30,785 nucleotides of DNA from positions 1 to 30,785 of the IMG/VR virus record IMGVR_UViG_3300030012_002413, one strand, 5' to 3'. The stretch's first letter is position 1, and each line of letters opens with the position of its first letter. Source of the DNA: a virus. The notes beneath the pieces were generated by a model. It was given only the letters and a program-made list of their open reading frames with translations. It made no database searches and was not told the origin of the DNA. The position numbers and the translations under genes were made by a program. This document shows positions 1 to 30,785 of the stretch, piece after piece.

Positions 1-502
1 CCAACCCAAGAGAAACAACAGGCCACTTGTTCCCGTTGACCTGACTAACACTCAGGCAATCTATCTCACCCTCAGTAATGATCAGCTTGTTTCCCCCGTT
101 GGGCCATAGGTGCTGACCAAAGAAGTGATCAGGGTTCCCACTACACCTAAACTTCTTACCCTCGAATCTATACTTCTGGGCGATCTGCTTACCATCCAGG
201 TTGTAGTAGTTGGCTATATGACATAGCTGTCCTCCTAGTTCTCCTACTTGGTAGCCAAACTTTTTACAGGTATCTTCGTGGAGTTTCCTGTGGGGAAGAG
301 CTTGATACTCCCCAGTAATAAATACATTTGTTTGTTTTGGTTTTGATGTGGGAGCACCCTCTGGTTTGAAGGGGCTTGAGGCTGGTGTCCATTTATCACA
401 AGCGTAACACTTGGTGGACCCGTCGATGTTTATTGTCATCCCATCACTACTCCCACACTCTTCGCATGGTTGGTGGATGAGAGCAGCTTCTATTGTAGCC
501 AC
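1..502 (-). CDS. T7 gp4-like primase-helicase, N-terminal part (cut by window edge)
   Basis: This is the start of the bifunctional primase-helicase, which primes lagging-strand synthesis and unwinds the fork. The visible 167 codons hold a zinc-binding domain with paired cysteines (C13, C16, C32, C35, in CEECGSSDG and KCYACD) and the start of the TOPRIM primase domain (HLWPNGGNKLIITEGEID, about residues 131-148, with the catalytic Glu). These align clearly with T7 gp4. The helicase domain would lie left of base 1. The only suitable start is a GTG at 502, giving MATIEAALIHQPCEEC, with the zinc motif at about the T7 distance from the N-terminus. The start overlaps the end of endonuclease I by 13 bases, which indicates coupled expression. 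The family call is firm; the exact start is less so. Confidence 0.93.
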   Translation of the reverse strand, partial: MATIEAALIHQPCEECGSSDGMTINIDGSTKCYACDKWTPASSPFKPEGAPTSKPKQTNVFITGEYQALPHRKLHEDTCKKFGYQVGELGGQLCHIANYYNLDGKQIAQKYRFEGKKFRCSGNPDHFFGQHLWPNGGNKLIITEGEIDCLSVSQVNGNKWPVVSLGL

Positions 503-864
503 GATATAGGTATCTCTCTTTCGCACCACAGGAACCCATGCTTGTCACACCAGTCCCCGTAGGTTGTTTTGCTTTTTTTGCTTAATGTGTTTTTAGCACG
601 CTGAAATACAAACCGGATGTCTAGCTTTGGGTTGTCCCGTCTTACCATCAAATGCTTTGTTCTGTCTGATGGTTTCCAAAATCCCTTCACCTCCAACACA
701 ACTCCATTACCAAGAATGAAATCAGGAGTGTAGTGACACACCTTGGTATACTTCAGCCTCATGTTCTCGTATGAGAAAGACACCCCGGCTCCCGAAAGAG
801 CCGAGGCAATCCTCTTCTCAAACTTAGAACGGTATGCTGCCTTTGCTTTGTTCCTCGTTCTCAA
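490..864 (-). CDS. T7 gp3-like endonuclease I (Holliday junction resolvase)
   Basis: A junction-resolving nuclease that in T7 cuts branched DNA and helps degrade host DNA. The product keeps the T7 endonuclease I core: YRSKFEKR (Glu16 equals T7 E20), YTPDFILGNGVVLEVKG (Asp48, Glu58, Lys60 equal D55, E65, K67) and the C-terminal block TTYGDWCDKHGFLWCEREIPISWL. There is no ATG. I chose the TTG at 864 because it leaves 10 residues before the YRSKF block, close to the T7 protein; TTG at 891, GTG at 885 and TTG at 954 are also in frame. The reading frame continues upstream inside the glycine-rich end of the SSB gene, so the two genes overlap by about 41 bases or more. The function is secure; the start is uncertain. 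Confidence 0.88.
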   Translation of the reverse strand: MRTRNKAKAAYRSKFEKRIASALSGAGVSFSYENMRLKYTKVCHYTPDFILGNGVVLEVKGFWKPSDRTKHLMVRRDNPKLDIRFVFQRAKNTLSKKSKTTYGDWCDKHGFLWCEREIPISWLQ

Positions 865-1429
865 ACTCAGTCTCGAAGGTTTCACTGACAAATCCGTCAC
901 CTTCCTCGCCGAAGCCAAAGTCACCACCACCACCACCAAACTCTTTAAGCTCAATGATTTGTGCTGCCTTCAATCGGAGCGAGATACCAGTAACAAGACC
1001 AGCTCCCTTTTGATTCATAGCCCAGCAAACAGGCTCAACAGAAAGCTTCAGAATAGAACCACTACCCACGTTGGGCTTGTCGTTAATCTTTGCTCCCTTG
1101 GAATCAAACAACGCAACAGAGAACTCAAGTAGTCCTTTGTCGGTTAGCTTCTTTGCAACTTGCTTGGCGTGAATCTGGAAGTCTCCTTCCTTTGTGATAC
1201 TGCAAGGGTATCCCTCGCTTTCACCATGCTTCTTGCCTGTCTCCTTTTCTACGTTGGCATGGTATGCCTCATAGATTTTTCTTACTTCAGCATCAAAGAC
1301 CTTGAAGTCCTTTTCACTTACGTGAATCTTTGCACTGTATACCCCGGCACTATTAAACTTAGTGTCAGGTTCGGTCAGGCGTGGCCATACGGCTTTACCT
1401 TTTGGCGTAGTCAGATGTTTATTTGCCAT
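824..1429 (-). CDS. T7 gp2.5-like single-stranded DNA-binding protein
   Basis: This 201-residue protein is the phage SSB that coats ssDNA and couples polymerase and helicase. It starts MANKHLTTPKGKAVWPRLTEPDTKF, typical of the gp2.5 family, has an OB-type core, then a Gly-rich linker (FGGGGGDFGFGEEG) and an acidic tail rich in Glu and Asp. Unusually the last residues are GSIPF, like the C-terminal tip of bacterial SSB (…DIPF), whereas T7 gp2.5 simply ends in a Phe. It sits between a small unknown gene and endonuclease I, as gp2.5 and gp3 do in T7. The leader is A-rich (AAAAGGAAATAACAAGAT before ATG), one of the few with a possible weak SD. Confidence 0.9.
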   Translation of the reverse strand: MANKHLTTPKGKAVWPRLTEPDTKFNSAGVYSAKIHVSEKDFKVFDAEVRKIYEAYHANVEKETGKKHGESEGYPCSITKEGDFQIHAKQVAKKLTDKGLLEFSVALFDSKGAKINDKPNVGSGSILKLSVEPVCWAMNQKGAGLVTGISLRLKAAQIIELKEFGGGGGDFGFGEEGDGFVSETFETEFENEEQSKGSIPF

Positions 1430-1435
1430 ATCTTG

Positions 1436-1663
1436 TTATTTCCTTTTTTTGTTTTTTGGTTCTTCTGTAATGTAAACATCGCAAAGCATTGCAAACACTC
1501 TTGCGCTGGTTACTAATTCTTTCTCACTGAAATCAAAGGCTTCTGGGTCTATATCTTCTCCGTCATCTCGGGCTTTTTTAAGTAGTCCAAAGTTCACTGC
1601 TGCTTGGGCTAAACTATTCCACCCATCAATCAGCTCGTTTGTTGACTTATCTATTGTCCCCAT
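1436..1663 (-). CDS. Small hypothetical protein between RNA polymerase and SSB
   Basis: A 75-residue protein I do not recognise. It begins MGTIDKSTNELIDGWNSLAQAAVNFG, is predicted helical, acidic in the middle (DDGEDIDPEAFDFSEKE) and ends with a basic tail (PKNKKRK). No membrane segment or catalytic motif is visible. It starts five bases after the RNA polymerase stop codon and ends six bases before the SSB start, so it is cotranscribed with both. T7 carries small host-takeover genes (for example gp2, an inhibitor of host RNA polymerase) in this interval. The position makes a regulatory role possible, but no sequence similarity to gp2 is apparent. The leader AACTAGTAACA before ATG-type context lacks a Shine-Dalgarno. 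Confidence 0.75.
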   Translation of the reverse strand: MGTIDKSTNELIDGWNSLAQAAVNFGLLKKARDDGEDIDPEAFDFSEKELVTSARVFAMLCDVYITEEPKNKKRK

Positions 1664-1668
1664 TGTTA

Positions 1669-4101
1669 CTAGCTAAAGAAGTAAGTTGAGTCATGGATCT
1701 TTGTTATTTTAGCCTCCCCAAACTCAGGTGGAGCAGGGAACGAGATGTCAGGATGCTGATCAGACAGTTGTTTAGACCAGTCAGATAGTAAGTCAACCTC
1801 AAACATATTTACGAAGACATCCCTAAGTATTCTTGAGAGGTCATCACACTTAGTTGCATGTGTTCCGTAACTGTCATGCACCATTGCAAAGTCGTAGATC
1901 CCTGCCTCTTTGTTAGCTCTCACTACTGTCTTGTGAAGAGCAGAAGCATCAAGGGCATGAACAAAGTTAGGACTCACTCCGTTGGCTTGTTTCCTTCTAC
2001 ATATCTTGTCGCTCTCTTCGTTGAAACGTATCCAAGTTGCCTCACCTGAAACCCATGTCTTCACTCGTTTGCTGTGGAGTTGTTTGTAGTCTTGAACCAC
2101 AGGGAATCCACTTGGGCTGTTCCAAAACAAAGGGCGTTGCTTGTCGCTGACCAGTCTAGAGCACTGCTGGAACCACTGCATACATTCCTTTGGTTTCTCA
2201 AGAACCTCCTCAATCCCTCGCCACACCAAACCAGCAAGATAGTTTGTTGCCATTAACTTTTCTCTTGGATCAAATGGACTCCTTCGTTTCCGGTCATGGA
2301 TCTCGTCCTCAAACCACTCCACAACATAGGCCCTGTTGCTGTAGCTTGTCAGTCCGTAGCTGTAACACATCACAGGACGCTTGCAGGTTGACCTAGTGAT
2401 TCCAAACTGAAGCCACTCCTTGGAAAACAATCGTCCTTCACTGGCATCCTTTCTGAGATACCCCTCTACCCTCTCGGCTACCACCTTGTAGATGTCTGCT
2501 GGTGTCTCAGTAGGAAGAACATTGGTTGCACTCATCCCATACGGGTCACGAATAAGCATCGAAAGAATCTGCAAGCCATTGTTGCTGGCATCCATAGACA
2601 CCGGAAGAAACGTCTCAAGCTTTCCTGTAGATGTCAGCTTGGCCCACTCAAAACACCAAGCAAGAAACTGAAACGGTTTGTCTGCTTCAATCCAAAGAAG
2701 TTCTCTTTTTGGGTTGGCTGCTATCTTTTGTGCATCCTTTGCGAAGTCGTTTGCCCACTCTACTCGCTTGTCCAAAGTAACCTTGTCGTTCCCCCATGTG
2801 TTCGCGCCGTGAATCGCAAGCCACCTGTAGGCTTCGTTTGTTTTCACCTTCTCACCACGAGAGAACCTCAAGAGTCCCCGGCACATGTCAGGCCCTTGAA
2901 TGCCCAGAAAACTAGGGATATTGTAGACTCTACCTCTGAAGTCACAGTTGCTTGGATAGAAGAACCTAGTGGACCTCATCTTGTCAGCTAAGTAGAGAAC
3001 CTTTCCTACCAGTAGCCTTCTTGATTTCGTAGAGGCGTTCCTTTTGTAGACACCAGCCGCCATCATCTTCCACCTAGTCAGTGCCTCCTTGTCTTCATGG
3101 ATCGCTTTTGAAAATGGTGGTAACGTCTCATCCTCCCTCGACGGGAAGCCTGTAATCTCAAGGGAGTTCTCCCAAGCCCAACTTGTGACATCAAGAACCT
3201 CACTGTTCACCCTCCACGGTGTCTGCTGAATCAAATTGCAAGCTTCCATCGGCTCAGGGATAACGGCTGGTGCATCCCGTAGGTGCTCCATGTTTCTTGT
3301 CTTTATGAATGGCAGCTTTGGTAGTGTTGTCCCCTCAGTCTCGTAGCCACCATCCCATATGTTCTCCCACTCTCTAGGTGTGTCTGCTGTGGGTAACCAA
3401 AACGGTTCCAGTAGTTCCCTATCGGTGTTGAAGTTCTCCACCCAGTCGAGGGTCGTTTGTGTAGCCACTACAAATCGAGTGGCCCTCTTGCGTCCTGCCT
3501 TCTGTTGGATGTATACGTATTCAATCAGGCCCGTGCAGTCCCTCAACAGCTCAACAAGCCAAGCCCCACAGTTTGCTCGGTCTCTTTGTGTCCAAGAATC
3601 AAAGGACTCCATCAGTCCCTTGTCTGCTTCGTGCATCATGGATCGCCTAACGTGTGTCCGAATGTGATTGATGCCCGCTTTCTTGCGTCTCTTTGCACCA
3701 AGAATAATCCCTTCCCCCTTGTCTGGGTTGTGTTTTACAAGGAAGTCACACCTCACTTGATCCTCGATCCTGGCCCCAACAAAACAAGCCAAGCTGTTCA
3801 TCGTCTTGCGTGCTGTGATCCGATCAAGGCAACTCCTCAAGGCAATAAAACCAATCACCTCTGGCTTCATATCAAGCAAGTCATGTTGCCATCTTGCTTT
3901 GTTGGCGTGATTCCAACCGTTGATCATGTCTTGAATCCCCTTGGCAAACTTTGGGAGAGCTGCTCGCATCAACCTCTGTCCATACTTGGTATCACCCTCA
4001 CCCTCCCTGTTCTTTGCTTGTTCCGTGTGTGACCTGTATCGGCCTACACCGATCATCGTCATGTCTTGATTTAACTCTTCTTGAGTGAGGGGGACTTCCA
4101 T
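1669..4101 (-). CDS. T7-like single-subunit DNA-directed RNA polymerase
   Basis: The phage RNA polymerase (810 residues; T7 has 883) that transcribes the middle and late genes. Palm motif A is PVSMDASNNGLQILSML, with the first catalytic Asp; the finger motif is GITRSTCKRPVMCYSYG, with the conserved Lys-Arg and YG; motif C is FAMVHDSYGTH, with the second catalytic Asp; GVSPNFVHALDAS matches T7 GIAPNFVHSQDGS. The specificity-loop region (about HSKRVKTWVSGEATWIRF) differs from T7, so a different promoter is expected. The frame is open to 4143, but that start lies in a terminator hairpin; ATG 4101 gives MEVPLTQEELNQDM, like other family N-termini. Its leader AATTAAAAAAATAACAACG has no SD. Confidence 0.97.
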   Translation of the reverse strand: MEVPLTQEELNQDMTMIGVGRYRSHTEQAKNREGEGDTKYGQRLMRAALPKFAKGIQDMINGWNHANKARWQHDLLDMKPEVIGFIALRSCLDRITARKTMNSLACFVGARIEDQVRCDFLVKHNPDKGEGIILGAKRRKKAGINHIRTHVRRSMMHEADKGLMESFDSWTQRDRANCGAWLVELLRDCTGLIEYVYIQQKAGRKRATRFVVATQTTLDWVENFNTDRELLEPFWLPTADTPREWENIWDGGYETEGTTLPKLPFIKTRNMEHLRDAPAVIPEPMEACNLIQQTPWRVNSEVLDVTSWAWENSLEITGFPSREDETLPPFSKAIHEDKEALTRWKMMAAGVYKRNASTKSRRLLVGKVLYLADKMRSTRFFYPSNCDFRGRVYNIPSFLGIQGPDMCRGLLRFSRGEKVKTNEAYRWLAIHGANTWGNDKVTLDKRVEWANDFAKDAQKIAANPKRELLWIEADKPFQFLAWCFEWAKLTSTGKLETFLPVSMDASNNGLQILSMLIRDPYGMSATNVLPTETPADIYKVVAERVEGYLRKDASEGRLFSKEWLQFGITRSTCKRPVMCYSYGLTSYSNRAYVVEWFEDEIHDRKRRSPFDPREKLMATNYLAGLVWRGIEEVLEKPKECMQWFQQCSRLVSDKQRPLFWNSPSGFPVVQDYKQLHSKRVKTWVSGEATWIRFNEESDKICRRKQANGVSPNFVHALDASALHKTVVRANKEAGIYDFAMVHDSYGTHATKCDDLSRILRDVFVNMFEVDLLSDWSKQLSDQHPDISFPAPPEFGEAKITKIHDSTYFFS

Positions 4102-4116
4102 CGTTGTTATTTTTTT

Positions 4117-4170
4117 AATTAGAAAAGAAGCGGGGAGAATCAAACAGGTTTACCCATCGATTCTCCCCGC
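4117..4170 (-). terminator. Strong intrinsic terminator-like hairpin upstream of RNA polymerase gene
   Basis: A perfect 12-bp inverted repeat (GCGGGGAGAATC at 4130-4141 and GATTCTCCCCGC at 4159-4170) with a 17-base loop. On the minus strand the stem is followed by TTCTTTTCTAATT, a U-rich tract, so it fits a Rho-independent terminator closing the amidase-integrase operon 29 bases before the polymerase start codon. No such T tract follows it on the plus strand. It may be leaky or may attenuate RNA polymerase expression. Confidence 0.75.
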
Positions 4171-4210
4171 CAGTTTACACACACACTACACCATGAAATA
4201 TTTAGTTATG

Positions 4211-4390
4211 CTACCAGTCACTCACCTTTTCCATCTTGTCCCGCTCAAGCCTCGCCCGGATCCCCTTCAGTTGCGTGTGGATGTCTGCTCGTTTTGCTTT
4301 GATAATTTCGATCCGGTTCGAGCAGTCTGCCATTTGGTTCCGCAGAACGGGGATTTGGGATTCAAGGTATTCTCTTTCTTCCTCAGTCAT
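4211..4390 (-). CDS. Small coiled-coil protein downstream of integrase
   Basis: A 59-residue charged helical protein (MTEEEREYLESQIPVLRNQM…RARLERDKMEKVSDW) with heptad-like spacing of hydrophobics, so probably a coiled coil. I chose the ATG at 4390 because it overlaps the integrase stop as ATGA, a signature of coupled translation. The longer open frame upstream is only antisense-frame shadow of the integrase. Residues 45-59 are strongly charged. The position after a tyrosine recombinase is where an excisionase or directionality factor could sit, but there is no helix-turn-helix or winged-helix pattern, and I do not assign a function. It is followed by about 40 bases and then the strong hairpin at 4130-4170. 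Confidence 0.7.
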   Translation of the reverse strand: MTEEEREYLESQIPVLRNQMADCSNRIEIIKAKRADIHTQLKGIRARLERDKMEKVSDW

Positions 4391-5424
4391 GCTACTTGTT
4401 CTTGCTGTGGTTTCTCCAAAGCGTTCTTTCCAAAGATAAGATCTTGGGGAACTAACTTCACATACTTTAGGGTCATCTCTAGCGTCTTGTGACCCATCCA
4501 TGTCTGGACTGCTTTGAGGTTGACCCCCTGTTGCACCAAGCGGGTAGCAGTGGTGTGGCGACAACAATAAGGAACCAATTCAGAATCCATATCTACGTTT
4601 TCCCTTACCTTGTCCCAAACAATCCGGCGTGCGTCACTTGTCCACGTTCCAAATGGATACTCGGTGTCTCGCATCTGTCTCCTCACAGCACTTACTGCTC
4701 TGTCTGTCAGTGGAATCGTTCGCTGCTCTGAAGTGCCCGCAGTGTTCTTTACTTCTCTTACGTCCACCACCGGGCCAAGCACTGGATCCCTTCGGAAACA
4801 CTTCTTGGTCAACGCTTGGATCTCTCCGGGACGTATGCCGGTGTCTATAGCAAACAAAAACCAATCACAAAAATCTGGGTTGTGGTCGCCTAAGTAACCA
4901 ATGATGTCCGCTTCTACATCGTAGTCAAAGAACACAAGACGTTCGTTGCTTGGCTGAGTAACTCTCTCAATCCTTGGCTTGGTTTCTAGGTAGCCCCTTT
5001 CGTGGGCAAACCGGATGATCTTGGACAAGGTAGCAAGCTTCTGATTGATAGTAGCTGGTGCCCTGTTGAGTGACTGAAGGTGACCTATAAAATCATCTAT
5101 TCGGTGAACGGTGATGTCTTTAATGGGTAGCTCCGATCCAAAGAACTTCTCCAGGATCTTCATGTTGGAGATACACTGCTCTTCGTTCTTACTGTTGGCC
5201 CAGTATCTAGTGAATGTCTTGTCTGACATCTCACCAAAGGTAGCCGTTGGACTGCTGTCCTTTGTTTCAATAAGTGCATCAATAGGCTCCCCTAGCTTGT
5301 TTCTCTTGCGTAGTTCTGCTTCAAACGCTTGTGCCTCCTCCGCTGTATCAAACTGCTTTCGGTAGCGTATGCGATCAAGCATAAGATCAGCCATCCACTT
5401 GTTTTTATTTGCTCTTGTTGGCAT
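4387..5424 (-). CDS. int: Tyrosine-type site-specific integrase
   Basis: A 345-residue tyrosine recombinase for integrating the phage genome. An N-terminal basic segment is followed by a SAM-like core-binding domain (about residues 65-155) and the catalytic domain. Catalytic residues by eye: R198 (DTGIRPGEIQAL), beta-hairpin K226, R289 in PYCCRHTTATRL, H312 in WMGHKTLEMTLKYV and nucleophile Y321. The His of the usual HxxR is a Tyr here (Y286), a substitution that occurs in some family members, so activity is still likely. It lies 16 bases after the amidase and overlaps the next small gene as ATGA. Integrase beside the RNA polymerase gene is known from marine podoviruses. No repressor gene is visible nearby. 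The leader TTTCTTTTTCT lacks an SD. Confidence 0.95.
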   Translation of the reverse strand: MPTRANKNKWMADLMLDRIRYRKQFDTAEEAQAFEAELRKRNKLGEPIDALIETKDSSPTATFGEMSDKTFTRYWANSKNEEQCISNMKILEKFFGSELPIKDITVHRIDDFIGHLQSLNRAPATINQKLATLSKIIRFAHERGYLETKPRIERVTQPSNERLVFFDYDVEADIIGYLGDHNPDFCDWFLFAIDTGIRPGEIQALTKKCFRRDPVLGPVVDVREVKNTAGTSEQRTIPLTDRAVSAVRRQMRDTEYPFGTWTSDARRIVWDKVRENVDMDSELVPYCCRHTTATRLVQQGVNLKAVQTWMGHKTLEMTLKYVKLVPQDLIFGKNALEKPQQEQVA

Positions 5425-5440
5425 AGAAAAAGAAAGTTAG

Positions 5441-6127
5441 TTATGATACCTGCTCAAGATAACTGATGAGTCCCATCGTATAGGCGTGCGCTATGTCATC
5501 CCGCCGGTTCTTGTAGGTGTCCCAAGAGCGTAAATTACTAGCAAAAAGAGGCTCAAGGATTGCTGCTGGTGGAGCACATTTAAATAGGAACGAACTGCCC
5601 CTCTGGTTTCTTGTGCGAACTTTCACACCCCTGTTCGGTTCTCCGGGGAATAGTTCAGCCATTGCGTCCTGCAAGCAGTTCCCAAGAATGGTTCCCCGTT
5701 GGCTTCCTGTTATGAGTGTCTCAAAGCCCCTCACAGAGCGGTCTGATGAGCTGTTGAAATGCAACTCAACCACCAGCTCGGCCTCAAAGTCTTTCACCTG
5801 AGTTGCAACGAAGTCCATTGCTTGTGAGTATGAGAGATCAGTGAGGTATCCATACTCATCAACAACCAAAACCTCACACCCAAGGGCCTCGAGGTTTGCC
5901 TTCACTTTGTGCGCTATCGGCTTGTTCCATGCGTATTCTGTTACTCCCCCCGGAGCCGTAGCTCCGAAGTCTCCCGCCCTGCTATGCCCAACGCAAATGG
6001 CTACCCTCCTGCCTTCCAGGTTTTTGGGTTTAGCAACTGGCGGTGGAAGCAGGGAGTCCCTTGTTTGCTCAAGGATTCGAATGGCTCTGTTTAACTCAGA
6101 TATGGTTTCGGTCTCGTTTTTTTTCAT
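5441..6127 (-). CDS. N-acetylmuramoyl-L-alanine amidase (Amidase_3 type endolysin)
   Basis: A 228-residue zinc amidase that cuts the bond between MurNAc and the stem peptide. After a helical N-terminus (ETISELNRAIRILEQTRDSL) and a proline-rich linker comes the Amidase_3 domain: H48 in ICVGHSRAGDFG, E64 in VTEYAWN, H123 and N125 in ELHFNSSSD as metal-site residues, and catalytic E192 in AAILEPLF. T7 uses an unrelated Amidase_2 lysozyme (gp3.5) after gp3; here the endolysin is of another fold and placed before the integrase and RNA polymerase. No signal peptide is seen, so it needs a holin. Its start overlaps the previous gene as ATGA. The call is firm; whether it also regulates the polymerase, as gp3.5 does, is unknown. 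Confidence 0.94.
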   Translation of the reverse strand: MKKNETETISELNRAIRILEQTRDSLLPPPVAKPKNLEGRRVAICVGHSRAGDFGATAPGGVTEYAWNKPIAHKVKANLEALGCEVLVVDEYGYLTDLSYSQAMDFVATQVKDFEAELVVELHFNSSSDRSVRGFETLITGSQRGTILGNCLQDAMAELFPGEPNRGVKVRTRNQRGSSFLFKCAPPAAILEPLFASNLRSWDTYKNRRDDIAHAYTMGLISYLEQVS

Positions 6128-6327
6128 ATGTCAAGGTCCAGTTCAGGTTGATCTATAGGTGCCACTGATTCACCTATCACTTTAAACTCCTTGGTTTCGT
6201 GGGGAGTGTCCGTCTCGCTGCTCATTACGGAAGCCGCAACGTCCGCTAGTTGTCTGGTTTCATACAGGCTTATCACGGTGCCCCACGCAGGACACATGAC
6301 AGCCCAAACTTTATCTTTGGTTTTCAT
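6124..6327 (-). CDS. Small hypothetical protein upstream of amidase
   Basis: A 67-residue protein I do not recognise, starting MKTKDKVWAVMCPAWGTVISLYETRQLADVAASVM. It seems to have a short beta-strand and helix core and an acidic C-terminus (PELDLDI). It opens with the same MKTK start (ATGAAAAC) as two other early genes at 7986 and 8303. Its stop overlaps the amidase start as ATGA, so translation is coupled. No membrane segment or metal motif is seen. The gene contains two TATAGGT/CACCTAT-type fragments (about 6150-6175) that resemble pieces of the phage promoter core, but they are coding here and not convincing as promoters. Confidence 0.72.
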   Translation of the reverse strand: MKTKDKVWAVMCPAWGTVISLYETRQLADVAASVMSSETDTPHETKEFKVIGESVAPIDQPELDLDI

Positions 6328-6339
6328 CGTTTGTATTAG

Positions 6340-6534
6340 TTAATTAAGGGAGAACATAAGGGCAGTAACAGTCCAAGCGGCAGCTGCCGCACAAACCACA
6401 AGGAAGCCACGGAGGATTGCCAAAAAGAGTAGGCCTATCGGTGTCTTGCCGTCGGTGTCCCCTAGATCGTCACTGAGGAGAAGACAAGCCATTACAAGGA
6501 GGCCAAAAAGCAGGAGAACAAGAGAGATGTTCAT
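6340..6534 (-). CDS. Small two-TM membrane protein, possible holin
   Basis: A 64-residue protein with two hydrophobic segments, about residues 3-20 (ISLVLLLFGLLVMACLLL) and 33-60 (ending LVVCAAAAAWTVTALMF), joined by an acidic turn (SDDLGDTDGKT). This hairpin topology is common in small phage holins. One gene separates it from the endolysin amidase, which supports a lysis role but does not prove it. Its start overlaps the previous stop as ATGA. Two other single-TM holin-like genes occur in the window (12322 and 25944), so this could instead be an antiholin or an unrelated early membrane protein. I see no charged C-terminal tail of the kind most holins have. Confidence 0.72.
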   Translation of the reverse strand: MNISLVLLLFGLLVMACLLLSDDLGDTDGKTPIGLLFLAILRGFLVVCAAAAAWTVTALMFSLN

Positions 6535-6725
6535 CGTTTCTTGTCTTCTTTGGTGTCTTCTTTGGTTTGGCTTGGCCTAGGAACCCCGTTGTATTTCGGT
6601 CGCTCCATGTTGCGGCTCTCAAAGAACCGATCGCAAGCCTCCGAGACCATGCGAGATAGCCCATAGTGAACGTCTTGGCTTGGCCTGTTGCGCTCCCTGT
6701 TGCGCCCTTGGTGGTTGGCTCTCAT
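6531..6725 (-). CDS. Small basic hydrophilic hypothetical protein
   Basis: A 64-residue, strongly charged protein (MRANHQGRNRERNRPSQDVHYGLSRMVSEACDRFFESRN…) with Arg/Asn-rich ends and a short central helix. I do not recognise it. The composition would suit a nucleic-acid-binding or disordered protein, though this is only inference. It is linked on both sides by 4-base ATGA overlaps: the start with the stop of the 57-residue gene, and the stop with the start of the two-TM gene. That arrangement supports it being translated. An alternative frame over 6470-6664 is open, but it breaks the overlap pattern and looks like a shadow. Confidence 0.68.
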   Translation of the reverse strand: MRANHQGRNRERNRPSQDVHYGLSRMVSEACDRFFESRNMERPKYNGVPRPSQTKEDTKEDKKR

Positions 6726-6895
6726 GTCTGTTTTTTTAGGAGTTCCCGTAGTTCACGAACCGCTGCCAGTGTGGCTCGCTTGTTTCCGGCGGTTTCTTCT
6801 ATCAAATCAAGGAGCTGATGGGCAAGCAGCACTTTTGCGTTCCTCTTGATCCAGGGAAGATACTGCGAGACATCAATGGGTGGTCCGCTTGGCAT
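6722..6895 (-). CDS. Small hypothetical protein (57 aa)
   Basis: A 57-residue protein, MPSGPPIDVSQYLPWIKRN through RELRELLKKQT. It looks like a small helical bundle: an amphipathic helix around residues 11-36 and a second charged helix around 39-56. I do not recognise it. It starts three bases after the stop of the 103-residue gene and its stop overlaps the next start as ATGA, so it fits the tight early operon exactly and leaves no gap between 6531 and 7210. No catalytic or membrane signature is seen. Confidence 0.7.
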   Translation of the reverse strand: MPSGPPIDVSQYLPWIKRNAKVLLAHQLLDLIEETAGNKRATLAAVRELRELLKKQT

Positions 6896-6898
6896 GGG

Positions 6899-7210
6899 CT
6901 AGGCAACAAGCTCCCGCCATTGTCTAATGGCATGTAATTTAGCTTTCGAAGGTTTGATGTCTGCAAAATGCCAAACCCTTTTTGCCATCATGCGCCCCTT
7001 AGCAACTATCCGCTGCAATTCAACGGCAGACTCTGGAACCATGAGAAAATCAGCATTGGCTCCGCTTGCGTTCAACGCATTGACAAGACGCATAGCCTTG
7101 CGGTGTTGCCTCCAAGTCGGGGGTAAAGTTCTTTCGTTCTCTGATGGTGGAACCTCAAAGCTCTCGAACAGCGGTTTGCCCTGATACTGAACTGAAATAT
7201 TAATTTTCAT
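6899..7210 (-). CDS. Hypothetical early protein (103 aa)
   Basis: A 103-residue protein of unknown function. It opens with a short beta region (MKINISVQYQGKPLFESFEV) and continues with a mostly helical, basic part (AVELQRIVAKGRMMAKRVWHFADIKPSKAKLHAIRQWRELV). No known motif is recognised. Its leader ACAAAACAAACAAAGAACCA is nearly the same as that of the gene starting at 7704, sharing AAAACAAACAAAGAACC right before the start. This is either a duplicated translation signal or a trace of gene duplication, though the two proteins are not alike. It is cotranscribed with its neighbours. Confidence 0.75.
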   Translation of the reverse strand: MKINISVQYQGKPLFESFEVPPSENERTLPPTWRQHRKAMRLVNALNASGANADFLMVPESAVELQRIVAKGRMMAKRVWHFADIKPSKAKLHAIRQWRELVA

Positions 7211-7230
7211 TGGTTCTTTGTTTGTTTTGT

Positions 7231-7407
7231 TTATTCGCCAGAGTCCAAATATTGCTCAAAATCATTGTAGCCAGTCACAGCATATAAAACGTCTTCCATC
7301 GTCTCCAATTTCCAACCGTTAATTTTAGTAACCACTTGCAGTGTCTGCTCGGAGGATAGTTCGTTGTGGATAAGACAATCCCAAGCCTCTTCTTTTGTAA
7401 AAGTCAT
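7231..7407 (-). CDS. Small acidic hypothetical protein (58 aa)
   Basis: A 58-residue acidic protein, MTFTKEEAWDCLIHNELSSE through YNDFEQYLDSGE. It looks helical and could be a small interaction or DNA-mimic-like protein, but that is speculation from charge alone. It fits between the 91-residue gene (stop 7429) and the 103-residue gene (start 7210) with no conflicting frame. The leader CCTTAAAAACAA before ATG is A-rich and lacks a Shine-Dalgarno, like its neighbours. I do not recognise the family. Confidence 0.68.
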   Translation of the reverse strand: MTFTKEEAWDCLIHNELSSEQTLQVVTKINGWKLETMEDVLYAVTGYNDFEQYLDSGE

Positions 7408-7428
7408 TTGTTTTTAAGGTAAGGATTT

Positions 7429-7704
7429 CTAGGCAACGGAAAGCAGATTGTCAAAGAACTCTTGCGGCATCTCCTTGGCTCTCTTTGCTCTCTCAGCGGA
7501 GAACGTATCGCGCAGCCATTTGTTGATGTGTCGGGTAGTTGTTTGGCTCCACTTCTTGCTAGTGCGTGCGAGGGCGCAACCGTTATTCTCAGCAGCCAAG
7601 GAAAAGATACGAGCGGCCACTGGCGTTTCGTAGCTGACAAGCACAAGAGTCCCATCCTCAAGGATGATTTCGGTCATATTCGATGCAATGTTTTTTACTT
7701 TCAT
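7429..7704 (-). CDS. Small phage protein of a widespread type (91 aa)
   Basis: A 91-residue protein, MKVKNIASNMTEIILEDGTLVLVSYETPVAA followed by WSQTTTRHINKWLRDTF and a C-terminal PQEFFDNLLSVA. A small beta-sheet start (two strands around EIILEDGTLVLVSY), a TTTRHINKWL block and a PQEF…NLL end recur in my memory of many small phage and single-stranded-phage proteins of unknown function, so I think it belongs to a real family, but I cannot name its role. The leader AAAACAAACAAAGAACC matches the one before the gene at 7210. An 81-base gap containing a possible shared element (7752-7777) precedes it. Confidence 0.78.
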   Translation of the reverse strand: MKVKNIASNMTEIILEDGTLVLVSYETPVAARIFSLAAENNGCALARTSKKWSQTTTRHINKWLRDTFSAERAKRAKEMPQEFFDNLLSVA

Positions 7705-7785
7705 GGTTCTTTGTTTGTTTTAGTCGGAGTCATTTAATCGCTCCCCGCTCCCTACTAGACTAAGCTAATAAAGAGACGGGAGGAA

Positions 7786-7986
7786 TCACTTGTAAACCGT
7801 CTTTCCTTCCTGAAAGAGAACCTTGCTTGTTTGGTGTAACTTGTCGCAATAGCTCAGAGCCTCCTCGAAGTGATTCTTGAGGGTTTCGGTTGTGTCCTCA
7901 TCGGTGGTGAGAAAAGGACAAGCGGCAACTTCAACGGTAATTTTGAAGGATCGACTGGTAGTGGTGTTGGTGTTCTTTGTTTTCAT
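7786..7986 (-). CDS. Small hypothetical protein (66 aa)
   Basis: A 66-residue protein, MKTKNTNTTTSRSFKITVEVAACPFLTTDEDTTETLKNHFEEALSYCDK. It has a predicted strand (FKITVEVAAC) and a helix with two Cys. It is unrecognised. The first five residues, MKTKN, are shared with the gene at 8303, and MKTK with that at 6327. The 32-base leader is almost all A and C (for example ACCACCAAGAACCACACC), with no SD. This suggests unstructured-leader initiation. It lies between the 94- and 91-residue early genes. Confidence 0.7.
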   Translation of the reverse strand: MKTKNTNTTTSRSFKITVEVAACPFLTTDEDTTETLKNHFEEALSYCDKLHQTSKVLFQEGKTVYK

Positions 7987-8018
7987 TTGGTCTGTGTGGT
8001 GTGGTTCTTGGTGGTTGG

Positions 8019-8303
8019 TTATTTGGTGGCGTAGTTGGATTCGTAAAGCTCCACGGTCTTTCTTGCGATGGCATCCACTAGATCACGGCGCTTCTGGAGA
8101 TCATCTTTGATAGAGGCAGGGTCCCAAGTGTCTTGCACTGGACCGATTACTTCATCGGCGAGATCATAGATATTATGTCGGTCCTGTACTTCTCGGACTA
8201 CGAACCGACCAGCGGTGGCTAATTCTCTGACAGATATTCCTGTCCAGTTTTTATGGGCTAGACAAAGATCAATTTGCTCTTCTTGTGTGTTCTTTGTTTT
8301 CAT
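8019..8303 (-). CDS. Hypothetical early protein (94 aa)
   Basis: A 94-residue protein, MKTKNTQEEQIDLCLAHKNWTGISVRELATAGRFVVREVQDRHNIYDLADEVIGPVQ…, mostly helical with a mixed-charge C-terminus (DDLQKRRDLVDAIARKTVELYESNYATK). I do not recognise a family and see no catalytic or membrane motif. It shares the MKTKN start with the next gene. The 20-base leader (TCACCAATCACCACACACCA) is A/C-rich and has no SD. It is the second gene of the early run after the noncoding region, a place where T7-like phages put host-takeover proteins. Confidence 0.72.
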   Translation of the reverse strand: MKTKNTQEEQIDLCLAHKNWTGISVRELATAGRFVVREVQDRHNIYDLADEVIGPVQDTWDPASIKDDLQKRRDLVDAIARKTVELYESNYATK

Positions 8304-8323
8304 TGGTGTGTGGTGATTGGTGA

Positions 8324-8521
8324 TTACTGATGAGCGTTGAGTGCCTCGCGTGCTTCAATGCGTTTATCCATTGCTTCCCAAGCTGCCTCGCGGTGCTTTA
8401 GGTTTTCCATAGAGTCCTTGATGTAGATAACACCGAAGGCAACTGTGAGGATAAGGAAAGCAACGGCTGCTACATTGTAAGCAATATCGCTTGAAGTCTT
8501 TTGTGTGTATTGTTTTTGCAT
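8324..8521 (-). CDS. Small single-TM membrane protein, first early gene
   Basis: A 65-residue protein with one clear transmembrane helix (about residues 15-34, NVAAVAFLILTVAFGVIYI), a short N-terminus with QKTSSD and a charged C-terminal helix (DSMENLKHREAAWEAMDKRIEAREALN) that may form a coiled coil. It is unrecognised. It is the first gene after the noncoding region, and a host-type promoter candidate (8532-8559) would start RNA within a few bases of its ATG. The message would then be leaderless or nearly so, or that promoter is not the one used. The bases before the ATG (CCGCCTCGTC) show no SD. Confidence 0.72.
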   Translation of the reverse strand: MQKQYTQKTSSDIAYNVAAVAFLILTVAFGVIYIKDSMENLKHREAAWEAMDKRIEAREALNAHQ

Positions 8522-8927
8522 GACGAGGCGGAAAATACATAAGTGTTATCATAGGTCAACCCCTAAATGAAAAAAAAATCAAAAACGCAAGGAGAGAGAA
8601 AAAGACATGCCCTTACCTAAAAAACTTAGGCGAGGCTAAACCTGGCAAGAGAACAACCCACAATCGACCTTCCCTAGCATCTATTGTGCTACGGCATGAC
8701 CTAGCCTGTAGATCTTTGATAGGGAGGGGCTGTCAATCAAGAGACAATCCGCTGCCAGAATGCGTTCCGGGGGTGCCCTCGGGGGGATTTTGGCTCGCCG
8801 CTATATACGTATACCCCTTCAGATATTTATACCAAATTTGAAAAGAGGGGCACCAATAGACTCACAAGTGGGTTGCCTGTGGTGTTCTAGTGGAAGCGAG
8901 CCTATTAGTGCCCTCTCTGGTTCTCCA
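8522..8927. other. Noncoding early control region (406 bp)
   Basis: No credible gene on either strand; short open frames here have no coding character. On the minus strand I see a TTGACC/TATTTT promoter candidate (8532-8559), a perfect TTGACA hexamer near 8731-8736 without a good -10 partner, and a TATAAATAT box near 8822-8830 with only a weak TTGGTG 19 bases upstream. A perfect 10-bp palindrome, tatacgtata, lies at 8804-8813. The region separates the virion and terminase side from the early genes, so it probably holds the host-polymerase promoters and may include part of the terminal repeat (inference). Confidence 0.55.
8532..8559 (-). promoter_or_regulatory. Candidate host sigma70-type early promoter
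   Basis: The minus strand reads TTGACC, 16 bases, then TATTTT, with TATG just before the -10. That is five of six and four of six consensus positions. It faces the first early gene, which begins 11 bases after the -10. No other strong pair lies as close to the early operon, so it is a reasonable early promoter, but it is called by eye. Confidence 0.5.
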
Positions 8928-9119
8928 TCAGTCCTTCTTGGAAGGCACCAAGTTAATCCCAGCGTTTAGCTTAGGGGGCATTGGGCGCACTTCCAGATCT
9001 ACAGCGATGTCTTTTGGGGGATCTGTGAGGGGCACTGGAAAAGAGCCACCGAGATCCAGGGTTGAGCAAGAGGACACAAGAAGTGATCCCATTGCGAGCA
9101 TTGTTAGTTTTTGTTTCAT
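8928..9119 (-). CDS. Small outer-membrane-type lipoprotein
   Basis: A 63-residue predicted lipoprotein. MKQKLTMLAMGSLLVSSC is a typical lipoprotein signal peptide with lipobox LVSSC (Cys18), and the mature part is short and proline-rich (FPVPLTDPPKDIAVDLEVRPMPPKL). Length, lipobox and proline content match outer-membrane spanins (Rz1-like), but no inner-membrane partner is adjacent, so a surface-exclusion or other lipoprotein role is possible. It starts right after the U tract of the 9125-9197 terminator, so it would be expressed only by readthrough or from an unseen promoter. A second lipoprotein gene lies at 25680. Lipoproteins of this type argue for a Gram-negative host. Confidence 0.75.
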   Translation of the reverse strand: MKQKLTMLAMGSLLVSSCSTLDLGGSFPVPLTDPPKDIAVDLEVRPMPPKLNAGINLVPSKKD

Positions 9120-9124
9120 GGAGT

Positions 9125-9197
9125 AAAAAAGGACTCCCTAAGTTTTCACTACAGGGAAAAACAAAGAAAACCTGCAATGAAGGGACCTAGGGAGTCC
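9125..9197 (-). terminator. Intrinsic terminator after the lysine-rich gene pair
   Basis: On the minus strand GGACTCCCTA (9197-9188) pairs perfectly with TAGGGAGTCC (9140-9131), followed directly by TTTTTT (9130-9125). The 47-base loop holds a nested inverted repeat, gttttc (9142-9147) and gaaaac (9166-9171), which could extend the fold. The T run right after the stem is the classic Rho-independent layout. It ends the transcript from the promoters at 9791-9847. Confidence 0.8.
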
Positions 9198-9246
9198 GTT
9201 GTGTATGAGTGCTATTTAGCAGCAAAGAGTCACGGGTCAATACCCA

Positions 9247-9408
9247 TTAATATTTCTTTTTAGCTGTCTTCTTTTTAGCAGCTTTCTTTTTCTTCTTAGG
9301 AAACCCAGCTTTCATATTTGCATATGCTTTATCGCTTATAGTTGATTTCTTTTTAGATCTGCTAATGCCTAGCTTGCGGCGCTTGTTGATGTTCTCGTAG
9401 AGGCTCAT
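9247..9408 (-). CDS. Small lysine-rich protein (53 aa)
   Basis: A 53-residue very basic protein. It begins MSLYENINKRRKLGISRSKKK, has a short core (STISDKAYANMKAGFP) and ends with a lysine/alanine tail rich in KKK and AKKK blocks, like a histone H1 tail. The core and start resemble small proteins I recall from marine podovirus and myovirus genomes with no assigned function. Its composition suggests DNA or RNA binding, or a packaged condensing protein (inference). It is the second gene of a unit that starts at the SP6-like promoters and ends at the terminator 50 bases below. The leader TAAATAAC has no SD. Confidence 0.8.
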   Translation of the reverse strand: MSLYENINKRRKLGISRSKKKSTISDKAYANMKAGFPKKKKKAAKKKTAKKKY

Positions 9409-9423
9409 GTTATTTAGTTGTTG

Positions 9424-9696
9424 TTACCATTTTACTTTGTTTGCCCAATAGGCTGCTGAGAGTTTTCCTCTGGCTATGTTTTTTGCATGTCGAGCCTTGA
9501 AGCTTTTTCTTCTGGCTTTCTCTGCTGGAGTCTTTGGGTTTTTACCGGCACCACTGACACCCTTTTGGCCAAACCTGATTAGTTTCACCTTGGATCCTGA
9601 TTTGGCTAGGACAGCATGTGACTTAGTCTTGTGTCCTGGAGTTCTTTTTGGTTTGTTGTATCCAGAAAACTTCTCTCCTGATCGTTCAATAGCCAT
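9424..9696 (-). CDS. Lysine-rich basic protein (90 aa), marine phage type
   Basis: A 90-residue basic protein, MAIERSGEKFSGYNKPKRTP with an internal KNPKTPAEKARRKSFKARHAKN block and C-terminal SAAYWANKVKW. This pattern is familiar from marine phage genomes as a conserved protein of unknown function. Its charge and the repeated Lys-Pro and Lys-Ala elements suggest nucleic-acid binding, with a small folded C-terminal segment around FKARHAKNIARGKLSAAYW. It is the first gene after the tandem SP6-like promoters (start sites at 9830 and 9794), so it is likely among the strongest phage-polymerase transcripts. There is no SD (ACAACATCAATC before ATG). Confidence 0.82.
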   Translation of the reverse strand: MAIERSGEKFSGYNKPKRTPGHKTKSHAVLAKSGSKVKLIRFGQKGVSGAGKNPKTPAEKARRKSFKARHAKNIARGKLSAAYWANKVKW

Positions 9697-9790
9697 GATT
9701 GATGTTGTCTCTATTGGTTGGCAAAAAGTCCCTTCACTATGGGAGTAGTGTGTGGTTGATATTTAAGTAGGGTATTTGTGCTTGGTTTGT

Positions 9791-9811
9791 CTTCTATAGG
9801 ATCACCTATAA
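9791..9811 (-). promoter_or_regulatory. SP6-like phage RNA polymerase promoter P1
   Basis: The minus strand reads AGGTGATCCTATAGAAG, matching 15 of 17 positions of the SP6 promoter core AGGTGACACTATAGAAG. The differences are TC for CA in the middle. The start site would be the G at 9794, with the RNA running into the 90-residue basic gene. The recognition core itself is palindromic (CTATAGG-ATCA-CCTATA), which is not a feature of SP6. Confidence 0.75.
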
Positions 9812-9826
9812 GCACTTGGTTTGTGA

Positions 9827-9847
9827 ATACTATAGGATCACCTATAG
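9827..9847 (-). promoter_or_regulatory. SP6-like phage RNA polymerase promoter P2
   Basis: A second copy 36 bases upstream of P1: AGGTGATCCTATAGTAT, sharing the 14-base AGGTGATCCTATAG core with P1 and 13 of 17 positions with SP6. The start would be the G at 9830. Here the palindrome CTATAGG-ATCA-CCTATAG is perfect over seven base pairs. After the start, CACAAACCAAGTGC parallels P1's GACAAACCAAGCAC, so the whole unit looks duplicated. Confidence 0.72.
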
Positions 9848-9963
9848 GGTATAAATAATACAAACTAAACCAAGTCTCTCTCCCTTTCTTTTATTTGTAT
9901 TTATTAGTAATGGTTTGTTCTCTATTACCTATGGTTTGTGATTACCATTTCCCCTCTCGATAA

Positions 9964-9981
9964 CTAATAGTGTACCTATAG
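9964..9981 (-). promoter_or_regulatory. Degenerate third promoter-like copy
   Basis: The minus strand reads TATAGGTACACTATTAG, the same length as P1 and P2 from TATAGGT to the final G. It keeps TATAGGT and CAC-TAT elements but shifts one base inside. It may be a weak promoter or a decayed copy. Confidence 0.4.
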
Positions 9982-10033
9982 GGGGCCTTATCGACGGCAC
10001 CGTATATGGCAACAGGGGAATGTAATTTTATTT

Positions 10034-10351
10034 TTACTCTTTTTGTTTAAGATAAGAAAGGTGTTCTCTCTTAAAGGTAGGCACAACTAGGTTCTCTACA
10101 GCTCTGACTAGAGCTTCCTCTAGGTTCTCATTGTCGATTAGGTAACCTAGACCACTGAGGGCAAAACAAGCATGCACTACTTCATGGAGAATAGTGTCTA
10201 AAGTGTCTTCTTCACTGAGGTTCTTTCTTATGTGGATTGTTCTTTTTTCAAAGTGTAGGACCCCAAAGTCATCCATTTGTCTGTATTCAATGGAGAACTT
10301 ATGGCCCCCAATCATCACCTCAGTGGGTCTATATTTGGGTTGTTTTGCCAT
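10034..10351 (-). CDS. Small HExxH metallopeptidase-like protein
   Basis: A 105-residue protein with the zinc-peptidase motif HEVVH (residues 56-60, in LDTILHEVVHACFALSG) followed by a Glu-rich helix (NLEEALVRAVENLVV) that could supply a third ligand. The N-terminal half is a small beta-sheet (EVMIGGHKFSIEYRQMDDFGVLHFEKRTIHIRK), as in short minimal gluzincin-like domains seen in phages and IrrE/SprT-like proteins. Substrate is unknown. It lies just after the large terminase and before the promoter region, near where T7 has small genes at its right end. The start codon sits in AATACGACTCATTATGG, a near copy of a T7 promoter. The motif is clear; activity is inferred. Confidence 0.8.
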   Translation of the reverse strand: MAKQPKYRPTEVMIGGHKFSIEYRQMDDFGVLHFEKRTIHIRKNLSEEDTLDTILHEVVHACFALSGLGYLIDNENLEEALVRAVENLVVPTFKREHLSYLKQKE

Positions 10352-10406
10352 AATGAGTCGTATTTAGATTCTGAGAGGGTTTAGGTGTGTTCTGGTGTGC
10401 TGACCC

Positions 10407-12077
10407 TCAGAGCCAGCTAGGACCGCTCACAGAGGATCCTCGGGACTTATAGAAGCTATCTTGGAACCTTTGTAGTTCTTCTCTAAGTAGATCTTCTTTT
10501 CTGTCTTCCATCTTTTGGGAGGCATCTTGTGCCATTTGTTCTGTCCAGTAGGCAATGGCTATACTGAGGGCATCCAGTCTGTCATCGTGTGTAATGGCTC
10601 CTCGGTCTCTTGTGAGTCTACTTAGTTGGTAGATTAGCTGGTATTTGAGGGAGGATTCGTTTGGATAGTCTTGAGCTGTCCTGAAGTCGTTCTTGATGAC
10701 CTCTGGGTCTATGATGAGCTTGTGTCCTGCCATCACGGGTTCCAGGGTATCTATGATCCTGCGTTCCTTTTGGGTGCTGTGACGGACTTCTTCGATGGTG
10801 CAAGGGTGAACCTTTGTGAGTATGGGCTTTATTAGCTCCACAAACATACCATCACCAAAGTTACTCTCCACAATGATTGTATTTACATTGTGTTCTTTTG
10901 CCAACACACAGAGATACTTGAGGGTTTCTTCACTGTATCCCCCTTGTAGTCCCCCAGCGGCAGGAACGTAGAGGAATCCGTTGAGCATCTTACAGACTGC
11001 ATATCCTGTTTCGTCCTTTCCTCGTCCTGCTGGGTCAATACTGAGGACACTACCAGTAAACGGGATGTGGTCCCCAAGAACCTTAAAAGGCCTGTGGAAG
11101 CGATCACCAGTCATCCCTACGTTGGGAACCGCTGAGTCCCATTCGAGGGACGGATCGTTTGCCCACACAACCTTTTCGGGTGCTACCTCGTCGTCAATGC
11201 TCATCACAAGGAGGTCATTGATCTTCAACGGGTATTTCTCTACGTCTGACAGCTTGGAATCCAGCATGAACTGGAGGGCGAACCCAGCAGACCCGTAAGA
11301 AACCTTTCGGTCAGCCAGGTCTATGTCAGAGAAACGTAGGGGTTCTGTGGTTTTGTTTTCTTTTTCGGTGCTTACACAGAGCTGACTGATGTTGTCGTTG
11401 TAGGTCAGGTTGTTTTTGCTCTGTGTGACGTATTGAGCGGGCCATATTTTTGTATCGTAGCCTCGTTCTTGTAGTGATCTGTAGAGTGTGTCCTCGCACT
11501 GTGGGGTTCCTAGAAAGAGTATCTTGGATTCCTTGTTTGGTTTGATGATAGCGTCGAACTCCTTGACTTGTTCGCCAAGCTTGTCGCGCATCATTTGTGT
11601 TGCTGAGTTATTTGGAACCTCTACGTCATCAGCAACGATTATGTCTGCTCGGGAGCCTGTTAGTTGAGACGTAATTCCAAGGGACTTGACGGAGGGGGCA
11701 TGACTTGCTGGAGCTGGTCCAACGTCAAAGGAGATTTTGGAGAACCGTTGTTTATCTCCGGGAGCAAGATGTTGGAGAAATGGAGCTTCGTGGATGAGTC
11801 TAAGTGTGAATGTGCTGAAATCATCTGCTCGAGTTTTAGAAGCACTGACAACAAGAATGTTCTTGCTGGGATCGAGGAGCAACTGGTGAACGACGAAAGC
11901 ACTGCAAATCCAAGACTTACCAACTCCTCGAAATCCTTGGATGACAGCTCGTTTTGGTCCGTGCTGCATGTAGTCTGCGATTTCATATTGGATAGGTGTT
12001 GGTTGAGGTAGGTTTAGTTGTTTCCAGACTAGGAATAGAAAGTTTCGGAAGTCCTTGATTTCTTCAGGTAGGTCCAA
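10407..12077 (-). CDS. T7 gp19-like large terminase (DNA packaging ATPase-nuclease)
   Basis: A 556-residue packaging motor protein. Walker A is GFRGVGKSW (residues 48-56; T7 has FRGIGKSF), Walker B is ADIIVADDVE (144-153), and the nuclease carries VLSIDPAGRGKDETG and a C-terminal HDDRLDALSIA. It cuts concatemers and pumps DNA into the prohead through the portal. No ATG is available; the TTG at 12077 gives MDLPEEIKDFRNFLFLVWKQLNLP, which aligns with the T7 N-terminus. The preceding bases (AATAACAAAACCCC) are typical of the A/C leaders here. It starts 17 bases after the small terminase stop. Identity is firm; the start is less certain. Confidence 0.97.
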   Translation of the reverse strand: MDLPEEIKDFRNFLFLVWKQLNLPQPTPIQYEIADYMQHGPKRAVIQGFRGVGKSWICSAFVVHQLLLDPSKNILVVSASKTRADDFSTFTLRLIHEAPFLQHLAPGDKQRFSKISFDVGPAPASHAPSVKSLGITSQLTGSRADIIVADDVEVPNNSATQMMRDKLGEQVKEFDAIIKPNKESKILFLGTPQCEDTLYRSLQERGYDTKIWPAQYVTQSKNNLTYNDNISQLCVSTEKENKTTEPLRFSDIDLADRKVSYGSAGFALQFMLDSKLSDVEKYPLKINDLLVMSIDDEVAPEKVVWANDPSLEWDSAVPNVGMTGDRFHRPFKVLGDHIPFTGSVLSIDPAGRGKDETGYAVCKMLNGFLYVPAAGGLQGGYSEETLKYLCVLAKEHNVNTIIVESNFGDGMFVELIKPILTKVHPCTIEEVRHSTQKERRIIDTLEPVMAGHKLIIDPEVIKNDFRTAQDYPNESSLKYQLIYQLSRLTRDRGAITHDDRLDALSIAIAYWTEQMAQDASQKMEDRKEDLLREELQRFQDSFYKSRGSSVSGPSWL

Positions 12078-12094
12078 GGGTCTATGGGGTTTTG

Positions 12095-12325
12095 TTATTC
12101 GCCCACCACTTTATCTACTCCATCCTCGTTAAATGGAAGAATCTTACACAACTCTTCTAGGGGACTCTCAGCAGAAGCCATAGCACTGATGCCGTTGTCT
12201 TTGAGGAGCTGACGGGCTGCACTGAGGTCTGCTGGAGCTGCTTCACCACTTTGGATTCTCAGTATGAATTCATCAATGAGTATATCCTGGAGTTGCTGAA
12301 GCTTGTCTTGTGTTGGTTTGCTCAT
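12095..12325 (-). CDS. T7 gp18-like small terminase subunit
   Basis: A 76-residue acidic helical protein (MSKPTQDKLQQLQDILIDEFILRIQSGEAAPADLSAARQLLKDNGIS…), matching the size and pattern of T7 gp18 (89 residues), which recognises the concatemer and loads the large terminase. The conserved feature is the helix-turn region APADLSAARQLLKDNGI. It overlaps the holin stop as ATGA and is followed directly by the large terminase, as in T7. Unlike T7, no spanin genes lie between gp18 and gp19; a spanin-like pair is instead found near the capsid gene. Confidence 0.9.
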   Translation of the reverse strand: MSKPTQDKLQQLQDILIDEFILRIQSGEAAPADLSAARQLLKDNGISAMASAESPLEELCKILPFNEDGVDKVVGE

Positions 12326-12477
12326 TCTTTTTTGAGTTCTTTAAATATCTTTACGCCTAAATAGAACAGAGTTGTAGCGCCCACAGCAATAGCCACCATG
12401 TTGTTGATGTCGCTAAGGGTGATTGTTCCTAGTAGTCCTGTGATGCCTACTGCGGACGGAAGGTGCTCGGAGTTCAT
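12322..12477 (-). CDS. T7 gp17.5-like holin
   Basis: A 51-residue holin candidate. It has one hydrophobic helix (about residues 24-42, NNMVAIAVGATTLFYLGVKIF) and a short basic C-terminus (KELKKE), typical of class II holins such as gp17.5 in the same position between the fibre and the small terminase. I start it at ATG 12477, eight bases after the fibre stop with leader TAATAAAACCC, rather than at the upstream in-frame start at 12516, which would overlap the fibre gene. The stop overlaps the small terminase start as ATGA. Confidence 0.82.
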   Translation of the reverse strand: MNSEHLPSAVGITGLLGTITLSDINNMVAIAVGATTLFYLGVKIFKELKKE

Positions 12478-12485
12478 GGGTTTTA

Positions 12486-13343
12486 TTAGGCGTAAGCTCG
12501 GAAAACTAACCCCCACTTAGAGGTGTTAATAGTTGCCAATGTTCCACTAGCTGATGACTTATCGAGAACATAAATATCATTTTCTCTTCTAAACTCTATC
12601 TTAGCAGATGTAGCCCAAACAGCTATGTTGTTGGTTCCTGTTGCATTAAGGAACAATTGAACCTCATCGTTTACGGAATACCCAAGTTCTGAGCTAGTGC
12701 ATTTAAGAACTACGAAAAACAATTTAGGAGAAACAGATAAGCCATGAGCTAATCCTGTGTCTGTGTCTACTGCTGGAATTGATTGTATTGAGCTTTCAAA
12801 GCTGTTTGAGAAAGCACCTGCTGCTCCTGCTGCTCCTGCTGCACCATCAGAAATAACAAAAGATTTATCTGTGCTATCTCCAGCGTCATCTAGTTTTATT
12901 GTAACCGTAGTATCTAAACCAACTTTACTTGTAGTAATCTGGTCAATGCCAACCCCAGTAGCCCCCGCAGGTCCTTGTAGTCCTGAAGCAGTTGCAGATG
13001 CGTTCTCTAAGACCTCTTGTGCAGCATAGACAGCGTGCCTGTAGGACGTATCTAGGTCGCTTTCGGTAATCCTTGAGCCGCTTTGGAAGTCTACTAGTTC
13101 ATCAGTTCCCGTAGACCGATAGATTCTAATCTTGTTAATGCCGTCACTACCAGTGCTAGGTGCAGAGCTAGTTGTAGCCGTAGTTCCATTCACTGTTACC
13201 GTAAGGGCTCCTGTGGTGTAAGTGGTTCCGTTGTTGGTTGACGTAGCGACTTTAAGATGTCCTTGGTTTATGAATTTAACATTAAAGCCTGTGAAGCTGG
13301 TGCCTGTAAGACCAGATGTGTATTCTTGATAGCTGTTAGCCAT
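12486..13343 (-). CDS. T7 gp17-like tail fibre with collagen-like repeats
   Basis: A 285-residue fibre protein. The N-terminus (MANSYQEYTSGLTGTSFTGFNVKFINQGHLKV…IRIYRSTGTDELVDFQSGSRITESDLDTSYRHAVYAAQEVLEN, residues 1-115) is the gp17 domain that attaches fibres to the tail. Then come collagen-like Gly-x-y stretches (GLQGPAGATGVG and GAAGAAGAAGAF) and a C-terminal domain of about 100 residues. It is much shorter than T7 gp17 (553 residues), so either the receptor-binding part is small or the larger LamG/CBM adhesin at 28810 provides it. It precedes the holin by eight bases. Confidence 0.9.
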   Translation of the reverse strand: MANSYQEYTSGLTGTSFTGFNVKFINQGHLKVATSTNNGTTYTTGALTVTVNGTTATTSSAPSTGSDGINKIRIYRSTGTDELVDFQSGSRITESDLDTSYRHAVYAAQEVLENASATASGLQGPAGATGVGIDQITTSKVGLDTTVTIKLDDAGDSTDKSFVISDGAAGAAGAAGAFSNSFESSIQSIPAVDTDTGLAHGLSVSPKLFFVVLKCTSSELGYSVNDEVQLFLNATGTNNIAVWATSAKIEFRRENDIYVLDKSSASGTLATINTSKWGLVFRAYA

Positions 13344-13361
13344 TGTATTGTTCTCTAAGGG

Positions 13362-16300
13362 TTAAGGGGTGGGGATTGGGACTCTTCTTGTTTCTCTTTG
13401 TCTTCCAAAGATGCTGTCAGCAGTTTCGCCTTCAGCGTTAATAAATCTTCTTAGTGTTCTTGTGTTTTCCAGTAGATCTTTTTTTGCGTCTCTGTAGTAA
13501 CCTTGTATTTCTCTGTTGATTTCCATAAGACCAAGGTTGACGTAATCATCTCCTCTAAGGTCTTCTGTTTTTAATAACTTTTTAATATCGCTGCGAAGAA
13601 CAAGCTTGTTGATTTCTCTTTTGACGTTCATCTTTTTAATGATGTCAGCATATTTAGAATACAAAGTGTATCCGTTTTCATCTCTGTAATCTTGCAACTT
13701 TACAGCATTAATTGTTTCAGGAATTCTTGAAGATATTAGACCTTTGATGTCTGCGGCTAGTAACTCATCAATCTTAGTAGGTTCCTTATATTTAGCCGAA
13801 GCAAACCTGTTGTATTTGTGTAGCCAGGTTTTCCCTGACTCACGTTCTTCTCCAAAGATGTCTCTTTTTACATTAGGAGCACCTGCACCTGTTGCGCTGT
13901 AATAAACACGGGCTACATAACCTTTAAAACTGTTGTCACCCCTAAGTTCATTAAGTTTTCCGTTGCGAGAGGCAAATTCAACTTCTTTGCGAATCTGAGA
14001 AGGAATAGGTATATAACTACCTATTAGTTTAGAAAAAGCATTAGAACTTAACTCTACGTTGTCTCCTGTAAGTTCAGTTAGTTGTTTGACACCTGAATAA
14101 AGAGGAAGCTCTTTAACAATTTCTTTTGCCGATCCAGATACCACTGTTCTCCATCCTGCTTCTTTACTAAGTTTGTTTTCTTCTTTTGCTCTAAAAAAGT
14201 TTCCTAGATCAGCGCCAAGAACAAGAGGAGCGTTAAAAGGAACAGCAGCTCTAATGTCTATTCCAAAGAACGTAAAAGGTTTCTTTTCTTTGTTCCTTAC
14301 TTTTTGTTCATCGGTCATCCAAGCGTTTGTTCCTGTTGAGTGACCAGCGTAACCAGATAAAAATCCAGCAGATAAAAGAGATCCAGCAACCATAGCGTCT
14401 GTAAGAGACTCTTTGTTATACATAACTCTTCTTGTTTCGGCTATGTCTCTTAATGCCTCTGTTTCTTTTATGTTTTTTGTAATATTAGTTTTTTGCGCTT
14501 CATCTGTTGTTTCATCAAAAAGCTTTTTAAGACGCTCTATTTCTTTTTTGTAATTTTTTACTGCTGTTCTAAAAGGGTTAAAGGGAGCAGTACCAATTAC
14601 TCCTCCGCTAAACCTAGCCATTCTTTGCACACTTCGGACACCTACTCCTAAGAACGGCATAAATGCTTCAACAGCAGCGCCTAGCGCTTTTTTTGTTGGT
14701 TCATTAAGATTTTTAGTAGCAGTTTTTAAAATTGCGTTAATAAAAGCTTTTTTAGCTTCTACAATGCTATCTGAAGAAGCAGCCATAAGTAGAGCTTCAT
14801 CAATAAGCGCAAATTCATCTGCTAATTCATCTAGTCCTTCTAATACATTAACACCGTCTAAATCTTTTGAAGCAGCGCCGTATAATTGGTTAAATCGATT
14901 TTCTGCTGCGGTAGCATCGTCAGGGAACTCTAAAATAGCTTTTCTTCTAAACTTAGAACGAGCTGCTACGTCTCTTAGTTGTCTTTTAAATACAGCATCA
15001 ACTCCCATAATTGTTCGCATTCCAATAGACAAAACATCAAAGAATTTTCCTTTAATTGTTTTATCAACTAAGAACGCTTTAATGTCTCTTGTTGCTTTTT
15101 CTCTAAGAGCCGCATCAGCTTGTGCTTTTTTTATTATACGATTAACACCAGTAGGAAACGCCGATTGAGTTTCTGCTGTATTTAAATCAAACTTGTCCGT
15201 CGAACCGTAATTAGGATCTCTGGCTTCTTTAAAAGTTTTTACGAAGTGCTTTCTAGCTGCTCCATTAAACAATCCAATAATTCCTCTTACACTTTCTTGC
15301 CACTCCATTATTGCAATTTTGTTTGCGAGTGGTTCTCCTTTAGTAAATATTCTATTAGTTATTGGTTTAAAAATGTTCCTTGCCATCTCAAACGCTCCAG
15401 TAGGAATAGCTGCCATTGCTGATGGTAACGAATCAATAAGAGCCATTTTTCTGGAAATTCTAGCTCCTCTAAAGAACTTAGAAATTTGTCCAATGTTGTC
15501 TGCTGCATGTGCCGCGTCAAGATAGCTGGCATATCTTTCGTAAAGCTCTTTATCTCTTTTTGCTCGTATTACTCTTTCTTCTTGTTTTGCCAGCTTTGTC
15601 AGAAAAGTCCGCATTGCTTTCTTACGATTAGCAACTTCTTTGACTGCTTTGTCGTATTTGCTTTGAACGGTTCCTTTGAACCTACTTGGCATACGACCAA
15701 CCTCTTGTTGCATCTCATCAGCATCTCCACGCTTTAAGATGTCTTTAAGTCTCTGCTCTTCAGCAACTACTGCATCATAGTTTGCTGCTTCTTTTTCAAA
15801 CCTCTCGTAAGACTTAATACGTGCTTTTAAATCTTTTACTTCTGCTGAGTCTTCTTTCTTTGCTGGTTTTGCATCAACAAGTTCATCAGCAGTTTTTGCT
15901 TTAGGCCCTACAGCACGCTCTCTGAGTTCATCCAGTTGTTTTTGCAGTCTTTGCTTTTGACCTTTTATACTTGCTTTGAGCTTTTCTTCTGGAGTCTTTT
16001 CTTTTGTTTTTCTTTGTTTAGTAGTTTTCCTAGCGTCTGCCTTTTGTTGCCTACGAACTTTGTCTTTTGATGACAAATATCTTTTTGCAGTGTCAGCAAA
16101 AGCTTCATCAACGTCATCTGCAACAGCTCCGTCTACATACCTTTTAAGGTTTCGCAGGGCAGCTATTTCCTCAGTTGTTGCGCGTGACCATTTTGATATA
16201 TTTTCGTCTATAGTGACATCTTTGCGGTTAGCTCTGACTCCGTTACCTACTACGTTGTTTAATGGCCCAAGAACTTCTTCAATAACTCGTATCTGAACTG

Positions 16301-17720
16301 CAAGAGATTGACTGAGTTCTCTAAAAGCATTTGCTCTATCTTCTCCTTTTACTATTTTTCTTACTGCGTTTTCTGCATCAAATTCAGCCGCATCAACAAT
16401 TTTTTTAGATTTGTTGATTACAGCAGGAATCATCTTCTGTTGCACTTCTTGTGCTTTAAGATCTCCGTTATTAATGCGTTCTTCTAGGTTATTTAACTCA
16501 TCGAGATCGTTAGAAAAATCATCAATAACACTGTCAACTTTCTCTTCTGGAAGAAACTTGTCACTTGGTTCTGGTTTTTTTACAGTCTCACTTTCTGGAG
16601 CTTCTGTTTCTTTTGCAGTAACCTTTGGTTCATCTAGTGGTTCAGGTTTAACGACCACATCGGGAGCTGGAGTAACTTCTTGTTTTTCTGCCAGCTTTGA
16701 AGCTTTTTTAATGTCATCTCCAAAGTCTTCTATGAGAGCTATGACTTGAAGTTCATCTTTAATTTTTCTATTTAATTTCTGAACTTCTTGAATAGCTACT
16801 GATTTTTCAAACCCAATTCTTGGAGAAGCCGCCGCTTTTTTTGCTTTTGCTAAATCTTTTTGCAACAGGTTAATTCTTTCTTTGACTCGATCTACAGCAC
16901 GATCAGTAACTTTTGTTGCTTGTCTTCTTCCAAATGCTCCTGTTTTAGAAAAAACGTGGAACACTGAATTAAGACCACCACCTACACCAGCAGCAACAAG
17001 GTATTCTAAAGCATTTCTGTCTGCTCCTTCTTCTTCAAACAAAATTGCTACTTCTTGCCTCATAGCTGTTTCAGCCATACCTTGGACGGCTCCACTAACT
17101 ACAGCAGGTGCTCCCTTTACGATTAGCTCTCTGGTTTTAAATGACTTTCCAATTACATCGTCAGTAAGTTTTACAGGCATTCTTTTATTAAGAAATTGCC
17201 TACCAGCTTTTACTACACCAGCGTCAATAGGAGTCGCAAGAATACCAAAAGCAGCAGCGGCAATTACTTCGCTTCCTCTCGTAGCGTCTTGAATGCCATA
17301 AGCTTTGCGGACTTCTTGTCCTATTATGTTTGAGAACCCCCAAATTACTGCTTCTCCTGCCGCAAACCCTACCGCACCTACAGCAGTAGACACAGGTTCA
17401 GGAGTCACCACAGCACCAGCAGCTATAGTCTTTACACCTCTAGCGGCGTTTATCAGTGTCTTTATGTTCTTAGCTACTTTAGAAGCTCTTGCGCCACTTT
17501 TAGTAAAAGCAGATGCAGTAACCCCAATTCCTAACTCAGCTCCAACACCAAACAGTGTTCCTTTTACCGCATCGTCTTCTTTAATTCCTTGTGCAACTAA
17601 TCCTGCATTAGTAATAACTTCCAGGTCTTCTGCTGATAGTCCAGTAGGTGGAGGAATAACTGCTCTTTGCTTTCTTTCCTCTTCAAGTCTTTTTATGTGC
17701 TCTTCTGGGTCGTAAGGCAT
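13362..17720 (-). CDS. T7 gp16-like internal virion (ejection) protein D
   Basis: A 1452-residue protein (T7 gp16 is 1318). The position after gp15 and before the fibre, and the large size, identify it as the ejection protein that extends the tail through the envelope. Visible features: Gly/Ala-rich hydrophobic helices near residues 55-170 (GTLFGVGAELGIG, AAGAVVTPEP, AAAAFGILATP), long charged coiled coils (about 270-700), and a Gly/Ala hydrophobic stretch near residue 1145 (MVAGSLLSAGFLSGYAGHS). I do not see a lytic transglycosylase motif at the N-terminus, where T7 gp16 has one. Codons look A/T-rich at third positions. Confidence 0.9.
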   Translation of the reverse strand: MPYDPEEHIKRLEEERKQRAVIPPPTGLSAEDLEVITNAGLVAQGIKEDDAVKGTLFGVGAELGIGVTASAFTKSGARASKVAKNIKTLINAARGVKTIAAGAVVTPEPVSTAVGAVGFAAGEAVIWGFSNIIGQEVRKAYGIQDATRGSEVIAAAAFGILATPIDAGVVKAGRQFLNKRMPVKLTDDVIGKSFKTRELIVKGAPAVVSGAVQGMAETAMRQEVAILFEEEGADRNALEYLVAAGVGGGLNSVFHVFSKTGAFGRRQATKVTDRAVDRVKERINLLQKDLAKAKKAAASPRIGFEKSVAIQEVQKLNRKIKDELQVIALIEDFGDDIKKASKLAEKQEVTPAPDVVVKPEPLDEPKVTAKETEAPESETVKKPEPSDKFLPEEKVDSVIDDFSNDLDELNNLEERINNGDLKAQEVQQKMIPAVINKSKKIVDAAEFDAENAVRKIVKGEDRANAFRELSQSLAVQIRVIEEVLGPLNNVVGNGVRANRKDVTIDENISKWSRATTEEIAALRNLKRYVDGAVADDVDEAFADTAKRYLSSKDKVRRQQKADARKTTKQRKTKEKTPEEKLKASIKGQKQRLQKQLDELRERAVGPKAKTADELVDAKPAKKEDSAEVKDLKARIKSYERFEKEAANYDAVVAEEQRLKDILKRGDADEMQQEVGRMPSRFKGTVQSKYDKAVKEVANRKKAMRTFLTKLAKQEERVIRAKRDKELYERYASYLDAAHAADNIGQISKFFRGARISRKMALIDSLPSAMAAIPTGAFEMARNIFKPITNRIFTKGEPLANKIAIMEWQESVRGIIGLFNGAARKHFVKTFKEARDPNYGSTDKFDLNTAETQSAFPTGVNRIIKKAQADAALREKATRDIKAFLVDKTIKGKFFDVLSIGMRTIMGVDAVFKRQLRDVAARSKFRRKAILEFPDDATAAENRFNQLYGAASKDLDGVNVLEGLDELADEFALIDEALLMAASSDSIVEAKKAFINAILKTATKNLNEPTKKALGAAVEAFMPFLGVGVRSVQRMARFSGGVIGTAPFNPFRTAVKNYKKEIERLKKLFDETTDEAQKTNITKNIKETEALRDIAETRRVMYNKESLTDAMVAGSLLSAGFLSGYAGHSTGTNAWMTDEQKVRNKEKKPFTFFGIDIRAAVPFNAPLVLGADLGNFFRAKEENKLSKEAGWRTVVSGSAKEIVKELPLYSGVKQLTELTGDNVELSSNAFSKLIGSYIPIPSQIRKEVEFASRNGKLNELRGDNSFKGYVARVYYSATGAGAPNVKRDIFGEERESGKTWLHKYNRFASAKYKEPTKIDELLAADIKGLISSRIPETINAVKLQDYRDENGYTLYSKYADIIKKMNVKREINKLVLRSDIKKLLKTEDLRGDDYVNLGLMEINREIQGYYRDAKKDLLENTRTLRRFINAEGETADSIFGRQRETRRVPIPTP

Positions 17721-20036
17721 TTAATTCTGTGAAGTTAAAAGGTTGTATTGAACGTCTACAAAAGACTCGATTGTTTCAGGAGTAGACAAACCAAAAGAAG
17801 TTAGCTGATCTATTGCGTTTAAAGTTTCTTTACGTTTATCTTCTTTTAAAAGACTTAATCCAGAACGATCACTTAAAGCTTCGCTCCATTCTTTTGCTTT
17901 TGCTGATAAAGATTCAACAGTTGGAAACAGCTTTACATCATAGAACGTCAAACCCGCATCATCTAAATCCTTTGCTGATTTAGGATCAAACTCGTTGTAA
18001 CCATAATACATCATGGTAATTTTAAGAGCTGCCTTAGCTTGTGTAGACCCTTCAGCTGCTATTTTATCGCGCATAAACTTATACTTATCTGCTAAGTAAG
18101 GTCCGCTACGCAACCCATCTCTAACTTCTTCGGTTTGAAACCCTTTATGTTCTTTAGCAAAATCTTTTGGTTTTAAGGTCAAAACTGCAAGATGCTCGTA
18201 TCCCTCTACACGCTCTAAATCTAAATCTTCAGCAACAGTTTTTTCTAACTCCCGCGCTTTAGTTCCTTCTTCGTAATCTCCAAGAAACTTTTTACCTTTA
18301 AAGTCATAAATGCTTCCTTCAAGGCGTTCTTTTGGATCTATAAAATTTGTAAATATGCTAGGAGCTTCTAATAACGCACCAAATACTCTTACTTCGTCTT
18401 CAATTCTTTCGTTAATCCACTCGTCTATTTTAGAATCGCGGTCTTCAGCATCTTTTAATTCTTTTGCCTTTATAAGAGTCCCATCGCTTACTGATTTTAA
18501 TAGTTGATTAGCAAACAAATTAGCTTCAGCTCTAAAAGCTTCTTTTTTAGAAGTTCCTGCAATAGTAGCTACTTTTGCTCTTAAAGCGTTTGTAATCGAA
18601 TCATCAAGTTTTCTGTATTGAACAGTGTTCTTTACCCAATCTCCTGCTCTTTCGTCGTTGTAAGCTGCAAAAACTTCGTCAGGTATTTTTACACCTGGAT
18701 AACCAAGATCAGTCATTGCTTGCCTAGGACTCATGTTTGGATTGTCTCTAAACTTCTGCGTAATCCTTGGCATCTCTGTTTTAAGTTCATCAGGATCTAT
18801 ACCTGTAAACTTATCTGGGTGAGCTTGCGCTAAATAAGATTGAGTTCTTGAAAGAGGCCCATCTATTTGCTCAAAAAGTCGCATTGTAAGATCAGAACCG
18901 CTTGTTCCTACTTCTTGAATAATGTTACGTAATTCAACATTTTTTTCCTCTGCTACTTTTAGTCTATCTTGATAAGAAGCAATTTCTTTATCAGTAATAT
19001 TAGGTTTTAACTTTGTTAGTAAATTACCAAAACCTTGTATTTCATAATCATCTAGCGGCTCATCGTCGTGCAGTCTATACATCAAACTGTCAGCACCGCT
19101 TCTTAGAGCTGACACTTTTTTAGAAAACGTCTCTTCCTCGTCATCTTCTACTGCTTCCCTAAGCCTACGAATCTGAGTCTGCATAGCCATAAACTTAGAT
19201 TTGTTTTCACCAATACCTCCTAGTTCTGCTCCTTTAAAGAACTCGTAAGCGTCAGCTTGGTCTACCGCAGCTTGTGCCGCATCAAACCGTCCATCAAACA
19301 CAAGCTTATCTACATACCCTTTTGTAAGCTGCATCATGCGTTGCATTCGTTCTTTTTTAGACACACCAAGTTCATTAAGCTGGCCATCTAGTCCTTTAAG
19401 TTCTCCTTGAATATCTCCTGTGTAAAACAGTGTATCCATTGCGTTAGACTCAATGACCATCTTAGTAGCCTCTTCTTTAAGCGCCTTGTATTTACTAAAC
19501 GCCTGAGCCTTTAAAGGTGCTGTAGTTGCATTCCAAAGCGCCTTGTGAGCTTGCATCTGGAGGTCGTTTGTCATTCCCTTGCTAAACTTGTCAAACAAAC
19601 CGGACTCCATGTTGGCTATAGCAGTATCAATGTCTGCTGAATCTGGGTTGTTTCCCAAGTCAGAAGCCAAAGCGTCATACTCATTGGCCATGTTCTGTTG
19701 CTCCATCAAATACTTCCTCTTAACCAGCTCGTAGTTAAACGTCTTGTTGTATTTAAGGATGCTAAAGGTTTCTTTATCACCAGCCGACAGCTCCTCAAGG
19801 ATCTCGTCATCAGACATCTGAGACACCCTGTCAGTAGCTACTTTGTTAGCGTAGTTTGTAAGCTGACCGGCAGCGTTAGGGAGCTGGTTGATTACAGAGG
19901 CAAACTGGAGGGCAGCATTAGTCTTTGGTGTAGGTGCTACAGAGACTTGGTAGTTTCCTTCTGAAGCCCCTACGCCCCCTTGAAGGCTTGCTTGACCTGG
20001 ATTGTAGTCAACTTGAGTTCTTGGTTTCTTAGCCAT
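17721..20036 (-). CDS. T7 gp15-like internal virion protein C
   Basis: A 771-residue internal core protein (T7 gp15 is 747). It has a largely helical, charged, soluble composition with a short N-terminal region MAKKPRTQVDYNPGQASLQGG and no membrane segment. It is placed between gp14- and gp16-like genes, and its stop sits directly before the gp16-like ATG. In T7 gp15 and gp16 form the periplasmic channel and motor for DNA entry. Identification is by size and conserved order more than by motif. Leader (TTTAACAAGCAAAC before ATG) lacks an SD. Confidence 0.87.
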   Translation of the reverse strand: MAKKPRTQVDYNPGQASLQGGVGASEGNYQVSVAPTPKTNAALQFASVINQLPNAAGQLTNYANKVATDRVSQMSDDEILEELSAGDKETFSILKYNKTFNYELVKRKYLMEQQNMANEYDALASDLGNNPDSADIDTAIANMESGLFDKFSKGMTNDLQMQAHKALWNATTAPLKAQAFSKYKALKEEATKMVIESNAMDTLFYTGDIQGELKGLDGQLNELGVSKKERMQRMMQLTKGYVDKLVFDGRFDAAQAAVDQADAYEFFKGAELGGIGENKSKFMAMQTQIRRLREAVEDDEEETFSKKVSALRSGADSLMYRLHDDEPLDDYEIQGFGNLLTKLKPNITDKEIASYQDRLKVAEEKNVELRNIIQEVGTSGSDLTMRLFEQIDGPLSRTQSYLAQAHPDKFTGIDPDELKTEMPRITQKFRDNPNMSPRQAMTDLGYPGVKIPDEVFAAYNDERAGDWVKNTVQYRKLDDSITNALRAKVATIAGTSKKEAFRAEANLFANQLLKSVSDGTLIKAKELKDAEDRDSKIDEWINERIEDEVRVFGALLEAPSIFTNFIDPKERLEGSIYDFKGKKFLGDYEEGTKARELEKTVAEDLDLERVEGYEHLAVLTLKPKDFAKEHKGFQTEEVRDGLRSGPYLADKYKFMRDKIAAEGSTQAKAALKITMMYYGYNEFDPKSAKDLDDAGLTFYDVKLFPTVESLSAKAKEWSEALSDRSGLSLLKEDKRKETLNAIDQLTSFGLSTPETIESFVDVQYNLLTSQN

Positions 20037-20050
20037 GTTTGCTTGTTAAA

Positions 20051-20731
20051 TTATAAAGGTGGAAGAAGTGAGGGGTCTATGAATCCTGTGCCTGAAGGCA
20101 AACCGGGAGTTACATTTGTAAACGTAGGAGTCATTGGTGACGTAACGTCTCTTACAGGAACTGAACGGCCCACAACAGGTATAGCTCTGCCAGCATTTGA
20201 AACGTCAACTCCTCCAGACCCCCAATCTTGAGCAACTGACTGCATAGAGGTTCCTACTTGAACCCCTGTAAGCAGTGCTTGCAAAGGATTCTCTTGCTGA
20301 ATCGGTTGGTTAATTCCAAGCAAGTTCATACGGCTTCTCATACGAGCATCATTTAATGCAAGGTTTCTATTTACATCCTGCATCTCAGCTCTGCGTGTTT
20401 CTGAGAACCTATTACGAGCAAAATTAGCAGTCATGCTATCAATAAGCGCCTGAACACTAAGACCAGTAACTCCTGCTTCACCAGCAGCTACTCTAGCTCT
20501 AGCCATTGCTAGTTGGTTTCCTCTGGAAGCAGCTCCAATTCGCTGTGCGCGTGCCACTTGCTCTTGCGCTTGTTGCACCCTAGCAGCGTTTACTTGGTCT
20601 AAATACCTAGCCTGTTCAAGCTCAGTAGCTCTTTCTTGTGCTCTTTCTTGTGCTGATGCCGCTTGACGCTGCCCTATAAAAGACGCTCCAGCAGAAGCAA
20701 TTCCCGCGATTAAACCGATTGGCGCACACAT
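20051..20731 (-). CDS. T7 gp14-like internal virion protein B
   Basis: A 226-residue protein with a hydrophobic glycine/alanine start (MCAPIGLIAGIASAGASFIG), a long Gln/Ala/Arg-rich helical stretch (AQERATELEQARYLDQVNAARVQQAQEQVARAQRIG) and a proline-rich tail. T7 gp14 (196 residues) is the outer-membrane channel part of the ejection machine, with the same kind of N-terminal hydrophobic segment. The position between gp13- and gp15-like genes fits exactly. It begins three bases below the gp13-like stop. Confidence 0.88.
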   Translation of the reverse strand: MCAPIGLIAGIASAGASFIGQRQAASAQERAQERATELEQARYLDQVNAARVQQAQEQVARAQRIGAASRGNQLAMARARVAAGEAGVTGLSVQALIDSMTANFARNRFSETRRAEMQDVNRNLALNDARMRSRMNLLGINQPIQQENPLQALLTGVQVGTSMQSVAQDWGSGGVDVSNAGRAIPVVGRSVPVRDVTSPMTPTFTNVTPGLPSGTGFIDPSLLPPL

Positions 20732-20734
20732 GAT

Positions 20735-21217
20735 CTATATTGATTTGTTGATGATGACAAACTCGTAGAAGGGTTGGTTGTCTATTTGAAGTTCTTTAAT
20801 GAATGTAGCCCCACAAAACTTGAGCCAGCGAATTGCTTGCTCGTTGTCCTTGTGAACTACGTTACCGCAAAAGGTAAATGGTTTGATGATCGTATTGACC
20901 CAGAGCCTAGAGACCTTAACGAACTCTTTTCTGGCTAACTTAAAGCGGTCAGAAGCGAGTAACCACACGTATCCAGGTCCTCCCTCAAGTCCCCCTGAGC
21001 CAAACATGGCTAGTGGATTGTCCTCTAGGTCGAGCACTGAGAACGTGTATAAGTCGTTATTTAAGCCCGCGAGAAGCGCATCCTTGGGTGTAGACCCAAC
21101 ACATTTTACTTCTAGCGCATCCATAGCCCTCATATCTTGGACTATTGGGTCTACGTGGGCCTCTTTAGCCCTACATATTTTAGCTGTTTTGTAATGATGC
21201 AGGACAGAGTTATCCAT
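20735..21217 (-). CDS. T7 gp13-like internal virion protein A (GNAT-like fold)
   Basis: A 160-residue protein. The central and C-terminal parts (NDLYTFSVLDLEDNPLAMFG, GGPGYVWLLASDRF, and NEQAIRWLKFCGATFIKELQ) look like an acetyltransferase-type fold and align with the pattern of T7 gp13 (138 residues), an assembly factor for the internal core. I chose ATG 21217 (after CAACAGGT), which overlaps the tail tube B stop by eight bases; the longer start at 21250 would overlap it by 41. Whether it has catalytic activity cannot be said. Confidence 0.85.
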   Translation of the reverse strand: MDNSVLHHYKTAKICRAKEAHVDPIVQDMRAMDALEVKCVGSTPKDALLAGLNNDLYTFSVLDLEDNPLAMFGSGGLEGGPGYVWLLASDRFKLARKEFVKVSRLWVNTIIKPFTFCGNVVHKDNEQAIRWLKFCGATFIKELQIDNQPFYEFVIINKSI

Positions 21218-23804
21218 ACCTGTTGGATCGAGAGTGGACAAAGGACTCAAACTCAGCTCCTTGAAGTGTGCTTGGGTATGGTGTTCCGTTCTCGATGGTT
21301 ATTGTTGTGTTCTCTGGCTTGGTAAACACAGGGAAACTAAACGTCCCTGAATCAAGATTAACTCGGTCTACATCAGAGGCATCAACAGCTTGTGTTGTGA
21401 ACTCGTTTGTATACGTTGAGCGTCTCTCTGGTGTCACCTTCACTTGAAAGAAGGCTGAGTCATCAAAGAACACATTTCCATTCTTTATTTTATTCTTTGT
21501 GTATCCAGTGGCTGACTTGCCTTTACCGGATGCCACCTTAAAAATCTGCTCAGAGAACGTGTATTGCATGTCATACTCGACACCTACAAATACGTCTCTG
21601 TCTGTTGTTTGTGATTCAAAAACAAGCTGGTTTGAGTTGGTAATGTAATCAACATTGTTGACAGTTATTTTACCTCTTGTGTATGGAATCTCCATACCTG
21701 TAGCCCTGTCGATTACCTTGAGCCTTGCTCCTGTTGGGTTAAAGCTGTTGCCATTAAAGTCAGTGGCTTCAAAAGGAAAGTAATCAAGGTGTGTATCAGA
21801 TGCGTCATCTACAGCAGTAAGTTGTGTTTGATTAGCCCTAATCTTCTTAGCTACTCTAAAATCAAGGTGAGTCATAAAACCAAGGTTTGATCCGTCACTA
21901 AGGTTCTCTTCGTCAGGAAGACCAGAAGTAAACGTCATCCCCAAGATCATAAAGTCCTTACCAGTAGACCTTACTAAAGCTCCGCTTCCATACTCACCAC
22001 CAGTAAGAAATTGGTAACTTGACCCAAAATACCTGTCTGTTGCGATGTAGAGCGTTGAGTCAATAAAATCAATACCTCTAATCTCACACCCTTGCAGAGT
22101 AAACTTACTCCACGCACTCAGGATTTTTTGGTTACCACTCCAGAAATACTTGTAGATATACAAAGTGTCTTTTGTCTCACTGCTAAGAACCGCAATAACG
22201 TCCTCAGTAGATGACCCAGCCACATCAATAACATTCTTTGGTATGTAGCTTGGGATGTGGTTTGTGACTTCTTCAGCCGTGTAGGTGTCACCGGTAGCAC
22301 TTACAGCAAACTCTCTGAGTCCTGAAAAATTGCCACGGGTAAACGGAAAGTAAATATAGGAACCAAGAGAGATCGGGTTAATTCCTGTGGCTTGATCGTA
22401 GTTAGTAATTGGGTTTACTGATACTGTGGAGGGAGTCAATAGGTCGCCCCCTTTGAGCACAAACTGTCCCCTGTTACTGAACAAAATAAGGTTCTCTTGG
22501 AACGCTTCTGCTGACTCTAAGTTAGTTACGTTTGTAGTAGCTACTCCAATGTCAATCGGATCTGAGTCCAACAGGTTAGTTACTGTGGTTCTAAACAGGT
22601 TAAAATACTCACCTGCTTCGCTCATAACCACCTTGTCTGCTGATAGGAATCCAAGACGATTCTTGTAGAAAAACAAGTTGTTAATTGGGCTGCCTATGAA
22701 AGAAGGATCAGGGTTTGATGTTCGGTCTCCTGCTTGTCGCCCACTCCACGGAGTAGTTGTAAGTTGAAATCTGTTTAAACTCTGAGACACCAAATTGTAT
22801 GGCATGTTAGCTGCGTCCAGTGCGTTAGGGACGTTAAATCCTACATCTTCAACCCAACCACCGCGCCCCATCTCTCCATTGTTAAGGAGTTCGTTAGTCC
22901 TAAAATTTAAATAGTAATCGTCTTCATCAAGCTCTGCGTCTCCACGGACCTTTACACGGAACCCATGTGGAGCTACAACAGGAAGATCAGTAATGTCAGC
23001 TACTTCTTTGTAGACCACACCAAGTCCTTTGTCTGCGAAGCCGTCTTTTGTTTTAATGTCAAAAGCTGCTGTAGTGGACTTAACAAGTTTGATTGTAGAT
23101 CCTTCTACTGTAGCTGTGATGTCTGATATGTCGTTTAATTTAGCAGACAACCTACTAGCAATAACTCCTGAATCTACTTTTAAATTTGTATCGTGATCTA
23201 AATGGGTAGCAGTAGGATTTCCTCCTACACCCCCCTCCCCGGAATCTGTAGTAGTTACATCTTTATTAGTTCCAAGAACAGACACCTCATAAGTTTTGTC
23301 ATACCCCGCTTGCTTAACGAATACCAACGCCTCGTTCTCATTTACGTCATCAGAAATATCTTCAGCCGCTTGGCTCATCTGAGTAGTAACCGTTTTGTTT
23401 ACAATCCAGGTATTGTCACCAACAGTAAGCGCCTTTAGGTTTTTTCTAGGGTTAGTTGTCTTTAAATAAGGAGCAAGCGTATTTAGATCTATTGGTGTTG
23501 TGCTTCCATCGTTGTATTTCATCGTCCCGCTATCAAGCAGGTTGTGGATAGTCAACGTAGATGGAGTAATAACCATCAAATACTTCTCAGACTCACTTCT
23601 GTTAATCGTATGGACAAAAGCATTCTCGCCAATCTCTGTTGCGTCATACTTAACAAGGTTCGCATTTGGACGCTTCTTCAGTCCATCAGCTACAGACGAG
23701 TAAGCGTTTATCTGCTCCTTGCACTGACCGTCATACTTGAGTGTGTCCGGCTGCTGGCTAACCCCTTGGATTAGGTTGGGAACAGAAGTGTTGATTAGCG
23801 GCAT
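21210..23804 (-). CDS. T7 gp12-like tail tubular protein B (nozzle)
   Basis: An 864-residue protein (T7 gp12 is 794) that forms the tail nozzle. The start MPLINTSVPNLIQGVSQQPDTLKYDGQCKEQINAYSSVADGLKKRPN is the typical family beginning, and a middle segment (GRQAGDRTSNPDPSFIGSPINNLFFYKNRLGFLSADKVVMSEAGEYFNLF) is also characteristic. Predominantly beta. It follows tail tube A by six bases, with leader CTAATAAGAT and no SD. Nothing unusual apart from its length. Confidence 0.96.
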   Translation of the reverse strand: MPLINTSVPNLIQGVSQQPDTLKYDGQCKEQINAYSSVADGLKKRPNANLVKYDATEIGENAFVHTINRSESEKYLMVITPSTLTIHNLLDSGTMKYNDGSTTPIDLNTLAPYLKTTNPRKNLKALTVGDNTWIVNKTVTTQMSQAAEDISDDVNENEALVFVKQAGYDKTYEVSVLGTNKDVTTTDSGEGGVGGNPTATHLDHDTNLKVDSGVIASRLSAKLNDISDITATVEGSTIKLVKSTTAAFDIKTKDGFADKGLGVVYKEVADITDLPVVAPHGFRVKVRGDAELDEDDYYLNFRTNELLNNGEMGRGGWVEDVGFNVPNALDAANMPYNLVSQSLNRFQLTTTPWSGRQAGDRTSNPDPSFIGSPINNLFFYKNRLGFLSADKVVMSEAGEYFNLFRTTVTNLLDSDPIDIGVATTNVTNLESAEAFQENLILFSNRGQFVLKGGDLLTPSTVSVNPITNYDQATGINPISLGSYIYFPFTRGNFSGLREFAVSATGDTYTAEEVTNHIPSYIPKNVIDVAGSSTEDVIAVLSSETKDTLYIYKYFWSGNQKILSAWSKFTLQGCEIRGIDFIDSTLYIATDRYFGSSYQFLTGGEYGSGALVRSTGKDFMILGMTFTSGLPDEENLSDGSNLGFMTHLDFRVAKKIRANQTQLTAVDDASDTHLDYFPFEATDFNGNSFNPTGARLKVIDRATGMEIPYTRGKITVNNVDYITNSNQLVFESQTTDRDVFVGVEYDMQYTFSEQIFKVASGKGKSATGYTKNKIKNGNVFFDDSAFFQVKVTPERRSTYTNEFTTQAVDASDVDRVNLDSGTFSFPVFTKPENTTITIENGTPYPSTLQGAEFESFVHSRSNRYG

Positions 23805-23810
23805 ATCTTA

Positions 23811-24401
23811 TTAGATGTCGTAGTTACGATTAATACCAATGCCTGTATAGACATCGTAGTTGTCAAAGATTGTCCTGTCACTTCCTCTGGAATCTACTTC
23901 TTCGAGTTGCGACTTGGCAATGAATTCGTCCCTTGCAATCAAAGCTTCAAGTTCTCTTGATCCCATCATGCGCGTCTGGAAGATCCTTGATGCTCTCAGT
24001 GTGATGTATCTACGTGCTTGTTCGTGTAGATCATCCCAGTCCAGAAGAAACGTAATGGTTACATCAAGAGAACTAGAAAATTCGTTTGTGTTGTTTTTGC
24101 GGTCGTAAAGTTTTAGGCCACGCTGAACGACATCCTTTGAGCCGTCAGTTGTGTCTACGTGCAGTGTGTTTGAGGGGAGCTGAATAGTATTATCAGCCAG
24201 TGGAGTCAGGGTGTATTTGTTTGTGGTATTAAAATGCCACCCCATGGTTTGCACCTCTCGACTAACTTCATCCAATACTGACAAAGCTGTAGAAGCTGAA
24301 ACAGGGAGGGTAGAGGTGTCTGCAATGCTATTCACTGGAGCTTCTCCAATGTGACCTAGCATACTGTTAACTGCCTCTAGTTGAGTTGTGAGAGTTGCCA
24401 T
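23811..24401 (-). CDS. T7 gp11-like tail tubular protein A (gatekeeper)
   Basis: A 196-residue adaptor protein, the same length as T7 gp11 (196). MATLTTQLEAVNSMLGHIGEAPVNSI and LDEVSREVQTMGWHFNTTNKYTL are hallmark family segments, followed by DDLHEQARRYITLRASRIFQTRM. It binds the portal and the nozzle to close the head. It begins just downstream of the capsid terminator hairpin, so its transcription needs readthrough or an unseen promoter. The leader TTTTATATTTTAAATTT is AT-rich with no SD. Confidence 0.95.
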   Translation of the reverse strand: MATLTTQLEAVNSMLGHIGEAPVNSIADTSTLPVSASTALSVLDEVSREVQTMGWHFNTTNKYTLTPLADNTIQLPSNTLHVDTTDGSKDVVQRGLKLYDRKNNTNEFSSSLDVTITFLLDWDDLHEQARRYITLRASRIFQTRMMGSRELEALIARDEFIAKSQLEEVDSRGSDRTIFDNYDVYTGIGINRNYDI

Positions 24402-24420
24402 AAATTTAAAATATAAAAGG

Positions 24421-24457
24421 GGAAGCCCCCACAGGGATTGAACCTATGGGGGCCTCC
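24421..24457 (-). terminator. Strong intrinsic terminator after the capsid gene
   Basis: On the minus strand GCCCCCATAGG pairs with CCTGTGGGGGC (11 pairs, one of them U-G; plus positions 24443-24453 and 24425-24435) around the loop TTCAATC, and GGA/TCC outside a one-base mismatch extends the stem. A T-rich tract (TTTTATATTTT) follows. It lies 21 bases below the capsid stop, the place of Tphi after gene 10 in T7. It will give high capsid expression with partial readthrough into tail genes. Confidence 0.85.
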
Positions 24458-24477
24458 AAGTTTAGTTAACTGAGGAA

Positions 24478-25545
24478 TTAAACACTAAATACCTCAACGG
24501 CAGCTTCAGGACGAAGAATACCGTGACCCATTGCATACTTAGCTGCAAAGAGGGTAGCTTGACGCTCGATCTGATACTCACTTTCGGTAGCAAGATCAAG
24601 AAGCTTAACGGTTCCTACAGCCATTTCGTGACCAGCAATGTAACCGCAACCTTCAGCGTAAGTAGTGCCTTTAGACAGCGTAGAAAAGTCGCCGTTGTAG
24701 CCTTTGTTGGCAGCACCGAACACATCGTTGTTTACTCCAGGAGCAGCAGTAGAACTAGCATCACCAAGAGCATCTACATCTTTAATGTGATTACTCTTGT
24801 AGATACGAATACCAGCAACTTCAACAATAGTTCCTTTAGCAGCGTCTGCGCTACCGCTAGAAGTGTCTTTGTTAATTGCGGTGCTGTCAGTTGTAAGCAA
24901 CTTGTAATATTCAGCAGGACCCATGACAGCAAAACGCCCATCAGATGGAACGTCTTTTTCGTCAAGCGTCTCAGCTACTTTAAACAGTGAATCAATCAAG
25001 GCTGAAGTAGTAGTAAGATCACCACCGTCGAAACGAGTTCCTGCACCTCCGGGCACTTCAGCACTTGCGCGAGCAGCAGCAATAAACGTCTTAATGATGT
25101 TCAAGTCGCACTCCTTAGCAAGCGCCTTACCAAGCTCTGCGGAATAAATAGAACGAAGATCGTAATGGTTACGAAGCTCGTCGATATTAGCAATAAGCGT
25201 GGAAGCAACAAGAAGGTCATCGATGAAGATTTGCTTCTCGTTGTGGGCGATTTGTGACAAGTAGCCGTCAGCAGCAGTAGAACTGCCAGCAGGGCCAGTA
25301 ATAAGCGACTCACCGGGCTTGTGGTATTTAGCCGATGCGGTCCCTGTTACTGGGAAGCTTGCCGATTTACCTGAACTAATGGAGCGAACCATAGTCAGGT
25401 CTTTCATAATGTTGCTCTCGTTGAATGCCGTCAGGATTTCACCTGCAAACACCTTCAAGAACAACGCATTGTCCCCGTTTACAGTGGTCACCCTTCCAGT
25501 AGGGGTTCCAGCTATACCGGGAATCGAGGGGATGTTAGTAGCCAT
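24478..25545 (-). CDS. T7 gp10-like major capsid protein
   Basis: A 355-residue capsid protein (T7 gp10A is 345) that forms the icosahedral shell in the HK97 fold. The N-terminal MATNIPSIPGIAGTPTGRVTTVNGDNALFLKVFAGEILTAFNESNIMKDL and following GKSASFPVTGTASAKYHKPGESL are typical. It is preceded by a 134-base leader with AAACC-type repeats and followed by a strong terminator. The start is ATG 25545, with AAAGG 9 bases upstream as a possible weak SD. No frameshift signal for a gp10B-type extension was identified. Confidence 0.97.
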   Translation of the reverse strand: MATNIPSIPGIAGTPTGRVTTVNGDNALFLKVFAGEILTAFNESNIMKDLTMVRSISSGKSASFPVTGTASAKYHKPGESLITGPAGSSTAADGYLSQIAHNEKQIFIDDLLVASTLIANIDELRNHYDLRSIYSAELGKALAKECDLNIIKTFIAAARASAEVPGGAGTRFDGGDLTTTSALIDSLFKVAETLDEKDVPSDGRFAVMGPAEYYKLLTTDSTAINKDTSSGSADAAKGTIVEVAGIRIYKSNHIKDVDALGDASSTAAPGVNNDVFGAANKGYNGDFSTLSKGTTYAEGCGYIAGHEMAVGTVKLLDLATESEYQIERQATLFAAKYAMGHGILRPEAAVEVFSV

Positions 25546-25679
25546 AATATATTAGCCTTTCGATTTGGTTGGTTTGGTTTGGTTTGGTTGGTGTCCTTGG
25601 GCTTTATCTTGTTCGTCCTGTGTTATCCACCTCAGTGGGCATAGGTCTACTAGCGATTAAGCTTTATTAGACAAAAGAT
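25546..25679 (-). promoter_or_regulatory. Long capsid-gene leader with AAACC repeats
   Basis: This 134-base gap upstream of the capsid start is the longest between virion genes. Near the gene it holds tandem ggttt/ggttg units (25567-25591, minus-strand AACC-type repeats). Further up, 25647-25672 shares its ends and an A(C/T)TAAGCT core with a site at 7752-7777 in the early region. A promoter for the phage polymerase is expected here by analogy with phi10 in T7, but there is no SP6-like core. Confidence 0.4.
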
Positions 25680-25871
25680 TTATTCGTGTTCCAAGTCATT
25701 CACGTAATGAAGAATTTCCTTAATGGTGTTTCTTTCACTCTCTGAAAAATCGTGGACTTGGAGCTTTTCGATGAACTCTGGTATCCTTGTCGGTTTCATC
25801 GGTGCCGCGCACCCAGCCATCAATAAGATCGTGGTTACGCTTATGACGCTCCAGTTTAGTCTTTTTGACAT
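25680..25871 (-). CDS. Small lipoprotein, outer-membrane spanin-like
   Basis: A 63-residue predicted lipoprotein: MSKRLNWSVISVTTILLMAGC has a signal peptide and lipobox LMAGC, then PTRIPEFIEKLQVHDFSESERNTIKEILHYVNDLEHE. I chose ATG 25871 because it places the signal peptide correctly; an upstream start at 25919 would add 16 unlikely residues. Most of the gene overlaps the 70-residue gene above in another frame, which is the known layout of Rz/Rz1 spanin pairs. The mature part is not strongly proline-rich, so the spanin call rests on gene layout. Confidence 0.72.
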   Translation of the reverse strand: MSKRLNWSVISVTTILLMAGCAAPMKPTRIPEFIEKLQVHDFSESERNTIKEILHYVNDLEHE

Positions 25872-25947
25872 AAGACTCTTGGACCTTAAAGAACAGGTCA
25901 GCAAGTTTTGGAAAAGCAATTAGTAACTTAACAATAGAAGAGATCAC
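25735..25947 (-). CDS. Small membrane-anchored coiled-coil protein, inner-membrane spanin-like
   Basis: A 70-residue protein with an N-terminal hydrophobic segment (ISSIVKLLIAFPKLADLFFKV, residues 2-22) and a basic helical part (QESYVKKTKLERHKRNHDLIDGWVRG), then a charged tail. The start and WVRG end resemble small proteins I recall from marine T7-like phages. The N-terminal anchor plus coiled coil, with a lipoprotein gene nested in another frame, fits an i-spanin. It overlaps the gene before it as ATGA. The assignment is by architecture only. Confidence 0.7.
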   Translation of the reverse strand: MISSIVKLLIAFPKLADLFFKVQESYVKKTKLERHKRNHDLIDGWVRGTDETDKDTRVHRKAPSPRFFRE

Positions 25948-26138
25948 TCTGCTGGTTTGTCTTTGGCTTTACCTACGTTAAGCGCCAGCCAGTCAACAAT
26001 CTTGTATGCCTTACCAACCCAAGAGTCATCCTTGGGGGTAGGAGTAAGAGCTGCAACAAGGGAGGCAAGAGCAACCACAGAGCTAGCAATAGCAATGATG
26101 TCCTCTTTGTTTTCAAGGATGTAATTAATAAAATTCAT
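25944..26138 (-). CDS. Small single-TM protein, holin-like
   Basis: A 64-residue protein with one hydrophobic helix (EDIIAIASSVVALASLVAALTP, about residues 12-33) and a lysine-containing soluble tail (KAYKIVDWLALNVGKAKDKPAE). The pattern MNF…ENKE…TPKDD…AYKI looks like a small protein family in marine podoviruses. It forms a run with the two spanin-like genes, which suggests a complete lysis cassette between scaffold and capsid. Two other holin candidates exist in the window. It begins nine bases below the scaffold stop; the leader CCTATAATTACTGAC has no SD. Confidence 0.72.
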   Translation of the reverse strand: MNFINYILENKEDIIAIASSVVALASLVAALTPTPKDDSWVGKAYKIVDWLALNVGKAKDKPAE

Positions 26139-26146
26139 GTCAGTAA

Positions 26147-26908
26147 TTATAGGATGTTGGATACAGAAAGCCTTCTTTCGACTTCCTCACGATACGATGG
26201 AACCTCTTGGTATCTCCGATCACTCATAGCTCTCTGAAGTTCCTTTGTGGAGCTAAACGGTTTTACAGAGTTACCGCTTGTGGCCCCTTGCTTGAGTGCT
26301 GGGCCAGAACCAGTAGAGCCTCTGTATTGAGCATGAAGTCCTTTGATTGCCAACCTTTGCTGCTCTGGGGTTCCATTGATGACAAGTTCGTTAAAGGTAT
26401 CTACTTCTCCTTCTGTCAGGGTCTCTCCTGCCCATTGGATCATACCGTCATACTCTTCTTCTCCACCAATAGAGTTGTAGAGGTCAACCGCATTACGCTC
26501 TACCAGAGCCTGTTGTCCTGCAATGTATGCCTCAACGTATTCCTTAGGCAACCCAGCTTTCTCTAGGGCTGCAAAGGTGTCCTCACTCAGCTCTCCCTTT
26601 TCATCAAACTCAAGGGTAGCCTTGGTAACAACATCAGAGCTGTCGATATTATCTTGTGGTGTCTCTTCACTAGCTACCTCTTTTGTCTCTTCCTTTGGCT
26701 CAGACAGTTTCTTTTGTAGCTCGTTGTATGCCTTAGCTAAATCTTCTGGTGAGTTGAACTTCTCATCAAGCCACTCAGGTCTTTCCTCAGTAGCTGGTTG
26801 TTCTTCGCTGGTAGCAACTGCTTCTTCTTGCATCTCTGCTTGCTGCTCCAGTGTGATCTCTTCGTTTTCAGTGGGTTCGTTGATTACCACTCTATTAGCT
26901 TCAGCCAT
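26147..26908 (-). CDS. T7 gp9-like capsid scaffolding protein
   Basis: A 253-residue, strongly acidic protein rich in Glu and Gln (NEPTENEEITLEQQAEMQEEAVATSEEQP…) with a helical C-terminal region (SVKPFSSTKELQRAMSDRRYQEVPSYREEVERRLSVSNIL) that would bind the capsid protein. T7 gp9 is 307 residues. Acidic composition and position right after the portal gene identify it. It directs prohead assembly and leaves before packaging. Unlike in T7, it is separated from the capsid gene by three small lysis-type genes. Confidence 0.93.
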   Translation of the reverse strand: MAEANRVVINEPTENEEITLEQQAEMQEEAVATSEEQPATEERPEWLDEKFNSPEDLAKAYNELQKKLSEPKEETKEVASEETPQDNIDSSDVVTKATLEFDEKGELSEDTFAALEKAGLPKEYVEAYIAGQQALVERNAVDLYNSIGGEEEYDGMIQWAGETLTEGEVDTFNELVINGTPEQQRLAIKGLHAQYRGSTGSGPALKQGATSGNSVKPFSSTKELQRAMSDRRYQEVPSYREEVERRLSVSNIL

Positions 26909-26913
26909 GTCTT

Positions 26914-28470
26914 TTATTCCTCAGGTTGTTGTTGTTGGTTTCTCTGCTCTTCTATTGTGTTGTCAGATACTGCTTTGATAGCCGCTGGTCCCATCTTTGC
27001 AAGCATTTGCTCTTGCTGGGCCTGTTGTGCCATCTGCATCTCCATCTGGAGTTCTTGTTGTGATTTGATTAGAGCTGCTGTCTTGATACCTAATGCTGTG
27101 GCTCTTCTATTGAAGTATTCACCTACATTGACATACTGAGAAACAGCTTGTGGTCCTACTACTTGAGCTGCCCCGGCAAGGAACAAGTCAAGTTTCTGGA
27201 GGTCGTTACCTCTGCCTAGTGCTTCAACACCAGTAATAATCACAGGAGTAGCAATGTCCTTTGGTAGCTTAGGTAGCTTCTTTTTCTTTGTCAGACTAGC
27301 AAGCAACCTGTTCACAAGTGGAAGCTGAAGCTCAGTAGATAAAAGCGAGTAAAGACCACCAAGAGAACTCTCAAGTTCCATACTAAGCATCCTTATTTCT
27401 TCTGCTGTGACCCTTTCCGCATTCCTTACAACACCACTGGTAAGCAAGAAGCTGTGCCCGAGGCGATCTTTGATGGCAGCAATAGTCTCCTGAGCCACCC
27501 TAAAATCGTTAAACTTGTTTAGTTGTAGAACAGAAACGTCTGCTGCATTACCTTGAGTAATGGTCCCGTTAGGACTTTCAGCCAACGTCCTGGCCCTTGT
27601 GGTTCCGTTTGGATTCACAAGAAATAGAACCTTTGCGGCAGCAGCCGAGCCCTCAACAATCGCTCTTGTAAGACTTTCAAGAGATTGGAGGTCCCCGAGG
27701 TATTCCTCAACGTATCCTCTGCCGTAGTCTTCTCCATCAATTCTGCTGAACCGCAAAGGTATGAAGGGGTTTTGGTCTAGTGGGTAAGTTCCTTCAGAAC
27801 CTTCGACGGGGTTTCCATTGATGTCTTGGAAGACATGCCACTTGTTATCTTTGCGGCACACAGCGGTATACAGGTCTACCTCTGCCATAGGATCTTTTGC
27901 ATCTACATCAACAACAGCCTTCATGTTGTCATCGAGAGCTGCGTAGCTCATGCTTTCTTTTGTCGCTATGTAGATAACATTACCCATTGAGTCCCTCTCG
28001 ACCACAAACCGGTCAAGGTGGAACACACGCATACCGCCAGAGTCTGGTAGATACACAAGGGCATTGCCTGTAACAATGAGATGCTTGAGTGCTTCGTGCA
28101 GACCAGTCCTGTAGGTTTCCCTGCTGATCTCATCCATTGTTGCCTCTTCAACTTTCTGAAGAGCTTGCTCAACTTGACTGATTACCTCCTCTGGTGCTCC
28201 TTCTTGTTGGAGTCCATAGGTGTCTACGTTAAGTCTAAAGAAGGGAGCGTTAGGAGGCAGAAGTGCTAACAAAAGTTTAGAAGCAAGGTTATTTACTCCT
28301 CTAGCCCCAACACCCTGAAACGGTGTATCCAGTCTTGATGAAGCGCCAAAGCCAGCATCCGGCATTATGTAGGGAAGTGTCAGCCTTGAGGCTTGTCTTG
28401 CCCTATCCAGGTATTGCTCCCTCCGTCCTTCAAGGGAAGTGTATAGGCTTTTAGCGGTTCCTGTATACAT
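26914..28470 (-). CDS. T7 gp8-like portal (head-tail connector)
   Basis: A 518-residue protein (T7 gp8 is 536) that forms the dodecameric portal ring for DNA passage. Family features include REQYLDRARQASRLTLPYIMPD, FQGVGARGVNNLASKLLLALLPPNAPFFRL, the TGNALVYL strand, and QNPFIPLRFSRIDGEDYGRGYVEEYLGDLQSLE. The C-terminus is Gln-rich (QQELQMEMQMAQQAQQEQM and NQQQQPEE). It is followed after five bases by the scaffold gene. Leader AATACCAAATAACCA has no SD. Confidence 0.97.
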   Translation of the reverse strand: MYTGTAKSLYTSLEGRREQYLDRARQASRLTLPYIMPDAGFGASSRLDTPFQGVGARGVNNLASKLLLALLPPNAPFFRLNVDTYGLQQEGAPEEVISQVEQALQKVEEATMDEISRETYRTGLHEALKHLIVTGNALVYLPDSGGMRVFHLDRFVVERDSMGNVIYIATKESMSYAALDDNMKAVVDVDAKDPMAEVDLYTAVCRKDNKWHVFQDINGNPVEGSEGTYPLDQNPFIPLRFSRIDGEDYGRGYVEEYLGDLQSLESLTRAIVEGSAAAAKVLFLVNPNGTTRARTLAESPNGTITQGNAADVSVLQLNKFNDFRVAQETIAAIKDRLGHSFLLTSGVVRNAERVTAEEIRMLSMELESSLGGLYSLLSTELQLPLVNRLLASLTKKKKLPKLPKDIATPVIITGVEALGRGNDLQKLDLFLAGAAQVVGPQAVSQYVNVGEYFNRRATALGIKTAALIKSQQELQMEMQMAQQAQQEQMLAKMGPAAIKAVSDNTIEEQRNQQQQPEE

Positions 28471-28483
28471 TGGTTATTTGGTA

Positions 28484-28804
28484 TTATGGAGTGTCTTCCT
28501 GAGAGGTCCAATCGGCACCAGCAAGCTCCTCGAGAATCTCTGAGTGGGTGTATGTCTCCATGCCTTCAAAGGGCTCAGGGGTCTCACCGTCCCACTTGAG
28601 GATAGTTTTTGTGCCATCTAGTGAGAGGCGCAAAGTGTTCTTGGAGGATTCAATAGCGGCATCGATATATGTATTACCGACCACTACTTGCTCCGTAGTC
28701 TCTTCTCCAGTCTCTTCGTCGATGACTACCTGCTCTTCGGTGATGTCTCCGGCGTTGATATCTTCTAGGGTCATCACGACCCACTTTCTATTTTCGTAAC
28801 TCAT
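28484..28804 (-). CDS. Small acidic protein between adhesin and portal
   Basis: A 106-residue acidic protein, MSYENRKWVVMTLEDINAGDI, with an acidic middle (EEQVVIDEETGEETTEQVVV) and a central strand-rich part (NTLRLSLDGTKTILKWDGETPEPFEG). I do not recognise it. It follows the adhesin gene by five bases and precedes the portal by 13 bases, and so could be a chaperone or accessory of the adhesin, as is common for genes placed directly after fibre or adhesin genes. This is inference. The leader AATAACC before ATG fits the common non-SD type. Confidence 0.7.
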   Translation of the reverse strand: MSYENRKWVVMTLEDINAGDITEEQVVIDEETGEETTEQVVVGNTYIDAAIESSKNTLRLSLDGTKTILKWDGETPEPFEGMETYTHSEILEELAGADWTSQEDTP

Positions 28805-28809
28805 GGTTA

Positions 28810-30785
28810 TTAATAAGGGGTATCTGTTTTTATGTCGGACGCTGGGTCCATATTGGTCATCACCGCTGGTCCTATAAGCTTTTGGACCTTAATGTTGCTC
28901 CACTGAGCGTATTTACTAACGTCGAGACTATCGGCGCTAAGAACGCCTGAAAGGCCAAGCGCCACATAAGTATAAGTGAACGAACCGCTACCGGCAGGAA
29001 ACATATAATAAGTGCCCCCTGAACCAGGCCAAAAGCGAGCGCGGGCGTTTGAGTCATCAGTTTCAAAATCAAAACTTATGCAGTAGACTTGGCCTACCAC
29101 CTGATTTTCCGTCAGCAAACCACTTACACCAATAACTGCGTATCCTGCTTGATGTGAAGTGCCGTCTCCAGCACCCGTTCTAGTCATGCGAACAGCAGTG
29201 GGTGTCGGGTTAGAAAAAGTATTGGCAGCATAGGCCACCCACCTGCCCGAATCATAAGCGTCACTTCTTAGTAGATTGGCATCCTTGTATTGCCCACGGA
29301 TGCGATTGAGAGAAATATTACTGATGGTTCCTGAGAACCCACTATTTACGAGTAACGTTATCTTATTATTATGACTATAGTCCTTTACCGTATGAATTAA
29401 CTCATACGTGCCAGTGGTTACGTTAGAGACAATAAGGGAATTAAGAGTGTCACCGATGCGTAAAATCAAGGCTCCGGTGCCATCGTTTGTAACATCTACG
29501 GTGAGGCGGAACGTTTGTCCTATAGGTAGCGTAAACAAATACTGGGCAAAAGCCTGCTCTCCTCCTGTGCCCGCATAAGACAACGTAGTGCCATCCCAAG
29601 TCATATTATTGAGAGACGCCCAGTCCGATGAGCTTGGATTAGTCGGGAACATTTCGTCTCCCTCAAACTCCAGTCCCTCAAAGATAATATTGTTGGTGCC
29701 GTCAGCGTAGCCATCGCGGGAGGCGTCCCCCATGCGCCACCAGTGAAGCGCATTGTCGCTCAGGTCGTATGCTCCGTTGCCGCTAGATACATCTATGGGG
29801 CGTCCTCGATTGAATAGGGCACGAATGGCTTCATCGTCGAGGTCCTCGTGGATGGAGAATTCGTCGATGCTTCCAGAAAAGTAAACGTCCCCTGCTTTGC
29901 CAATTTGAATACCTGTTTCGTAAGTATTCATCGAGCCACTGTTTACTGTTGTATCAACTGTTTGTTTCACCCCATCACACCACAATTCACATCCCGTTAT
30001 GTCATTTCCGACAGTTTTTAAAGTCCACATATGCCATGCTGAGTCATCTTGGGCACCAGTCGGTGTATCAACCCAATATCTAAAAACAGAAGCCGCCATC
30101 CATAAAAGGGGTTTGCTTGAAGATTGGTTAAAGTGAAACGCGCCTTTATCCGAATAAGTGCTCGTTGTTCCGTGCGAGAAGACTGGATTATGGCCTGTGT
30201 CTGAAGATTTGCTCCACCAATTATAATACCTGCTCTCTCCGTTGGGTTGCAACGTATCGTCCACCTGTGTCACCAAGTGGTCATTCGTTCCGTCAAATTT
30301 AAGGCTCTTCGTGTTGTCCACCGGAGGCAACGCATAGATAGCCTTGGGTGCCTCTGTCTGGATTGTGGCTCCGGTGATTGTGCCGGTGTGTCCGTTGACC
30401 TCTTTGACGCTTACGTTGTCTACGGTGAACGAATAATCACCCGTGCTATCGTGCCTATCAACGGCAACAAGGGTGGAGTTAGAGTTTGCTGTCCAAAACA
30501 GCTCAACATTTTGCAAAGCGCCGGTCATTGTAATGATTCCGTTAGTGCTTGTTGAATTGTTCAGCGTTGTAAGCCCCCCAAGGTTGGCCCCGTTATCTAA
30601 AAAGCGCATTTTCTTGCCAGCTGTTCCAGTCACCTGAGCTGTCAGTCGATATGAGCGACCTGATGTATACGAAACATTTTGGTGCGCATAACTATAAGCC
30701 CCACCAGTTACACTCACTGTTAAAATGCCATCTGATATTGTAGAGTTTGATTTACTCCAGTCGGTGTCAGACGAGAAGTCACCGT
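28810..30785 (-). CDS. Multidomain carbohydrate-binding tail adhesin (cut by window edge)
   Basis: A long beta-rich protein whose frame stays open to the right edge, so the N-terminus is missing. From the start of the visible part there is a CBM-like jelly roll (ending near NVSVKEV), a LamG/concanavalin-like domain (SLKFDGTNDHLVTQVDD through WHMWTLK, GVKQTVDTTVNSG and YFSGSIDEFSIHEDLDDEAIRALFNRGR), a WWRMGD linker and two further CBM-like blocks (SDWASLNNMTWDGTTLSYAG and a following one up to YAQWSNIKV). These modules bind surface polysaccharides, so it is a likely receptor-binding or tail-spike protein. Gene placement before the portal is where T7 has host-range tail gene 7.3. The region seems richer in G+C than neighbours. 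Confidence 0.85.
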   Translation of the reverse strand, partial: GDFSSDTDWSKSNSTISDGILTVSVTGGAYSYAHQNVSYTSGRSYRLTAQVTGTAGKKMRFLDNGANLGGLTTLNNSTSTNGIITMTGALQNVELFWTANSNSTLVAVDRHDSTGDYSFTVDNVSVKEVNGHTGTITGATIQTEAPKAIYALPPVDNTKSLKFDGTNDHLVTQVDDTLQPNGESRYYNWWSKSSDTGHNPVFSHGTTSTYSDKGAFHFNQSSSKPLLWMAASVFRYWVDTPTGAQDDSAWHMWTLKTVGNDITGCELWCDGVKQTVDTTVNSGSMNTYETGIQIGKAGDVYFSGSIDEFSIHEDLDDEAIRALFNRGRPIDVSSGNGAYDLSDNALHWWRMGDASRDGYADGTNNIIFEGLEFEGDEMFPTNPSSSDWASLNNMTWDGTTLSYAGTGGEQAFAQYLFTLPIGQTFRLTVDVTNDGTGALILRIGDTLNSLIVSNVTTGTYELIHTVKDYSHNNKITLLVNSGFSGTISNISLNRIRGQYKDANLLRSDAYDSGRWVAYAANTFSNPTPTAVRMTRTGAGDGTSHQAGYAVIGVSGLLTENQVVGQVYCISFDFETDDSNARARFWPGSGGTYYMFPAGSGSFTYTYVALGLSGVLSADSLDVSKYAQWSNIKVQKLIGPAVMTNMDPASDIKTDTPY

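Follow-up and report, generated by a model that had tools for sequence, protein, structure and literature searches.

A probable lysis cassette with an overlapping candidate spanin pair between the scaffold and capsid genes of a T7-like phage

The stretch of DNA analysed here, referred to below as the window, comes from a marine T7-like phage; the virus record comprises 30,785 bases, and the phage genes lie on the minus strand. It codes for an RNA polymerase (PF00940, 1.6e-94), endonuclease I, an ssb-like protein, portal, scaffold, capsid, tail tube, and a T7-type terminase. The Autographiviridae traits present are the phage's own RNA polymerase and the order gp8-gp9-gp10-gp11-gp12, in which gp8, gp9, gp10, and gp11 were assigned by family and gp12 by position and BLAST cluster. 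The record is a genome fragment, one end of which cuts through the primase gene. The window ORFs scanned against the libraries, part of the full set, included no identifiable DNA polymerase. A large minus-strand ORF upstream of the portal gene (28810-30783) runs off the window end; by eye it looks like a LamG-type structural protein, while PHROGs returned nothing for it and Pfam nothing significant. Between the gp9-like scaffold and the gp10-like capsid lie three small overlapping ORFs, all on the minus strand (Table 1). The first-pass annotation had described such a group at this position, and both the coordinates and the family-matched borders bear it out.

Table 1. Coordinates of the trio, its surroundings, and other genes of the window discussed in the text.
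Feature	Position	Strand	Remarks
Scaffold, gp9-like, upstream boundary of the trio	26147..26908	-	PF05396, 3.9e-16
Lead gene, 64-aa membrane protein, ATG start	25944..26138	-	phrog_9685, 9.2e-18
Candidate i-spanin gene, 70 aa, GTG start	25735..25947	-	4-nt overlap with lead stop
Candidate o-spanin gene, 63-aa lipoprotein, lipobox MAGC	25680..25871	-	+1 frame relative to the i-gene
35-nt block between the o and capsid genes	25617..25651	-	identical in 10/10 aligned loci
Major capsid protein, gp10-like, downstream boundary of the trio	24478..25545	-	PF21703, 2.2e-56
Small membrane protein at the T7 gp17.5 (holin) position	12322..12516	-	between gp17 and TerS
TerS	12095-12325		
TerL	10407-12077		
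Endolysin, Amidase_3	5441..6127	-	PF01520 3.1e-17; phrog_435 6.2e-30

The lead protein has a single hydrophobic segment (residues 14-32), followed by the motif LTPTPKDD and a C-terminal helix; AlphaFold2 places helices at residues 3-9, 11-31, and 39-60 with moderate confidence (pLDDT 70.6). The protein of the middle gene (the i-gene) has a weakly hydrophobic N-terminus, a long helix, and a charged C-terminus. Its predicted helices span residues 2-11 and 13-46, again with moderate confidence (mean pLDDT 69.8) and with a low-confidence tail. The N-terminal segment scores 1.60 (KD19) with 3 charges, and the same measure applied to T7 gp18.5 gives 1.35 with 3 charges. The third gene (the o-gene), read from the ATG at 25871, yields a normal signal peptide (MSKRLN...LLMAGC), while the TTG start at 25919 in the ORF list is merely the longest option. 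From this ATG the o-gene overlaps the i-gene by 137 nt and runs 55 nt beyond its stop. The lipoprotein gene had been described as nested in the middle one; the overlap stands, but full nesting does not. This architecture corresponds to the overlapped type of spanin gene layout, with the second gene in the +1 frame.

PHROG and Pfam searches with the i and o proteins of the window gave nothing significant, spanin families included, and tblastn with the i-protein gave phage S45C18 as the only significant match. A profile of the window o-protein aligned with the o-spanins of phage LUZ100 and of a Lysobacterales contig (L119) over the 18-column signal region only, at 44% probability. A survey of spanins counts 143 i and 125 o families, and among its 528 two-component systems the o-spanin was unannotated in 196 cases (PMC6139136). 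The same source quotes the lipobox consensus as [LVI][ASTVI][GAS]C and also reports deviations (PMC6139136). The window lipobox, LLMAGC, departs from this consensus in the Met at -3, and its Gly-Cys is invariant in 11/11 aligned sequences. The assignment of the window pair as spanins is therefore made on architecture, position, and association rather than on sequence; the lysis reading of the trio is well supported by association.

The association was followed through the lead gene, using a search profile built from five aligned lead proteins. The IMG/VR scan gave at least 578 confirmed relatives, of which the best 80 were kept, and the scan of GTDB genomes gave 19 loci. Together with the window, S45C18, LUZ100, CGphi29, Azospirillum phage Cd, and 8 loci derived from a capsid search, these form a set of 112 loci. 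This sample is biased, as only the best 80 of at least 578 IMG/VR relatives enter it, and it contains 70 representatives at below 90% lead identity. Among the loci found by capsid, L009 was already counted before these additions, and L005 (a near-copy of L004), L013 (on the same contig as L025), L015, and L016-L021 stand outside the count.

Neighbouring ORFs of at least 90 aa were clustered by BLASTP. The commonest neighbour cluster of the lead gene is an Amidase_3-type endolysin, found in 43/112 loci (23/70 representatives) and starting 254-875 nt after the lead stop in all 43. No amidase lies upstream of the lead gene within the 3.5 kb examined in the 112 loci, a comparison that rests on fewer loci because at least 1 kb downstream is available in 105 and 3 kb upstream in 61. 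Two members of the cluster were compared with Pfam (L059, PF01520 3.2e-25; L028, 5.6e-14), all three scanned against PHROGs fall in phrog_435 (endolysin), and the remaining members were assigned by BLAST clustering alone. The window endolysin sits outside the trio cassette. Judged by its alignment with the L038 amidase (40% identity, 5.5e-44), it is homologous to the amidases that relatives carry next to the trio.

In 61/112 loci (36/70 representatives) the lead gene is followed by an overlapping lipoprotein pair under the strict rule. Under a relaxed rule, set after seeing the data, which allows Pro at lipobox position -2 and a search reach of 700 nt, an overlapping lipoprotein occurs in 81/112 loci, including 43/43 amidase loci. 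The gp9/gp10 context is present in 33/112 lead loci, 30 of them with a strict pair; neither amidase nor T7 context is present in 42/112, and 12 of these have a strict pair. The 19 GTDB loci include 2 with an amidase and 7 with a strict pair, and one, in a Parvibaculaceae genome, adjoins a gene-transfer-agent gene (GTA_TIM, 2.2e-154). In Azospirillum phage Cd the endolysin is followed, three genes further on, by a lead homologue, and no overlapping pair was found beside it.

In five loci of alphaproteobacterial genomes (L112, L114, L115, L120, and L122), tail genes of gene-transfer-agent type stand about 1-3 kb upstream of a gene for a lead-family protein. GTA_TIM was confirmed in L115 only, and none of the five has a strict spanin pair. 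It is possible that the lead-family gene near such clusters is a gene-transfer-agent release gene.

The same position in related phages was examined, as had been proposed, and the trio or a similar set occurs between gp9 and gp10 in several of them. A capsid search found 18 IMG/VR loci, and the region preceding the capsid was inspected in 17 of them, the exception being L015, which begins within that gene. A homologous trio is present in 11 close relatives (L004-L014). In the distant loci L016-L021, with capsids 45-48% identical, a TM gene is followed by a small gene overlapped by a lipoprotein-like gene (6/6 by eye). The TM genes of L016 and L017, the two that were scanned, fall outside phrog_9685, and the L017 TM protein does not align with the window lead protein. 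These six loci thus have the same layout logic, with other proteins, at the same site.

In six T7-like loci the amidase itself lies at the gp9-gp10 site. Scaffold and capsid are visible on either side of the lead-amidase set in L050, L058, L059, and L102, and in all of these but L102 additional ORFs precede the capsid; only the capsid is seen in L062 and only the scaffold in L078, whose contigs end there. The order in L102 is gp8-gp9-lead-i-o-amidase-gp10, and its o-protein is 56% identical to that of the window. Recognised spanin families also follow the lead gene: in L119 the i-protein matches phrog_1026 (9.2e-10) and the o-protein phrog_1275 (2.3e-12), both labelled 'Rz-like spanin', and the L109 o-protein matches phrog_8971, with the same label (3.2e-6). 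Mesorhizobium phage Lo5R7ANS has, in genes 44-47 (L160:3274-4459), an amidase (phrog_822, 8.8e-57), a TM protein, and an overlapping Rz/Rz1-like pair (i, phrog_739, 8.3e-5; o, phrog_456, 0.0056) between its head assembly and major head genes.

Other named phages were inspected as a small subset of the 1358 records with a scaffold match. The gap of RHEph01 contains a gene of the lead family (phrog_9685, 6.7e-6), and those of RHEph21 and TRX32-1 contain a lead-like gene; none of the three gaps has a visible pair. No pair was found in the gap by eye in CRP-171, CRP-804, CRP-118, CRP-227, HTVC120P, S42-C7, or BB8, nor by annotation in P-SCSP1d, nor in T7. Consequently, the cassette is not family-wide. 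The BB8 gap protein was considered as a holin by its look, and it matches only phrog_28107, of unknown function. A tRNA-Asn gene lies in the gp9-gp10 gap of LUZ100, RHEph01, and RHEph21, beside the cassette or lead gene.

The trio is very probably a lysis cassette at a position other than that used by T7, with the lead protein as a membrane protein of the lysis module and the pair as spanins. This lysis-type interpretation, already put forward in the first-pass annotation, gains support from the endolysin beside the trio in relatives, from the six endolysins at the gp9-gp10 site itself, from the recognised Rz/Rz1 families after the same lead gene, and from Lo5R7ANS, where a lysis set that does not match that of the window occupies the same site. 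The overlapping pair most likely makes spanins that break the host outer membrane at lysis. In the proposed sequence of events, a holin would open the inner membrane first; the endolysin should need this step because no signal sequence is evident in it by eye. The Amidase_3 endolysin would then degrade the peptidoglycan, after which the i-protein and the o-lipoprotein would form a complex and break up the outer membrane. Within this scheme the topology in the membrane, the complex, the attack on the outer membrane, and what the lead protein does are predictions. Points against the reading are the lack of a spanin family match for the window pair, the weak N-terminal segment of its i-protein, the endolysin lying outside the cassette, the 42 lead loci with neither amidase nor T7 context, the low counts among the GTDB loci, some of which lie in gene-transfer-agent-type clusters with no pair, and the lead homologue of phage Cd.

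The part of the scheme most open to another reading is the identity of the holin. The lead protein could be the holin, or it could be a partner of a holin encoded by the small membrane protein gene between gp17 and TerS; its role would be of either kind. Its family, PHROG 9685, is annotated as of unknown function and has no Pfam match, and the lead protein has no match among holin families; 'holin-like', as the first-pass annotation called it, describes its shape. The alternative, which has about an even chance, keeps the pair as spanins, takes the gene between gp17 and TerS as the holin, and makes the lead protein an accessory, either an antiholin or a membrane partner. That gene occupies the same site as the class II holins of T7 and LUZ100, is kept in 17 IMG/VR loci, and codes for a small protein whose single strongly hydrophobic segment lies close to the C-terminus, a feature that the same measure finds in T7 gp17.5. 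However, it has no significant match among family profiles, holins included, and its L142 relative has only weak HP1/holin matches (E 0.11, 0.18, 0.41). Against the lead protein as holin, the LUZ100 genome codes for a phrog_920 holin (5.7e-11) in addition to its lead protein, an HP1-type holin gene stands next to the trio of CGphi29, and at least 11 amidase loci have a second TM ORF between the pair and the amidase. In favour of it, the L038 amidase locus has no other plus-strand TM ORF within 2.5 kb.

Spanins elsewhere in the genome had been named as a finding that would count against the cassette. They were looked for in the window, itself a genome fragment, and one lone lipoprotein stands out (8928-9119, minus strand). 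It is unlikely that this protein, together with a TM-coil protein at 8324-8521 near the endolysin end of the genome, forms the true spanin pair. The lipoprotein contains prolines as well as a lipobox, its gene is closer to that of the endolysin, 10 IMG/VR loci conserve it, and it has a weak match (E 0.39) to an Rz-like PHROG. However, it has no overlapping or adjacent partner in L123, L131, or L132, and the TM-coil protein occurs in one relative only, with no counterpart seen in L123, a locus of the long relative that is closest to the window. On its own a lipoprotein does not make up a two-component spanin, and this one shows no C-terminal TM segment as expected of a u-spanin. It possibly acts in superinfection exclusion.

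Slightly less probable still is that the trio consists of membrane proteins for head assembly or superinfection exclusion, with no part in lysis. Its placement between scaffold and capsid would suit such a function. Small lipoproteins are also known as exclusion proteins, and the L109 and Lo5R7ANS lipoproteins have Cor-like PHROG matches (E 0.16 and 0.021). However, 37/43 amidase loci have no gp9/gp10-like neighbour in the span examined, which indicates that the lead-pair unit accompanies endolysins outside that site, and the proteins in this slot belong to recognised Rz/Rz1 families in LUZ100 (o) and in L119 (i and o).

The overlap of the two frames was examined by codon randomisation. An overlapping open frame of at least 50 aa is not rare, appearing in 524/2000 synonymous codon permutations of the i-gene. 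However, an overlapping ORF with a lipobox appeared in only 11/2000 permutations and in 1/2000 trials with codons resampled from the late genes of the phage. The same permutation control is weaker in some relatives among the 18 loci tested (225/2000 in S45C18, 664/2000 in L102), where codon resampling gave 41/2000 and 25/2000, respectively. In a further test, nine relatives, hand-picked from those with a homologous pair, were each compared with the window. The real o-frame similarity was reached by 0/1000 i-synonymous permutations in 7/9 relatives, by 19/1000 in L050, and by 31/1000 in L031. In the reverse test, with o-synonymous permutations and the i-frame scored, the result was 0/1000 in 6/9 relatives, 15/1000 in L031, 4/1000 in L026, and 1/1000 in S45C18. 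Because both frames are better kept than under synonymous permutation in 9/9 comparisons, both appear to be under selection. A fixed-rule scan of the whole window found five lipobox ORFs on the coding strand, of which only the o-gene has an overlapping hydrophobic partner; on the plus strand the same rule found three, one with a partner, opposite the ORF at 7429-7704. A chance origin of the lipoprotein ORF within the middle gene, or of the middle ORF within the lipoprotein gene, is accordingly of negligible probability.

Some indications on expression come from LUZ100, in which the start of the mapped phage promoter phi7 (record 20586-20635) falls at the very end of gp38 (ending at 20617), before the capsid gene. 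This placement puts the LUZ100 cassette upstream of the capsid promoter, and the cassette would be read mainly with the upstream genes. The unannotated i-gene contains a terminator feature, T13 (20323-20422). The first-pass annotation had proposed transcription alongside the highly expressed structural genes, which for the window is a conjecture. The 35-nt block, identical in L004-L014, lies just upstream of the capsid and has a small predicted hairpin. No second copy was seen in the window, and among the top matches on either strand of the loci compared, the block came up at this site only. The block is possibly a regulatory element. A search for a repeated promoter-like element near the capsid (coding-strand 20-mers, up to 4 mismatches) returned only low-complexity and chance-like matches, and Rfam gave no match at gathering scores.

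With the trio read as a lysis cassette, candidate spanins become available for a set of marine T7-like phages and for LUZ100 (the unannotated i ORF with gp38), and PHROG 9685, of unknown function, gains a probable lysis role. Annotators should look between gp9 and gp10, in the overlapping frame. The non-matching lysis sets at the same site in different phages show that T7-style ordering of late genes does not hold throughout the family. More tentatively, and with a little less than an even chance, PHROG 9685 ('LTPTP.DD') is a hitherto unrecognised family of holins or of obligatory spanin-linked membrane proteins, which moves together with rapidly diverging overlapping spanin pairs, as one unit, among marine phages, prophages, and even gene transfer agents, the gp9-gp10 gap being a recurrent lysis slot in T7-likes outside the T7 lineage. 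Title and abstract searches, which left subscription papers mostly outside, found no literature on spanins or lysis genes between gp9 and gp10 and none naming Lo5R7ANS. One published sentence may overlap part of the finding, and priority cannot be claimed.

Among known systems, T7 provides the reference. As the first-pass annotation had stated, its gp9 and gp10 are adjacent (93 nt apart) and its Rz/Rz1 genes lie between gp18 and gp19. The present phage has no spanins at that site, as had also been noted: the gap between TerS and TerL is 17 nt, which leaves no room for them. Like T7 gp18.5/gp18.7, the window pair would combine an inner-membrane-anchored helical protein with an out-of-frame lipoprotein gene that starts inside its gene, and the N-terminal segment of both i-proteins is weak by the same measure. 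The T7 pair is embedded, whereas the window pair is overlapped, shorter, and located between gp9 and gp10.

Ayaqvirus S45C18 (AP013544) has a homologous trio at the same site (lead 57%, i 46%, and o 40% identity) and, like the window, an Amidase_3-type gene elsewhere in the genome. Its i-gene is longer and its lipoprotein gene fully embedded, in contrast to the overlap in the window, and further small genes precede its capsid. Lo5R7ANS likewise carries lysis genes in the gp9-gp10 gap, but its amidase, i, and o proteins have no meaningful alignment with their window counterparts. Its amidase lies inside the gap, unlike the window endolysin, and its i-protein has a clear TM segment (KD 2.23), whereas that of the window is weak. 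In Salicola phage CGphi29 (SLPG_00043-45), a lead homologue with 40% identity is likewise followed by an overlapping pair. Unlike in the window, this trio is preceded by the HP1-type holin (PF16080, 6.8e-10) and a peptidase/endolysin-like protein, and no T7-type late-gene order is seen around it.

A parallel in a described phage is LUZ100, where gp37, an unannotated ORF, and gp38 reproduce the trio of the window in order, overlaps, and gp9-gp10 position. The lead genes are homologous (48% identity), and both phages encode an integrase. The i-gene candidate of LUZ100 (OP329100, record 20275-20511; L022:20198-20434) overlaps both gp37 and gp38, and its protein has no family match. The LUZ100 paper reports no spanins; the missing annotation of this gene would explain why the pair was missed. 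The gp38 protein matches phrog_1275 'Rz-like spanin' (1.6e-12), whereas the window o-protein has no match to phrog_1275. A tblastn search with gp38, taken up to E = 1, matched 39 phage records, one of them LUZ100 itself, and the matches were weak (best non-self 5e-4); a spanin or Rz name stands under the match in 18/39. LUZ100 further differs from the window in having a recognisable type II holin elsewhere in its genome.
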